Assembly: GCF_947503415.1 (NCBI RefSeq)
Contig: NZ_CANNDS010000002.1
Coordinates: 496,001 to 560,000, forward strand
From: an uncultured Tateyamaria sp.
GTDB taxonomy: Bacteria; Pseudomonadota; Alphaproteobacteria; Rhodobacterales; Rhodobacteraceae
Direction: 5' to 3'
Length of the DNA: 64,000 nucleotides
Positions 1 to 64,000 of the stretch are shown here, one piece after another. A program made the translations under genes and the position numbers. The notes beneath the pieces were generated by a model. That model worked only from the letters and a program-made list of their open reading frames with translations. It searched no databases and was not told where the DNA came from. Numbering within the stretch: position 1 is the first letter of the stretch; every line of letters starts with the position of its first letter.

Positions 1-913
1 GCGCGCCATTGGGGTCCATCGCGCCAATGTCGACGCCCTTGAGGATCGCGAGCGCTTGCAACAGGACCGGCCCCTGCGACCAGGCGTGGGTCTTGTGCAC
101 GGTCCAGCCGTGATAGTCGAAGCTCAGCGGGGCTTCGTAGGTGGCGCGCCAATCGGCCATGTCGGACCGGGCAAGAACGGCGGAGTGCTTGGCTTCGGAC
201 ACATCCATCACATGCGCATCCTTGAGATAATCAAAAATGGCGTCGGCCACGAAGCCTTCGCGCCATTCCGCGCGGGCGGCGTCGATCTGCGCTTCGCGCG
301 TGTCGCCCGTGGCATCGGCAAGGCGGTCATAGGTGGCGGCCAGATCGGGGTTCCTGAACAGGTCGTGTGGTGCGGGGGCTTGCCCGCCTGGGGTCCACAC
401 CTCGGCGGACGTGGGCCATTCCTTTGCGAAGAAGTCCTGGAGGCCCGCGATGGTGTTGGCGACGCGCGGCAGGACCGGATGACCGTCGCGGGCATAGTCG
501 ATGGCCGGTTGCAGCACATCGCGCAGGGACATGGTGCCGTGATCGCGCAGCATCAGCATCCAGCCGTCAAATGCGCCGGGCACCACCGTTGCCAGCAGAC
601 CCGAACCGGGCACGAGGGTGAGGCCCTGATCGGTGTAGTGTTCCACCGTCGCGGCCGCGGGTGCCGTACCTTGGGCGCACAGGACTTCGACCTTGCCGGT
701 CTTTGCAGAATAGAAGATCGCGGGCATGTCCCCGGCGGGACCGTTCAGATGCGGCTCGACCACCTGCAGGGTCAGGGCTGTCGCGATCGACGCGTCAAAC
801 GCGTTGCCCCCCTTTTCGAGGATGCTCATGCCCACGCTCGATGCGATCCAGTGGGTCGAGGTCACAACACCGAACGTCCCTCGGATTTCGGGTCTTGTGG
901 TGAAATCAGACAT
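1..913 (-). CDS. gamma-glutamyltransferase family protein (3' part truncated by the window edge)
   Basis: Reverse-strand frame open from ATG (cat at 911-913) to the window edge; translation MSDFTTRPEIRGTFGVVTSTHWIASSVGMSILEKGGNAFDASIATALTLQVVEPHLNGPAGDMPAIFY... matches the N-terminal region of gamma-glutamyltranspeptidases. Absent from the ORF track because it has no stop within the window. Confidence 0.85.
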   Translation of the reverse strand, partial: MSDFTTRPEIRGTFGVVTSTHWIASSVGMSILEKGGNAFDASIATALTLQVVEPHLNGPAGDMPAIFYSAKTGKVEVLCAQGTAPAAATVEHYTDQGLTLVPGSGLLATVVPGAFDGWMLMLRDHGTMSLRDVLQPAIDYARDGHPVLPRVANTIAGLQDFFAKEWPTSAEVWTPGGQAPAPHDLFRNPDLAATYDRLADATGDTREAQIDAARAEWREGFVADAIFDYLKDAHVMDVSEAKHSAVLARSDMADWRATYEAPLSFDYHGWTVHKTHAWSQGPVLLQALAILKGVDIGAMDPNGA

Positions 914-929
914 CTGCGGTCCTTTTTGA

Positions 930-1817
930 TCAGTGTTCGCGCGGATCGAGTGCATCACGCAATCCGTCGCCGAGAAGGTTGAAGCCAAGGACGACACAGA
1001 AGATCGACACACCGGGCCACATGGCCATCCAGGGCGCCTGATTCAGGAAGTTTTTGGCGGTGTTGAGCATCGATCCCCAACTTGGCGCGGGGGGCTGCTG
1101 GCCAAGGCCCAGAAACGACAGTGACGCTTCGGCGATGATGGCCGTCGCAATTGTCAGCGTCGCCTGAACAAGGATGGGCGGCAGGACATTGGGAAAGATG
1201 TAGCGCGTGAGGATTTTATGCGTCGGCAAACCGATGGCGCGCGCGCTGTCGACGTAATCCTCGGATTTGATGTTGATCACCTGCCCGCGCGTAAGCCGGA
1301 TGAAAATGGGCGTGGCCGATATGCCGATGGCAATCATCGCATTGGTCAGCGACGGGCTGAGGAAGGCGGCAAGTGCAATGGCGAGGATCAGGAACGGCAC
1401 CGCCAGCAGCGCCTCGGTGCAGCGCGAAATGATCGCATCGGTCCAACCACCAAAATAGCCCGCGATGATCCCGAGGGGGACACCGAACAGCACGGCGATG
1501 CCCACCGACACAACCCCGGCCAATAAAGACGCCTGCGCGCCCCAGATCAACCGGGCCATGACATCGCGGCCAATCTCATCCGTGCCCATGGGATGCGCCC
1601 AGCTTGGTGCCTTGCGCACGGCGCTCCAATCGGTTGCGGCGGGCTCCGGTATAGGCAGGATCGGGGCCGCGAGGGCGATGAGCACAAAGAATGCCACGAG
1701 ACCCCCGCCGATCATCGCGCTTTTGTGGCTACGAAATTTTTTCCAGACGCGGTTTTCGGGCCGTGCGGACAACACCGGATCCGAAGCTGTTGGGGTGTTG
1801 GTGGCGGTCTGGGTCAT
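930..1817 (-). CDS. peptide ABC transporter permease (DppC/GsiD-like)
   Basis: 295 aa; multiple TM segments and BPD_transp motif (GTDEIGRDVMARLIWGAQ...EASLSFLGLGQQPPAPSWGSML). Confidence 0.9.
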   Translation of the reverse strand: MTQTATNTPTASDPVLSARPENRVWKKFRSHKSAMIGGGLVAFFVLIALAAPILPIPEPAATDWSAVRKAPSWAHPMGTDEIGRDVMARLIWGAQASLLAGVVSVGIAVLFGVPLGIIAGYFGGWTDAIISRCTEALLAVPFLILAIALAAFLSPSLTNAMIAIGISATPIFIRLTRGQVINIKSEDYVDSARAIGLPTHKILTRYIFPNVLPPILVQATLTIATAIIAEASLSFLGLGQQPPAPSWGSMLNTAKNFLNQAPWMAMWPGVSIFCVVLGFNLLGDGLRDALDPREH

Positions 1818-1818
1818 A

Positions 1819-2778
1819 TCAGTGCCCCCTCAGCCTTGGGTTCAGTACGTAGTACATCGCATCGGCAAAGAGGTTCATGAAGATGAACCCGATGGCTGTC
1901 ACCAGCACGATCCCCTGAACAACGGCGTAGTCCCGATTGAAAACCGCATCGACAACCAGTTTGCCAAAGCCGGGGATGGTGAAAATCTGTTCGGTCAGCA
2001 CGGCGCCTGCCACCAGTTCGCCAAACAGCAGCGCGGTCAGCGTGACAATCGGGGTAAGCGCGTTGCGAAAGGCATGTTTCAGGATCACGACCCGCTCTGC
2101 CAAGCCCTTGGCACGGGCGGTGCGCACGTAATCCGCACTCAGCACGCCAATCATGGACGAGCGCGTGTGCCGCATCAGCGTCGCGGCCAGCGCTGTGCCA
2201 AGGACAAAGGACGGCATCAGCATGGTGCGGATCGATTGGCCAAAGTCTTCGGACAGCGGGACGTAGCCGGACGCAGGCAGAAGTTGCCATTTGACCGACA
2301 CCAGCAGGATCAACATGATGCCCAGCCAGAAGTTCGGGATCGACAGGCCGGACAGCGCCACGACATTGGCCACATAGTCGGTGGCTGTCCCCTTCTTGAC
2401 GGCAGACAAGATGCCAGCCGGTATGCCGATCACCAGCGCAAAGATCATCGACATGACCGCCAACTGGATCGTCACGGGCAGCTTTTCGGCCATCAGTTCG
2501 GTCACGGGCTGGTTGGTGCGCAGGGACACGCCCAGGTCGCCCTGCAAAGCGTTTCCGACCCAAGCCAGATATTGCACCGGGATCGGGTCGTTCAGGCGGT
2601 ATTTCTCGCGCAGGGCTTCCAGCACCTCGGGGTCGCGTTCTTCGCCTGCAAGCACAAGAAGCGGGTCGCCCGGCAACAGCTGTTGCAGTGCAAACACCAT
2701 GATCGAGATGATCACAATGGTGGGTATGGCGATCAGGAAACGGCGCAGAAGAAACGCAAGCATTTGAGACCCGTTCAA
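1819..2778 (-). CDS. peptide ABC transporter permease (DppB/GsiC-like)
   Basis: 319 aa; MLAFLLRRFLIAIPTIVIISIMVFALQQLLPGDP... typical of DppB/OppB. Confidence 0.9.
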   Translation of the reverse strand: MNGSQMLAFLLRRFLIAIPTIVIISIMVFALQQLLPGDPLLVLAGEERDPEVLEALREKYRLNDPIPVQYLAWVGNALQGDLGVSLRTNQPVTELMAEKLPVTIQLAVMSMIFALVIGIPAGILSAVKKGTATDYVANVVALSGLSIPNFWLGIMLILLVSVKWQLLPASGYVPLSEDFGQSIRTMLMPSFVLGTALAATLMRHTRSSMIGVLSADYVRTARAKGLAERVVILKHAFRNALTPIVTLTALLFGELVAGAVLTEQIFTIPGFGKLVVDAVFNRDYAVVQGIVLVTAIGFIFMNLFADAMYYVLNPRLRGH

Positions 2779-2824
2779 TCAAAGCGCCCGCGCCGCCGGA
2801 AAGGGGCGGCGCGGGCTGGAAAGA

Positions 2825-4345
2825 TCACTCTTCCCAGGTCACGTTTTCAAGGCGGATCATGCCATCGGGATAGGGGGTGAAGCCCTTGAGGCTGCTGTTG
2901 TAGGCCCAGATCCAGTTGACGTGGTAGAGGAACACGCGGTTCAGCTCATCCATCATGAGGGCGATGGCTTCGTCATAGAGCGCCTTGCGTTCTTCGACGC
3001 TGCCCGCGACACGGGCCGCGTTCATCACCTCGTCCATCTTGGCGTCCGAAAACTTGGAATCGTTGATCCCGCCGTCTGTGGTCACGAACTGGTGGTTGTT
3101 CCCGTCCGGGTCGACGCGGCCCGACCATCCAATCTGGCTGGCGGTGTAGTCACCGGCGGACTGATCCGACAGCAAGGTGGCAAATTCCTTGGAGGTCAGG
3201 GTGATGTTGATCCCCGCCTCTGCCGCCATGGCCTGCACCACCTGCATCACTGCCAGCGGCTCGGTCGAGTTTGGCACCTGAACCTCAAGGTCCAAGCCAT
3301 CGGGGAAGCCTGCCTCGGCCAGAAGGCTTTTGGCTTTGTCGATGTCGCGCGCTTCGACCGGGAAGGACTGGTTGTACCACGGAGACGTTGACGGGAACGG
3401 CTGGTTGCCGGGGGCAAAGGCCCCTTCGAACACCACCTGGTTCAGCGCCTCGCGGTCAATCGCATAGCTCAGGGCCTGGCGCAGGCGTTTGTCATTGCCC
3501 CACGGATTGTCGCCCCGTTCGCCGTTGTTGATGTTGAACGTGATGCCCTGATAGCCCAAGGACACCGCGCTATCGACGACGATGCCGTCATCTGCGTTGG
3601 CTTGCGCGAGGTCCGTCGCCGCCAAGCGTTCCAGCATGTCGATGTCGCCCGATTGCAGGTTGGCCAGACGCACGGTTGTGTCCGGGATCGGCAGGAAGGT
3701 GACGCTGTCGAAGTTGATCGCGTCGGCGTTCCAGTAGTCGTCGAACTTGGTCAAAACGATCTTGTCCTGTGCGACGCGTTCCGCAAATGAAAAGGCCCCG
3801 GAACAGACCGGATTCAGGCCGAAATCAGCGCCTGCCTCCGCCGCTGCTGTCGGCGAGACCATCATTCCCGCCCGGTCGGCCAGTTGTGCCATCAGGGTAG
3901 CGTCCGGACCTGCAAGATTGAGCACGATCTCGTATTCGCCGGTGACCTCGGTCGATGTGATCGACTTCAGTTCGGACTTGCGGCGGGATTCGTCCAGTGT
4001 TTGCGAGCGTTCGATATTTGCCGCGACCGCCTCTGCGTTGAAGGGTGTGCCGTCATGGAACACAACGCCTTCGCGCAATTGCATGGTGATGGCGGTGCCG
4101 TCGTCGGACGTGGTCCAGGACGTGGCCAGCTGCGGGATGATCTCAAGGTCCGGGGTGATGTCCACCAGCTTGTCGCACATGGAGGCATAGACAATCCGGC
4201 CCACGAATGTGCGCGACTGGTCCGGGTCAAGCACATCCGCGTCCGATTGCAGCGCGATGCGCAGGTCCTTGGCCAGGACCGGGCTGGCGGTCAGCGCCGT
4301 GGCGCCGATCAACGCCGTGATCATGGCTGTTTTCAAATGTGGCAT
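2825..4345 (-). CDS. ABC transporter substrate-binding protein, SBP family 5
   Basis: 506 aa; signal peptide MPHLKTAMITALIGATALTASPVLA and SBP_bac_5 features. Confidence 0.9.
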   Translation of the reverse strand: MPHLKTAMITALIGATALTASPVLAKDLRIALQSDADVLDPDQSRTFVGRIVYASMCDKLVDITPDLEIIPQLATSWTTSDDGTAITMQLREGVVFHDGTPFNAEAVAANIERSQTLDESRRKSELKSITSTEVTGEYEIVLNLAGPDATLMAQLADRAGMMVSPTAAAEAGADFGLNPVCSGAFSFAERVAQDKIVLTKFDDYWNADAINFDSVTFLPIPDTTVRLANLQSGDIDMLERLAATDLAQANADDGIVVDSAVSLGYQGITFNINNGERGDNPWGNDKRLRQALSYAIDREALNQVVFEGAFAPGNQPFPSTSPWYNQSFPVEARDIDKAKSLLAEAGFPDGLDLEVQVPNSTEPLAVMQVVQAMAAEAGINITLTSKEFATLLSDQSAGDYTASQIGWSGRVDPDGNNHQFVTTDGGINDSKFSDAKMDEVMNAARVAGSVEERKALYDEAIALMMDELNRVFLYHVNWIWAYNSSLKGFTPYPDGMIRLENVTWEE

Positions 4346-4363
4346 TGTGTCTGTTCCTCTCTG

Positions 4364-5458
4364 TCAGTTTTGGGTTTTATGCGTCACAGTTCCGCCTTCG
4401 CTTGCGGCCCGGTGAAGGGCAAAGCGGGCTTGGGCGGCCTGTGATCTGTTGGTTTTGTGGGTCGAGACCGGCGCTGCGGGCAGGCTGTCCCAGAAGTGGC
4501 AGGCGATCTGATGATCACCGTCGTCAGATGTGCGCAACACCGGCGTTTCGGACCGGCACCGGTCTTGCACAAACGGGCAGCGGGTGTGGAAGCGGCAGCC
4601 CGACGGTGGGTCGGAGGGGCTTGGCATCTCCCCAAGCACCGTCGCCTCGTGATCGACGCCGGGGCCATCCATGGACGGGATCGATGCCAGCAGTGCCTGC
4701 GTGTAGGGATGGCGCGGGTTGGCATAGACGTCCTTCGTCTCTCCCAACTCGACAATGCGGCCCAGATACATGACGGCGACGCGGTCGCTCATGTGGCGGA
4801 TGACGCCCAGATCGTGCGCAATGATCACAAGTGTCAGCCCGAGGTCGCGCGACAGATCACCCAGCAGATTGATCACCTGTGCCTGCACCGACACGTCCAG
4901 CGCAGACACCGGTTCGTCCCCGATGATCAGCTTTGGACCAGCGGCCAGTGCCCGCGCGATCCCGATGCGTTGCCGTTGCCCGCCGCTGAATTCATGCGGA
5001 TAGCGGTCGGAATGCTCGGCCCGCAACCCGACAGAGCGCAGAAGGTCCGCCACTTTGGCCTGTCGCGCCTGCTTGCCAAGGTCGGGGGCGTGGACTTCGA
5101 TCGGCTCACCGACCAGTTGCCCGACCGTCATGCGCGGGTTCAGGGACGAAAACGGGTCCTGAAAGATGAATTGCACGTCGCGGCGCAGCGCCTTGAGCTT
5201 TTCGCCCTTGGCCGCGCTGATCTCGCGCCCTTCGAACTGCACGCTTCCGGATGTGGGTGCCAGCAGCCGCATCAACAGCCGCGCAAGTGTGGATTTGCCG
5301 CATCCGCTTTCGCCCACAATCGCAAATGTTTCACCACGCTTTATCCTGAGCGATACGCCGTCCACCGCCTGCACGACCGGGGCCTTCGACAGCCAGCCAC
5401 CGCCCGACCCGAAATGCTTGGTCACATTGTCGGCGGCCAGGATGACATCATCGCTCAT
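4364..5458 (-). CDS. peptide ABC transporter ATP-binding protein (DppF/OppF-like)
   Basis: 364 aa; Walker [10 protein letters not shown], signature SGGQRQRIGIARAL, Walker B LIIGDEP, C-terminal oligopeptide/dipeptide transporter extension with Cys motif. Confidence 0.9.
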   Translation of the reverse strand: MSDDVILAADNVTKHFGSGGGWLSKAPVVQAVDGVSLRIKRGETFAIVGESGCGKSTLARLLMRLLAPTSGSVQFEGREISAAKGEKLKALRRDVQFIFQDPFSSLNPRMTVGQLVGEPIEVHAPDLGKQARQAKVADLLRSVGLRAEHSDRYPHEFSGGQRQRIGIARALAAGPKLIIGDEPVSALDVSVQAQVINLLGDLSRDLGLTLVIIAHDLGVIRHMSDRVAVMYLGRIVELGETKDVYANPRHPYTQALLASIPSMDGPGVDHEATVLGEMPSPSDPPSGCRFHTRCPFVQDRCRSETPVLRTSDDGDHQIACHFWDSLPAAPVSTHKTNRSQAAQARFALHRAASEGGTVTHKTQN

Positions 5459-6495
5459 GCGCTGACCGCCACATGCATCTCAAGCGGTGCGTAATGGCAC
5501 GCCACGTCGTGTTTTGCCGCAACCTGCGCCAATGGGGGCCGGGCCGAACAGGTGTCTGTGGCGAACGAACAGCGGGTGCGAAACCGGCAGCCTTGGGGCA
5601 TATTCGCGACCGTGGGCACTGTGCCCGGCACGGTTGCCAGGCGCCCACCCGGATCGTCAAGCGAGGGCATCGCGCTCATCAATCCGATTGTGTAAGGATG
5701 CTGCGGGTTGCTGAACACCTCCCTTACGGGCCCCTGTTCGACAATCTGCCCACCATACATAACCGCAACGCTGTCGGCGATTTCGGCCACGACACCCAGA
5801 TCATGCGTGATCATGATCGTCCCCATCCCGGTTCCGTCCCGAAGATCGCGGATCAGATCAAGGATCTGCGCCTGAATGGTCACGTCCAGCGCTGTCGTCG
5901 GCTCATCCGCGATCAAGAGCTGTGGTTCGTTGGCCAGCGCCATGGCGATCATCACCCGCTGGCGCATCCCACCTGACAACTGATGTGGATATTCGGTCAA
6001 CCGTTGTTGTGGGTTTGCGATACCCACCCGTTCCAACATGTTCTGCGCGCGCTTCAGGGCGGCGGATTGGCTGCCCCCTTGATGACGCATGACAGCTTCG
6101 GCGATTTGATCACCGATGCGAAAAACGGGGTTCAGGGACGTCATGGGTTCCTGAAAGATCATCGCCATTGCGTTGCCGCGCAGCGTCCTTGGAACTGATT
6201 GGTGAGATAAATCAAAGGCTTCGTCGTCCAAACTGACCCTGCCCGACGATATCTGAGCCGCGTCCGGCGGAAGCAGCCCCATAAGCGCCATCGCTGTCAC
6301 GCTCTTGCCGCACCCGGATTCGCCGACAATGCACAGCACTTCGCCCCGGTGAACGGTGAGGGAGACGTCCTCTACAACATCATTTGCCTGACCACGAAAC
6401 CTGAGAACCAAGTTTTGCAATTGCAGCAGGGGACGTTCCCCGACTGGTTGTGGCGCTGAATGATCGGTGCTGTCTGCCTTCATCGCTTGCTGCAT
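5455..6495 (-). CDS. peptide ABC transporter ATP-binding protein (DppD/OppD-like)
   Basis: ORF 5455..6813; likely start at [10 protein letters not shown] (6495) or MKADST (6483). Walker [24 protein letters not shown], 4-nt overlap with the downstream ATPase gene. Confidence 0.88.
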
Positions 6496-6912
6496 CACCC
6501 CTTCTGCAACTGAACGAAAAACCAATTCGATATTGGTTAAGCTGACGCAATGCCGCGCCCTGTCAAGGTTTACAGACCCGTTTTCGTGATCGGGGCACGC
6601 AAAAAGGCAAAGCGCGCTTGCAATACCGGCATCGACCGGATGATCCCCAATCGCTGGCGCTTCGGCGCGCTGACGTCCCGGTGCGTTACGACCCGTGGTG
6701 CAGCACTCAGGCAGCAAAAGCATGTGCGATATGGCTATTCTGCGGTCAGCGATGCGGCAGCTTGGCGGGTGCGAAGACCATGTCGCGCGGCGGAAGTCCG
6801 CCGACCGGCGCATACCTTGACGTCACCCCGGCCCAAGATCGCTTTGGCCTTGGTCGCGCATGGGTCACAATACAACCATCGAATGAATTGCAATCGACCG
6901 AGGAGATCACCC

Positions 6913-8529
6913 ATGGAACGCCGTTCGTTTTTCGTCGCGGCCCTTGCCACGACATTCCTGACCATGCCTGCGTTTGCCGCCGACGTGCCCGAAGGGGTCA
7001 CTTTGGCCGAGGAGCAGACGTTTACCTACCGCATCCTCGACGAATTTTCGTCCTTTGATCCGCAGCTTATCGAAGACACGTATGGATCCGACATCGCCCG
7101 TGACTTGTTCGAAGGGCTTTATAATCAGGACTCCGACGGCAACATCGTGCCCGGTGTCGCGCTGAACCATGAGGCGTCTGCGGACAACCTGACCTACACG
7201 TTTACCTTGCGCGACGACGCCAAATGGTCCGACGGCACGCCCGTGACCGCAGGTGATTTTGTCTATGCCTGGCAACGGGCTGTGACGCCCGAACTCGCCT
7301 CGCCCTATGCGTGGTACATGGAGTTGATGTCGATCGAGAACGGCGCCGCCATCATCGCAGGCGAGATGGAGCCGACCGCATTGGGCGTTTCGGCCCCCGA
7401 TGACACCACGCTGGTCGTGAACCTGTCCCAGCCGCTGCCCTATTTCAACAAGATGGTCACCCATGCCACGACCTTTCCGGCCCCCAAATGGGCGATCGAA
7501 GAGCATGGCGCCCAATGGACCCGCCCCGGAAATCTGGTGAGCAACGGTGCCTATGTCCTGAAAGAGCATGTGCCCAAGGAACGGTCCGTGCGCGCGCGAA
7601 ACGAGATGTACTGGGACAACGAAAACACCGTTCTGGAAACGGTCACGACGCTTGTGATCGGTGACGATGCGCAAGGGTTGACCCGTTGGCGCGCAGGCGA
7701 GGTCGACATGACCGACATTCCTGCAGGTCAGTATCCGGCATTGGCCAACGAATTCCCGGACGAGGCTTTTGCCGTGCCGCGCCTGTGCAACTACTATTTC
7801 AACTTCAACCTGGCCTCCGGACCCGAGGCATTCCAGGACGTGCGCGTGCGTCAGGCCCTGGCAATGGCCCTTGACCGCGAAGTGATCGTGGACCGCGTCT
7901 TGCAGGGCGGTCAGTTCCCGGCCTTTACCTTTACCCCTGCCGCGACCGCCGGGTTCGACGTGCCGGATGTGGACATCGCAGCGATGACCCAGGCCGATCG
8001 GGACGCGCGCGCCAAGGAATTGCTGACCGAGGCAGGCTATGGCGAGGGCGGTGAGCCGCTGAGCTTTACCTATCTTTACAACACCAACGAGGCGCACCAG
8101 CAGGTTGCCATTGTCGCCACGCAGATGTGGAAGCAGAAGCTGGGTGTCGACGTGACGCTGGAGAACCAGGAATGGAAGGTTTTCCTTGAGACCCGGGGGG
8201 CCCAGAACTTTGACATGGCCCGTGGTGCGTGGTGTGGCGACTATAACGAGGCGTCTACGTTTCTTGATCTTCTGACCACCGAGTCCGGCTACAACGACGC
8301 CAAATTCTCGAACGCCCGTGTGGATGAGTTGATGGCCGATGCGAAATCGTCCAGCGACCCGCAGCCCCTTTACACCGAAGTGGAACAGATCCTGGCCGCC
8401 GAGATGCCGGTGATCCCGATCTATCACTATTCCACGAACCTGATGCTGTCCGATGCCATCCAGGGTTGGCCCATCAACAATGTTGAGCAGAACTGGTACG
8501 CCAAGGACCTCTACCGGGTCGCCGAGTGA
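6913..8529 (+). CDS. oligopeptide ABC transporter substrate-binding protein (OppA/MppA-like)
   Basis: Start ATG 6913 in MERRSFFVAALATTFLTMPAFAADV (signal peptide), preceded by GGAG; translation carries OppA-like WTRPGNLVSNGAYVLKEHVP. Confidence 0.9.
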   Translation: MERRSFFVAALATTFLTMPAFAADVPEGVTLAEEQTFTYRILDEFSSFDPQLIEDTYGSDIARDLFEGLYNQDSDGNIVPGVALNHEASADNLTYTFTLRDDAKWSDGTPVTAGDFVYAWQRAVTPELASPYAWYMELMSIENGAAIIAGEMEPTALGVSAPDDTTLVVNLSQPLPYFNKMVTHATTFPAPKWAIEEHGAQWTRPGNLVSNGAYVLKEHVPKERSVRARNEMYWDNENTVLETVTTLVIGDDAQGLTRWRAGEVDMTDIPAGQYPALANEFPDEAFAVPRLCNYYFNFNLASGPEAFQDVRVRQALAMALDREVIVDRVLQGGQFPAFTFTPAATAGFDVPDVDIAAMTQADRDARAKELLTEAGYGEGGEPLSFTYLYNTNEAHQQVAIVATQMWKQKLGVDVTLENQEWKVFLETRGAQNFDMARGAWCGDYNEASTFLDLLTTESGYNDAKFSNARVDELMADAKSSSDPQPLYTEVEQILAAEMPVIPIYHYSTNLMLSDAIQGWPINNVEQNWYAKDLYRVAE

Positions 8530-8606
8530 CCTGACCACGTGTGCGCCCCGGTGTCAGTCCGGGGCGCGATGCGCGGTAACCCATCGCTCAAATCCGGGAA
8601 CGCCTT

Positions 8607-9539
8607 ATGCTCAACTACACGCTCCGCCGCCTGCTGATGGTGGTGCCCACCCTTCTCATTCTGGTGATCTTTGCCTTCTACCTGATGCGGCTGGCACCGG
8701 GCGGGCCGTTCACCTCGGAACGTCCCCTGCCCCCGGCCGTCATGGCCAATGTGCTGGAACGCTATGGCATGGATGAACCGTTGCATGTGCAGCTTTGGAC
8801 CTATGTGAGCAACATTGTCTGCTGTTTCGACTTTGGGCCCAGCTTTTCCCAGAAGGATCGGTCGGTGAATGACGTCATCGCCCAAGGGTTTCCCGTCACG
8901 TTGACCTACGGGTTCTGGTCAGCGGTGTTCGTGCTGTTGCTGGGGGTGCCGCTGGGTATCATCGCGGCCCTTCGGCACAACGGGTTCTGGGACTACACGA
9001 TGACCGGCCTTGCCATCTTTTCGCAGATCTTTCCAAATTTCGTGCTGGCACCGCTGCTGGTGCTGCTCTTCACGCTGTCCTGGGGCTTGCTGCCGGGTGG
9101 TGGATGGAACGGGGGGCAATGGCAATATATCGTGATGCCCGCCATAGCGCTCGGAACGTCCTACATGGCGTCGGTTGCACGGCTGACGCGCGGGTCAATG
9201 CTGGAGGTGCTGGGCTCGCCCTACATCCGTACGGCGCGCGCCAAGGGATTGCCGGAGCGGACCATCATCCTGCGCCATGCCCTGAAACCGGCGCTGCTGC
9301 CGACGCTGACCTATATGGGGCCGGTCTTTGTCTACATGATCACCGGATCGGTGTTTGTGGACGTGTTCTTTTCGACGGGCGGCATTGGGCAGGATTTCAT
9401 CAACGGAGCCTATAGCCGCGACTATGCGATCCTTCTTGGCCTTGCGATCCTCTATGCCGTGCTGACCTTTGTGCTGACGCTGATGGTTGACCTGCTTTAT
9501 GCGTGGATCGATCCCAAGGTGCGGGCGGGGCTGTCATGA
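8607..9539 (+). CDS. oligopeptide ABC transporter permease (OppB-like)
   Basis: 310 aa; MLNYTLRRLLMVVPTLLILVIFAFYLMRLAPGGPF. Confidence 0.9.
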   Translation: MLNYTLRRLLMVVPTLLILVIFAFYLMRLAPGGPFTSERPLPPAVMANVLERYGMDEPLHVQLWTYVSNIVCCFDFGPSFSQKDRSVNDVIAQGFPVTLTYGFWSAVFVLLLGVPLGIIAALRHNGFWDYTMTGLAIFSQIFPNFVLAPLLVLLFTLSWGLLPGGGWNGGQWQYIVMPAIALGTSYMASVARLTRGSMLEVLGSPYIRTARAKGLPERTIILRHALKPALLPTLTYMGPVFVYMITGSVFVDVFFSTGGIGQDFINGAYSRDYAILLGLAILYAVLTFVLTLMVDLLYAWIDPKVRAGLS

Positions 9540-10474
9540 TCCTGTCCGCGGCGCGCCGCCGCCTGCAATCCCGTGCCTTCGCCGAAGAACAAGCGCCAGA
9601 GATGGTTGCGTCCCGATCCTTCTGGGCCGATGCCGGACAACGGTTCATGCGCAACCGCATGGCGATCTTTTCGGTCGGGATGCTTGGCCTTCTGATCCTG
9701 TTCTCGATCTTCGGGAACCTGTTTTCGCGTTGGTCCTTCGAAGAGATCGACTGGAACGTTCTGGGCCGCATCAAGGAAGACGGCGGCCCCTCGCTTGAAA
9801 ACGGTCACTGGTTCGGCGTCGATGAGTTGGGCCGAGATCTTTATGCGCGCGTGGTGCAGGGCACGCGGACCTCGCTGCTGGTGGGGTTCATCGCGGGCCC
9901 TGTCTCTGTTCTTCTGGGTGCGACGCTGGGCGCGCTGTCGGGCTATTATGGCGGGCGTTTTGACCGGACGGTGCTTGGGGCCTACACGATCTGGCTTGCG
10001 ATCCCCTACATCATCTTCTTTGTGGTCTGGCAGGCCTTCTTTGGCCGGTCCATGAGCCAGATGATCATGGTCATCATCCTCGTGAACTGGACCGCCGGGC
10101 TGCTGATTGTGCGCGGGCAGGTCATGATGCTGAAGAACCGCGAATTCGTGGACGCAGCCCGGATGCTGGGCATGTCGGACACCAAGATCATCTTTCGTCA
10201 CCTCGCGCCGAACGTCCTTTGGGTGGTGGTGATCTATACCTCCCTCGTCATTCCCGAGGTCATCATGATGGAAAGCCTCGTGTCCTTCCTGGGGGTCGGT
10301 ATCCAAGAGCCGAACACATCCATCGGGGCGCTCTTGTCCCAAGGGGCGTCCACCATGACATTCGGCACGCTGTGGCAGTTGGGGTTCCCTGCGGCGATCT
10401 TTGTCATCGCGCAGGTTTCGCTGTTCTACATCGGGGACGGGTTGCGGGACGCTTTGGACCCCAAGGAGAGATAA
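9536..10474 (+). CDS. oligopeptide ABC transporter permease (OppC-like)
   Basis: Start MILSAARRR at 9536 overlaps the upstream stop (ATGA); BPD_transp segment GVDELGRDLYARVVQGTRTSLLVG. Confidence 0.9.
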   Translation: MILSAARRRLQSRAFAEEQAPEMVASRSFWADAGQRFMRNRMAIFSVGMLGLLILFSIFGNLFSRWSFEEIDWNVLGRIKEDGGPSLENGHWFGVDELGRDLYARVVQGTRTSLLVGFIAGPVSVLLGATLGALSGYYGGRFDRTVLGAYTIWLAIPYIIFFVVWQAFFGRSMSQMIMVIILVNWTAGLLIVRGQVMMLKNREFVDAARMLGMSDTKIIFRHLAPNVLWVVVIYTSLVIPEVIMMESLVSFLGVGIQEPNTSIGALLSQGASTMTFGTLWQLGFPAAIFVIAQVSLFYIGDGLRDALDPKER

Positions 10475-10516
10475 GTTGAGCCAGAAATTCCCAATGCTTG
10501 CCCGGCGCACGCGCCC

Positions 10517-11464
10517 ATGCTGAGTGTCGAAAACCTGCACATCCGCTTTCGCACTGGCGATGGGATGGTCCATGCGGTCAACGATGTTTCGTTCGAGGTT
10601 GGTGCTGGCCGCCAAATTGCGGTTGTCGGCGAAAGCGGGTCCGGCAAGTCGCAGATCGCGCTGGCCATCATGGGCCTGCTCGCCAAGAACGCCGAGGTCG
10701 AGGGCCGCATCATGTGGAACGGGCAGGATCTGCTGGCCGCGTCCAACCGAGAGATGAACCGCATCCGCGCCCGCGAGATCGGGATCGTGTTTCAGGATCC
10801 GATGTCGTCGCTGAACCCCTACATGACCATCGAACGGCAACTGACCGAGATTGTCGAATATCACGAGGGGCTGTCCCGACGTGACGCCCGCGCCCGCGCG
10901 TTGCAAGTGATGGATGCGGTGCGCATCTCTGACGCAAAAGCGCGCCTGCGTGCTTATCCGCACGAGTTCTCAGGCGGCATGCGGCAGCGGATCGTCATCG
11001 CCATGGCGTTGATGTGCCAACCCAAACTGATCCTTGCCGATGAACCGACAACCGCGCTTGATGTGACGGTTCAGGCCCAGATCATGCAGCTTCTGGCAGA
11101 CGTGCAACGTGATCTTGGCACGTCCGTTGTGCTGATCACGCACGATCTGGGCGTCGTTGCCGGATTTTGCGAAGAGGTGGTGGTTCTTTATGGCGGGCGG
11201 ATCATGGAAGAGGCTGAGACGATCGCCCTTTTTGACCAGCCCACGCATCCCTATACGCGCGGCCTGTTGTCCGCTGTCCCGAATATCAAGGACCCTTCCG
11301 ACGCGCTGACGGCCATCCCCGGCAGCCCACCAAACCAACACCGTTTTCCGCAGGCCTGCCCTTTCGCGCCGCGCTGCGTTGACGCGGTGGACATCTGTCG
11401 CGACACCCTGCCCGCCTTGCGTCAGGGGCGCGCCTGCCTGCGCCCCGTCGAGGAGCTGACATGA
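10517..11464 (+). CDS. oligopeptide ABC transporter ATP-binding protein (OppD-like)
   Basis: 315 aa; Walker [42 protein letters not shown]. Confidence 0.9.
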
Positions 11465-12456
11465 TGCTGTCCGTCCAGAATGCCCATGTCTCGTTCACCG
11501 CGGCCCAGACCAAGAAATGGCCATGGTCCCGTCCGGGCGTGGTGAGCGCGGTGAACGGCATCTCCTTCGATCTGGAGGCGGGAAAGACACTTGGGATTGT
11601 CGGCGAATCCGGATGCGGCAAATCCACGTTGATCCGTGCGGTTGCTGGCCTCACACCTCTGGCGTCTGGCACTGTGACCCTGAACAACGAACCTGTTGCC
11701 TATGAAAATCGCGCCTCGGTGCAGCGGTTGCGGGCGACCATGCAAATGATCTTTCAGGACCCGATTGCCTCTCTCAATCCGCGCATGACCATTCGGGAAA
11801 TCGTCGTGGAACCTCTGACCTTTTTTCGAACGGACATGAGCATGGAAGAGCGGCGAACTGCCGCCATGGCGATGCTTGAGCGGGTCGGCATCCCTGCGAC
11901 GCAGGCCAACCGCTTTCCCCATGAGTTTTCCGGTGGGCAGTGCCAGAGGATCGGCATCGCACGGGCGCTTGTCGCTGAACCGAAGGTCTTGCTGTGTGAC
12001 GAGCCTGTGTCGGCGCTTGACGTATCAATTCAGGCGCAGGTCGTGAACCTGCTGAAGGACTTGCAGCGCGAAATGGGGCTGGCCATTGTCTTTGTTGCGC
12101 ATGATCTGGGCGTGGTGCGCCATATCTCGGACGAGGTGCTGGTCATGTATATGGGGGCCCAGATGGAGCGTGCATCTGCCGCCGACCTCGTGCGGGAGCC
12201 GAAACATCCCTATGCACAGGCCCTGCTGTCTGCCGTCCCCGTCCCCGATCCGCGCACGCGCATCACACCGCAGATGCTTGAAGGCGACTTGCCAAGCCCC
12301 ATGGACCTTCCGCCCGGATGCCTGTTTGCGTCACGGTGCCCAAAGGCGATGCCGAAGTGTCATACGTCACGGCCGCCCGCGATCTGGCACGGTCAGCATC
12401 AAGCGGCCTGTTTTTTGTTGGAGGACAGAGCGGTCGCGGCGAGCGACGTTCATTGA
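11461..12456 (+). CDS. oligopeptide ABC transporter ATP-binding protein (OppF-like)
   Basis: 331 aa; Walker [24 protein letters not shown]; 4-nt ATGA overlap with the upstream ATPase. Confidence 0.9.
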   Translation: MMLSVQNAHVSFTAAQTKKWPWSRPGVVSAVNGISFDLEAGKTLGIVGESGCGKSTLIRAVAGLTPLASGTVTLNNEPVAYENRASVQRLRATMQMIFQDPIASLNPRMTIREIVVEPLTFFRTDMSMEERRTAAMAMLERVGIPATQANRFPHEFSGGQCQRIGIARALVAEPKVLLCDEPVSALDVSIQAQVVNLLKDLQREMGLAIVFVAHDLGVVRHISDEVLVMYMGAQMERASAADLVREPKHPYAQALLSAVPVPDPRTRITPQMLEGDLPSPMDLPPGCLFASRCPKAMPKCHTSRPPAIWHGQHQAACFLLEDRAVAASDVH

Positions 12457-12613
12457 GCGTTTGGTCTGGGGGGCATGCGGCGACTTGGAAAACGCTTGGG
12501 CGTTCTGATCACTGCCAATCAGCAGTTCCCCGCCCCGCAGAGGAACGCTCGCCATTGAAGTCACCCGGTCGCGGACCTAACGTGACCCTCAGCCCCTTGA
12601 TTGAGAGTACCAA

Positions 12614-15157
12614 ATGCGCGACGCGACCCCCCAGACGATTTACCTCAAGGATTACACGCCCTTCGGCTTCAAGGTCGAAGAGGTCCACCTGACATTCGAC
12701 CTGGCCCCGTCGGCCACGCGCGTGACGTCGCGTATCAGGTTCGCGCCAAACCCCGACGCTGCCGACAGGACGTTTTTCCTGCATGGCGAAAACCTGTCCC
12801 TGATCTCGGCCAAGATCGACGGAGAGGCGGTGACGCCCACCCTCACGGACGAAGGGCTGACGTGCGACGTGCCCAATATGCCCTTTACCTGGGAGGCGGA
12901 GGTGCAGATCGACCCGGCGGCCAACACGGCCCTTGAGGGGCTGTACCAGTCGAACGGGATGTATTGCACTCAATGCGAGGCAGAAGGCTTCCGCAAGATC
13001 ACGTATTATCCCGACCGCCCTGACGTAATGTCGGTCTTCTCGGTCCGCATCAACGGGCCGCATGCCGTCTTGCTGTCCAATGGCAATCCGGTGGCGTCTG
13101 GCGATGGCTGGGCGGAATGGCATGATCCGTGGCCCAAGCCCGCCTACCTGTTCGCACTGGTGGCAGGCGAGTTGATCGCCCATCGCGACAGCTTCACCAC
13201 GATGGAAGGGCGCAAGGTTGATCTGGCGCTTTACGTGCGTCCGGGGGATGAGGGCAAATGCGCCTTCGGGATGCAGGCGCTGAAGGATTCGATGAAATGG
13301 GACGAGGATGTCTATGGCCGCGCCTATGATCTGGATGTGTTCAACATCGTGGCCGTCGACGATTTCAACATGGGCGCGATGGAGAACAAGGGGCTGAACA
13401 TCTTCAACGCCTCGGCTGTGCTCGCCTCGCCCGAGACTTCAACGGACGGGAATTTCGAACGGATCGAGGCGATCATCGCGCATGAGTATTTCCACAACTG
13501 GACGGGTAACCGGATAACCTGCCGGGACTGGTTCCAGCTGTGCCTGAAGGAAGGGCTGACCGTGTTCCGCGACAGCCAGTTCACGGCCGATATGCGGTCG
13601 GAACCGGTGAAACGTATCAGTGACGTGATCGACCTGCGTGGCCGTCAATTCCCCGAGGATCAGGGGCCGCTGGCCCACCCGGTGCGACCCGAGAGCTTTC
13701 AGGAAATCAATAACTTCTATACCGCAACCGTATATGAGAAGGGCGCAGAGGTCATCCGCATGCTAAAAACGCTTGTCGGTGATGAGGGGTACAAGAAGGC
13801 GCTGGATCTCTACTTTGACCGTCATGACGGCGATGCCGCGACGATCGAAGACTGGCTGGCTGTTTTCGAGGAGGCGACGGGACGCGATCTGACGCAGTTC
13901 AAACGCTGGTATTCCCAAGCGGGCACACCCCGTGTCGTGGTGTCTGAGCGTTTCGAGGACGGCACCTACTCCCTGAACTTCGCGCAACATACACCACCGT
14001 CTGCAGCCACGCCGGACCCGCAAGCACAGGTCATTCCGATTGCCGTGGGATTGCTTGGTCCCAATGGGGACGAGGTGCTGCCAACGCAGGTGCTGGAACT
14101 GACGGAAGACAGCCAAAGCTTCAGCTTTCCGGGTCTGAGCGCCAAGCCGGTGCCGTCGATCCTGCGCGGGTTCTCGGCCCCTGTGGTGCTGGACCACACG
14201 CCCGACCACGCGTTCCTGCTGGCCCATGACACCGATCCGTTCAACCGCTGGGAGGCGGCGCGGAACCTCGGCAAGGCATCGCTTCTGGGCGCTGTTACCA
14301 AGGGCACCTGGCCGGATGCCGCGTGGCTGGATGGCGTGGCAGGTCTTTTGACCGATGAGGCTCTGGACCCGGCCTATCGGGCCTACTGCCTGGCCCTGCC
14401 CGGTCAATCGCAACTGGCTGCCGAATTGCACGGGGCGGGCACGACGCCGGACCCGGACGCGATCTGGACGGCACACGAGGACCACAGGCAGGCCTTGTCG
14501 GACCGTATGGCAGATGCGCTGCAGGGGCTTTACGCGGCGCATCAGGTCGATGCCCCCTATGCCCCCGACGCGGCACAGTCCGGGCACCGCGCCCTCGGCA
14601 ACGCCGTGCTGGCCATGCTCACGCGGCAGGATGGCGGCGACGCGGCGCAAGCGCAGTTCGACGAGGCCACCAACATGACCCAACAGCTGGCCGCGCTTGG
14701 CTATCTGATCCGTGCGGGGCGCGGCGACGCAGCACTGGCACGGTTCGAAGCGCAATGGAAAGACGACCGGCTGGTCATGGACAAGTGGTTCGGCCTGCAA
14801 GTGATGGAAGCCAAGCCCGATGACGCCGCTGACACGGCCAAGGCGCTGACAAAGCACGCGGATTTCAACTGGAAAAACCCCAACCGCTTCCGTGCGACGC
14901 TGGGCAGCTTCGCAGGGCATCACGCCGGTTTCCATGCAAAGGACGGGTCAGGCTACACCTTGCTGGCTGATTGGCTGATCACCCTCGATCCGGTGAACCC
15001 GCAAACCACGGCGCGTATGTGCTCGGCCTTCCAGACGTGGCGGCGCTATGACGCGATCCGTCAGTCCATGATCGGCAAGGAGCTTGAGCGCATCGCGGCC
15101 ACCCCGAACCTTAGCCGCGACACAACCGAAATGATCACCCGCATCCGGGAAGCATGA
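12614..15157 (+). CDS. pepN: aminopeptidase N (M1 family)
   Basis: 847 aa; GAMENKGLNIFN exopeptidase motif and HEYFHNWTGNRITCRDWFQLCLKEGLTVF (HExxH-18-E). Confidence 0.96.
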   Translation: MRDATPQTIYLKDYTPFGFKVEEVHLTFDLAPSATRVTSRIRFAPNPDAADRTFFLHGENLSLISAKIDGEAVTPTLTDEGLTCDVPNMPFTWEAEVQIDPAANTALEGLYQSNGMYCTQCEAEGFRKITYYPDRPDVMSVFSVRINGPHAVLLSNGNPVASGDGWAEWHDPWPKPAYLFALVAGELIAHRDSFTTMEGRKVDLALYVRPGDEGKCAFGMQALKDSMKWDEDVYGRAYDLDVFNIVAVDDFNMGAMENKGLNIFNASAVLASPETSTDGNFERIEAIIAHEYFHNWTGNRITCRDWFQLCLKEGLTVFRDSQFTADMRSEPVKRISDVIDLRGRQFPEDQGPLAHPVRPESFQEINNFYTATVYEKGAEVIRMLKTLVGDEGYKKALDLYFDRHDGDAATIEDWLAVFEEATGRDLTQFKRWYSQAGTPRVVVSERFEDGTYSLNFAQHTPPSAATPDPQAQVIPIAVGLLGPNGDEVLPTQVLELTEDSQSFSFPGLSAKPVPSILRGFSAPVVLDHTPDHAFLLAHDTDPFNRWEAARNLGKASLLGAVTKGTWPDAAWLDGVAGLLTDEALDPAYRAYCLALPGQSQLAAELHGAGTTPDPDAIWTAHEDHRQALSDRMADALQGLYAAHQVDAPYAPDAAQSGHRALGNAVLAMLTRQDGGDAAQAQFDEATNMTQQLAALGYLIRAGRGDAALARFEAQWKDDRLVMDKWFGLQVMEAKPDDAADTAKALTKHADFNWKNPNRFRATLGSFAGHHAGFHAKDGSGYTLLADWLITLDPVNPQTTARMCSAFQTWRRYDAIRQSMIGKELERIAATPNLSRDTTEMITRIREA

Positions 15158-15211
15158 TCCACCTTCATCTTGCCAAATAAACTTCGGGGAGCGCGAGGGG
15201 CTGGCCCCTCG
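15153..15211 (+). repeat. dispersed intergenic element 1, copy A, followed by a GC-rich hairpin (CGAGGGG-CTGG-CCCCTCG, 15194-15211)
   Basis: catgatccaccttcatcttgccaaataaact (15153-15183) is an exact 31-bp reverse-complement match to 30073-30103. Confidence 0.85.
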
Positions 15212-15237
15212 TTCCCGCCCTCTCAACCGGACAGACC

Positions 15238-15753
15238 ATGGACCTTTACGACGCAACCGTACCGCCCTTGAAGCGTCTCACCGATGCAGTGCAACGCCTG
15301 CTGTCCTGCCTTGATGCGCCCGCGCAGCTTGAGGCGCGGCTGGCACCGGATGGCTTCACCGCGGCTGAACATTTCTGTGTCGCCCTTGGATACGTCGCCC
15401 GCACCGTCATGCCCCTGACGGGGGACGAGGTGCCCGAGATGCCGATGGATACCGACCCCGGCGCCATCCTGGCGCTGGCGCAGGACATGCGCTTTGTGCT
15501 CGACCAACTGGACAGGGCCGCGCTGGAAGGGGCAGAAGCACGCCACATCACCCATGTCGCCGGCGAAGCGGAATTGACCCAATCGGGCCGCGATTATGCC
15601 CTGCTTTACGCATTGCCCAACGCCCAGTTTCACCTGACGCTTGCCTATGCCACCGTGCGGATGGCCGGGGCGCAGGTCGGCAAGGGTGATCTGGACGGGT
15701 TTCACGTCTACGCCCCCGGCACATCGCTGGTGTCGGACACACCGCTGAATTGA
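15238..15753 (+). CDS. DUF1993-family protein
   Basis: 171 aa; MDLYDATVPPLKRLTDAVQRLLSCLDAPAQL...GYVARTVMPLTGDEVP. Confidence 0.75.
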   Translation: MDLYDATVPPLKRLTDAVQRLLSCLDAPAQLEARLAPDGFTAAEHFCVALGYVARTVMPLTGDEVPEMPMDTDPGAILALAQDMRFVLDQLDRAALEGAEARHITHVAGEAELTQSGRDYALLYALPNAQFHLTLAYATVRMAGAQVGKGDLDGFHVYAPGTSLVSDTPLN

Positions 15754-15772
15754 AGTCGAAAGGAATAACGCA

Positions 15773-16516
15773 ATGACCAAACGCCCTGTTTGCCTGATCA
15801 CGGGGGCCTCTGCCGGGATCGGTGCGGCCTGCGCCCGCCTCGGGGCCGCGGAGTATGATTTTGTGCTGGGGTACCGGACCGATCTGGAAGGGGCCAACGC
15901 CGTCAAGGCCGCGGTCGAGGCAGAGGGCGCAACAGCCATCACCGTTCAGGGCGACGTGGCGGACCCCACTGACATCGCCTCTATCTTTCAGGCCGTTGAT
16001 GACAGCTTTGGTCGTCTCGACGTGCTTATAAACAACGCGGGCATCGTGGATCAGTCGGCAACCCTGACGCAAATGGACCACGATCGTCTGACCCGGATGA
16101 TGAACGTCAATGTCATCGGCGCAATGCTGGTCGCCAAAGAGGCAGTGCTGCGCATGCAGGCACAGGGCGACGGCGGGGCCATCATCAACGTCTCTTCGGC
16201 CGCCGCACGGCTGGGATCAGCCAACCAGTATATTGACTATGCCGCCTCAAAGGCTGCCATCGACACCTTCACCAAGGGGCTGTCGGACGAGGTGGCCCCC
16301 GACGGCATCCGCGTGATGTCGGTGCGCCCCGGGCTGATCGACACGGAAATCCATGCCAAGGGCGGCCAACCCGGGCGCGCCCAGAAACTGGCCCACATGG
16401 TGCCGATGCGCCGCGAAGGCTCGGCCGAAGAAGTGGCCAAGGCGATCTTGTGGCTTGCCTCGGACGACGCCAGCTATGTCACCGGCTCCGCGCTTGATGT
16501 GACCGGCGGGCGATGA
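15773..16516 (+). CDS. SDR-family oxidoreductase
   Basis: 247 aa; TGASAGIGAA, NNAG, YAASKAA active site, ITGSALDVTGGR-type C terminus. Confidence 0.92.
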   Translation: MTKRPVCLITGASAGIGAACARLGAAEYDFVLGYRTDLEGANAVKAAVEAEGATAITVQGDVADPTDIASIFQAVDDSFGRLDVLINNAGIVDQSATLTQMDHDRLTRMMNVNVIGAMLVAKEAVLRMQAQGDGGAIINVSSAAARLGSANQYIDYAASKAAIDTFTKGLSDEVAPDGIRVMSVRPGLIDTEIHAKGGQPGRAQKLAHMVPMRREGSAEEVAKAILWLASDDASYVTGSALDVTGGR

Positions 16517-16944
16517 CGCCATACCGTTACGAGACGACCGGTCGGAACCGGCGCACGCTTGTGGCGTTGGGGCTGGTGTGGGGCGTGATCTTTTTGGCAA
16601 TTGCCCTGCTTGATGCGTCTGTGATCCTGATGGCGCTGATTGCGTTGTGTACCGCACCCGCCCTGTATGACCTGATTTCGGGACGCAGATCTGGGCTGGT
16701 TTTGGGATCGGACGGGCTCAGTTGGTTCGCGGGTCGCCGGACCGGAGAGATTGCGTGGAACAAGATCGATCACATCCGCCTCGACACACGCCTCGACTTT
16801 TCGGTGCGGGCAAGTGCGGTGCTGGTGTCGGGTCGCAAGGTCCGGATCCCGCTGGAGGCGACCCCGCCCTCCGAAGGCTTCGAAACGACGCTGACAGATC
16901 GGGGGATCACCGTGCGGCGGCATCACTTCTCATTGCTGGGATGA
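16513..16944 (+). CDS. hypothetical membrane protein
   Basis: 143 aa; two N-terminal hydrophobic segments; ATGA overlaps with both neighbours. Confidence 0.7.
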   Translation: MTPYRYETTGRNRRTLVALGLVWGVIFLAIALLDASVILMALIALCTAPALYDLISGRRSGLVLGSDGLSWFAGRRTGEIAWNKIDHIRLDTRLDFSVRASAVLVSGRKVRIPLEATPPSEGFETTLTDRGITVRRHHFSLLG

Positions 16945-17840
16945 CACGGCTGGGCACCCTGATCCTGTGCCTGTGGATGGCCGCCTGTGCAGCACCACAT
17001 ATGGCAGACCCCTCCGATCCCCTACTGTTCGATATGGGGGCGATGGCACGGGCTGACCGCGTGGTTGTTGGCATCCCCGGGGTGATGACGTCGATAAACG
17101 TGCTCCAGCCCATCGGCGCGTTCGAAACCCCGGACCGCGCGATTGCCTATTTCAGGCTTCCCGGGTTCGACGGGCGCCCCTCCGAAGAGAGTATTGTCAT
17201 AGATCGCGCGGCCCAACGCATCGTCGATCTGGTACGCACCTACGACCTGGATCGGATCGACCTCATCGGGCACTCCACCGGCGCGGTGATCGCACTGGAA
17301 GCGGCCAAGGACCTGCGCACAGAGCTGCCCCATGTCGATGTGCACGTCTTTGGCATCGCCACCGCCCTGCCAGCACCGCAACCCCTGTTGGCCGGGGTGC
17401 GCGGCGCCATGGGAACGGTCGCAGCTGCCGCCCGCACCGGCAGTTTGAACCCACGCACGGTGTGGCTGGAATATTACCGCCGCCTTGCCTTCGGAGCAGA
17501 TGTCGAAACGACCCCCGCCAGCGCAAACGCAGCTGATGCTCTGGTCGAAGCCAATTCCGACCGGATCACACTGCCCAAGGACGGGCTGTACCGCCGTCAC
17601 ACGCGCGATCTGCGGCGATGGAGAAACCCGAACCCCGAGACGCTCAAGGGCACTGAGATCACGTTTTTCCACGGTGCGGTCGACCCCGTTTTCCCGCCGC
17701 GCCCGACGCGGCGGTTTGTCGAAACCCTGCCGGATGCCGAATTGAACTTCATCGCAGGCAACGGACACCTGCTGCTTCTGACCTACCCGCAAGTCTGGGA
17801 CCGGATTGGTGCATCGCTCCTGTCCTCTTCTTCTGACTAG
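16941..17840 (+). CDS. putative alpha/beta hydrolase lipoprotein
   Basis: Start MTRLGTLILCLWMAACAAPHM (lipobox-like MAAC); GHSTGAVIALEAAKDL nucleophile elbow; coupled ATGA start with the upstream gene. Confidence 0.75.
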   Translation: MTRLGTLILCLWMAACAAPHMADPSDPLLFDMGAMARADRVVVGIPGVMTSINVLQPIGAFETPDRAIAYFRLPGFDGRPSEESIVIDRAAQRIVDLVRTYDLDRIDLIGHSTGAVIALEAAKDLRTELPHVDVHVFGIATALPAPQPLLAGVRGAMGTVAAAARTGSLNPRTVWLEYYRRLAFGADVETTPASANAADALVEANSDRITLPKDGLYRRHTRDLRRWRNPNPETLKGTEITFFHGAVDPVFPPRPTRRFVETLPDAELNFIAGNGHLLLLTYPQVWDRIGASLLSSSSD

Positions 17841-17851
17841 AAATACCACGG
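17828..17851 (+). repeat. dispersed intergenic element 2, copy A
   Basis: ttcttctgactagaaataccacgg matches the reverse complement of 52828-52851 at 22/24 positions; overlaps the stop codon of the hydrolase gene. Confidence 0.75.
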
Positions 17852-17854
17852 AGC

Positions 17855-17926
17855 GCGAGGCAGAGCCTCGCCTGATCGCAGCACCCGGAGGGGGCTGCAA
17901 AACGTGATGTGCGCCCGCAAGGGCGC
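17855..17926. terminator. three successive GC-rich hairpins between convergent genes
   Basis: GCGAGGC-AGA-GCCTCGC (17855-17871), GCAGCACCC-GGAG-GGGGCTGC (17878-17898), GCGCCC-GCAA-GGGCGC (17911-17926). Confidence 0.65.
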
Positions 17927-17931
17927 TCCGT

Positions 17932-18789
17932 TCAATCGATGATGGTCGGCACGGCCGGACGGGACACTGGGCGCACTGAATCCAGAGGTGCGCAATATCG
18001 CTGACGTCGCAGCCATCCTGCCATATCCGCCCGCTTGGACTTGGAGCGCAGCGGCCCCCAGTCCGCCGCGACCCCCTTGCCGCCCCGGCCATAGATCACA
18101 CCGTCGCGTGGCACGGTCACAGCCATGATGCGCACCGCACAGCTGAGGTTCGCCGCCCCGTTCTTGAGCGCGGCGCCCGTGCCGACGTTGCAGCCATACC
18201 CCCGTGCCGTCGCGGGCAAGATCTGCAAAAGCCCGTACCATTTGCCTCCTCCGCCCACCGCGCGGGGCTTGTAGGTGCTTTCGTGCTTGGCCAGCGCCGA
18301 CAGGAACCCGAGCCAGAAGGCACGCCGGTCGGCGTCATTTGCGCTTGGGTAACGCGGGCACCAGTCGGTAACATCCGCTGGCACCAGATCGACCAACGGT
18401 GCGCCATGCGCTTTCAGCGCAGAAAGAGTAGAGCGATTCCACAGCATATGGTCTGGCTGATGCGTCCAGCGTGTGCTTGGTACATCACTCGTGCGGGCCG
18501 GAGGGCGAAGCCCGTTAAATGGATCAATCGGGCGAAGCCCGTTGAATGGATCACCCGGGCGAAGCCCGTTAGATGGGTCGGTTGCGCGAAGCGCGTTGGA
18601 TGTGTCCTTCGCGAGACGTCCGTCGTCGGAGCCATCAAGCCCGCTCTGACCGTATTCATCGCCCTCACGGACATCGCTGGCAAGTTGATCCACTGCGGCA
18701 TCCCCAACGGGCACGATGCCTTGTGCTGCCGACGGCACTGGAACCGCCATCGCAAGGAAAAGACAAAGACTGTAGCACAGGCGGAACAT
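17932..18789 (-). CDS. lytic-transglycosylase-like (SLT domain) secreted protein with a nonapeptide repeat linker
   Basis: Likely start MFRLCYSLCLFLAMAVPVPSAAQG (18789, signal peptide); C-terminal region AKHESTYKPRAVGGGGKWYGLLQILPATARGYGC is SLT-like. Confidence 0.75.
   Translation of the reverse strand: MFRLCYSLCLFLAMAVPVPSAAQGIVPVGDAAVDQLASDVREGDEYGQSGLDGSDDGRLAKDTSNALRATDPSNGLRPGDPFNGLRPIDPFNGLRPPARTSDVPSTRWTHQPDHMLWNRSTLSALKAHGAPLVDLVPADVTDWCPRYPSANDADRRAFWLGFLSALAKHESTYKPRAVGGGGKWYGLLQILPATARGYGCNVGTGAALKNGAANLSCAVRIMAVTVPRDGVIYGRGGKGVAADWGPLRSKSKRADMAGWLRRQRYCAPLDSVRPVSRPAVPTIID
18503..18610 (-). repeat. four in-frame 27-bp hairpin repeats inside the SLT-like CDS
   Basis: gggcgaagcccgtt starts at 18503, 18530, 18557; variant gcgcgaagcgcgtt at 18584; encodes SNALRATDP/SNGLRPGDP/FNGLRPIDP/FNGLRPPA. 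Confidence 0.9.
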
Positions 18790-19024
18790 GACGCTCAGTA
18801 TGTTGATCCGCGCCCCGACCTGTCCACCCGGCGTTTCGAGAAAAAGCGACTTGTCGCCCGTGCTTCGGCAACAATCTGCACGCATCGAGAGCATTGTTAA
18901 AACTATGAATAGAATTTCTCTAAAATGATCTCGGACATGGCCTGAACATGTCTTGGGCCTGCCCCTTTTAGGTCCCAATTACAGGCCATTTTCGCAGCTG
19001 TAACGAGTGATGGAATAGGTAACG

Positions 19025-20332
19025 ATGGCATTTGCAGAACGCCTCATGGCGCCCTTGGCGCAGCTCCGTGACAAGATCACGGGACCGCAATTGTCTTTGG
19101 CCCAGGATGGCGTTCTGCAGACCCATGAACCGGCTGCTCCGCGCGCACGCGACACGACACCTGTGTCAACGGATGCAGGTGTCGGCGACCTCTCGATCCC
19201 CTGCCCCGATCCAACCGCAGAAGAGCGCGCGCGTGATATTCACCAGGCCCGAGGGCTGAAACTGGCCCGGCTGGACGACTGGACCCGCCTGAGCGCCGAG
19301 ATCACGCGCACCGGAAAAGCCCGACAAAAAACGCTTGGCGGCACACCCGTTGCGGACCTGCTGGCGTTCGGTGCCCGCTCCGACGTGGTGAGTGCTGCGG
19401 AACACGCCCTTATCTCGGGCCGCCCGGATCCAAAGGCACCGCTGATGGCAGGTATCGAAGCCTTGGAACGCGTGCTGGCTGATCATCCCGACAACCCGGT
19501 CATCGCAACCATCGTGGCGCAGACCCATATGGACTTGGGCTGGGCCTGGCGAGGAACGGGATGGGATGTCGAAGTTCCCTTGCGCAACCGCGAGGCCTTT
19601 TCCGCGCACTTTGATCGCGCGGGCGACATCCTGATGGAATTTGACCCCAAGGACGAGGATTCCCCCCTTCTGGCCGCTGCCCACTGCGCGCTGATCACCG
19701 GTCGTGGCGGTTCGGTCCGCGAGGTGGTCTCACGCTATGACATGTGGATGGAGCTTGATCCAAAGAATGCCCGCGCTTTTCGCGCCATGGGCACCCATTT
19801 GCTGCCGCGCTGGCATGGGTCTTACGAGCGGCTGGAGCTTGAGGCGCGCCGTGCTGCTGGCCGGACCTATGATCTGTGGGGCTCAGGTGCGTATGCCTGG
19901 GTCATGTTCGATGCCATTGCGCAGGACAGCGAAGCCTGCGCCCGTCTGGATCTCGATTTCTTCCTCGATGGGCTGACCGACATCCTCAAGCGCGCGTCGG
20001 ACCAGCACACGGTGAACCTGCTCGCGGCCTATTGTGCCAACACGATGGGTGCCACGCCAACAGGACACGACGAAACCGACTATATCCGCATCCAGATCGC
20101 CGCCGCCGCCGACGAGATTGTGCGCGAATACCTGACCGAATTGCACCCGATGCTGTGGGCCCATCCCGCGCGCGGTTTTGACAACGGTTTACGTGTGCGC
20201 TGCGCCGACAAATTCGCGGCGTCCGGCCATGCTGATGCGGTGCGCTATCTCAGCCAGCTTTTCCGTCGCGAACTGGCTGCTGGCAAAAGCGTGGTGTTTA
20301 CCGATGACGGACCAGAGCTTCAGTCTGGCTGA
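19025..20332 (+). CDS. hypothetical protein
   Basis: 435 aa ORF with credible codon structure and no overlapping better candidate; helical repeat-like character, no family recognised. Confidence 0.75.
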   Translation: MAFAERLMAPLAQLRDKITGPQLSLAQDGVLQTHEPAAPRARDTTPVSTDAGVGDLSIPCPDPTAEERARDIHQARGLKLARLDDWTRLSAEITRTGKARQKTLGGTPVADLLAFGARSDVVSAAEHALISGRPDPKAPLMAGIEALERVLADHPDNPVIATIVAQTHMDLGWAWRGTGWDVEVPLRNREAFSAHFDRAGDILMEFDPKDEDSPLLAAAHCALITGRGGSVREVVSRYDMWMELDPKNARAFRAMGTHLLPRWHGSYERLELEARRAAGRTYDLWGSGAYAWVMFDAIAQDSEACARLDLDFFLDGLTDILKRASDQHTVNLLAAYCANTMGATPTGHDETDYIRIQIAAAADEIVREYLTELHPMLWAHPARGFDNGLRVRCADKFAASGHADAVRYLSQLFRRELAAGKSVVFTDDGPELQSG

Positions 20333-20808
20333 ACCCGCCGCGCCGCCCCGGCCAGAAGTGCCCGGGAATAGACCTTGTGTGCAGTGAGCAGGCTGTGAAA
20401 GACCGGCCCAAGCGTCAGCTTGCCCGACTTGGTGCGCTGCGGCACGACAACAGACCCAAAGCGCAACGCATCCGGCGTGGTCATCAGCCATGACATCGTC
20501 CGCCCCGACCGGTCCGCCATCAGCAACTCTGTGCCCGTTCGGTTTGCCACGTCCCAGACGGCGAACCTGTCAGCCGTGCCCTTGGCAAGCGCCATCACGT
20601 CGTCGTCCGACGAGGGCTGCTTGGCCGCGATGCGCAGGACCAACCGTTCTGCTTTGAACAGCGGCTGGGTGTAAAATGCGCGGATGAAGGCCCGCAAGGA
20701 CACGGGCTGCGCCACCGGCGTCTCAAAGCAATCGGTATAGTGCGCCTCTTTCGTCGCGAAGGGCGCAATCAATGTGCCGTCGGGCAGCGGAATTTCGTCG
20801 ATCTTCAT
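20320..20808 (-). CDS. hypothetical protein
   Basis: ORF 20320..20841, likely start MKIDEIPLPDGTLIAPF at 20808; 3' ends overlap with the convergent gene. Confidence 0.65.
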   Translation of the reverse strand: MKIDEIPLPDGTLIAPFATKEAHYTDCFETPVAQPVSLRAFIRAFYTQPLFKAERLVLRIAAKQPSSDDDVMALAKGTADRFAVWDVANRTGTELLMADRSGRTMSWLMTTPDALRFGSVVVPQRTKSGKLTLGPVFHSLLTAHKVYSRALLAGAARRVQPD

Positions 20809-20927
20809 CGCTGTAGTTTGCACGGCAACCCGCAGTCGCAAAGACGCCGCATCGTCGCGCCCTCTTGCAGCACGTGCGGTGCCGCATTACACCGCCAAAA
20901 AGCCCCTTGATCCTGATCGGTGACACT

Positions 20928-22442
20928 ATGCTTGACCTGACCTACGACCTGCCCAAACCCAAAGTCATCTCCGGTGCCAAGCACGATTGGGAGCTGGTGA
21001 TCGGGATGGAGGTGCACGCGCAGGTGTCATCCAACGCCAAGCTGTTTTCGGGTGCCTCGACCACCTTCGGGGCCGAGCCCAATTCCAACGTGGCCTTTGT
21101 GGACGCGGCCATGCCCGGCATGCTGCCCGTCATCAACGAATATTGCGTGGAGCAGGCCGTGCGCACCGGGCTGGGCCTGAAGGCCGAGATCAACCTGATG
21201 TCAGCCTTTGACCGCAAGAACTATTTCTACCCTGACCTGCCGCAGGGCTACCAGATTTCGCAGCTGTATCATCCCATTGTGGGCGAAGGTGAGGTGCTGG
21301 TGGAACTGGGCGACGGCACCGCCCGCATGGTGCGCATCGAACGTATCCACATGGAACAGGACGCGGGCAAGTCGATCCACGACATGGACCCGAACATGTC
21401 CTTTGTGGATCTCAACCGCACGGGCGTCTGCCTGATGGAGATTGTCAGCCGCCCCGACATTCGCGGGCCGGAAGAGGCTGCCGCCTATATCGTGAAGCTG
21501 CGCCAGATCATGCGGTATTTGGGAACCTGCGACGGCAACATGCAGAACGGCAACCTGCGCGCGGATGTGAACGTATCGATCTGTCGGCCCGGTCAGTATG
21601 AAAAGTATCAGGAAACTCAGGATTTTTCCCATCTGGGCACGCGGTGCGAGATCAAGAACATGAATTCCATGCGCTTTATCCAGCAGGCCATTGATGTTGA
21701 GGCCCGCCGTCAGATCGCGATTGTCGAGGCCGGTGGGTCCGTCGATCAGGAGACGCGTCTTTACGATCCCGACAAGCAGGAAACCCGGTCGATGCGGTCC
21801 AAGGAAGAGGCGCATGACTACCGTTACTTCCCCGATCCCGACCTGCTGCCGTTGGAGATTGAGCAAGCGTGGGTAGATGATATCGCCGCCTCTTTGCCCG
21901 AGTTGCCCGATGCCAAGAAAACCCGCTTTATGGGCGACTTTGGTTTGACCGACTATGATGCGTCCGTTTTGACGGCGGATGTGGACACGGCGGCCTATTT
22001 CGAAGCTGTGGCCGAGGGCCGCGACGGCAAGCAGGCGGCGAACTGGACGATCAACGAGCTCTTTGGCCGTCTGAAGCGCGATGATGACAAGGGCATCACC
22101 GACAGCCCCGTGTCGCCCGCGCAATTGGGCGGCATCATTGATCTGATCGGCAAGGGCGACATCTCGGGCAAGATCGGCAAGGACCTGTTCGAGATTATCT
22201 ATACCGAAGGTGGCGATCCGGCTGAGGTGGTCGAGGCCCGCGGCATGAAGCAGGTGACGGACACCGGCGCCATCGAGGCCGCTGTGGACGAAGTGATTGC
22301 CGCCAACCCCGCGCAGGTCGAGAAGGCCAAGGCGAACCCAAAGCTGGCGGGCTGGTTTGTGGGTCAGGTAATGAAGGCGACGGGTGGGAAAGCCAATCCG
22401 AAGGCTGTGAATGAGATCGTTGCCGGGAAACTCGGGCTTTAG
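20928..22442 (+). CDS. gatB: Asp-tRNA(Asn)/Glu-tRNA(Gln) amidotransferase subunit GatB
   Basis: Start [64 protein letters not shown] motifs. Confidence 0.97.
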
Positions 22443-22532
22443 CCCCGTTTCACAGCAACGATCCGTGCGCGGCAGCGTATCCCGCACGGGATGCGCGAGA
22501 GCGGCACTCGGTCAAAGTTCTCGCGCCATGGC

Positions 22533-22555
22533 GGTGGGCAGGATGCCCACCCTAC
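22533..22555 (-). repeat. REP-like GTAG + hairpin element (GTAGGGTGGGCATCCTGCCCACC)
   Basis: Same architecture as the four elements at 53619-53935; stem GGTGGGCA/TGCCCACC. Confidence 0.75.
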
Positions 22556-23730
22556 ACCAGCACCTTTGAATAGTGCATCATACCCGCGCCGCAGAGTGCG
22601 CTCTCAACCGTGACCCAGACATCACGATCCGCGTCTGAGCGTGCGATATCCGCAATTGAGCGCTTGCCGTCCACCCGTGCGATCAATTCTGCCGCCCGCG
22701 CCGGAATGTCGAAGCTGAACGCCTCACCCGCCGTATCAATCGTAACCCCTTTGCCCTTCGCCACATGGGCGGCCAGCACGCTGGCCTCAACATCGCGCAG
22801 ATGCGGGATTGCCTCTGGATCATTGTAAGGTGGCGCAATCACCTGTCCCTTGGGTCGGGCATAGGCGATGTGGGTCTTGAAGGTCCCGCGCAGGTCTTCG
22901 GCCAGTTGCATTTGCTGCACAGGGTCCAAGTCTGGCGTGGCCCCAAGCAATGGCACGGGATCGTAGAGCATGGGCTCAGGCGCGCCCGCATAATCCAGAC
23001 CTGCCATGTTCAGCGCGCCCACCAATTCGGTGATGGTGAAGGGCCTGTCCTGACTGTGCAGAAGCAAATCATAGAACCCGGCATCCCCGTTCTTGTGATC
23101 CACGACACGCGTGTTGCGCTTGAACGGGTGCGCGTCTGGCAAGCGGTCGAATATGCGCTTTGCGGCTTTGAGCTGTTTTTCGGGTGGCAGGTCTTTGAGC
23201 GCTGCGTTGAAGGCGTCCTGCAGCGGGTAGACCCCTGCCCGCCCGTGCGGAGCGTAGACCATCAACCCCATGCCACCATCCGGTTTCAGAGCTGCCGACA
23301 AGGCATCGAACCCCGCCTGCGGGTCCGGCAGATGGTGCAGCACACCGCAGCAGTCGATGTAATCAAACGGGCCATACTCCCCCGCATCCAGCAGCGACCC
23401 GGTGATAAAGGTGATGCCTTGCAGTTTGCGCACCTCTGCCCGCTTTTCCGCAATCCGGCGCGACGCTTGGGACAGGTCCAGATAAGTGATGTCGTAAGGC
23501 CGCCCGGCATCCGTCAGCTTTTGCGCCAATTGGATCAGCGCGTCGCCGGTACCGCCACCCGCAACCAGCGCCTTGAGCGGTTGCGACCAATTGCGCGCGC
23601 CGCCCCACAGCCAATGGTCCATTTCGACCGGCAGCGACGGGGAGCCGGTGATCAGGCGCTTGCGCTCGTCCGTCGGTTTGCGTTCGGGATAGGGAAACGC
23701 CTCGTACTGGGCGCGGACGGTGTCGGTCAT
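22552..23730 (-). CDS. class I SAM-dependent methyltransferase
   Basis: Likely start MTDTVRAQYEAFPYPERKP; VAGGGTGDALIQLA SAM-binding loop; YLDLSQASRRIAEKRA; DYIDCCGVLHHLPDP. Confidence 0.88.
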   Translation of the reverse strand: MTDTVRAQYEAFPYPERKPTDERKRLITGSPSLPVEMDHWLWGGARNWSQPLKALVAGGGTGDALIQLAQKLTDAGRPYDITYLDLSQASRRIAEKRAEVRKLQGITFITGSLLDAGEYGPFDYIDCCGVLHHLPDPQAGFDALSAALKPDGGMGLMVYAPHGRAGVYPLQDAFNAALKDLPPEKQLKAAKRIFDRLPDAHPFKRNTRVVDHKNGDAGFYDLLLHSQDRPFTITELVGALNMAGLDYAGAPEPMLYDPVPLLGATPDLDPVQQMQLAEDLRGTFKTHIAYARPKGQVIAPPYNDPEAIPHLRDVEASVLAAHVAKGKGVTIDTAGEAFSFDIPARAAELIARVDGKRSIADIARSDADRDVWVTVESALCGAGMMHYSKVLV

Positions 23731-23811
23731 TGGGTATCCGGTCTTGGGCGTTTTCAGCTTTACCACCCCTGCCGGTCCATGCAATCCGAAGAGCGTATCA
23801 ACGGAGATCCC

Positions 23812-24282
23812 ATGCAAGCGCCATTTCAGTCAACCGTGATAACGGTCAAGCCAGAGTGGATCGACTTCAACGGCCATCTGAACATGGCCTACTATGGTGT
23901 CCTGTTCGACATGGGCGCGGATCAGATGTTCGATCATTTCGGCTTTGGCCCTGACTATCAGGCGCGTACGGGCAACACGACATATGCGGCCGAGTTCCAT
24001 GTCCGATACCTGCGCGAGTTGCATGTGGAGGATCCGGTGGTCGTGACCTACCACTTGATTGATTACGACGCCAAGCGCCTGCATTCATTCCAGGAATTGC
24101 GCCATGCCGATGGCTGGCTTGCTGCCACGGGCGAGACGATGACGCTGCATGTGGATCAATCGGGACCGCGCGTGGCACCTATGCCCGACGATGTGCAGAG
24201 CCGCGTGGCCGCGATTGGGCAGGCACACGCCGTGTTGCCGCGGCCTGATGGTGTAAATGCCAGCATTGGCATTCGTCGCTGA
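23812..24282 (+). CDS. thioesterase family protein (hotdog fold)
   Basis: Start MQAPFQSTVITVKPEWIDFNGHLNMAYYGVLFDMGAD; W-DFNGHLN-Y signature of acyl-CoA thioesterases. Confidence 0.85.
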   Translation: MQAPFQSTVITVKPEWIDFNGHLNMAYYGVLFDMGADQMFDHFGFGPDYQARTGNTTYAAEFHVRYLRELHVEDPVVVTYHLIDYDAKRLHSFQELRHADGWLAATGETMTLHVDQSGPRVAPMPDDVQSRVAAIGQAHAVLPRPDGVNASIGIRR

Positions 24283-24348
24283 GCCATGGGCTTTCCACTT
24301 GTGGCCCTGCCGGATATATCCGCGCGCAGCAGGATAAAGGGACGCCAC

Positions 24349-24837
24349 ATGGGCAGCTGGGAATACAAGGTCGTGCCGGCCCCCACCAAGGGGCAGAAGG
24401 GCAAAGGTATCAAGGGGCCAGAGGCGCGCTTTGCCTTTGCACTTGAGGCATTGATGAACGACATGGGCGCCGAGGGCTGGGAATTTCAGCGGGCCGAGAC
24501 GTTGCCATCCATCGAGCGGTCTGGCCTGACGGGCAGCACGACAGAGTGGCGCAATGTGATGGTCTTTCGCCGTGCCGTCAGCGCACCCATGGATGATTTC
24601 GAACCGGAGTTATTGCCGCCACCGGCCGAAACGCCGGACGCGATTGCGCCTGAGGCCGCTGAACCGGTGAACAACGCCGCGGAAGTCACTGAAACAGATG
24701 CCGAATTTGTTCCCGGTGAAGGGGCCACACATATGGCGCGGGACAACGGCGTCGAAGAGACAAGCCCCGTGTCCGGCATGACAACATCGCTCAAGAACCT
24801 CGCCTCGCAACGCGGTGCATCAGAGCCGAAGGACTAA
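24349..24837 (+). CDS. DUF4177-like protein
   Basis: Start MGSWEYKVVPAPTKG; LEALMNDMGAEGWEFQRAETLP...NVMVFRR matches the DUF4177 pattern. Confidence 0.7.
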   Translation: MGSWEYKVVPAPTKGQKGKGIKGPEARFAFALEALMNDMGAEGWEFQRAETLPSIERSGLTGSTTEWRNVMVFRRAVSAPMDDFEPELLPPPAETPDAIAPEAAEPVNNAAEVTETDAEFVPGEGATHMARDNGVEETSPVSGMTTSLKNLASQRGASEPKD

Positions 24838-24845
24838 CACGCGGC

Positions 24846-25115
24846 TCAGACGTCCAGATCGAGGGCAAGGGCGTGGATGCGCCCGATCAGTTCTGCGCCC
24901 AAGGCTGCATGCACGGCGCGGTGACGTGCAACCCGGTTTTTCCCTTCGAAATCAGCACTGCGCAGCATGACATTAAAGTGGCTTTGACCTGCTGCAGGCG
25001 CACCCGCATGACCTGCATGGCTGGCACTGTCATCTACCACCACGATGTCGCGCGTGGCAAAGGCTGCGCGCAGTTTGTCCTCGATTTCCTGCCGTACGGT
25101 CAATTTGCCTGACAT
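24846..25115 (-). CDS. BolA family protein
   Basis: 89 aa; DSASHAGH...HFNVMLRSADFEGKNRVARHRAVHAALG. Confidence 0.93.
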   Translation of the reverse strand: MSGKLTVRQEIEDKLRAAFATRDIVVVDDSASHAGHAGAPAAGQSHFNVMLRSADFEGKNRVARHRAVHAALGAELIGRIHALALDLDV

Positions 25116-25190
25116 TTTTTTCGTCCACCCCCTTCAATCTCTGTCGCCAGACTCTAAACTTGTGGGCCTGAGTCGGAAAGGACCCCTTCC

Positions 25191-25817
25191 ATGCCCAAAC
25201 CTGATCCTTTTGGTTTTGATATGTCCGTGTCTTCTGCAAAGAAGAAAAATCCGCGCGGGCGTCGGGGCATGTCAGGTGCATCCGAGACGTCCACGCGGGT
25301 GTGTGATCACGAGGGCTGCGAAGAGGCCGGCAAGTTCCGCGCGCCCAAGGCACCCGACGTGCTCGATGACTTTTTCTGGTTCTGCCAGCAGCACGTGCGC
25401 GAGTATAACACCAAGTGGAATTTCTTTGACGGCACGACCGAGGCCGAGATCAACGCGCAGCAGTCCAAGGACAAGGTGTGGGAGCGTCAGACCAAGCCCA
25501 TGGGCGACCCCGAGGCCCGCGCGTGGGCGCGGCTGGGCATCGAAGACCCCCATCAGGTGCTGGGCAAGAACGCGACCCAGAACCCCGGCCGCGGCGGCAC
25601 CGTGTCCGCGCGTCGCCTGCCCCCGACCGAAAAGCGCGCCATCGACATTTTGGAGGCCAAGCCGGATGCCACAAAGGCCGAGGTGCGCAAGGCCTACAAG
25701 GCGCTGATCAAGGTGCTCCACCCCGACATGAACGGCGGGGACCGGAGCCAGGAGGAGCAGCTGCAAGAGGTTGTCTGGGCCTGGGACCAGATCAAGGACA
25801 GCCGTAATTTCAAGTAG
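25191..25817 (+). CDS. J-domain-containing protein
   Basis: 208 aa; C-terminal KAEVRKAYKALIKVLHPDMNGGDRS with HPD motif. Confidence 0.92.
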   Translation: MPKPDPFGFDMSVSSAKKKNPRGRRGMSGASETSTRVCDHEGCEEAGKFRAPKAPDVLDDFFWFCQQHVREYNTKWNFFDGTTEAEINAQQSKDKVWERQTKPMGDPEARAWARLGIEDPHQVLGKNATQNPGRGGTVSARRLPPTEKRAIDILEAKPDATKAEVRKAYKALIKVLHPDMNGGDRSQEEQLQEVVWAWDQIKDSRNFK

Positions 25818-26289
25818 ATAGAGACCGCTCACGTCGAAGGATGATGTGAATACACGTCGCCGACAACACCCAGATCGTCGCGACGTAGGGGCTGTTTGCG
25901 ATGCCGTCCCCGATCGCCAACAGACCCAGCGGCGCGGCACTTTCGACAGCCGTAAACAGCATCTCAGTGGCGCTGACGTGCGTGGCCGCATCAACCAACC
26001 CGAACGGGATTGCCGCCAGAACGGCCCCCAGCAAGGTGGCAACGGGCCAGGCTAAGGCGCTGATCATCACGCCGATCCAGCCACTGCGCCCCAGCGCTTT
26101 TGCCAGAACAACACCCGCGCATGCACCACCAAAGGCTGCCGCAAGCGTCAGAAATGGCAAAGGCGGCAGGAACCGCGCCAAATCGCCGCCCCACAGGCTC
26201 ATCGCTTGTGCGGTTGCGCCCCCGGCCAAGCCGGTCAAAAGCGCGCTTTGGGTGGTCAGGGATTGGGATTTCAGATGTGTCACGTTCAC
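25810..26289 (-). CDS. hypothetical membrane protein
   Basis: 159 aa; four hydrophobic segments; convergent 8-nt overlap with the J-domain gene. Confidence 0.6.
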   Translation of the reverse strand: MNVTHLKSQSLTTQSALLTGLAGGATAQAMSLWGGDLARFLPPLPFLTLAAAFGGACAGVVLAKALGRSGWIGVMISALAWPVATLLGAVLAAIPFGLVDAATHVSATEMLFTAVESAAPLGLLAIGDGIANSPYVATIWVLSATCIHIILRRERSLST

Positions 26290-26473
26290 GTCTCCTTGAT
26301 TGGTGATGACATTGTGACGGCGCGATGTGCAGATGTGCCCGGGCCAATTGTGCAGGTGGTGTGCAAATTCCGCCCGTCCATCCGCCCTTCCCCTTGCCCT
26401 TTTCCGCTATATGTTGCACCACGATCAGCGCGCCCATTCGGGGCGCGTTTTCTATGCTGAAGGACAATTCGAG

Positions 26474-27460
26474 ATGGCGGACGGCGCGATGGACATCAAT
26501 GCAAAACCAACCGAGGAAATCTCGGTCCGCGAAGTGTTCGGCATCGACACGGACATGGTGGTCAAAGGCTTTGCTGACCGGTCTGACCGCGTGCCCGATC
26601 TGGACAGCACCTACAAGTTTGATCCCGACACGACGCTGGCGATTTTGGCGGGCTTTTCCCACAACCGCCGCGTGATGATCCAAGGGTACCACGGGACAGG
26701 CAAGTCAACCCACATCGAACAGGTGGCGTCGCGTCTGAGCTGGCCCACGGTGCGTGTGAACCTCGACAGCCACATCTCGCGCATCGACCTGATCGGCAAG
26801 GATGCCATTAAGTTGAAAGACGGCAAGCAAGTCACTGATTTTCAAGAAGGTATCTTGCCTTGGGCCCTGCGCACGCCGACCGCCATCGTGTTCGACGAAT
26901 ACGATGCGGGCCGTGCAGACGTGATGTTCGTCATCCAGCGCGTGCTGGAAGTGGACGGCAAACTGACGCTTCTGGACCAGAACAAGGTGATCGAGCCGCA
27001 CCCCTATTTCCGCATCTTTGCGACGGCCAACACGGTTGGTCTGGGCGATACGACGGGTCTTTATCACGGGACCCAGCAGATCAACCAAGGCCAGATGGAC
27101 CGCTGGTCGCTGGTGGCGACTCTGAACTACCTGTCGATTGACGCAGAGACGGCCATCGTTCTGTCGAAGAACCCCCACTACAACACCGCCGAGGGCCGCA
27201 AAAAGGTCAAGCAGATGGTGACTGTGGCGGACCTGACGCGCACGGCGTTCATGAATGGCGATCTGTCGACCGTGATGTCGCCGCGCACGGTGATCGCGTG
27301 GGCGCAGAATGCCGAGATTTTCCGCAACGTAGGCTATGCGTTCCGCCTGTCCTTCCTGAACAAATGTGACGAGCTGGAGCGGCAGACGGTCGCCGAGTTC
27401 TACCAGCGTTTGTTTGACGAGGAACTGCCGGAAAGCGCGGCAAGCGTGAGCTTGGGGTAA
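26474..27460 (+). CDS. cobS: cobaltochelatase subunit CobS
   Basis: Start [49 protein letters not shown]+ Walker A. Confidence 0.95.
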
Positions 27461-27475
27461 GCCGAAGGAGGCACG

Positions 27476-28180
27476 ATGCATATCGGCCTGATTGGCGGCA
27501 TTGGTCCGGCAGCGACCATTTCGTATTACCAGCGCCTGAGTGCTGCGATGCGTTCTGAGGGTCATCCGCTTGAGCTGACCATCGTCAACGCCGACGTGGA
27601 CACGCTGTTGGCCAATAACACCGCAGGCGACAAGCGTGCGCAGGCGCAGGTCTATGCGGGCTTGATCGACCGTCTCAAGGCAGCGGGCGCTGACTGCGCT
27701 GCTATCACCTCGCTGGGTGGACATTTCTGCTTTGAGGAGACGGTTCCATTGTCTTCTTTGCCTCTTGTGAGTGCAGTCGCTCCGCTCGACGCCTTCTTTG
27801 TGGCGAAGGGATACGGGACGGTCGGTCTGCTGGGCACTGGCGTGGTGATGCGTACGCAGCTTTATGGACAGCTTGAGCGGACGCGCGCTGTTGAGCCGGA
27901 CGACATCGAAGGTGTTGGCAAGGCCTACACCGACATGGCCATCGTCGGCGCTTGCACTGATACGCAACGGGCGTTCTTTGTCGAAGAAGGGCGCAAATTG
28001 ATTAGGGACCAGGGGGCGCAGGCCATTGTTCTGGCAGGCACCGATCAAAACCTTGCCTTCGATGGGCGCGACGTAGGCTATGAAGTCATCGACGCGCTTG
28101 ATATCCATGTGGACGTTCTGGTTGCCCTGGCGACCGGGCGCGCCACCCTGACTGACCATTCCGTAGGCGGTTCTGCATGA
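27476..28180 (+). CDS. aspartate/glutamate racemase family protein
   Basis: 234 aa; [32 protein letters not shown]. Confidence 0.9.
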
Positions 28181-30054
28181 GCACTCAAAACGACAACCCT
28201 GCCGATCCGTTCAAGAAGGCGCTCGCCGAGGCCACCAAGGTCATGGCGAATGACCCTGAATTGAACGTCTCCTACTCGGTAGATCCGGCGGGTGTGTCGG
28301 GCGATTCCATGCGCCTGCCGCAGGTGTCCCGCCGCATGACGCGAGAGGAAGTGCTGCTGGCCCGCGGGACAGCCGATGCGCTGGCGCTGCACCGTCGCTA
28401 TCACAATGGGCAGACCCATGCGCGGTACTCGCCACAGGGCGAGATGGCGCGGGATCTCTACGAAGCGATGGAGACGGCGCGCTGCGAGGCGATGGGCGCA
28501 CGCGACATGCCGGGCACCGCTGGCAATATCGACGCCAAGATCGCGAATGACGCGGTGCGCAAGGGATATGATCAGTGCAAGCAGGCCTCGGACGTGCCCT
28601 TGGCCGCCGCTGCGGGCTATTTGGTGCGCCATCTGGCGACCGGGCGTGACCTGCCCAAGGGGGCCGAGAACGCGATGGAGTTGTGGCGCGGATTTATCGA
28701 GGATCAGGCCGGGGGCACGCTAGAGAACCTCGACAACATTCTGGAGGATCAGGCTGCGTTTGCGAAGTTCGCGCGGCAGGTGATCAGCGATCTGGGCTAT
28801 GGCGATCAGCTGGGGGATGACCCCGATCAGCTGGACGAAGACATGGAAGACGAGGCCGAGGACGGCCAGGAAGAGGATCAGGAGCCCGACAGCACGGGCC
28901 AGGATGATCAGGACGAGGAAAACGCCGAAGGAACGCCGGAATCGTCGCAGGACGAGACGCAGGATGCGTCAGAGGCACAGGTCTCCATGGACGACATGGC
29001 CGATCAGGAGATGGGCGAAGAGGCGGAGATGCCCGAGGGTGAAGCCCCGCTGGAACCCCCTGCCCCGCAGCCCGTGTCAGAGGCTGATCCGGACTACAAA
29101 GTGTATCTGGACACCCATGACGAGGAAATCGGGGCCGAGGATCTGGCCGAGCCGATCGAGTTGGAACGCTTGCGCGCATATTTGGATCAGCAGTTGGAAC
29201 CGTTGAAGGGCGCCGTATCGCGTCTGGCCAACAAGTTGCAGCGCCGCTTGCAGGCGCAGCAGAACCGATCCTGGGAGTTTGATCTGGAAGAGGGCACGCT
29301 GGACGCGGGCCGTCTGGCGCGGATCGTGGCGAACCCGACAACGCCCCTGTCCTTCAAGGTCGAGAAGGACACCGAGTTCCGCGATACATGCGTGACCTTG
29401 CTGCTCGATAACTCCGGGTCCATGCGCGGGCGGCCTATCTCCATCGCCGCCATTTGTGCCGACGTTCTGGCCCGCACGCTGGAGCGGTGCAATGTGAAGG
29501 TCGAAATTCTTGGCTTCACCACCCGCGCGTGGAAAGGCGGTCTGGCCCGTGAGGCGTGGCTGAACGAGGGTCGCCCCAGCCAGCCCGGCCGTCTGAACGA
29601 TCTGCGCCACATCGTCTACAAGTCGGCAGATGCGCCATGGCGCCGGACGCGTCCCAATCTTGGGCTGATGATGAAAGAGGGTCTGTTGAAGGAAAACATC
29701 GACGGGGAGGCGCTGGAATGGGCGCATCGCCGGATGATGAGCCGCCCCGAGGCGCGCAAGATCCTGATGGTGATTTCCGATGGCGCACCTGTGGATGACA
29801 GCACGCTGTCGGTGAACCCGGCCAATTACCTTGAGAAACACCTGCGCGATGTGATCGCCATGGTGGAACGGAAAAAGGCCGTTGAACTGCTGGCCATCGG
29901 GATCGGCCATGATGTGACCCGCTACTATGACCGCGCTGTGACCATCACGGATGTAGAGCAGTTGGCGGGGGCGATGACCGAACAGCTGGCGGCTCTTTTT
30001 GACAGTGATCCCCGGGCGCGGGCGCGTGTCATGGGGATGCGACGCGCGGGTTGA
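28177..30054 (+). CDS. cobT: cobaltochelatase subunit CobT
   Basis: 625 aa; acidic middle region and C-terminal VWA with [17 protein letters not shown] overlap with the racemase gene. Confidence 0.96.
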
Positions 30055-30072
30055 GATCGGCCCTTCGGGGAG

Positions 30073-30103
30073 AGTTTATTTGGCAAGATGAAGGTGGATC
30101 ATG
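30073..30103 (-). repeat. dispersed intergenic element 1, copy B
   Basis: agtttatttggcaagatgaaggtggatcatg is the exact reverse complement of 15153-15183. Confidence 0.85.
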
Positions 30104-31891
30104 TTCCAGAGTTTTGAGGTCACTGCACGCCCGGAACAAGGTCCACCACGGTTGGCTGCTTTGCGTGTTGAATTGAACCGCGAGGGGCTCGACGGGTTTC
30201 TGGTGCCGCGGGCGGATGCGCATCAGGGCGAGTATGTCTCGGCCCGCGATGAGCGGCTGGCTTGGTTGACCGGGTTTACCGGGTCCGCCGGGTTCTGCGC
30301 CGTGCTGCGCGATGTGGCGGGTGTGTTTATTGATGGGCGGTATCGCACACAGGTGAAGGCGCAGGTGGCGGACGTCTATTCGCCCGTGCCGTGGCCTGAA
30401 ACGTCGCTTGCCGATTGGTTGAAAGAGCAACTGCCGGAGGGCGGCAAGGTTGGCTTCGATCCTTGGCTGCACACGCCGGGGCAGATTTCGCAAACCGAAG
30501 ACAGCTTGACCGGCAGCGGTGTCGAGTTGGTGCAATGTGCCAACCTCGTGGACCGGATCTGGGACGACCAGCCGGGGCCAGCCGCCGAGCCTGCCAAGGT
30601 GCATCCCATTGAGTTCGCTGGCGAAAGCCATGACGCCAAGCGCGCGTGTTTGGCAGAGGCGCTGACCAAAGCGGGTGCAAAGTCAGCGATGATCACCCTG
30701 CCCGACTCGCTGTGCTGGCTGTTGAACATCAGGGGCTCTGACATTCCCCGCAATCCGATTGCGCAAGGCTTTGCCGTGCTGCACGCCTCTGGCACTGTTG
30801 ATCTGTTCATGGACCCGGCAAAGCTGGACGAGGTGCGCGACCACCTTGGGGCCGACGTGACCTGCCATGCGCCCGACGCCTTTCTGGGTAGGTTGAAAGG
30901 GCTGGACGGTCCCGTCTGCCTCGACAAATCCTCCGTCCCCGTGATCGTTGCGGACACTATCGGGGACCGGGTGCAATGGGGCGATGATCCCTGTGCGCTG
31001 CCCAAGGCCTGCAAGAACGAGGCCGAGATTGCGGGCAGTGCGGAGGCGCATTTGCGCGACGGGGCCGCGGTGGTTGAATTGCTGGCGTGGCTCGATGCCC
31101 AAGCGCCCGGCAGCGTACGAGAAACGCAGGTGGTGACACAACTCGAGACCTACCGCCGCCGCGACAATGCCCTGCAGGATATCAGCTTTGAGACCATTGC
31201 CGGTACCGGTCCCAACGGTGCCATCATGCACTACCGCGTGACCGAAGAGACGGACAGCACGCTTGAGGACGGGCATCTGATCGTGCTCGACAGCGGCGGG
31301 CAATATCTGGACGGTACCACCGACATCACCCGCACCATTCCCATCGGAACACCGCCCGAGGAGGCACGCGCCGCCTTTACCCGCGTGCTGATGGGCATGA
31401 TCGGCATGTCGCGCCTGATCTGGCCCAAAGGGCTGGCGGGCCGCGATATCGAGGCCATCGGACGCGCGCCGCTGTGGTATGCGCATCAGGACTTTGACCA
31501 CGGGCTGGGCCACGGCGTTGGCGCTTACCTGTCGGTACATGAGGGGCCGCAACGGCTCAGCCGGATCAGCACCGTGCCCTTCCTGCCCGGCATGATCCTG
31601 TCGAACGAGCCGGGGTATTACCGCGAGGGTGGGTTCGGTATCCGGATCGAGAACCTGATTGTCGTGGAACAGGCCGAGTGCCCGCCCGGCGGTGACGCCC
31701 ATCGCGAGATGCTGTCCTGGCGCACTTTGACCTTTGCGCCCATCGACCGGCGGCTGATTGTGGTGGACATGCTGGATGCGCCCTCGCGCGCATGGCTCAA
31801 TGCCTATCACGCCGAAACGATTGAGAAAATTGGGCCGCGTGTGTCGGACGAGGCAAGGGCCTGGCTGGCGCAGGCCTGTGCGCCGCTCTGA
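30101..31891 (+). CDS. M24 family aminopeptidase P
   Basis: 596 aa; LDSGGQYLDGTTDITRT, GHGVGAYLSVHEGPQ, SNEPGYY metal ligands. Confidence 0.94.
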   Translation: MFQSFEVTARPEQGPPRLAALRVELNREGLDGFLVPRADAHQGEYVSARDERLAWLTGFTGSAGFCAVLRDVAGVFIDGRYRTQVKAQVADVYSPVPWPETSLADWLKEQLPEGGKVGFDPWLHTPGQISQTEDSLTGSGVELVQCANLVDRIWDDQPGPAAEPAKVHPIEFAGESHDAKRACLAEALTKAGAKSAMITLPDSLCWLLNIRGSDIPRNPIAQGFAVLHASGTVDLFMDPAKLDEVRDHLGADVTCHAPDAFLGRLKGLDGPVCLDKSSVPVIVADTIGDRVQWGDDPCALPKACKNEAEIAGSAEAHLRDGAAVVELLAWLDAQAPGSVRETQVVTQLETYRRRDNALQDISFETIAGTGPNGAIMHYRVTEETDSTLEDGHLIVLDSGGQYLDGTTDITRTIPIGTPPEEARAAFTRVLMGMIGMSRLIWPKGLAGRDIEAIGRAPLWYAHQDFDHGLGHGVGAYLSVHEGPQRLSRISTVPFLPGMILSNEPGYYREGGFGIRIENLIVVEQAECPPGGDAHREMLSWRTLTFAPIDRRLIVVDMLDAPSRAWLNAYHAETIEKIGPRVSDEARAWLAQACAPL

Positions 31892-31967
31892 CACTGGCAC
31901 CACCCTCACCGATCTGGTACACCGACGCTTCATCACTGAAGACAGACGCAAGACAGGAGGCTCAGCC

Positions 31968-32312
31968 ATGGCTGATCACATCACGATCCGCAAAGCACCC
32001 GGCACATGGACCGTGCGCGCAGGTGGGGCCGTTCTGGGCGAAAGCAGCAACGCGCTTGAACTGAGCGAAGGCGATTATCCCTTTGTGATCTATTTCCCGC
32101 GCGAAGATATCGCGACCGCCTTCCTCGACCGGACGGACAAGACCACGCATTGCCCGCACAAGGGTGACGCCAACTACTATTCCGTGGTGACAAAATCGCA
32201 GACCCTGACCAATGCCGTCTGGACCTACGAGTCGCCCAAGGATGGTGTGGCACGGATCAAGGACCACCTCGCATTCTACGTCGGTGACGGGATCGCGGTC
32301 GAACAGATCTAA
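31968..32312 (+). CDS. DUF427 domain protein
   Basis: Start MADHITIRKAPGTWTVRAGG; YFPREDIATAFL, THCPHKGDANYY. Confidence 0.9.
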   Translation: MADHITIRKAPGTWTVRAGGAVLGESSNALELSEGDYPFVIYFPREDIATAFLDRTDKTTHCPHKGDANYYSVVTKSQTLTNAVWTYESPKDGVARIKDHLAFYVGDGIAVEQI

Positions 32313-33997
32313 CTGTGCTCTTCGGCTGCAGTGGCGGCCAGTGCGCGGTTGTAGGCCTTCAACGCATCAACATGAAACAGCGCGCCCTGTAACTCGGGTG
32401 CTGCGTTTTCGCCTGTCAGTGTGACCACCGGAATAAACCGGACCATGGTGCGGTCGAACACGGGCATTGCGGTTTCAAGGGTTGCCTTCTCGTCCACATA
32501 GATGCCATCCGCGATCATCTCCCAACACTCGTCTTCGTCCGCGGCCCTAGGATCATCGGGTTTGCGCATCACCGTTCCCACGCGGAACATGGCCAGCAGG
32601 TAGGCCTGCGGCCCCGCAGCAAGATGCACACCGCGCCGTTCGAGCTGCGTCAGGAAAAAGGACCGGTCGACAAGGCGCGATGACAAGGCGGTGGACATGG
32701 ACACGGCCACCATGACGGCCAGACCCGTCTGCCAGTCGCCCGTGAGTTCAAAGACAATGAGCGTGGTCGAAATGGGCGCGCCCAACACGGCGGCGGCCAC
32801 GGCCCCCATGCCTGCCAGCGCATAGAGCGTGACCGAACCGGACACATCCGGAAACAGCCCCGTTGCTACAAGGCCAAAGCCAAGCCCCGTCAGCGCTCCG
32901 ATCATAAGTGACGGCGAAAACACCCCGCCCCCCATCCGTCCGGCCATGGTGATGGCCACAGCAGCGGTTTTCAGGATCACAAAGACCATCACCTCGTTCA
33001 GGGCCAGTTGTCCGGTCAGTGCCAGCGACGTCGTTTCGTACCCGACGCCGATGATATGAGGATAGAAAATCGCCATGCCGCCCAACAGCGCCCCCGCCAC
33101 AGCGGGGCGCAGCCAGCGTGGCATCCCCGTGCGCCGTTGAAAGGACGAGCCGATGTCGTCTGTCCAGAAGATCGCGCGCATCAGCACCACGGACACAAGA
33201 CCGCACATCAGCCCAAGCAGCAGGAAGGCCGGCAGTTCCTGGTAGAACACCAATTCGTTGGTATCGGGCACCATGAATTCGGTGACGTCCCCGAACTGCA
33301 ATCGGTTGATGACGGTGCCTGCGACAGACGCAATCACGATGGGCGCAAAGGCGTGCACTGCGAAATGGCGCAGGACCACTTCGAGCGCAAAGAGCGCGCC
33401 CGCAATGGGCGCATTGAAGCTGGCCGACACGGCAGCGGCCACCGCACAGCCCAGCAGATCACGCCCCGTAACCCCATCGGCCTTGATGAACCGGCACACC
33501 TTGGTCGAGATGACGGCCGCGATGTGGACCACCGGCCCCTCTCTCCCCGTTGAGCCGCCTGTGGACAGGGTGATGAAGCTGGCAAAGGCCGAGGCGACCC
33601 CCGCCTTGGTGCCCACGCGTCCATCGCGCAAGGCGGCCCCTTCGATCACGTCGGCCACACTGCGCGCCACGCCATCCTTGGTGAAGTTGTGCAGGATCAG
33701 GCCCGTGCACAAGCCGCCGACAATGGGGATGACAAGGATGTAGTACCACGGCAGGGACGACGCGAAGCTGTGCAGGTGTTGCACATCATCAGTGCCATAG
33801 AGCCAGGCCTGCAACGCCTCGATCCCCTTGCGAAAGAACAAGGCCGCCACGCCCGCCGCAATCCCGATGGCCAGAGCGATGAACCAGAACTGAAGCTGGT
33901 TCGGCCCCCGGTGCCGCAGCACGTGCCAGCCGTCCTTGCACGCGGTGACCGCGAGGTCGAGTTGCTTGGAAAGGATGGGTCGTTGCGGGGCAGACAT
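32309..33997 (-). CDS. ClC-family chloride channel/transporter with C-terminal CBS-like region
   Basis: GSTGREGPVVHIAA, GSxGxxGPxxx-type motif and GGGVFSPSLMIGA; likely start MSAPQRPILSKQ (33997). Confidence 0.93.
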   Translation of the reverse strand: MSAPQRPILSKQLDLAVTACKDGWHVLRHRGPNQLQFWFIALAIGIAAGVAALFFRKGIEALQAWLYGTDDVQHLHSFASSLPWYYILVIPIVGGLCTGLILHNFTKDGVARSVADVIEGAALRDGRVGTKAGVASAFASFITLSTGGSTGREGPVVHIAAVISTKVCRFIKADGVTGRDLLGCAVAAAVSASFNAPIAGALFALEVVLRHFAVHAFAPIVIASVAGTVINRLQFGDVTEFMVPDTNELVFYQELPAFLLLGLMCGLVSVVLMRAIFWTDDIGSSFQRRTGMPRWLRPAVAGALLGGMAIFYPHIIGVGYETTSLALTGQLALNEVMVFVILKTAAVAITMAGRMGGGVFSPSLMIGALTGLGFGLVATGLFPDVSGSVTLYALAGMGAVAAAVLGAPISTTLIVFELTGDWQTGLAVMVAVSMSTALSSRLVDRSFFLTQLERRGVHLAAGPQAYLLAMFRVGTVMRKPDDPRAADEDECWEMIADGIYVDEKATLETAMPVFDRTMVRFIPVVTLTGENAAPELQGALFHVDALKAYNRALAATAAEEHS

Positions 33998-34093
33998 GCG
34001 GAACAGTCGCAAATTACAGGGTATTTCCCAGCATTATGTCACTTGCTGCGCCTGCGAAAGCCCCCGTGATGTCACAGGGACGCAAGTGTGGCC

Positions 34094-35743
34094 CTAACCG
34101 CCCAGAAGGGCACGGGCCGCGCCGCGTGCCTCGTCCGTGATGGTGTCACCCGCCAGCATGCGCGCAATCTCGTCCACGCGGTCAGGGGCCGCGAGCGGCA
34201 CCACCTGCGACGTGGTCATCCCCTTGGCCACCTGTTTTTCCACCCGCCAATGATGCGCGCCAAGGGCTGCGACCTGCGGTGAATGAGTGACCACCAGAAC
34301 CTGCCCGTTCTCGGCAATCTGACTGAGCCTGCGCCCCACCGCATCTGCCGTGGCACCGCCCACACCGCGGTCAATCTCGTCAAAGATCATGGTCAGGCCC
34401 GTCTGTTCGCGGGTCAGGCAGACCTTCAACGCCAACAAAAAGCGGCTGAGTTCACCGCCCGATGCGATCTTGTTCAGTGGCCCTGCCGGTGCGCCCGGGT
34501 TGGTGGCGACGGTAAAGGCCACCGCATCACGCCCATCCGGGCCGGGATCGTCGTCGGTGATCTGGGTCTCAAATACCGCCCGCTCCATCTTGAGCGGGGC
34601 AAGCTCGGCCATTACGGCCTTGTCCAGCGCCTTGGCAGACTTGCGCCGCGCAGCGCCCAGCTTTTCGGCGGCGGTGTCATAGGCCGCTTCGGCCTCGGCC
34701 ACAGCAGCACGCAAGCGACCCAGATCAGCATCACCCGCATCCAGCGCCGACAGTTTCGTGCGCAGACCTTCGGCAAAATCGGCAAGCTCGTCCGGTGCCA
34801 CACTGTGCTTGCGGGCCAGTCCGCGAATGGCAAAAAGCCGTTCCTCGGTGTCTTCCAGCTCCGTCGGATCAAAGGTCAGATGCTCAAGCGCCGACACGAT
34901 GCCATCGGTCGCCTCGTCCAGTTCCACCATGGCACGCGCCAACGCGGCCAGCGGCGCATCAAGCTGGCCTTCGGCGCTTTCGGCCACCCCATCCAGCCAA
35001 CGGATCGCATCGCCCATGGCCCCTTCGGCGCCATTGTGACCCAGGATCTGATGGGCGCGCTGCACATCCTCGCGAATGCGCTCCGCCCCTTGCATCAACC
35101 GACGTTTTGTATCGAGCGCAGCTTCCTCGCCCGGCTTCGGATCAAGCGTATCAAGCTCTGCCACCGCATGGCGCAGGAACTCCTCTTCGTCCCGGATTGC
35201 GGCCATTGCGGCTTCGGCCTCTCCTTGAGCCTTGCGGGCCTGTCCCATGGCCCGCCACGCCTTGCGGGTCTTGTCCCGCGCGCCGTCCAGAACGGCAAAC
35301 TCATCCAGAATGGCACGGTGCCCGCGCGGGTTCAAAAGGCCGCGATCATCATGCTGCCCATGCAATTCGATCAACGTTTCGGACAGGGCACGCAGTACCT
35401 CGCCCGAACAGCGTCGATCATTGACCCATGCCGTCTTGCGGCCGTCCGCGGCGTTGACACGGCGCAGGATCAACTCGTCATCCACCGGCAGCCCCGCCTC
35501 TTCCATGACAGCGCGGGCGGGGTGGTCATCGGTCAGGTCAAACCACGCCGTCACCTCACCCTGTGCGGCCCCCTGGCGAACCAGATCAGCACGCCCACGC
35601 CAGCCCAGCACAAAGCCAAGGCTGTCCAGCAGAATGGATTTTCCCGCGCCCGTCTCGCCGGTCAACACGTTCAGACCCGGCTGGAACTGCAATTCCAGCC
35701 GATCGATGATCAGCATGTCGGAAATGTCCAACCCACGCAGCAT
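34094..35743 (-). CDS. recN: DNA repair protein RecN
   Basis: 549 aa; TGETGAGKSILLDSLGFVLG, LSRFLLALK, MIFDEIDRGVGG. Confidence 0.97.
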   Translation of the reverse strand: MLRGLDISDMLIIDRLELQFQPGLNVLTGETGAGKSILLDSLGFVLGWRGRADLVRQGAAQGEVTAWFDLTDDHPARAVMEEAGLPVDDELILRRVNAADGRKTAWVNDRRCSGEVLRALSETLIELHGQHDDRGLLNPRGHRAILDEFAVLDGARDKTRKAWRAMGQARKAQGEAEAAMAAIRDEEEFLRHAVAELDTLDPKPGEEAALDTKRRLMQGAERIREDVQRAHQILGHNGAEGAMGDAIRWLDGVAESAEGQLDAPLAALARAMVELDEATDGIVSALEHLTFDPTELEDTEERLFAIRGLARKHSVAPDELADFAEGLRTKLSALDAGDADLGRLRAAVAEAEAAYDTAAEKLGAARRKSAKALDKAVMAELAPLKMERAVFETQITDDDPGPDGRDAVAFTVATNPGAPAGPLNKIASGGELSRFLLALKVCLTREQTGLTMIFDEIDRGVGGATADAVGRRLSQIAENGQVLVVTHSPQVAALGAHHWRVEKQVAKGMTTSQVVPLAAPDRVDEIARMLAGDTITDEARGAARALLGG

Positions 35744-35783
35744 CAGTGGCCCCTTGAACGGTGCGGCGTGCCCGCCCGAGCGG

Positions 35784-36653
35784 TTACAGCCACCGGCCCT
35801 TGATCATCTGACGATAGACCTGGCTCAGCCAGTTGTTGCCACGCGGACGCGCATCAAGGCCTGCGCCGGTCAACAGGGCGAAACTGTCCTGATACCATTC
35901 GGTCGACTGGTAGTTGTAACCCAGGATCGCACCTGCGGTCTGTGCCTCGTCGGTCAGGCCAAGTGACAGATACGCCTCTACCAGACGATGCAACGCCTCG
36001 GGCGTATGGCTGGTGGTCTGGAAATCCTCAACCACAACGCGGAAGCGATTGATCGCAGCCGAGAAGTTGTCGCGACGCAGGTAATAGCGCCCGATCTCCA
36101 TCTCCTTGCCCGCAAGGTGGTCAAAGGCGAGGTCGAATTTCAGGATCGCCGATTTGGCGTATTCACTGTCGGGATAGCGTTCGATCACTTCGCGCAGGGA
36201 CTGGAGCGCTTGAAATGTCAGCCCCTGATCCCGCCCCACTTCGTCAATCTGATCATAATAGCTGAGCGCCAGCAGGTACTGCGCATAGGCCGCATCATCG
36301 TCATCCGGATAGAAATCGATAAAGCGCTGCGCCGCGGACCGGCTGTTGGGATAATCCTTGTCGCGGTGATGCGCAAAGGCTTGCATGATCAGGGCACGAC
36401 GCGCGAAATCGGAATACGGATAAAGACGTTCGATTTCCGAGAAGTAGAATGCCGCTTCGGGCAGATCGCCCTGCTCAAGCTCGAACTCACCGCGTTCGAA
36501 GATCTGTTCGGCGCTGAAGTTCTCCAGCGGCACTTCCTGACGATTGAAGAAGCTGCCCGTGGTCGGACGCCCGTTGCCGTTGCTGCAAGCCGCTACCAGC
36601 GCCGTGACTGTCACGATCGCCGCAAGTCGCGCGATGGATTTTCCGCGGATCAT
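35784..36653 (-). CDS. bamD: outer membrane protein assembly factor BamD
   Basis: Start MIRGKSIARLAAIVTVTALVAACSNGN (lipobox); TPR-like FSEIERLYPYSDFARRALIMQAFAHHRDKDY. Confidence 0.93.
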   Translation of the reverse strand: MIRGKSIARLAAIVTVTALVAACSNGNGRPTTGSFFNRQEVPLENFSAEQIFERGEFELEQGDLPEAAFYFSEIERLYPYSDFARRALIMQAFAHHRDKDYPNSRSAAQRFIDFYPDDDDAAYAQYLLALSYYDQIDEVGRDQGLTFQALQSLREVIERYPDSEYAKSAILKFDLAFDHLAGKEMEIGRYYLRRDNFSAAINRFRVVVEDFQTTSHTPEALHRLVEAYLSLGLTDEAQTAGAILGYNYQSTEWYQDSFALLTGAGLDARPRGNNWLSQVYRQMIKGRWL

Positions 36654-36764
36654 CCCTTGCCACCCCCAAGATGCTTTGGCACCGCCCATTCCGGGCTGTT
36701 TGCCTGTCTCTAGCATAAAGCTTTGGTAGGATGAAATGACGATTTCACGTGTGAGCCGGTCGGA

Positions 36765-37697
36765 TCAGGCGACTTCAGGAATTTCATCCCACACAAGGCC
36801 AGACCCCGGCAGGCGTGCCGTCATTTCCGGATCACACGTCACCATGCGCACCGCATCCGGTGTCGCGAAAAGTTCGCGCAACAATTGGTTGGTCAGGGTG
36901 TGCCCTGCCCGTGTCCCCGAGTAATGCCCGATCAACGGTGCCCCGGCCAAGGCCAAATCACCCAGCGCGTCCAGCATTTTGTGGCGCACAGGCTCGTCCG
37001 AATGGCGCAGACCGCCCGGGCTCGACACACGGTCGCCATCGAATACGACAGCATTCACACCGGGCGCGCCGCCAAGGGCCAGCCCGTTGGCTTGCATGTT
37101 CTTCACGTCATCCTGACGGCAGAAGGTGCGGCTGTCGCTCAGTTCGCGGGCAAAGCTGCCATTTGACATGTTCAGCGACTTCGCCTGACGGCCAATGGCC
37201 TGATCGGCAAAGTCGATCTGGAAATCAATGCGCATCACCTCGGATGGCGAGATTGTCGCCGTCGCATCGCCTTGGGTCACGGTCACGGACTTGAGCACTT
37301 CGAACGCGCGCACACGTGCCGGAAGGCGGCGCAATCCGCGCTGCATGATGCCACGCACGAACGGCAAGGCCGACCCGTCAACAATCGGCACTTCGGGGCC
37401 GTCGATTTCGATCAATGCGTTGTGCACGCCGCAGCCTGCGATGGCCGCCATGATATGTTCCACGGTGCTGACGGACACGCCTGCGTCGTTCACCAATGTC
37501 GTGCAAAGCGGCGACTGACGGACCACGTCATAGCGGGCCGGGATCAGGGCATCGCGGTCCGTGATGTCGGTGCGGCGGAACCAGATACCGTGCTCGGCCA
37601 TCGCTGGACGAATGGTCAAACGCGCAGGCTTACCGGAATGCAGTCCGCATCCGGTAAATACGACAGCGCTTTTGACAGTTGTTTGCACGGGCCTCAC
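36765..37697 (-). CDS. lpxC: UDP-3-O-acyl-N-acetylglucosamine deacetylase LpxC
   Basis: 310 aa; GCGLHSGKPARLTIRPA, STVEHIMAAIAGCGVHNALIEIDGPEVPIVDGSA, HKMLDALGDLAL. Confidence 0.97.
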   Translation of the reverse strand: MRPVQTTVKSAVVFTGCGLHSGKPARLTIRPAMAEHGIWFRRTDITDRDALIPARYDVVRQSPLCTTLVNDAGVSVSTVEHIMAAIAGCGVHNALIEIDGPEVPIVDGSALPFVRGIMQRGLRRLPARVRAFEVLKSVTVTQGDATATISPSEVMRIDFQIDFADQAIGRQAKSLNMSNGSFARELSDSRTFCRQDDVKNMQANGLALGGAPGVNAVVFDGDRVSSPGGLRHSDEPVRHKMLDALGDLALAGAPLIGHYSGTRAGHTLTNQLLRELFATPDAVRMVTCDPEMTARLPGSGLVWDEIPEVA

Positions 37698-37884
37698 CCA
37701 GTTCTATTTCGTTGGACTGAGAGCTAAGCGGATGCGGCCAAACACTCAACTCACTCTTTGCAACGGTCTGAAACATGGGTGTAACAGGTGCGCGGCAATG
37801 CGCGCACAACCAGCCAAGCATTTGAAATAATGACGTAAAAAGGGCCGCGAAATCGCGACCCTTGGCTTAGTTTGTGACCGGAAT

Positions 37885-39528
37885 TTAGTTCGCCTGACGG
37901 CGCAGGAAGGCTGGAATTTCAATCCGCTCCTGATCTGGGTCCACCGCTTCGGTGGGCCGTGGGGCCGGTGCGGGCGCTGGTGCGGCGGCACGCGCCTGTA
38001 CCGGTGGCTGCTGGCGCGCGGGGCGTTCAGCGGGTTGGCCACCCTCGGTTGTACCCGTCATGCGGTTGATCAAGGAGTTGATGCCAAAGCGCGGCTTGTC
38101 CGCTGCTGTATGCGCTTCGGGCGCAGGCTGCTGCGGCGCTGCGGAGGGTGCCGCCTTTTGCGTTGCGGCACGCAGGCGCGCCAATGCTTCGGGGGATGGC
38201 GTGCCCGGTGCCGGGGCACGGGGGGCTACAAACTCTTCCGCCGGGGGCATGTCGGTGTCCTGCGTCGGTTCAAACGCCGCGACCTGCGGCTGATAGGCCG
38301 GGGGCGGCAGGTCGTCAGTCGCGGCGACGGGCGCTTCTTCTGCAAAGATATCTTCGGCCATGTCCTGTGCTGCGGCCTGCTGCACATCCAGACCCTGGAA
38401 CAGCGACGGCTCTTCGGCAGCGGCTGCGACGGGGGCCGGAACCGCTTCGGGCACGGGCTGTTGGGCGGCGACCGGAGCTTGCGCCGGTTCTTCCACTGCA
38501 ACTGTCTGCGTCAAGGGCGCGGCCATCGAACGGCGCGGCACGGGAATGTCGCTTTGCACGTCGGTCGCATCGATGCCTGTGGCGACCACGCTCACGCGCA
38601 TCATGCCCTGCATCTCGGTATCCAGCGTCGACCCCACGATGATGTTGGCGTCCGGATCCACTTCCTCGCGGATGCGGTTGGCGGCTTCGTCCAGTTCGAA
38701 CAGGGTCAGGTCGTGCGCGCCAGTGATGTTGATCAGCACGCCTTTCGCCCCGCGGAGCGAGATTTCGTCCAGCAGCGGGTTCGCGATGGCCTTTTCGGCG
38801 GCCTGAATGGCGCGATCGTCGCCGTCCGCCTCGCCCGTTCCCATCATGGCCTTGCCCATCTCGTCCATCACGGCACGGACGTCCGCAAAGTCGAGGTTGA
38901 TCAGTCCCGGACGGACCATCAGGTCGGTCACACCTTTGACGCCCTGATACAGGACATCGTCGGCCATGCTGAACGCCTCGGTAAAGGTCGTCTTTTCATT
39001 GGCCAGACGGAACAGGTTCTGGTTCGGAATGATGATCAGCGTGTCGACCATCTTTTGCAGGCTGTCCACGCCGTCCTCGGCCTGACGCATCCGCTTGGCC
39101 CCCTCGAACTGGAAGGGCTTGGTCACAACGCCGACGGTCAGAACACCCAGCTCGCGGGCGGCTTGGGCGATGATGGGCGCGGCTCCGGTACCGGTGCCCC
39201 CGCCCATCCCGGCGGTGATAAAGCACATGTGCGCGCCCGCCAGATGATCGACGATCTGTTCGATTGATTCTTCGGCCGCGGCGGCACCGACGCTTGCGCG
39301 CGCCCCTGCCCCCAGACCTTCGGTCACTTTGATGCCCAACTGGACCCGGTTCGTTGCGGCCGACTGCTGCAGCGCCTGCGCATCGGTGTTGGCCACGACG
39401 AAATCAACGCCATCCAGTTGTTTTTCAATCATGTTGTTGACGGCGTTGCCACCTGCGCCACCAACACCAAAGACGGTGATACGCGGTTTCAGCTCGTCAT
39501 GTCCGGGCATGGAGAGATTGAGGGTCAT
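37885..39528 (-). CDS. ftsZ: cell division protein FtsZ
   Basis: 547 aa; [26 protein letters not shown]; long variable linker and C-terminal [12 protein letters not shown]. Confidence 0.98.
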
Positions 39529-39703
39529 AGGTCAGGTCCGCCTGTCTGGTTTGCCGCATTCGCGGGTGTTTTTGTGCCTAAATCGCCCCAATCCTAGCGA
39601 TTCAACGCCCCAACGTCACCTATTAATCGCGATTTTACCGCAAAATATGGGCGATTTCTTGCTGTTTTTTACCGGATGTCCACGCGGACCCCAGATATGG
39701 GGA

Positions 39704-41038
39704 TCACCAGTTGTCGCGGAACCATTTGACCGCGCGGCGCAGACTGCGGGCCGGGTAGCGGTCGTGCGGGATGTCAAAGTCCCACCATTCGTCCTGCGGA
39801 TGCGCTGCAAACAGCGCGAGGCCCACGGCAGAGGCAAAGCCGGGGCCCGTGGCCGCCTGCGGCAAACCATGCACGCGCAAGGGCCGGCCCAGACGCACCT
39901 GCTGGCCCAGAATTTTCGACGCCAGCCCATCAAGGCCGGGGATCTGGCTGCCACCGCCGGTCAGCACGATCTGCTGGCTCGGCAGATGGTCAAAGCCTGC
40001 CGCATCCAGACGGGCGCGTACTTCTTCCAGAATCTCTTCCACACGCGGGCGCATGATGCCGATCAATTCGGCGCGGCTTGCTGTGCGCCGGTCATGTTCA
40101 TAATCGCCCGTATCACCGCCAATCTCGATCATCTCGCGATCATCCATGCCCGTGGCATGCACACCGCCATAGAATGTCTTGATCCGCTCGGCATTGGTCA
40201 TGGGCACCTGCAGGCCCATGGAGATATCGCTGGTGACATGATCGCCGCCCATGCGCACCGCATCGCCATAGATCATGTGCTTCTTGATAAAGATCGACAC
40301 GCCGGTCGACCCGCCACCCAGATCAATGCAGGCCGCGCCCAGTTCCTGCTCGTCCTCGACCAAAGCGGCAATGCCCGACGCGTAAGACGACGATGCAATG
40401 CCCGCCAGTTCCAGATCACAGCGTTTGATGCAGTGGGCCAGGTGTTGCACGGCAGAGGCTTCGACCGTCAGCATGTGCAGATCCACCGCCAATTCATTGC
40501 CCAATTGCCCGCGCGGGTCCGACAGGCCCGAGCGGTGATCGAGCGCAAAATTCACAGGCTGCGCATGCAGCACCTCGCGCCCTTCGCCATAATCCGGCAC
40601 ATCGCAACGCGACAACACACGCGCCACGTCCTGCTCGCTGACCATGTCCCCTTCCAGCTCAAGCCGCGCATCAAGGCCGTAGCTGCGTGGCTCGGCCCCC
40701 GCAAAACAGGCAATGACATGATCGACGCGGATACCGGCCATCTTTTGCGCGGCCTGAAGGGCGGTGCGAATGGCACGCTCGGTTTCCTGCATTGCACAGA
40801 TTTCACCGAAACGGACACCGCGCGACCGGGTGGTCGCCGCACCAATGACACGAAACCCCGACTGACCGGCAAGCGAGCCGATCTCGCCCTCCTCGCCCAG
40901 TTGCGTCGTGCCGTCAAAGCGCAGCACAAGGCACGCGATCTTGGAACTGCCCACGTCCAGAATGGCCACCACACCCCGCTGCATCGCGATCTTGCGCATG
41001 TTCCGCATACTGCGTTGGCTGGCATAAAGGTCGGTCAT
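39704..41038 (-). CDS. ftsA: cell division protein FtsA
   Basis: Start MTDLYASQRSMRNMRKIAMQRGVVAILDVGSSKIACLVLR; actin-like ATPase motifs (DLGGGSTGVSIF, LTGGGSQIPGL). Confidence 0.95.
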   Translation of the reverse strand: MTDLYASQRSMRNMRKIAMQRGVVAILDVGSSKIACLVLRFDGTTQLGEEGEIGSLAGQSGFRVIGAATTRSRGVRFGEICAMQETERAIRTALQAAQKMAGIRVDHVIACFAGAEPRSYGLDARLELEGDMVSEQDVARVLSRCDVPDYGEGREVLHAQPVNFALDHRSGLSDPRGQLGNELAVDLHMLTVEASAVQHLAHCIKRCDLELAGIASSSYASGIAALVEDEQELGAACIDLGGGSTGVSIFIKKHMIYGDAVRMGGDHVTSDISMGLQVPMTNAERIKTFYGGVHATGMDDREMIEIGGDTGDYEHDRRTASRAELIGIMRPRVEEILEEVRARLDAAGFDHLPSQQIVLTGGGSQIPGLDGLASKILGQQVRLGRPLRVHGLPQAATGPGFASAVGLALFAAHPQDEWWDFDIPHDRYPARSLRRAVKWFRDNW

Positions 41039-41043
41039 CACTG

Positions 41044-41910
41044 TCACTCGGTCCCGGTATTCAACTGTCTGATACGCCACCATTCTTCGGTGGAATGTTC
41101 TGTCATGCGGACGGTAGGACGGTCCGGCAGACGCAGGTCGATCCGCGCGATGTCGCGCTTCAGCACCTCGTCCACGCCGTCCAGCGCAATCACACGCTCC
41201 AACGCCTGCACGGCCCCTTCGGTGGGCAGCATGATGCGTTGATTGCGGTCCAGCACCACGTCCCAGCGGCGGTCGCCCAAGCGCACCAGCCCGCGCAACC
41301 GGTCACCCAAAGGCGCACCGGCGTCGATCAGGGCCATGGCTTCGTCCACATGCTTGTCCGCCCCGTCGCCTGCAATCACAGGCAGGTCGGTGCGCAGGCC
41401 ACGCCGCGCAATCGGGCGCACCAAAGCGCCACCATCATCAATCAGGGTTAAGCCTTCGGGACGCCGCCAGATCGCAACGGGCACGCGCGGCGTGATGTCC
41501 ACCTGCAAGACCCCGCCCGGACGGATGCGGACGGAGGCTTCCTTGACCGGCGGCATCTCAAGCACCGTGGCGCGAATGGCCGCCGGGTCGAGGTCGAACG
41601 AAGAGATCGGAAAATGCAGCGGGACAGCGGTGCGGATGTTTTCTGAAAGTTCAGTGTCGGCGCCGTCAATGGCCATCAGGTTGACCATGAATTCAGGGCG
41701 TTCCTCGATGCTCGCCTGCGCCTCGGCCACCGTGGCCTGAATGGCCGCTTGGGTGTCAGGATCGGACAACCACCAGCTTGCCGTCCCGAAACAAAGGGCA
41801 AACGGGATGCCCGCACGCAAAAGCAAACGGATGCCCGGCGTCAGCATCATCCGCTGAAAGCGCCAGGACCAGCGCGACGGGGCGGGATCGGAGCGTTTTA
41901 TCGTGGGCAT
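41044..41910 (-). CDS. ftsQ: cell division protein FtsQ
   Basis: Likely start [22 protein letters not shown] segment and POTRA/FtsQ domain; syntenic position. Confidence 0.92.
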
Positions 41911-42818
41911 GACGCGTCCTCCACCATCCAGGCGCACAGCTCACCAAAGGACACACCCGCCGCCTCCGCCTGTTCCGGCGTCAGCGATGTGGGCGTCATG
42001 CCGGGTTGCGTGTTGGTCTCAAGCAGGATCAGGCCCTGAGGCCCCTTGGCTTCATCCCAACGGAAATCAGTGCGGCTCACTCCACGGCACCCGAGCGCAT
42101 TGTGGGCGCGGATGGCAAAGTCGAGGCACATCTCGGCAATCTCGGTCGGCACATCGGCGGGGATCACATGGCGCGACCCGCCGGGCTTGTACTTGGCGTC
42201 ATAGTCGTACCAGCCATCGGTGATGATGTCCGTCACGCCCAAAGCCCGGTCGCCCATCACGGTGGTGGTCAACTCGCGGCCATGGGCAAATGCCTCGACC
42301 ATCACGAACTCGGGCATGTCATCATCCAGATGTGGCGGGGAATTGGCCCCCTCCTCCACCAGATAGACGCCGACGCTCGATCCTTCATTGTTGGGCTTGA
42401 CGACATAAGGGGGCGGCAGCACATGGCCCGCCATCACCTCGTCCTTCGCGCGGATCACGCTGTCCACGACCGGAAGACCCGCGGCGCGGTACACGTCCTT
42501 CGTGCGCTGCTTGTCCATCGCCAAAGCCGACGACAGAACACCCGAATGGGAATAGGGGATGCCCAACCACTCAAGCATGCCCTGCACACAGCCATCCTCG
42601 CCCCAACGGCCATGCAGGCAGTTCAGAACGGCATCGGGGGCAATGGATTGCAAAACAGCGCACAGGTCGGGGCCAGCATCGACCTCGACCACTTCATGTT
42701 TCATGTCCCGTAGCGCGGCTGCGCAGGCCTGTCCCGTCGACAAGGACACCTCGCGTTCCGCCGAGGGTCCACCCATTAACACCGCCACTTTGGGAGCCCT
42801 GCTCGACTGACCCGCCAT
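41898..42818 (-). CDS. ddl: D-alanine--D-alanine ligase
   Basis: 306 aa; [46 protein letters not shown]. Confidence 0.96.
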
Positions 42819-42893
42819 GTGCCTCTAAGTCCCGGAGCCCTTTTGCGGACCCTCAATTATGTGCCGATTTTCGGCCTGCCTGCGCGTCAGATC

Positions 42894-43817
42894 CTATTCA
42901 GGATCACCAACCCGCATAATTTCCCATTCTAGCGTGATACCGCTTGAATCGTAAACCTTTTTTCGCACCTCTTCGCCCAATCCTTCCAGATCGGCAGCGG
43001 TGGCCCCGCCCGCGTTGATCAGGAAGTTGGAATGCTTCTCGCTCATCTGCGCCCCACCCCGCCGCGCGCCGCGCATACCCGCATCATCAATGACCTTCCA
43101 GGCCTTGAGATCATGCACATCGTCGTCCTTCCCGGTAGACGAGAACCCCGCCGGATTGCGAAAGGTCGAGCCCGCGCTGCGGTCCTTGGTGGGCTGGGTC
43201 GCATCACGCTTTGCCAACTGATCGGCCATGCGCGCGTGCAGTGCCTCAGGGTCGGCCTTGGGCCCACGCAAAGTCACATGGGTCAACACAGCGCCCTCGG
43301 GCAGATCGCTCTGACGGTATTGAAAATTCAACTGCCTCGCGCTGATGGTGGTCACAGTCCCGTCACGCAACACCACGCGGGCCTCGACAAACACATCCGC
43401 GGTGTAGCTGCCATAGCACCCCGCATTCATCCGGACAGCGCCACCAATGGCACCGGGAATGGTGCGTAGAAAGGTCAGGTCCACACCGGCATCAGCCGCC
43501 TTGCGGGCGACATGAGCATCCAGCGCGGCAGCCCCGGCCGTCACAGTATCGCCCTCGACCTCGATCCCGTTGAACCCACGGCCCAAGCGGATCACCACAG
43601 CCCGCAAACCACCATCGCGGACAATCAGATTGCTGCCCACGCCCATGGGAAACACCGGCACGGATGGATCAAGGGCGCTCAGAAAAGCGCTCAGATCCTC
43701 AACATCGGCAGGTTGGAAAAACCAGTCAGCCGGGCCGCCCACACGCAACCAAGTGAGGCCGGACAGGTCCTTGTCGGGGGTCAGGGTTCCGCGCACGGCA
43801 GGCAGGTCATAGCTCAT
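42894..43817 (-). CDS. murB: UDP-N-acetylmuramate dehydrogenase MurB
   Basis: 307 aa; [40 protein letters not shown]. Confidence 0.96.
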
Positions 43818-43848
43818 GGCGCCGCAATGCCGCGCCGTCAGGCCAAGG

Positions 43849-44106
43849 TCAAGCCGTGCTGCGTTGCCGCGCCAGCCAACGGAAGACAGAGCCCCCGATC
43901 ACACCCGCCAAAAGCGGCGGCGTGCACAGGATTGCGGCCAGATACGGCGCACCCCAATCCTCCGAAGGAATGTTCAAAATCAACACGATGGTCGTCGCCA
44001 AAGCGATCACAACCACACCAAGCGTGCGCAACATCGCCTTGCTGGCCAGCATCCAGCCACCTGCAATGCCAATGGCCAACGCACTCAACGTCACGACATA
44101 GATCAT
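43849..44106 (-). CDS. small hypothetical membrane protein
   Basis: 85 aa from [25 protein letters not shown]; start overlaps the stop of the upstream small ORF. Confidence 0.7.
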
Positions 44107-44351
44107 CGGACCATTCTCCCTTTCACCCAGCGGCTCAGATAAATAACGGGCCAGCGCAGAATGCTCATGCCGGCCACCATGACGGCAATGCCAGCCCACG
44201 GCCCGTGTTGCCATGTCACGTAGCCGATGATTGGAATACCGACTGCAATCAGGACATAGGCGTTGGTCCAATGGTTGTCCCGGCTTGGCATCATGGCAAG
44301 CACATTGGCAATCACGGCCCAAAGGCATGCAAGAATAAGGGAAATGCTCAT
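44103..44351 (-). CDS. DUF2484-like small membrane protein (paralog 1)
   Basis: 82 aa MSISLILACLWAVIANVLAMMPSRDNHW...; alignable with the neighbouring 86 aa ORF. Confidence 0.7.
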   Translation of the reverse strand: MSISLILACLWAVIANVLAMMPSRDNHWTNAYVLIAVGIPIIGYVTWQHGPWAGIAVMVAGMSILRWPVIYLSRWVKGRMVR

Positions 44352-44608
44352 GAGCGCAGCTCCGGCGGAAGAGATGGATTTTGACCACGGGCCTTGGCCC
44401 AGAGGTAACGAAGCGGGTTGCGGAACATCGACACAAACGCAGCCAGGGCCAACAGACCCGCCCACCACGCAATGCTGATGCCAACCCAAAGGATCAGGAC
44501 AGGCGCCGCAACAAGCAACGCAATGCCCGGAAAATACTGATGCCGCATCGGCAGCATGGCCACGACGGTGGCGGCAAACACCCATGCGATACACGCCCAC
44601 AACAGCAT
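44348..44608 (-). CDS. DUF2484-like small membrane protein (paralog 2)
   Basis: 86 aa MLLWACIAWVFAATVVAMLPMRHQYFPGIALLVAAPVLILWVGI...SMFRNPLRYLWAKARG. Confidence 0.75.
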   Translation of the reverse strand: MLLWACIAWVFAATVVAMLPMRHQYFPGIALLVAAPVLILWVGISIAWWAGLLALAAFVSMFRNPLRYLWAKARGQNPSLPPELRS

Positions 44609-44838
44609 CACACACCCCCGCCAAACCGTTTGCCCAACGTCCAGCCCACCATCAGCGCAAGGGCCGCAGGGCCTGCGAAAAACAGGGGCGATCCCTGCGT
44701 GCCCGCGATCAGGTTGTAGACGCTCAGGATCAGACACAGCACGACAAGAGCGCCAAGAACCATGGGCAGATTTCGCATACGCAGCAGGATGCCAATCGGC
44801 AGCATCAAGAGGGCGAATATGATTGCCAAGGTGATCAT
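44608..44838 (-). CDS. small hypothetical membrane protein
   Basis: 76 aa, hydrophobic, contiguous with the downstream start. Confidence 0.65.
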   Translation of the reverse strand: MITLAIIFALLMLPIGILLRMRNLPMVLGALVVLCLILSVYNLIAGTQGSPLFFAGPAALALMVGWTLGKRFGGGV

Positions 44839-44868
44839 GTCACCGATCCAAACACATGAATGGTTTCA

Positions 44869-45132
44869 TCACGGCCACGTCCAAAAGCGCCAACTCCGAT
44901 GCCAGCCCACCAGCAGCCCGACAATCGAAATCGCAAGCATGCTGACAAACGTCCATGCGTGCTCATCAACTTTCGTAGCCAACAAGGCGATCAAACTGAC
45001 CATGACAATGCCAGCACCCCACACGAGCAGTAAAAGCTTGAGCCATGCCCGCGCGCCATTCAGACGGAAAAAATATCCGAACCCAAGTGAACCAATGCCC
45101 ATTATCAATACATGCTCCAAGCCTAGGGTCAC
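44869..45132 (-). CDS. small hypothetical membrane protein
   Basis: 87 aa, hydrophobic, starts directly after the murC stop. Confidence 0.65.
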   Translation of the reverse strand: MTLGLEHVLIMGIGSLGFGYFFRLNGARAWLKLLLLVWGAGIVMVSLIALLATKVDEHAWTFVSMLAISIVGLLVGWHRSWRFWTWP

Positions 45133-46539
45133 CTAAGCAGCCCCCTTGTGCAACCGCGCGGGCAAACCATTCGCCCAGGCGCTGATCGACCCGGCCCCAA
45201 GGCACACGACCATATCACCGGGCCGCGCCTGTTCGCGGACCAGCCGCTCCAGATCGTTCTCGTCCACGACGGCGCGCGCATGGCGGTGGCCGTGACGGAT
45301 CAGGCCCGCCACCAGATCGTCCCGGCTGGCACCCTCGATCGGGTCTTCGCCAGCAGCAAACACATCCCCAATGCCTACGACATCCGCGTCGTTGAAGCAG
45401 GAACAGAAATCCTCGAAATGATGGTGCAGCCGCGTATACCTATGCGGCTGGTGAACCGCGATAACGCGGCCTGATGTGGCTTGACGTGCAGCTTTCAACA
45501 CGGCGGCAATCTCGGTTGGATGGTGGCCGTAATCGTCGATGATCGTAACGCCCTCAACTTCGCCCACACGGGTAAACCGGCGGTTAACGCCCCCGAAATT
45601 GGCCAAAGCGGTGCGAATTTCATCTGCTTTCATGCCCAAATGTCGGGCAACGGCGACGGCAGACAGGGCGTTGGAGACGTTGTGATCGCCGGGCATGGGC
45701 AGGCTGCACCCTTCGATCACCTGATCCTCAGCCTGCAACGCGATATCGAAATGCGCCACGCCATTTTCATAGGTCAGGTTCATCGCCCGCACGTCCGCTT
45801 GCGCGTTGAACCCATAGGTGGTCACACGGCGGTCGGTGATCTTGCCCACAAGCGCCTGCACATCCGGATCATCGGTGCAGCACACGGCCAGACCATAGAA
45901 GGGAATGTTGGACACGAAGTCATAGAAGCCCTGATGCAGCGCCTCTTCGGTGCCCCAATGCTCCATATGCTCGGGGTCGATATTGGTCACGATGGCGATG
46001 GTCGCGGGCAGCCGGTTGAAGGTGCCGTCACTCTCATCGGCCTCAACCACCATCCATTCGCCGTCCCCCTTGCGCGCGTTCGATCCATAGGCATGGATGA
46101 TGCCGCCATTCACGACCGTGGGGTCAAACTTGCCCTCGTCCAGCAGGGCCGCGACCATGGTGGTCGTGGTGGTTTTGCCGTGTGTTCCAGCCACGGCAAT
46201 ATTCGACCGCAGCCGCATCAGTTCCGCCAACATCTCGGCCCGCCGGACAATGGGCAGGCCCAGCGCCCGCGCCGCATCCAGTTCCGCATTGCCCGGCTTG
46301 ATCGCGGACGAGATCACGACAACCTCGGCTGTTTCAACATTCTTGGCGTTCTGACCGACAAAGATATGCGCACCCAGTTCCTGCAACCGGTCCGTGATGG
46401 GTGTCCGCTTCAGGTCCGAGCCCTGCACGTTGTACCCGTGGTTCAACAGCACCTCTGCAATACCCGACATGCCGATCCCGCCGATGCCGACAAAATGAAT
46501 GGGCCCCACGTCTCCGGGCAGTTTGGTTGCGGCATTCAT
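45133..46539 (-). CDS. murC: UDP-N-acetylmuramate--L-alanine ligase MurC
   Basis: 468 aa; [31 protein letters not shown]. Confidence 0.98.
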
Positions 46540-47636
46540 TCGGCATTCCCTTTCTGGCTGAGGGTTTCGACCATATGGACAAGGTGTTCTGTGGCGTCGG
46601 GCTTTGCCACGCTCAACGCGGCGTTCGCCATCTGCAATGCGCCACCGGGATTGTCCAGCACCGCATTGATCTGTTCCGTGACGTTCTGAACGTTCATGTG
46701 ACTTTCCGGGATCAGAATGGCCGCGCCTGCGTCCACCAGCCCCCGCGCATTGGCGGTCTGTTCGTCGCGAATGGCGGACGCCAACGGCACCAGAATAGAC
46801 GGACGCCCAATAATAGAGATATCCGCAACTGACGACGCCCCCGCCCGGCTGATGATCAACTGCGCCTCCGACATCCGCCGCGGCACATCCTGAAAGAACG
46901 GCTGCACATCGGCCGTGATCCCGCTCTCGGCATAAAACGCCCGCACCCGCTCCTCATCCTCACCCCGGGCCTGATGGCTCACACGGATATTGCGAAGGCG
47001 CTCCATAGATAGGCTGGCAATGGCAGGTGGAATGACATCGGACAGGATGCGCGCGCCCTGACTGCCGCCAATGACCAGTATTTCCATCGGATAGTCGCCC
47101 GGCTGGATATAGGCGGCCCCCGCCCGCTCCAGCACAGCACCACGCACCGGGTTGCCCACATGCACACCCTCAACCCCTTCGGGCAAGGCCGTGGGCCACG
47201 TCCCGCAGGCGACGGCATCGACACGCTTGGCCAACAGCTCATTCACCCGGCCCAGCACCCCGTTCTGCTCATGGATCATACGCGGCAGGCGCAGCACCGT
47301 CGCCGCAGCCATCGCCGGAATGGTCGGATACCCGCCAAAGCCCACCACGACCGCAGGCTTATCGCGCATCAGCTTGGTCACAGCCCCCAGCACACCGCCC
47401 GCAATGCGAAACGGCACGGCGGCCTTTGCGACCAAACCGCCACGCGCAAACGTGGCCGAAGACACCTGCTCGATCTCTGTGGTATGGGGAAAGCCCCCGG
47501 TATAGCGCGCGCCCCGCGCATCGGTGCTCAGCTTCACCCGCCAGCCCCGCGCCAGCATCGCCTCGGCCAGCGCCTGGGCCGGGAACATATGCCCGCCCGT
47601 GCCGCCCGCAGCGATCAGAAGAAGCGGCTGGCTCAT
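46536..47636 (-). CDS. murG: UDP-GlcNAc:undecaprenyl-PP-MurNAc-pentapeptide GlcNAc transferase MurG
   Basis: 366 aa; [30 protein letters not shown]. Confidence 0.98.
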
Positions 47637-48796
47637 CTGCGCCGCCCCAGCAAATCCGAAATCTCGCCCTGCGGACGCGACCGCGTAAAGGCCAGCAACA
47701 TGCCCACGGCGATGCCCGACGCAATCACAGAGGACCCACCATAGCTGACAAAGGGCAAGGTCATGCCCTTGGCTGGCAGCAACCGCACGGCCACGCCCAT
47801 ATTGATCATGGCCTGCACCCCAAACATGCAGGCAAGGCCCGTGCCCGCCAACCGAATGAACGGATCACGCTCGCGCATCAGACGCATCAACGACCGGACC
47901 ACGATGCCGGAATAAAGCGCAATGATACACAGAACGAGGATCAGACCATACTCCTCCGCCGCCACGGCAATGATGAAATCCGTATGGGCATCGGGCAAGG
48001 ACCATTTCACCTGCCCCTCGCCCACACCGACGCCAAACAACCCACCTTCCTGAATTGCATTGGTGGCATAGCCAAGCTGCGTACGCGGATCGACATCGGG
48101 GCTCAGAAAGCCATCAATGCGGCGGGCAAAGTGCTCCGAATTGGAATAGGCGATGGTGCCCGCAGCCACGACCAAACCGGCCATACCGACCAGCAGAACC
48201 ATGGGCGCACCGGCCACAAAATACATCACACCCCAGCCAAACAGGACCAGACAGGCTTGGCCAAAATCCGGCTGCAGGGCGAGCATGAGAACAATGGAAA
48301 TACACAGGGCAAAGGACCACGTCCGCCCCGGCGGGCCATTCAGATCCTGACTGGCGGCCAGCATCCATGCAGCAGCGACAACAAAACCGGGCTTCAAAAA
48401 CTCCGACGGCTGGATCGATGCAAAGCCCATGGAATACCACCGCACAGCCCCCTTGCCAAAATCGGTGCCAAAGAACGGCAACAGGGCAAGGGCCACAAAG
48501 GACACCAAGAACCCCAGCACCGCCAGACGGCGCACCACAACGGGCGACATCATCGACGTGATGATCATGACGACAAGCGCGACAACACCAAAAAACGCCT
48601 GCCGGGTCACATAGTGAAAGGGGGGAAAGCCGTTCTTCTCGGCCAACGGCACGGATGCCGCCAAACCCAGCAACAGGCCAATGGCGAACAGAAAAAGCAC
48701 GCAGCTCAACGTCCACCTGTCGACTGTGCGCCACCACTTTGGAAGAATGGGTTCGCCGTCCCGAACCGGAACCGCACCATAGACCATCTCAGTCAT
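47633..48796 (-). CDS. ftsW: lipid II polymerase FtsW (SEDS family)
   Basis: Likely start [28 protein letters not shown]; multi-[25 protein letters not shown]. Confidence 0.95.
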
Positions 48797-48917
48797 GATC
48801 TGCCGCCTTGCTGCCTGTCTCTGCCTCATGCCGACGGTTGACCCGACGTGCATGGGGCGCAGCATAGCGACAAACAGCCGCGCGGGCCAGCCTTAGTTTA
48901 CTGGCCCGCAGGCAGGC

Positions 48918-49445
48918 TTACGCCGCCTTGTGGGTGCCCCGGATCGGGTAGTCATTGGCACGCACAAAGTTGATGCCGTTCAGCACGCCTTGCAGGTCGG
49001 GGCGCAGGAACGGCGCGTTGGACACATCGACCATCTGGATGCTGCCCTCCCCGTTTACGACAAACAGGCCGGGCTCCGCAAACGGGCGGTCGGTTTCGTT
49101 CGGACTGCGCGGGTCGGACACATACAGTCCCAGCGTCTTCATCTGCTCCACGGACATCCCATGGCCCAGCCTGATGCTCAGCCCCTTTTCCTCGGCCATG
49201 GTCTGCGCCTTGTCTTGCGGATCGCCCGATACGGCCACAACATCCACACCCGCCTCATTGAACTGGCTCTCAAGCTCTTGCAACTGCGCCAGATATTTCT
49301 TGCACAAGGGGCAGTGCAGACCGCGGTACACGACCACCAATTGCCAATCGTGCCCACCTTGCGGCGCACCCAATGTCAACGTCCCGCCGCCCAATTGGGC
49401 AACCTCGAATTTCGGAAAGTCAGAGCCAGCGGCCAAAGCAGTCAT
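48918..49445 (-). CDS. AhpC/TSA-type peroxiredoxin-like protein
   Basis: Likely start MTALAAGSDFPKFEV; VVVYRGLHCPLCKKYLAQLQELES. Confidence 0.88.
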   Translation of the reverse strand: MTALAAGSDFPKFEVAQLGGGTLTLGAPQGGHDWQLVVVYRGLHCPLCKKYLAQLQELESQFNEAGVDVVAVSGDPQDKAQTMAEEKGLSIRLGHGMSVEQMKTLGLYVSDPRSPNETDRPFAEPGLFVVNGEGSIQMVDVSNAPFLRPDLQGVLNGINFVRANDYPIRGTHKAA

Positions 49446-49551
49446 ATCGGGAACCCCGTGTAAATTTGCGTTGCATCCCACCTATGCGGACATCCCAAGG
49501 CTGCAACCCCATCCGCTTGACCCTTTCTGTGCGATGCTGCACGGGGACGTC

Positions 49552-50724
49552 ATGGACTACGACACGCTTGTCATCGGGGCCGGAGCGGCTGGCATGATGT
49601 GCGCCGCCCACGCGGGCGGGCGCGTTTTGCTTGTGGATCACGCCAAGGCGCCGGGCGAAAAAATCCGCATCTCGGGCGGCGGGCGCTGCAATTTCACCAA
49701 CATTTATTGCGACGCCAATGCGTTCATCAGCGAGAACCCCCATTTCGCAAAATCCGCCCTTGCCCGCTACACCCAATGGGATTTCATCGCGCTGGTGGAC
49801 CAGCACGGCATCCCCTGGCATGAAAAAACGCTGGGCCAGCTCTTTTGCGACACCTCCGCCAAGGACATCATCGCCATGCTGCGCGGCCTGCTGCAATCGT
49901 CAGGGGTCGAGACGCATTTGCAAACCGAGGTTACGGAATTTGCAAAGAGTAACGAAGGCTTCACATTTACCCTCAACGGCACCCGAGAACTCACTGCCCG
50001 CAATGCGGTCATCGCCACGGGCGGCAAGTCCATCCCCAAGATGGGCGCCACCGGCTTTGCCTATGACATCGCCCGCCAGTTTGGCCACCGGGTCACGCCC
50101 ACGGACCCCGCACTAGTGCCCTTCACCTTCCCCGACCGCCGCTTCGCCGACATCTCGGGCGTCGCCTGTCCGGCCCGTGTCACTGCAAACGGCCCCGGTT
50201 TCGACGAAGCACTGCTTTTCACCCATCGCGGCCTGTCCGGTCCTGCCATCCTGCAAGCCTCCAGCTACTGGGATGCGGGCGATCCGATCACCGTCCACCT
50301 CGCCCCGGACACCGACCTCGCCGCGATCCTGCGCGACAAACGCACCAGCGACGGCAAGAAGGCCCTGACAACCGAACTCTCCCGCCACCTGCCCGCCCGC
50401 CTCGTCGATCATCTCAGCACGCAGATGGACCTCTCGGGCCGCTTGGGTGACCTGTCCGATGCCCGCATCGACGCGCTCTCCCACGACCTCAGCCACTGGC
50501 ACCTCACCCCCGGCGGCACCGAAGGTTACCGCACGGCAGAGGTCACCCGCGGCGGTGTGGCCACAGACCAGATCAGCTCCAAGACCATGGAATCCCAAAC
50601 GACGCCCGGTCTCTATTTCATCGGCGAAGCGCTCGACGTGACAGGCTGGCTGGGGGGCTACAATTTCCAATGGGCCTGGTCGTCCGCCATGGCCACCGCC
50701 CGCCATCTCGCCTCGCAAAACTGA
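49552..50724 (+). CDS. HI0933/YhiN-like NAD(P)/FAD-dependent oxidoreductase
   Basis: Start MDYDTLVIGAGAAGMMCAAHAG; ISGGGRCNFTNI; GEALDVTGWLGGYNFQWAWSSA. Confidence 0.93.
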   Translation: MDYDTLVIGAGAAGMMCAAHAGGRVLLVDHAKAPGEKIRISGGGRCNFTNIYCDANAFISENPHFAKSALARYTQWDFIALVDQHGIPWHEKTLGQLFCDTSAKDIIAMLRGLLQSSGVETHLQTEVTEFAKSNEGFTFTLNGTRELTARNAVIATGGKSIPKMGATGFAYDIARQFGHRVTPTDPALVPFTFPDRRFADISGVACPARVTANGPGFDEALLFTHRGLSGPAILQASSYWDAGDPITVHLAPDTDLAAILRDKRTSDGKKALTTELSRHLPARLVDHLSTQMDLSGRLGDLSDARIDALSHDLSHWHLTPGGTEGYRTAEVTRGGVATDQISSKTMESQTTPGLYFIGEALDVTGWLGGYNFQWAWSSAMATARHLASQN

Positions 50725-50753
50725 CCGGCCGCGAAAGCGCGCAGCACCCGGTT

Positions 50754-51060
50754 GCTCCACGGTGCGGCTGGTAGCTTTTGCCGCGCTGCGCCCGTCGGAT
50801 CAACGGTGTGGCTGGCAGCTTTTGCAAGCAAAAGCAGTCCCTGCCACTGATTGCGCCTGCCTTCGCAGTCGGGAGACTATGCGCCCAGATGCTCCACGGT
50901 GTGGCTGACAGCTTTTGCATGCAAAGCAGTCCTTGCCACTGATTGCGTCTGCCTTCGCAGTCGGGAGCCGGTGCACCCGGAAGCTCCACAGTGTGGCTGA
51001 CAGCTTTTGCAAGCAAAAGCAGTCCCTGCCACTGATTGCGCCTGCCTACGCAGTCGCAAT
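50754..51060. repeat. ~92-bp intergenic tandem repeat (3 copies plus one truncated) with internal palindromes
   Basis: Copies anchored at gctccac 50754 (partial), 50803 (acggtg), 50891, 50983; each full copy carries GCTTTTGC-aa-GCAAAAGC or a variant. Confidence 0.85.
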
Positions 51061-51100
51061 CGATCTGTCTCGGAGCCGCGTTCGCCTGAGACCGAACAGA

Positions 51101-51188
51101 CTGGGGATGGGCTGACGGGCAAGCTGAAATGCGGAGGGTCCGTGCAAGCGGAAACCGTATTTCAGCTTGAGCGGCAGACCAGCCCCAG
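51101..51188. other. long two-stage hairpin (candidate structured RNA or hairpin element)
   Basis: Outer arms ctggggatgggctg/cagaccagccccag (12/14 paired) and inner arms aagctgaaatgcgg/ccgtatttcagctt (14/14 including one G-U) around a 20-nt loop, separated by a symmetric 6x6 internal loop. Confidence 0.75.
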
Positions 51189-51327
51189 TCAGGCACGGAT
51201 CAGGCGGGCGTGGATACGAGGCAGAGTTCTGTCTTGGTGAGCGTGAAGCTCATCCCAAATCAATAATGTCGTGCGCGCGAAGCGCGCTCCGCTGGATCAC
51301 ATCCGTCTCTTTCTACAGATCAATGGT

Positions 51328-51395
51328 GTGGGGCCGCGCATGCGCCTCGCGCATACGCTCACCCCACCGCCCCCTTTTCGCGACGCGAAAAGGGG
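51328..51395 (-). terminator. cruciform plus perfect palindrome immediately downstream of murD
   Basis: GTGGGG(51328-51333)/CCCCAC(51362-51367) enclosing ATGCGC-CTC-GCGCAT (51340-51354); then CCCCTTTTCGCG-A-CGCGAAAAGGGG (51371-51395). Confidence 0.55.
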
Positions 51396-51398
51396 CTG

Positions 51399-52793
51399 TC
51401 ACAACCGCCGCGTCACCTGATCCACGAAATCCTCACCGCGCCGCTCAAAGCTGTCATACTGATCAAAACTCGCAGCCGCAGGCGCCAACAACACCACGTC
51501 GCCGCTTTCCGCATCATCCATGGCAGCAGCGACAGCCTCCGCCATCGTCCCACACACCTGCGCCTCAACATCCAACTGCATCGCAAACTGCGCCGCCTCG
51601 CGCCCGATGACATAGGCCTTCTTCACTCGACCCGACACAGCATTCAACGGGTCCAACCCGCCCTCTTTCTGCAACCCGCCACAAATCCACCGAATGTTCT
51701 CAAAGGCGGACAAAGCCTTGGCCGCACTGTCCACATTCGTAGCCTTGCTGTCGTTCACATACCGCACGCCCGCCGCCTCAGCGATGGTCTGACTGCGATG
51801 CGGCAGACCTGCAAACTCATGAAACGCCTGCTCAATCACCTTTGGCGCCACCCCCACGGCACGGGCAGCGGCATAAGCGGCACAGGCATTCTGATGGTTG
51901 TGCGCCCCCGGCAAGCCCGCAACACCGCGCAAATCCACCGACGCCACCTGACGACCCTTGCGAAACTCGGCCAAAAACCCCTTCTTCGCAAAGACCTGCC
52001 ACCCCGGCCCGGTCAGCTTCTCCTCAACCGACACACGGATAACCCGGTCATCGCCATTGCCCTCGGACAACTGCCCCGCCAGGAACCGCCCCTCATGCTC
52101 ATCCACACCGATGACAGCGCGGTCCGGCCCCCCTTCGGCAAAAAGCCGACGCTTGGCTGCAAAATACCCGCCCATGCCCGCATGACGATCCAGATGATCG
52201 GGGGACAGGTTGGTAAAAACGGCCACATCGGGGGTCAGGCTCCGGGCCAGATCGGTCTGATAGCTGGACAACTCCAGCACCACGACCTCGCCATCATGGG
52301 GCGGCTCGATATCCAGCACACCGCGCCCGATATTGCCGGCCAACTGGCTGGGTCGGCCCGCCACCTCCATGATGTGATGGATCAACGCACAGGTGGTGGA
52401 CTTGCCGTTCGACCCGGTCACCGCAATCACGCGCGGGGCGGTGTCAAAGCGGTTCCACTCGGACGTCGCAAAGGATTGAAAGAACAGACCAATATCGTTG
52501 TCCACCGGCACACCAGCCGCCCAGGCCGCCACAATCACCGGGTTCGGAGCCGGGTACAAATGCGGGATACCGGGCGACACGATCAGCCGCGCGACATCCT
52601 CAAAAGCACCGTGGGTCCTGAGATCGGCACAGGCAAAGCCCTCGGCCTCGGCCCTCGCGCGCGCATCCGGGTTGTCGTCCCAACAGATCGGCACAGCACC
52701 CCCGGCCTCCAGCGCCCGCGCCGCCGACAGACCGGACCGGCCCAGCCCCAGCACCGCAACCTTGGCGCCCGACAAACCAAGGACAGGGATCAT
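51399..52793 (-). CDS. murD: UDP-N-acetylmuramoyl-L-alanine--D-glutamate ligase MurD
   Basis: 464 aa; [30 protein letters not shown]. Confidence 0.97.
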
Positions 52794-52806
52794 CGCAGCA
52801 GCCCCC

Positions 52807-52851
52807 GGGGGCTTTGCCCCCAGACCCCCATGGTATTTCCAGTCAGAAGAA
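52807..52851 (-). repeat. dispersed intergenic element 2, copy B, with GGGGGC-TTT-GCCCCC-type hairpin
   Basis: Minus strand reads ttcttctgactggaaataccatgggggtctgggggcaaagccccc just downstream of the SDR stop; core matches 17828-17851. Confidence 0.75.
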
Positions 52852-52857
52852 ACATCA

Positions 52858-53511
52858 TCACCACGCCTTTTCGTGCCGGTCGCGAAAGAACTTGCCGGTC
52901 AGGTCCGCAGGGGCATCCAAGGCAAGCCACAGGGCCGTATCAGCACCCTCTTCCAGCGTGCGCGGCGCGGCCTGACCCCCCATGCGCGTGTGCACCCAAC
53001 CGGGGCACATGGCATTGACGCTGACACCTTTGGGCAGATCACGGGGCAAAGCGTGGCTCAACGCGTTCAGCGCCGCCTTGGCCACACCGTACCCGCCGGG
53101 GCCTTCCAGCCCCTCGTCATAGGCGCCCCACCCGGAACTGACATTGATGATCCGCCCTTGCCCGGCCTGTGCCATATGCGGCAGGCACAACAGGATCAGC
53201 TCGAAGGGTGCGTGAAACATCACCTGCATGGATCGGCGCAGCCCCTCGGGATACGCAATCATGCTGTCCTCGATCAGGATACCGGCATTGTTGATCAGAA
53301 TATCCACCGGGCCTGCCGCGTCGATGGCCGGGGCAAACGTGTCAGGCGCTTCCAAATCCAGATGCACTGAAGTGCAGCCCAGATCGGCTGCAGCGCTGGC
53401 CCCGGCCTGCGCATCGCGCGCACCGATGACCACATCGCAGCCCCGCGCGATCAGGCCTTGGGCCATGGCATAGCCAATCCCCCGATTGCCCCCGGTCACC
53501 AATGCCCGCAT
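52858..53511 (-). CDS. SDR-family oxidoreductase
   Basis: 217 aa; [40 protein letters not shown]. Confidence 0.92.
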
Positions 53512-53618
53512 GATGTCGTCCCGTCGTTTATTTGGATGTCAGAGGTCTCACGAAACCCGCGCCTCGGCAAGAGGGGGCGGCAGCGGCACGCAGGCCCAAT
53601 GTGTTTTCCGGAAGGTCC

Positions 53619-53645
53619 GTAGGGTGGGCTTTCAGCCCACCATCC
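53619..53645 (+). repeat. REP-like element, type A
   Basis: gtagggtgggctttcagcccaccatcc. Confidence 0.85.
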
Positions 53646-53685
53646 CCCCGGTGCAAAACACGCCACTCATTCAAAACATCAACCC

Positions 53686-53711
53686 GTAGGGCGGGCTTCA
53701 GCCCGCCATCC
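53686..53711 (+). repeat. REP-like element, type B
   Basis: gtagggcgggcttcagcccgccatcc. Confidence 0.85.
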
Positions 53712-53812
53712 ACCAGACACCAAACAGCAAAACGCCCCCACAACAGGCGTTCTGTACGCAAGCCACCACACCACCGCGCTTCACGCCCCCCAGCGCAACC
53801 CCGCGCAACCCC

Positions 53813-53839
53813 GTAGGGTGGGCTTTCAGCCCACCATCC
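53813..53839 (+). repeat. REP-like element, type A
   Basis: gtagggtgggctttcagcccaccatcc. Confidence 0.85.
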
Positions 53840-53912
53840 GCGCGGTGCCAAACAGGCAAACGACCTCACGCAGGGTGCGCCTTAACACCCCAGCGCAACC
53901 CCGCTTAAGTCA

Positions 53913-53935
53913 GTAGGGCGGGCTTCAGCCCGCCG
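53913..53935 (+). repeat. REP-like element, type B
   Basis: gtagggcgggcttcagcccgccg. Confidence 0.85.
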
Positions 53936-53966
53936 CGACAGTGCAAAATCGCGACCCCCACACAGG

Positions 53967-55247
53967 TCAAGCGCCACCACCTGCGCGCCCGGCCAACAGA
54001 ATGTCGAGGTTTTTCCGAACGGTCTGCGTCTGCGGATGGTCCGATCCAAATACCGCCTCGGACATCGCCAGCGCCTCACGAAAGAGCGGCTCCGCCTCCT
54101 CAATCCGTCCTGTGTCCTGAAGCAAATCCGCAAGGTTATTGAGCCGGACCGCCACATCAGGATGCCGACCACCCAACACCTCCCTGCCAATCTCCAGCGC
54201 CTCACGAAAGAGCGGCTCCGCCTCCTCAAACCGCCCCGTGTCCCGGAGCAGACCCGCAAGGTTGTTGAGCCGGATCGCATAGTCCGGATGCCGCTCATCC
54301 AATACGTCTCGATCAATCTCCAGCGCCTCACGGTAGAGCGGCTCCGCCTCCTCAAACCGTCCAAGCGACCGGTAGCTTTCCGCAAGGTTGTTCAGCGCAG
54401 TGGCGGTCTTGGGGTCTTGCTCTCCAAATTCTAGTCGCGCCAGTGAAACAAGCATCTCCTCCACTGCCACGGCTTCCACGCTGCGCCCCGACCACTGCAG
54501 AAGCCTGCCTGCCGCGATCAGCGTGTCATAGCATGGGTCTAACCGCGCCGCCTTTGCGTAATGCTCCGCCGCCTCGCCCCACCGCACCTCGGCCTCGGCA
54601 ATCTCTCCCCGCCCGAACGCAGCTCGTGCTGCGTTCTGCACCTCCAGATCAGCGCGCGCTTCGACCTCGGCAAAAAGGTCATCCGCGACGGAATAGTCGC
54701 CCTTCTCCAACGCAGCCCGCGCCTCTGCCAACCGATCCCCGCCAATCTCGTTGCCCAGCCGCTCCAGCCGGGTTTCCAAGTCAGCGATGCGCGCCTTGGC
54801 TTCGGCCAAAGCCGGTTCAGGATCGGCAATCTGGCGCTCCAGTTCGGCCAACTGTTGGCGCAATACTTCACCTTGCCCATCCGGCGACTCTGCGATCTCT
54901 TTTCGAACTTCCTCTGCGCGGGCGTCCAAACGGCGTTCGAATTCTTCCAGTGATAAGGTCACAATCGGACCATTGGAGGAGTTTAGTGGGTTGCCGCCTG
55001 TGTCACTGCCGCGTTCACCAGATGGTTTTCGTTGAACAAGCCACCAAATCGCAGACAGGATTGCCCCTGCAACAACCGCGAATACACCAAATGCGGCTGC
55101 GATTGCCGAGACACGGTTCTGGTTGTCTTCAACACCGAACCAAGACCAAACGGCCAAGCCAAATTCTACGAACCAATCCACTTGTAACGCCCTCAATTCC
55201 CCAAAGGCACCATACCAGCATAACGCGCACCGCAAAGCCGTTTTCAA
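53967..55247 (-). CDS. membrane-anchored coiled-coil/TPR protein (kinesin-light-chain/NPHP3-type TPRs)
   Basis: 426 aa; TM segment VSAIAAAFGVFAVVAGAILSAIWWLV, coiled coil, then 42-aa TPRs (NNLAGLLRDTGRFEEAEPLFREALEIGREVLGGRHPDVAVRL) with 126-bp DNA periodicity. Confidence 0.88.
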   Translation of the reverse strand: MKTALRCALCWYGAFGELRALQVDWFVEFGLAVWSWFGVEDNQNRVSAIAAAFGVFAVVAGAILSAIWWLVQRKPSGERGSDTGGNPLNSSNGPIVTLSLEEFERRLDARAEEVRKEIAESPDGQGEVLRQQLAELERQIADPEPALAEAKARIADLETRLERLGNEIGGDRLAEARAALEKGDYSVADDLFAEVEARADLEVQNAARAAFGRGEIAEAEVRWGEAAEHYAKAARLDPCYDTLIAAGRLLQWSGRSVEAVAVEEMLVSLARLEFGEQDPKTATALNNLAESYRSLGRFEEAEPLYREALEIDRDVLDERHPDYAIRLNNLAGLLRDTGRFEEAEPLFREALEIGREVLGGRHPDVAVRLNNLADLLQDTGRIEEAEPLFREALAMSEAVFGSDHPQTQTVRKNLDILLAGRAGGGA

Positions 55248-55349
55248 CCCGCGTTCTCCGGGGCCCCAATCCTTAACAACGTCTAAAGACGCCGCCGTAA
55301 GTCCTTGAAATTCAATATGGCGCGTGCTGTCCCAGCGTGGGACGCACCC

Positions 55350-56432
55350 TTATCGGACCTTCAAAGTGGCCAGCCCAATCATCGCGAGGATCAGCGAAAT
55401 AATCCAGAACCGGATCACGATCTGAGGCTCCGCCCAGCCCTTTTTTTCATAGTGGTGGTGGATGGGTGCCATCAAAAACACCCGCTTGCCCGTCCGCTTG
55501 AAATAGAGGACCTGAATGATCACCGACAGCGCCTCGACCACGAACAGCCCGCCCACAATCGCCAGCACCAGTTCATGTTTGGTCGCCACCGCGATCGCCC
55601 CCAATGCCCCGCCAAGCGCCAGCGACCCGGTGTCGCCCATGAACACGGCCGCAGGCGGCGCGTTGTACCACAGGAACCCCAACCCCCCGCCAAACAAGGC
55701 GGCCGCAAAGATCAGCAATTCGCCCGTTCCCGGCACGTAATGCACATCCAGATACTCGGTGAAATCCACCCGCCCCACAGCGTAGGCAATGATCCCCAGC
55801 GTGCCGCCCGCAATCATCACCGGCATGATCGCCAGACCATCCAGCCCATCCGTCAGGTTGACCGCATTTGCAGCCCCCACGATCACGATGATGGAGAACG
55901 GGATGAACAGCACACCCATATTGATCAGCACGTCCTTGAGAACGGGCACCGCCAACTGGTTCTGCAGCGCCTCAGGGTGGCTGATCGTGGCGAAATAGGC
56001 GGCTATGCCAGCAATCAAGAACCCCAGCAGCAGCCGTACCTTGCCCGGCACCCCGGCTGTGGTTTGCTTCGACACCTTGGCATAGTCATCGGCAAAACCG
56101 ATCAGCGCGAAGGCCAGTGTGACGCCGATGACAATCCACATGAACGGGTTGTCCCACCGCGCCCACAAGAGCGTGGATGTCGCCAAAGCTCCTACAATCA
56201 ACAAGCCCCCCATGGTCGGAGTGCCCGCCTTGGAAAAATGCCCTTCAGGACCGTCATCGCGAATGGGCTGCCCCTTGCCCTGCTTGCGCCGCAGCACTGC
56301 AATCAGTGGACGACCAAACAGAAACCCAAAGATCAGAGCCGTCAGAAATGCGCCCCCGGCCCGGAACGTGATGTAGCGGAAAAGGTTGAAAAAGTCCCCG
56401 CCATCCGAAAGTGCCGTCAACCAATAGAGCAT
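55350..56432 (-). CDS. mraY: phospho-N-acetylmuramoyl-pentapeptide-transferase MraY
   Basis: 360 aa; [45 protein letters not shown]. Confidence 0.98.
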
Positions 56433-56443
56433 GCCTGCCTGTC

Positions 56444-57892
56444 CTACGCTTTATCTTGTGGGTCTTCGCCCTTGTCCACCGGATGGCCCATTTTACGGAT
56501 CGCGTCAACGACGCGGGCCAATTTCATGCTGAGCGAACCCTTGACCAAAACCACATCTCCACTGTCCAGACGCCTCCGCACCTCTGCCGCCATCTCGTCC
56601 GAGGTTTCGGTCCAAAGGCCCCGCTTTTCCGTAGGCAAAGCATCGTGCAGGTGTTTCATCAGCGGCCCAACGCAGTGGATCATGTCTATTGCCGCGACCG
56701 CCTCAAGCGCCGAGATCTCTGCATGCATCGCTGGACCATCATTGCCCAACTCTTTCATATCGCCCACAAAAGCGATGCGCCGCCCTTTGCTGACGCGGCC
56801 GATGTCGTGGGTGACTTCTGCCGCCGCCAACACCTCCAATGCCGCCGCCATGGACGTCGGGTTGGCATTGTAGCTGTCGTCGATCAACTCAAGTGTCAGA
56901 TGCGTTTCCACCGGGTCCAGCACGATCACCTCGCGCGCCCCGCGTCCCTCATAGGGCGACCACCGGCCCAGCGATTGCGCAGCCAAAGCCAAATCGGCGC
57001 CCAACGCCTCTGCTGCGGCCAATGCGCCAAGGCCGTTCATGGCATAGTGCTTGCCAACCGCCCCTATCTTGAACAGGAGCGGCGCCTCATGCGCCTCTGC
57101 CTGCACCACGGTTGTGTCACGCCCGAGATCAACCGATTTCAGTTTGAAATCAAAGCCGTGTTCGCCAAAGCCAATGTCGCGCCGCTTGGCATCATGAGCC
57201 TTGGCCTGCAGGATGGCCGCCGTGGAACAGTCGTTGTTCAGCACTGCCGTGCCGCCATATTCCAGCCCATCGATGATCGACGCCTTTTCCAGCGCAATCC
57301 CTTCGATATTCTCGAACGCCTCCAGATGTGCCGCCGCAACGGTGGTGATCATCGCCACGTGGGGCCGCGCCATTTTTGCAAGCGGTGCAATCTCTCCGGG
57401 GTGGTTCATCCCGATCTCGATCACCGCGTATTCAGTCTCGGCAGGCATGCGCGCGAGTGTCAGCGGCACACCCCAATGGTTGTTGTAGCTCGCCACGCTC
57501 GCATGTGTGCGCCCCTGATCCGAGAGGATCGCGCGCAGCATTTCCTTGGTTGATGTCTTGCCCACGGACCCCGTGATCGCCACTACGCGCGCCTCTGTCC
57601 GGGCGCGAGCTGCTTGGCCCAATGCCTCCAGACCCGCCAGCACGTCCTCCACGATCAAAAGCGGCGCATCTTCGGCCACACCTTCAGGCACATGGGTGAC
57701 AAGGGCGGCCGCCGCACCATTCTCCAACGCCTGCGCCACAAAATCGTGCCCGTCGCGCGCGGCTTTCAAGGCCACGAACAGATCGCCCGGTTGCAAGGTG
57801 CGTGTGTCGATCGACACGCCTGTTGCGGCCCAATCGGTCGTCGCGCGCCCACCCGTTGCGTCCGCAGCCTCAGCCGCTGTCCAAAGCGTCAT
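56444..57892 (-). CDS. murF: UDP-MurNAc-tripeptide--D-Ala-D-Ala ligase MurF
   Basis: 482 aa; [23 protein letters not shown] overlap with murE. Confidence 0.97.
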
Positions 57893-59364
57893 GTCAGTCG
57901 TCCTTCCAAAGCGGCCACCGCCACGCTGGCCTGCTCAACATCGTCAAAGGGCAGCACATCATCGCCCACGATCTGCCCGGTCTCATGCCCCTTGCCCGCG
58001 ATCAGCAGTGCGTCGCCGGGGCCAAGCGCATCGACTGCGCGCAGGATCGCCTCGGCCCGGTCGCCAACTTCGGTCGCGTCAGGACAACCCTCCATCACCG
58101 CAGCCCGGATCAGAGCCGGATCTTCGGACCTCGGGTTATCATCCGTCACGAACACGAGGTCGGCGTTTTCTGCCGCCGCCGCCCCCATGAGGGGTCGCTT
58201 GCCTGCATCCCGGTCGCCACCCGCGCCCACGACGGCAACCAAACGGCCCATCACATGCGGGCGCATCGCCTTAAGCGCAGTCGCGACCGCATCCGGCGTG
58301 TGGGCGTAGTCCACGAACACCGCCGCGCCGTTTTCACGCGTGGCGGCCAGTTGCATCCGCCCCCGTACAGTGCCCAGATGCGGCAGGGTTTCGAACACAC
58401 GCGCAGGCTCCGCCCCGCAGGCAATGATCAAGCCACAGGCCAGCATCACGTTGTCGGCCTGAAAGCCGCCGATCAGCGGCAACCGCGCGGTATAGGCCTT
58501 GCCCTCATATTCAAACCGCACGTCCTGCCCGGTCGCGTCAAAACGTTGCGCCGTAAGGTGCAGATCACCACCATCGCGGCCCACGGCCAGCACGGTCTGA
58601 CCGCGCGCCCGCGCAATGGCCGCCATGTCCACGCCGCGCGCATCGTCCAGATTGATGACCGCTATGCCATCCTCGGGCAGCACACGTGCAAACAGCCCCG
58701 CTTTGGCGTCAAAATAGGCCTCGAACGTCTCGTGATAGTCCAAGTGGTCCTGGGTAAAGTTTGTGAACCCAGCTGCCTTCAACGTCACACCATCGAGCCG
58801 CCGCTGGTCCAGCCCGTGCGAGGATGCCTCCATCGCGGCATGGGTGATCCCGTTTGCCTTTGCTTCGGCCAAGGTTCGGTGCAAGGTGATCGGCTCGGGC
58901 GTCGTATGGGCCAGCGGCGCAGTCCAGGCCCCTTCCACCCCCGTCGTGCCAAGGTTCACCGCAGGCAGACCCATCTCAAGCCAGATCTGGCGCACAAACG
59001 TGGACACGGAGGTTTTCCCATTGGTGCCGGTCACGGCGACCATAACCTCGGGCTGTCCACCAAACCACAGCGCTGCCGTCCGGCTCAATACCTCGCGCGG
59101 GGCGTCGGTGATGACAACGGCCACGTCCCCCAGCCAATCGGCGGCCAAAGCGGCCCCTTCGGCATCGGTCAGAACGGCTGACGCGCCCATGCGCACCGCG
59201 TACTGAATAAACTCCGCCCCATGCACGCGACTGCCGGGCATGGCGGCGAACAGGAACCCGTCCTTCACCTCGCGGCTGTCGACGGCAATGCCGGTGATGT
59301 CGGGATTGGCCCCACCCCGGGCCGTCAGGCCCAGCGATGAAAGTGATCGTGCCTGCGCGCCCAT
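57889..59364 (-). CDS. murE: UDP-MurNAc-L-Ala-D-Glu--meso-DAP ligase MurE
   Basis: 491 aa; AVTGTNGKTSVSTFVRQI; DDNPRSEDP (meso-DAP DNPR motif). Confidence 0.98.
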   Translation of the reverse strand: MGAQARSLSSLGLTARGGANPDITGIAVDSREVKDGFLFAAMPGSRVHGAEFIQYAVRMGASAVLTDAEGAALAADWLGDVAVVITDAPREVLSRTAALWFGGQPEVMVAVTGTNGKTSVSTFVRQIWLEMGLPAVNLGTTGVEGAWTAPLAHTTPEPITLHRTLAEAKANGITHAAMEASSHGLDQRRLDGVTLKAAGFTNFTQDHLDYHETFEAYFDAKAGLFARVLPEDGIAVINLDDARGVDMAAIARARGQTVLAVGRDGGDLHLTAQRFDATGQDVRFEYEGKAYTARLPLIGGFQADNVMLACGLIIACGAEPARVFETLPHLGTVRGRMQLAATRENGAAVFVDYAHTPDAVATALKAMRPHVMGRLVAVVGAGGDRDAGKRPLMGAAAAENADLVFVTDDNPRSEDPALIRAAVMEGCPDATEVGDRAEAILRAVDALGPGDALLIAGKGHETGQIVGDDVLPFDDVEQASVAVAALEGRLT

Positions 59365-59398
59365 GTCTTGGCCCTAGGTTTTGGGTGCGATGCGCACC

Positions 59399-61186
59399 TC
59401 AGTTGCTGCTGGTCAGCGTTATATCAGCGAGGGTGGCAGGTTCAACGCTTGGCCGCAGGCCCAGAAGCGGTGCAATCCGGCCAATCATTTCAGCAGCCAC
59501 TGGCACAGCCGTCCAACCAGCGGTGCGGCGCGGCTTATCGCCGGAGGTTTCCACCGGCTCATCCAGCGTCACCACCAGCACATATTTCGGATCATGCGCG
59601 GGGAACATCGTGGCAAAGGTCGCGATGGTCTTGTCGTCATAGTACCCACCGCGTGGCTTTGGCTTGTCCGCGGTTCCGGTCTTGCCACCGACAGCATAGC
59701 CCGGCACCTCGCCCATGCTGGCGGTGCCAGAGGTCACGACCTTGCGCAGCATGTCACGTGCTGCGCGGGCAGCGCCCTCACTCATCACGCGTTCGCCCAG
59801 ACGGGGGCCGTGCTGTTTCAGGATCGTAGGCGCCACCACATGCCCGCCATTGGCAATGGCCGCATAGCCCGCCGCAAGATGCATGGGCGACGACGACAGT
59901 CCGTGCCCGTAACTCACCGTCACCGCACTCAGATCGGTCCAGCGTTTCGGCAGCAACGGCTTACCAGTGCGCGCCTCGACAATCTCGAACGGCGTGGCCT
60001 CAAAGAAGCCCAGTGATTTCAGGAATTCCTGTTGCCGCTCGATCCCGATCTGCAAGGCCATGCGGCCTGTCCCCCGGTTCGACGACTTCACGATAATATC
60101 GGCCACGCTCAGCTTGCCGTAATTCTTGTTGCGGAACTCACCAATCCGGTGGCCGCCCACGCGCATCGGACCCGACGTGTCGATGATGGTCGACGGGGAC
60201 ACCAGCCCCAAATCCACAGCCTGCGCCGCGGTAAAGATCTTGAAGGCCGAACCCAGCTCGTACACTCCCTGCACCGATCGGTTGAACAGAGGGCTGTCGC
60301 TTTGATCGCCCTTGGTGGCAGGACGTGGGCGGTTGTTCGGGTCGAAATGCGGGAGCGACACGACCGAGATCACCTCACCCGTATGCACATCCATCAGAAC
60401 AGACGTCGCCCCCTTGGCGTTCATCAGCCTCATGCCACCATACAGCACCCGCTCGGACGCGGCCTGCACCGTCAGATCTAAGGACAGCTGCAATGGCTTT
60501 TGCCCATTGGCGGGATCGCGCAGATAGTCATCAAACTGCTTTTCAACACCGGCCACGCCGATCACCTCGGCGGCACTCACGCCCTCTTTGCCAAAGGACG
60601 CGCCACCCAGCACATGCGCCGCGAGCGAGCCGTTGGGATAAAGGCGCATGTCACGCGGGCCAAACAGCAGGCCGGGATCGCCGATCTCGTGCACGGCCTG
60701 CATCTGCTCGGGGCTAATTTTCTTGCGAATCCACAGGAACTTACGCTTGCCGGTGAAATCCTTCAGCAGGTCCTCTTCCTTCAGATCGGGAAAGACCGCC
60801 GCCAACCCCTTGGCCGCAGCCGCAGGGTCCACCATGTGCGGCGGCTGGGCATACAAAGCGTGGGTTTCGAAATTCGTCGCCAAGAGCCGCCCATCGCGGT
60901 CTACGATGTCGGCACGGGCCGCAGAAATGGCCGCCCCTTGGGCACTGGCGCGCGGCTCAACCGGCTCGGACGTGGCCAATAGCCCCATGCGCACGGCGAC
61001 CGTGACAAAGGCGCAAAAGAAAAACAGACCTAGGACCAGAAGCCGCCCCTCGGCGCGCTGGCGTGACCGGTCGCGCATCTCTTCATGGCGGGCGCGCAGG
61101 TTCTCACGCTCGATGGCTTCGGTGCTTTCACCCGCCGCACGGGCAGGCAGGATACGGGCCAGAGGGCGCAGGGGGGTGCGGGTCAT
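59399..61186 (-). CDS. ftsI: peptidoglycan D,D-transpeptidase FtsI (PBP3)
   Basis: 595 aa; YELGSAFKIFTAAQ (SxxK), SSN, GGKTGTADKP (KTG). Confidence 0.97.
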   Translation of the reverse strand: MTRTPLRPLARILPARAAGESTEAIERENLRARHEEMRDRSRQRAEGRLLVLGLFFFCAFVTVAVRMGLLATSEPVEPRASAQGAAISAARADIVDRDGRLLATNFETHALYAQPPHMVDPAAAAKGLAAVFPDLKEEDLLKDFTGKRKFLWIRKKISPEQMQAVHEIGDPGLLFGPRDMRLYPNGSLAAHVLGGASFGKEGVSAAEVIGVAGVEKQFDDYLRDPANGQKPLQLSLDLTVQAASERVLYGGMRLMNAKGATSVLMDVHTGEVISVVSLPHFDPNNRPRPATKGDQSDSPLFNRSVQGVYELGSAFKIFTAAQAVDLGLVSPSTIIDTSGPMRVGGHRIGEFRNKNYGKLSVADIIVKSSNRGTGRMALQIGIERQQEFLKSLGFFEATPFEIVEARTGKPLLPKRWTDLSAVTVSYGHGLSSSPMHLAAGYAAIANGGHVVAPTILKQHGPRLGERVMSEGAARAARDMLRKVVTSGTASMGEVPGYAVGGKTGTADKPKPRGGYYDDKTIATFATMFPAHDPKYVLVVTLDEPVETSGDKPRRTAGWTAVPVAAEMIGRIAPLLGLRPSVEPATLADITLTSSN

Positions 61187-61533
61187 GGTTGCTGCTCCAA
61201 CTCGCCGGACACTTCGACGGCATTGTCGATGATCAACGTGGGCGGCGCGGGGTATGCCACCTCATCCACGTGACCAAACTGATCAGGCCGGAACGGCAAC
61301 AGGCCAAGGCTGTCAAAGTTGATGTCGGCCAGATCGCGCAAACGGTCGGGGCGGTTCAGATACGCCCACTCGGCCTTGAGCACGGCCAAACGAGAGTGCG
61401 CCGCACGGATATCGCGGTGCAGCCGGTCTGTTTCAGCCAGCGACTCCTGCGTGGCGTAGTTCTCGCGGTAGGCCCAGAACGCCAGACCGATCACACCCAA
61501 CGTGGTCAAAATATACAAAACCGTGCGCATCAA
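61183..61533 (-). CDS. ftsL: cell division protein FtsL
   Basis: 116 aa with N-terminal TM, syntenic between rsmH and ftsI, overlapping both. Confidence 0.9.
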
Positions 61534-62495
61534 ATGGCCCCTCTGACCTGCGGCATACCAATAGACTTCGCGTCAATCTCTCCGGGTGCTGCGTCCGTGC
61601 GCACCGCCACCCGCAACTTGGCCGACCGGCTGCGCGGGTTCATCTCCAACTCGTCCTTGTCCGGACCAATCGCCTTGCGGGTCCGCAATTCGAACTGAGC
61701 CGGGGCGCTTTCCACCTCTGGCGCATAGCGGTTGGCATTGGCCTGCCGTCCGCCGCGCGCGGTCATGAACCGTTTGACCATCCGGTCCTCAACCGAATGA
61801 AAGGTCACGACAGCCAGCTTGCCACCGGGTTTCAACGCGCGCTCCGCGGCCATAAGCCCCTGATACAGCTCATCATATTCATTGTTCACCGCAATGCGCA
61901 GAGCCTGGAAACTGCGCGTGGCGGGATGCGACTGGCCGGGTTTGGGGCGCGGCAGGCATTTTTCGACCACAGCCACCAATTCCAGTGTGGTGGTGATCGG
62001 ACGCGCCGTGATGATCGCCCGCGCGATGCGACGCGAGGCGCGTTCCTCGCCATACTGAAACAGGATGTCGGCCAAAACACCCTCATCCGCTTCATTGACA
62101 ATATCCGCAGCCGACGGCCCGTCCTGTGACATGCGCATGTCCAGTGGCCCGTCCTTCATGAAGGAGAACCCACGCTCTGCCTGATCCAACTGCATGGAGG
62201 ACACGCCAAGGTCCAAGACCACACCATCAAGAACCTGACCGTACTCGTCCAGCTTGGAAAACACGCCGGGCTGCATGGTGATCCGGTCGCCATAAGCATC
62301 CGCCCAGCTTGCCGCCATCTCAAAGGCCAAAGGATCGCGATCCACCGCAATCACGCGGTCCGCACCGGCCTCCAGCAATGCTCGGGTATAGCCCCCGGCC
62401 CCAAAGGTGCCATCCAGCCAAACGCCTTCGATGGGCGCGCATTCCTTCAGGATCGCGTTGATCAGAACCGGAATATGTGGCCCCCCAGCCGACAT
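61530..62495 (-). CDS. rsmH: 16S rRNA (cytosine(1402)-N(4))-methyltransferase RsmH
   Basis: 321 aa; [55 protein letters not shown]. Confidence 0.98.
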
Positions 62496-63020
62496 TTAAC
62501 CCAGATCCCCGTCCAAATAGGCGGACGGGTCCAGATCCGGGTCGAACCCGTCATCGTCCAGCGCCGCGATGCTCTCGTCATAGGCGTCGGGCTGCCAAAT
62601 CTCGAACGTATCGCCCGAGGACACAAAACGCGCCATGCCGTCCAGACCAATCTTTTGGCGCAGCTTGGCGGGCAGCACGATGCGGCCCGTGTCGTCCACA
62701 ACAGTCTCTATGGATTGCGCGGAGTACAACCGCTCCATCGCCTTCCGCTTGGCCGAGCCGCGCGGGAATTTTGCAATCTTGTCGTCCACCTCATCCATGG
62801 CCTCAATGGTGAAGCCTTCAAGGTAGTCGCGTGTAGCGCCGCCATAGACGATGATGATGCGGGGTGGCAGGCCGTCGGTCCAGTCAGGGTCGCAGGCTTC
62901 GATCACACGACGAAACGAGGCCGGGATAGACACCCGCCCCTTTGCGTCCACCTTGTGGTCGCTTTCGCCTCTGAACCTGCGTGCCACTGTGTTGGCCCGT
63001 CCCTTTGTACCGTCGCGCAT
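62496..63020 (-). CDS. mraZ: transcriptional regulator MraZ
   Basis: FRGESDHKVDAKGRVSIPASFR and DDTGRIVLPAKLRQKIGL AbrB-like repeats. Start uncertain: ATG 63020 or GTG 62987. The longer ATG at 63161 would place a strong terminator inside the ORF. Confidence 0.93.
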   Translation of the reverse strand: MRDGTKGRANTVARRFRGESDHKVDAKGRVSIPASFRRVIEACDPDWTDGLPPRIIIVYGGATRDYLEGFTIEAMDEVDDKIAKFPRGSAKRKAMERLYSAQSIETVVDDTGRIVLPAKLRQKIGLDGMARFVSSGDTFEIWQPDAYDESIAALDDDGFDPDLDPSAYLDGDLG

Positions 63021-63073
63021 CCGCGCGTTGCCTTCTGTCCGTCGCGCCCCCGCGCTTGCATTCCCCAGTTGCC

Positions 63074-63120
63074 TGAAAAGAAAACGGCGGGTTGATCTGC
63101 TGCCACTGATCAACCCGCCG
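63074..63120 (-). terminator. rho-independent terminator upstream of mraZ
   Basis: Minus strand CGGCGGGTTGATC-AGTGGCAGCA-GATCAACCCGCCG followed by TTTTCTTTT; 13-bp perfect stem. Confidence 0.92.
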
Positions 63121-63295
63121 CCCTCGTCCCGCTGAGCGGGAAGTCCAGCTGCGCGCGCCACCTGGGGGGATGTCTGCTCGCTCGCGCGCCGGATCTCTGG
63201 TCTGATGAAAGCGAGGTGCCTGTATGAAACCTGCTAGAGTTTTGTTGTCTGCGTGGGGTCGTTTGTTGCCCCGTGCTCGTTCTCATCTGATGTCA
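63074..63295 (-). ncRNA. candidate UpsM-like leader sRNA of the dcw operon (5' end inferred)
   Basis: Terminator located between a promoter-like region and mraZ, as described for UpsM in Rhodobacter sphaeroides. Length and 5' end are inferred. Confidence 0.55.
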
Positions 63296-63307
63296 TTAGG
63301 TATGACG

Positions 63308-63330
63308 TGGGAAAACATGGGACGCAATGG
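63308..63330 (+). promoter_or_regulatory. candidate MraZ box array (TGGGA-N5-TGGGA-N5-TGG)
   Basis: TGGGAAAACATGGGACGCAATGG; 10-bp period matching the described MraZ TGGGN-N5 direct repeat. Confidence 0.5.
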
Positions 63331-63478
63331 TTTTTTACGGATTACTGAGGGAAAATAGATCGTTCTAAGCCATAGAAATAAAGGGCGCGCGGTGTAGTTT
63401 CGACAATCCGGCGCATATAATGTTGAATAGGTGGGTATCTACACAACATATTGTGCTTATCGGTGCAGGATCAAAACC

Positions 63479-63493
63479 TCCCACAATTTCCCA
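63479..63493 (-). promoter_or_regulatory. second candidate MraZ box pair (minus strand TGGGA-AATTG-TGGGA)
   Basis: Plus strand TCCCACAATTTCCCA. Confidence 0.4.
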
Positions 63494-63713
63494 AAAAAAT
63501 GTACTCTCCGAGCGCCCACCGCTTTATGTTTTTCTTTTGTTCTCAGCGAATAACACCCGCATTAACAAAAATTGATTCGCTTCACCCCTGAATCGCACCC
63601 GATGGCCCATGATTTCCCACACCACGTCCCATGAACGCCCATCCGGCCCATGAAATCCCTTGTGTCCCCACCCGCAGTCAGGGAAACACAGGCATTCAGT
63701 CACGAGGTTCCCC

Positions 63714-64000
63714 ATGTCACACGCCATCCGCATCTTCACACACGCCGTATCGATGGTGTTCCGCGATCTCGGCGCCACACTCCGCGCGACATCCGTGGGC
63801 GTCATCCTGATCGCCCTGGCGTCCGCCCTTCTGATCGCCATTGCGCCCGGCCTTGCCAGCGGCGTCACGACGTTTGATGATCCGGAGGCGCTGGCGCAGA
63901 TTCCCAATTTCGGACTGGTGGTGCCAGCCTTCTTCCTTATGGCGATCGGGTATCTGGTCATGATCGCTGCATGGCACCGCTTCGTGCTGCTGCCCAACGA
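63714..64000 (+). CDS. hypothetical membrane protein (truncated by the window edge)
   Basis: Open from ATG 63714 to the window end: MSHAIRIFTHAVSMVFRDLGATLRATSVGVILIALASALLIAIAPGLASG... Confidence 0.65.
   Translation, partial: MSHAIRIFTHAVSMVFRDLGATLRATSVGVILIALASALLIAIAPGLASGVTTFDDPEALAQIPNFGLVVPAFFLMAIGYLVMIAAWHRFVLLPN

Follow-up and report, generated by a model that had tools for sequence, protein, structure and literature searches.

Promoter and priming signals that are read on single-stranded DNA are best known from F- and ColIb-like enterobacterial plasmids, and short dispersed intergenic palindromic repeats such as ERIC and REP have been likened to MITEs. In the leading region of plasmid F, the transferred strand forms a stable hairpin, Frpo, ahead of ssb and of other leading genes (PMC9849209; PMC11541004); the word Alphaproteobacteria is absent from the main text of PMC11541004. 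The sso1 element of ICEBs1 was found through its conservation to the sso of Gram-positive rolling-circle plasmids and is orientation-specific, located near oriT, and thought to let second-strand synthesis be primed in transconjugants (PMC4595007). RU elements are short dispersed intergenic repeats that have also been likened to MITEs (PMC2759123).

Here we describe a hairpin from the window, a 64,000-nt stretch of DNA from an uncultured Tateyamaria sp. The hairpin is a member of a dispersed family of intergenic hairpins of approximately 160 bases in Roseobacteraceae, in which an orthologous locus may carry either of two interchangeable core types, A and B. On plasmids, the members resemble Frpo1 and Frpo2 of F, as the hairpin lies on the transferred strand before ssb or leading genes templated by that strand. 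They differ from the F hairpin, which in the F region that we inspected has an AT-rich apex and lies farther from the ssb start, and the family has a core (CGGAGGG/GGAAACCG) with a conserved internal loop, in which any -10/-35 boxes are putative. A fixed distance to the start codon and fork-oriented chromosomal copies set the family apart from sso1, for which neither is described in the available part of that report (PMC4595007). Like ERIC, RU, and REP, the family consists of short dispersed repeats between genes, but its near-complete pairing, plasmid leading-region core, replication-locked orientation, and the lack of a Y1 transposase in most carriers are unlike those elements. The window copy is chromosomal and lies in a convergent gap; thus it does not precede a gene in the leading region of a conjugative element, as a Frpo-type promoter does.

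Structure of the hairpin in the window

The initial annotation described an 88-nt two-stage hairpin at 51101-51188, and its sequence, coordinates, and inner and outer stems are as it gave them. Our analysis confirmed that the hairpin is real and that the element is bigger than first described (Table 1). One near-continuous stem spans 51064-51225, folding at -106.8 kcal/mol on the + strand vs. -85.7 kcal/mol on the - strand, and the inverted arms (51064-51134 and 51155-51225) were detected independently of folding. Comparable energies in shuffled sequences and homologues devoid of covariation had been named as grounds for doubt, and neither was observed. The 141 nt from 51075 to 51215 form a single stem of -91.3 kcal/mol, far below the -51.1 ± 3.8 kcal/mol of dinucleotide shuffles (z -10.6; 0/200), and covariation was found in core A, in core B, and over the whole element. 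The flanking pairs CGCCTGA (51083-51089) with TCAGGCG (51200-51206) are present in the window fold. The alternative pairing of TCAGGC (51189-51194), from which a conformational switch had been proposed, is absent from the 26-copy family consensus, so the switch lacks support. No Rfam match was obtained at gathering or relaxed thresholds, in agreement with the earlier remark that the element resembles no recognised riboswitch or sRNA, and no earlier description of the hairpin family was found in the literature covered, which takes in few subscription journals.

Table 1. Coordinates of the hairpin, its parts, and the neighbouring genes in the window.
Feature	Coordinates	Strand	Evidence or remark
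Whole hairpin element	51064..51225	+ (better-folding strand)	Fold, inverted-repeat arms, full-length covariation in 26 copies
Core type A, CAAGC..GAAATGCGGAGGGTCC..GGAAACCGTATTTC..GCTTG	51120..51169	+	Homologous to plasmid leading-region hairpin
Internal loop, 5' side, AGGG (conserved, asymmetric)	51135..51138	+	Invariant in alignment A1; type B equivalent AGGG(G)
Internal loop, 3' side, AA	51153..51154	+	Alignments A1 and A2; type B has ATA or AGA
Left outer arm, GTCTCGGAGCC..CGCCTGA..CTGGGGATGGGCTG	51066..51119	+	Present in copies of both types elsewhere
Right outer arm	51170..51222	+	Pairs with left arm; double changes in 27/40 outer pairs across copies
ORF ending in flavoprotein, convergent left neighbour	48955..50724	+	ORF; true start inside ORF
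murD, convergent right neighbour	51399..52793	-	ORF; named from sequence, without family scan; orthologues in 20/20 genus genomes

With the reservations that kinship of the sequences inflates such tests and that intrastrand correction of palindromes could mimic covariation, double changes occur in 4 pairs of core A (reached by 3/500 shuffles) and in 23 cells of core B vs. 6.1 in shuffled alignments (0/500), while the 26 copies of the whole element share 60 consensus pairs with covariation along the full stem, their 40 outer pairs holding 167 double-change cells, where shuffled alignments average 52 and reach at most 72. Judged from these alignments, the hairpin structure is under selection.

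The hairpin sits in the gap between the ORF ends at 50724 and 51399. The left neighbour is a flavoprotein that we take to be YhiN-like, and in most genomes of the genus its orthologue adjoins murD. Positions 50738-51060, immediately to the left of the hairpin, hold three to four tandem, imperfectly palindromic repeats of approximately 92 nt (TCCACGGTGTGGCTGACAGCTTTTGC...). This repeat is found on the same side of the hairpin in genome G002 (L004/L025) and occurs hairpin-free at the murD locus of G003; plasmid records searched with the neighbouring repeats gave no match. A perfect 12-bp inverted repeat (CCCCTTTTCGCG/CGCGAAAAGGGG) at 51371-51395, just past the murD stop, is likely a terminator, and other short hairpins occupy the position after murD in other genus members.

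A dispersed chromosomal family with two core types

A DNA search of 20 genomes found strong relatives of the window hairpin in the same genus, mostly at non-orthologous loci. At the murD locus, one other species carries a type A core, five carry type B hairpins whose outer ends are as in the window and whose core is different, and several have a short gap that is devoid of a hairpin. Similarly, three species have type A at the purL locus and two have type B, and others lack the hairpin there. At the purL locus of G002, G005, and G007 (L393, L398, and L392), a third, unrelated structured-looking sequence lies beside remnants of the same outer arms, and it is possibly another core type.

Models were built for each core, namely R1 for type A and R2 for type B. 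The window core scores 73 bits against R1 (E 7e-16), with the window copy itself among the sequences of that model. Type B copies, which are dispersed over loci, were detected by R2 in 12/20 genus genomes and 11/150 family genomes, with at most 15 matches per genome, a few matches being to the reverse strand of a copy already counted. Because R1 also picks up type B copies on the same strand, and because sequences intermediate between the two core types exist, A and B are regarded as one family whose members share an asymmetric internal loop of AGGG(G) facing A(N)A. No copy was found by R1 and R2 searches in several genus genomes, which implies that the element is dispensable. A class-wide model search gave a near absence of hits, although only 15 candidates per genome were scored, so that absence is not implied. 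Phage records did not match either core, and no plasmid match was obtained for core B.

The core on conjugative plasmids

Matches to the core were obtained in 93 plasmid records with a 162-nt query and in 155 records with the core alone; these are alphaproteobacterial, and 127 of the 155 carry conjugative typing. In annotated examples from Phaeobacter, Pseudosulfitobacter, Dinoroseobacter, Paracoccus, Rhodovulum, Magnetospira, Sphingobium, Novosphingobium, and pLB1, the hairpin directly precedes ssb or a short gene; in most it is in line with mobC and a MobA/VirD2-type relaxase gene. The distance from hairpin base to start codon in Alphaproteobacteria is mostly 56-62 nt for a 68-aa protein family and 54-69 nt for ssb, and it is 55 nt for a third unrelated leading-region gene family. 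The 68-aa family is a candidate early-establishment protein. In genome G067 (L092, G067:C8), two oppositely oriented hairpins less than 600 bp apart each precede their own small related gene by 57-58 nt, and a third match lies approximately 2 kb from the pair.

A core pattern scan of species genomes included, among the matches listed, many Rhodobacterales and Sphingomonadales, Neomegalonema, and Acidobacteria. At least five acidobacterial matches have the same core and, in gene contexts that derive partly from ORF heuristics, an SSB-like frame follows 86-91 nt downstream in 4 of 5, while two of the loci adjoin TrbI- and TrbB/VirB11-type conjugation genes, with a CagX-type gene in one.

Several variants were also noted. 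The genome of the window contains a plasmid-like contig (L022, G000:C5:262000-276000) with relaxase, MobC-like, and ParB-like genes; there, a 68-aa gene without a Pfam match is preceded by a type A hairpin of the contig's own leading region. In Rhodobacterales plasmids (L034, 5001-5055 and flanks), the core is nested in a palindrome of approximately 215 nt that takes in the Shine-Dalgarno sequence and start codon of the 68-aa gene, with a mirrored copy on the other arm. In sphingomonad plasmid cores (L035, L036, and L038), an extra side hairpin (GGCGC..GCGCC) between both core helices creates a three-way junction.

G.T pairs are tolerated in a folded strand, and A.C mismatches are expected if the other strand folds. 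Among 71 distinct cores read on the plasmid-orientation strand, consensus pairs hold 85 G.T vs. 2 A.C cells, in an alignment that was fitted to the model and that contains many rows found by a pattern fixing part of the core; two columns give most of the G.T cells, and the ratio is still 11 to 2 without them. A classical ATATCCTG^C nic-like site lies on the folding (+) strand beside mobC in two sphingomonad plasmids, and a similar site, TATTTCCTGCCA, lies on the folding strand in two Rhodobacterales plasmids. Given these sites, we expect transfer of the folding strand and a leading-region position of the hairpin. The plasmid members are thus stem-loops on the transferred strand, with oriT assigned by motif, upstream of leading genes templated by that strand; relative to the gene that follows the hairpin, the folding strand is antisense. 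Sigma-70-like boxes in the folded arm do not exceed shuffled expectation; the same scan also detected none in the Frpo2 region of F, which served as the positive control, so that the scan does not bear on the promoter reading either way.

Orientation of the chromosomal copies

Under DNA parameters, folding favours the same strand in all 57 chromosomal copies (27/27 and, in a second set, 30/30). The 20-kb GC skew of this strand is negative in 40/40 copies and, in the second set, 28/30, so that it is C-rich in 68/70, with copies that are partly non-independent (39 first-set loci form 19 orthologue clusters). Skew sampling of G002:C1 fits replication from an origin at about 3.3 Mb to a terminus at about 1.45 Mb. 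Leading strands are usually G-rich, and if this rule is valid here the folding strand is the leading-strand template, such that a primer or transcript begun there would run with the fork.

The direction of neighbouring genes is unbiased (mean coding fraction 0.47). Orientation relative to genes is variable, with many copies in convergent gaps and a left arm beginning at a stop codon, where counts of convergent and tandem arrangements are approximate owing to some spurious ORF calls. In a fabF-like cluster, all six genomes have the left neighbour antisense to the + strand, and most have the right neighbour antisense too. Chromosomal copies are locked to fork direction and not to gene direction, and this lock implies that something at the level of DNA or replication matters.

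Possible functions and alternative explanations

We tentatively favour, at somewhat less than even confidence, the explanation that the family core is a hairpin signal read on single-stranded DNA, acting as a promoter or priming site on plasmids and possibly in leading-strand priming on chromosomes. On plasmids this is favoured because the hairpins match Frpo, ssi, and sso in where they lie, in strand, in their constant distance from unrelated genes, and in folding. During conjugation, the transferred strand would enter the recipient and fold into the hairpin, which, set a fixed distance ahead of the first gene of the leading region, may then recruit the RNA polymerase of the host or a primase/primosome. 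The outcome could be early transcription, a primer for second-strand synthesis, or both, as with Frpo, ssi, and sso. On the chromosome, the hairpin may be used when the leading-strand template turns single-stranded, for example in re-priming of the leading strand. The data show a conserved structure with one folding strand, its place, spacing, and strand on plasmids, and the fork-locked orientation; we infer that a polymerase or primase recognises the hairpin, that it works as single-stranded DNA, and that it has a role on the chromosome. The leading-strand template of chromosomes is rarely single-stranded, which makes a chromosomal function speculative; use on such a template is our preferred but weakly supported reading. 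In its broadest form, namely an undescribed class of single-stranded DNA hairpin signals that is common to Alphaproteobacteria and Acidobacteria, starts transcription or priming on plasmid strands as they enter, and was adopted by Roseobacteraceae chromosomes as a fork-oriented site of leading-strand priming or restart, the proposal is unlikely.

The main rival, which is possible if somewhat doubtful, is a selfish or domesticated palindromic intergenic repeat of the ERIC, REP, or MITE kind that has no signal function on the chromosome and owes its orientation to insertion at forks or to selection against the stabler hairpin strand, through instability or toxicity, on the lagging-strand template. 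Dispersal, presence and absence at orthologous loci, the mosaic with other intergenic repeats, and the frequent placement in convergent gaps with the left arm right behind a stop codon are consistent with such a repeat, and the folding of a chromosomal palindrome into hairpins on the two strands has been studied in E. coli (PMC4245961). However, a selected function is suggested by the near-complete covariation of 160 nt, by the conserved internal loop, and by the recurrence of the core on plasmids of different orders. Moreover, the Y1 transposase (PF01797) was found in 4/20 genus genomes at E 0.001, three of them over the cut-off, and is missing from the other 16, the genome of the window included. 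Mobility of the RAYT/IS200 kind, as for a REP element, is unlikely since most carrier genomes lack this transposase. The MITE allowed for in the initial annotation survives as a dispersed repeat, but phage records give no match, plasmids match the core only, and no clean target-site duplication was resolved when filled and empty sites were aligned.

A structured RNA from the + strand, acting as a 3' UTR element, terminator, or small RNA, is less likely than a selfish repeat, and we consider it quite improbable. It would account for the strand-specific fold with G.U pairs, for the covariation, and for the many loci whose left gene has the + strand as its sense strand and whose left arm begins at the stop codon of that gene. 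On plasmids, however, the folding strand is antisense to the gene that the hairpin precedes, the neighbours in the fabF-like cluster are mostly antisense as well, and the constant orientation is to replication and not to genes; the window stem is not followed by a U run, and Rfam has no match. A sense 3' UTR RNA as a general rule is ruled out by that cluster and by the plasmids. Of the candidate structured RNA first proposed, the covarying structure and its homologues are retained, but action as RNA is doubtful, given the antisense folding strand on plasmids and the replication-oriented chromosomal copies. A double-stranded palindrome bound by a plasmid regulator, or an ssb mRNA leader, would explain the fixed spacing to start codons but is very unlikely, because the G.T to A.C imbalance, which a duplex operator would lack, points to folding selection on one strand that is not the mRNA-sense one.

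Implications

Even if the chromosomal copies are selfish, their near-complete orientation lock and the interchange of cores at fixed loci need explanation. If the plasmid part of the single-stranded signal explanation is true, two other groups would possess a counterpart, unrelated in sequence, to the signals of F- and ColIb-like plasmids, and the family would provide a sequence handle for locating leading regions and early genes in those groups. If the chromosomal part is true as well, an ordinary chromosome would bear replication-oriented elements with a conserved hairpin on the leading-strand template, and site-specific repriming of the leading strand would become directly testable.
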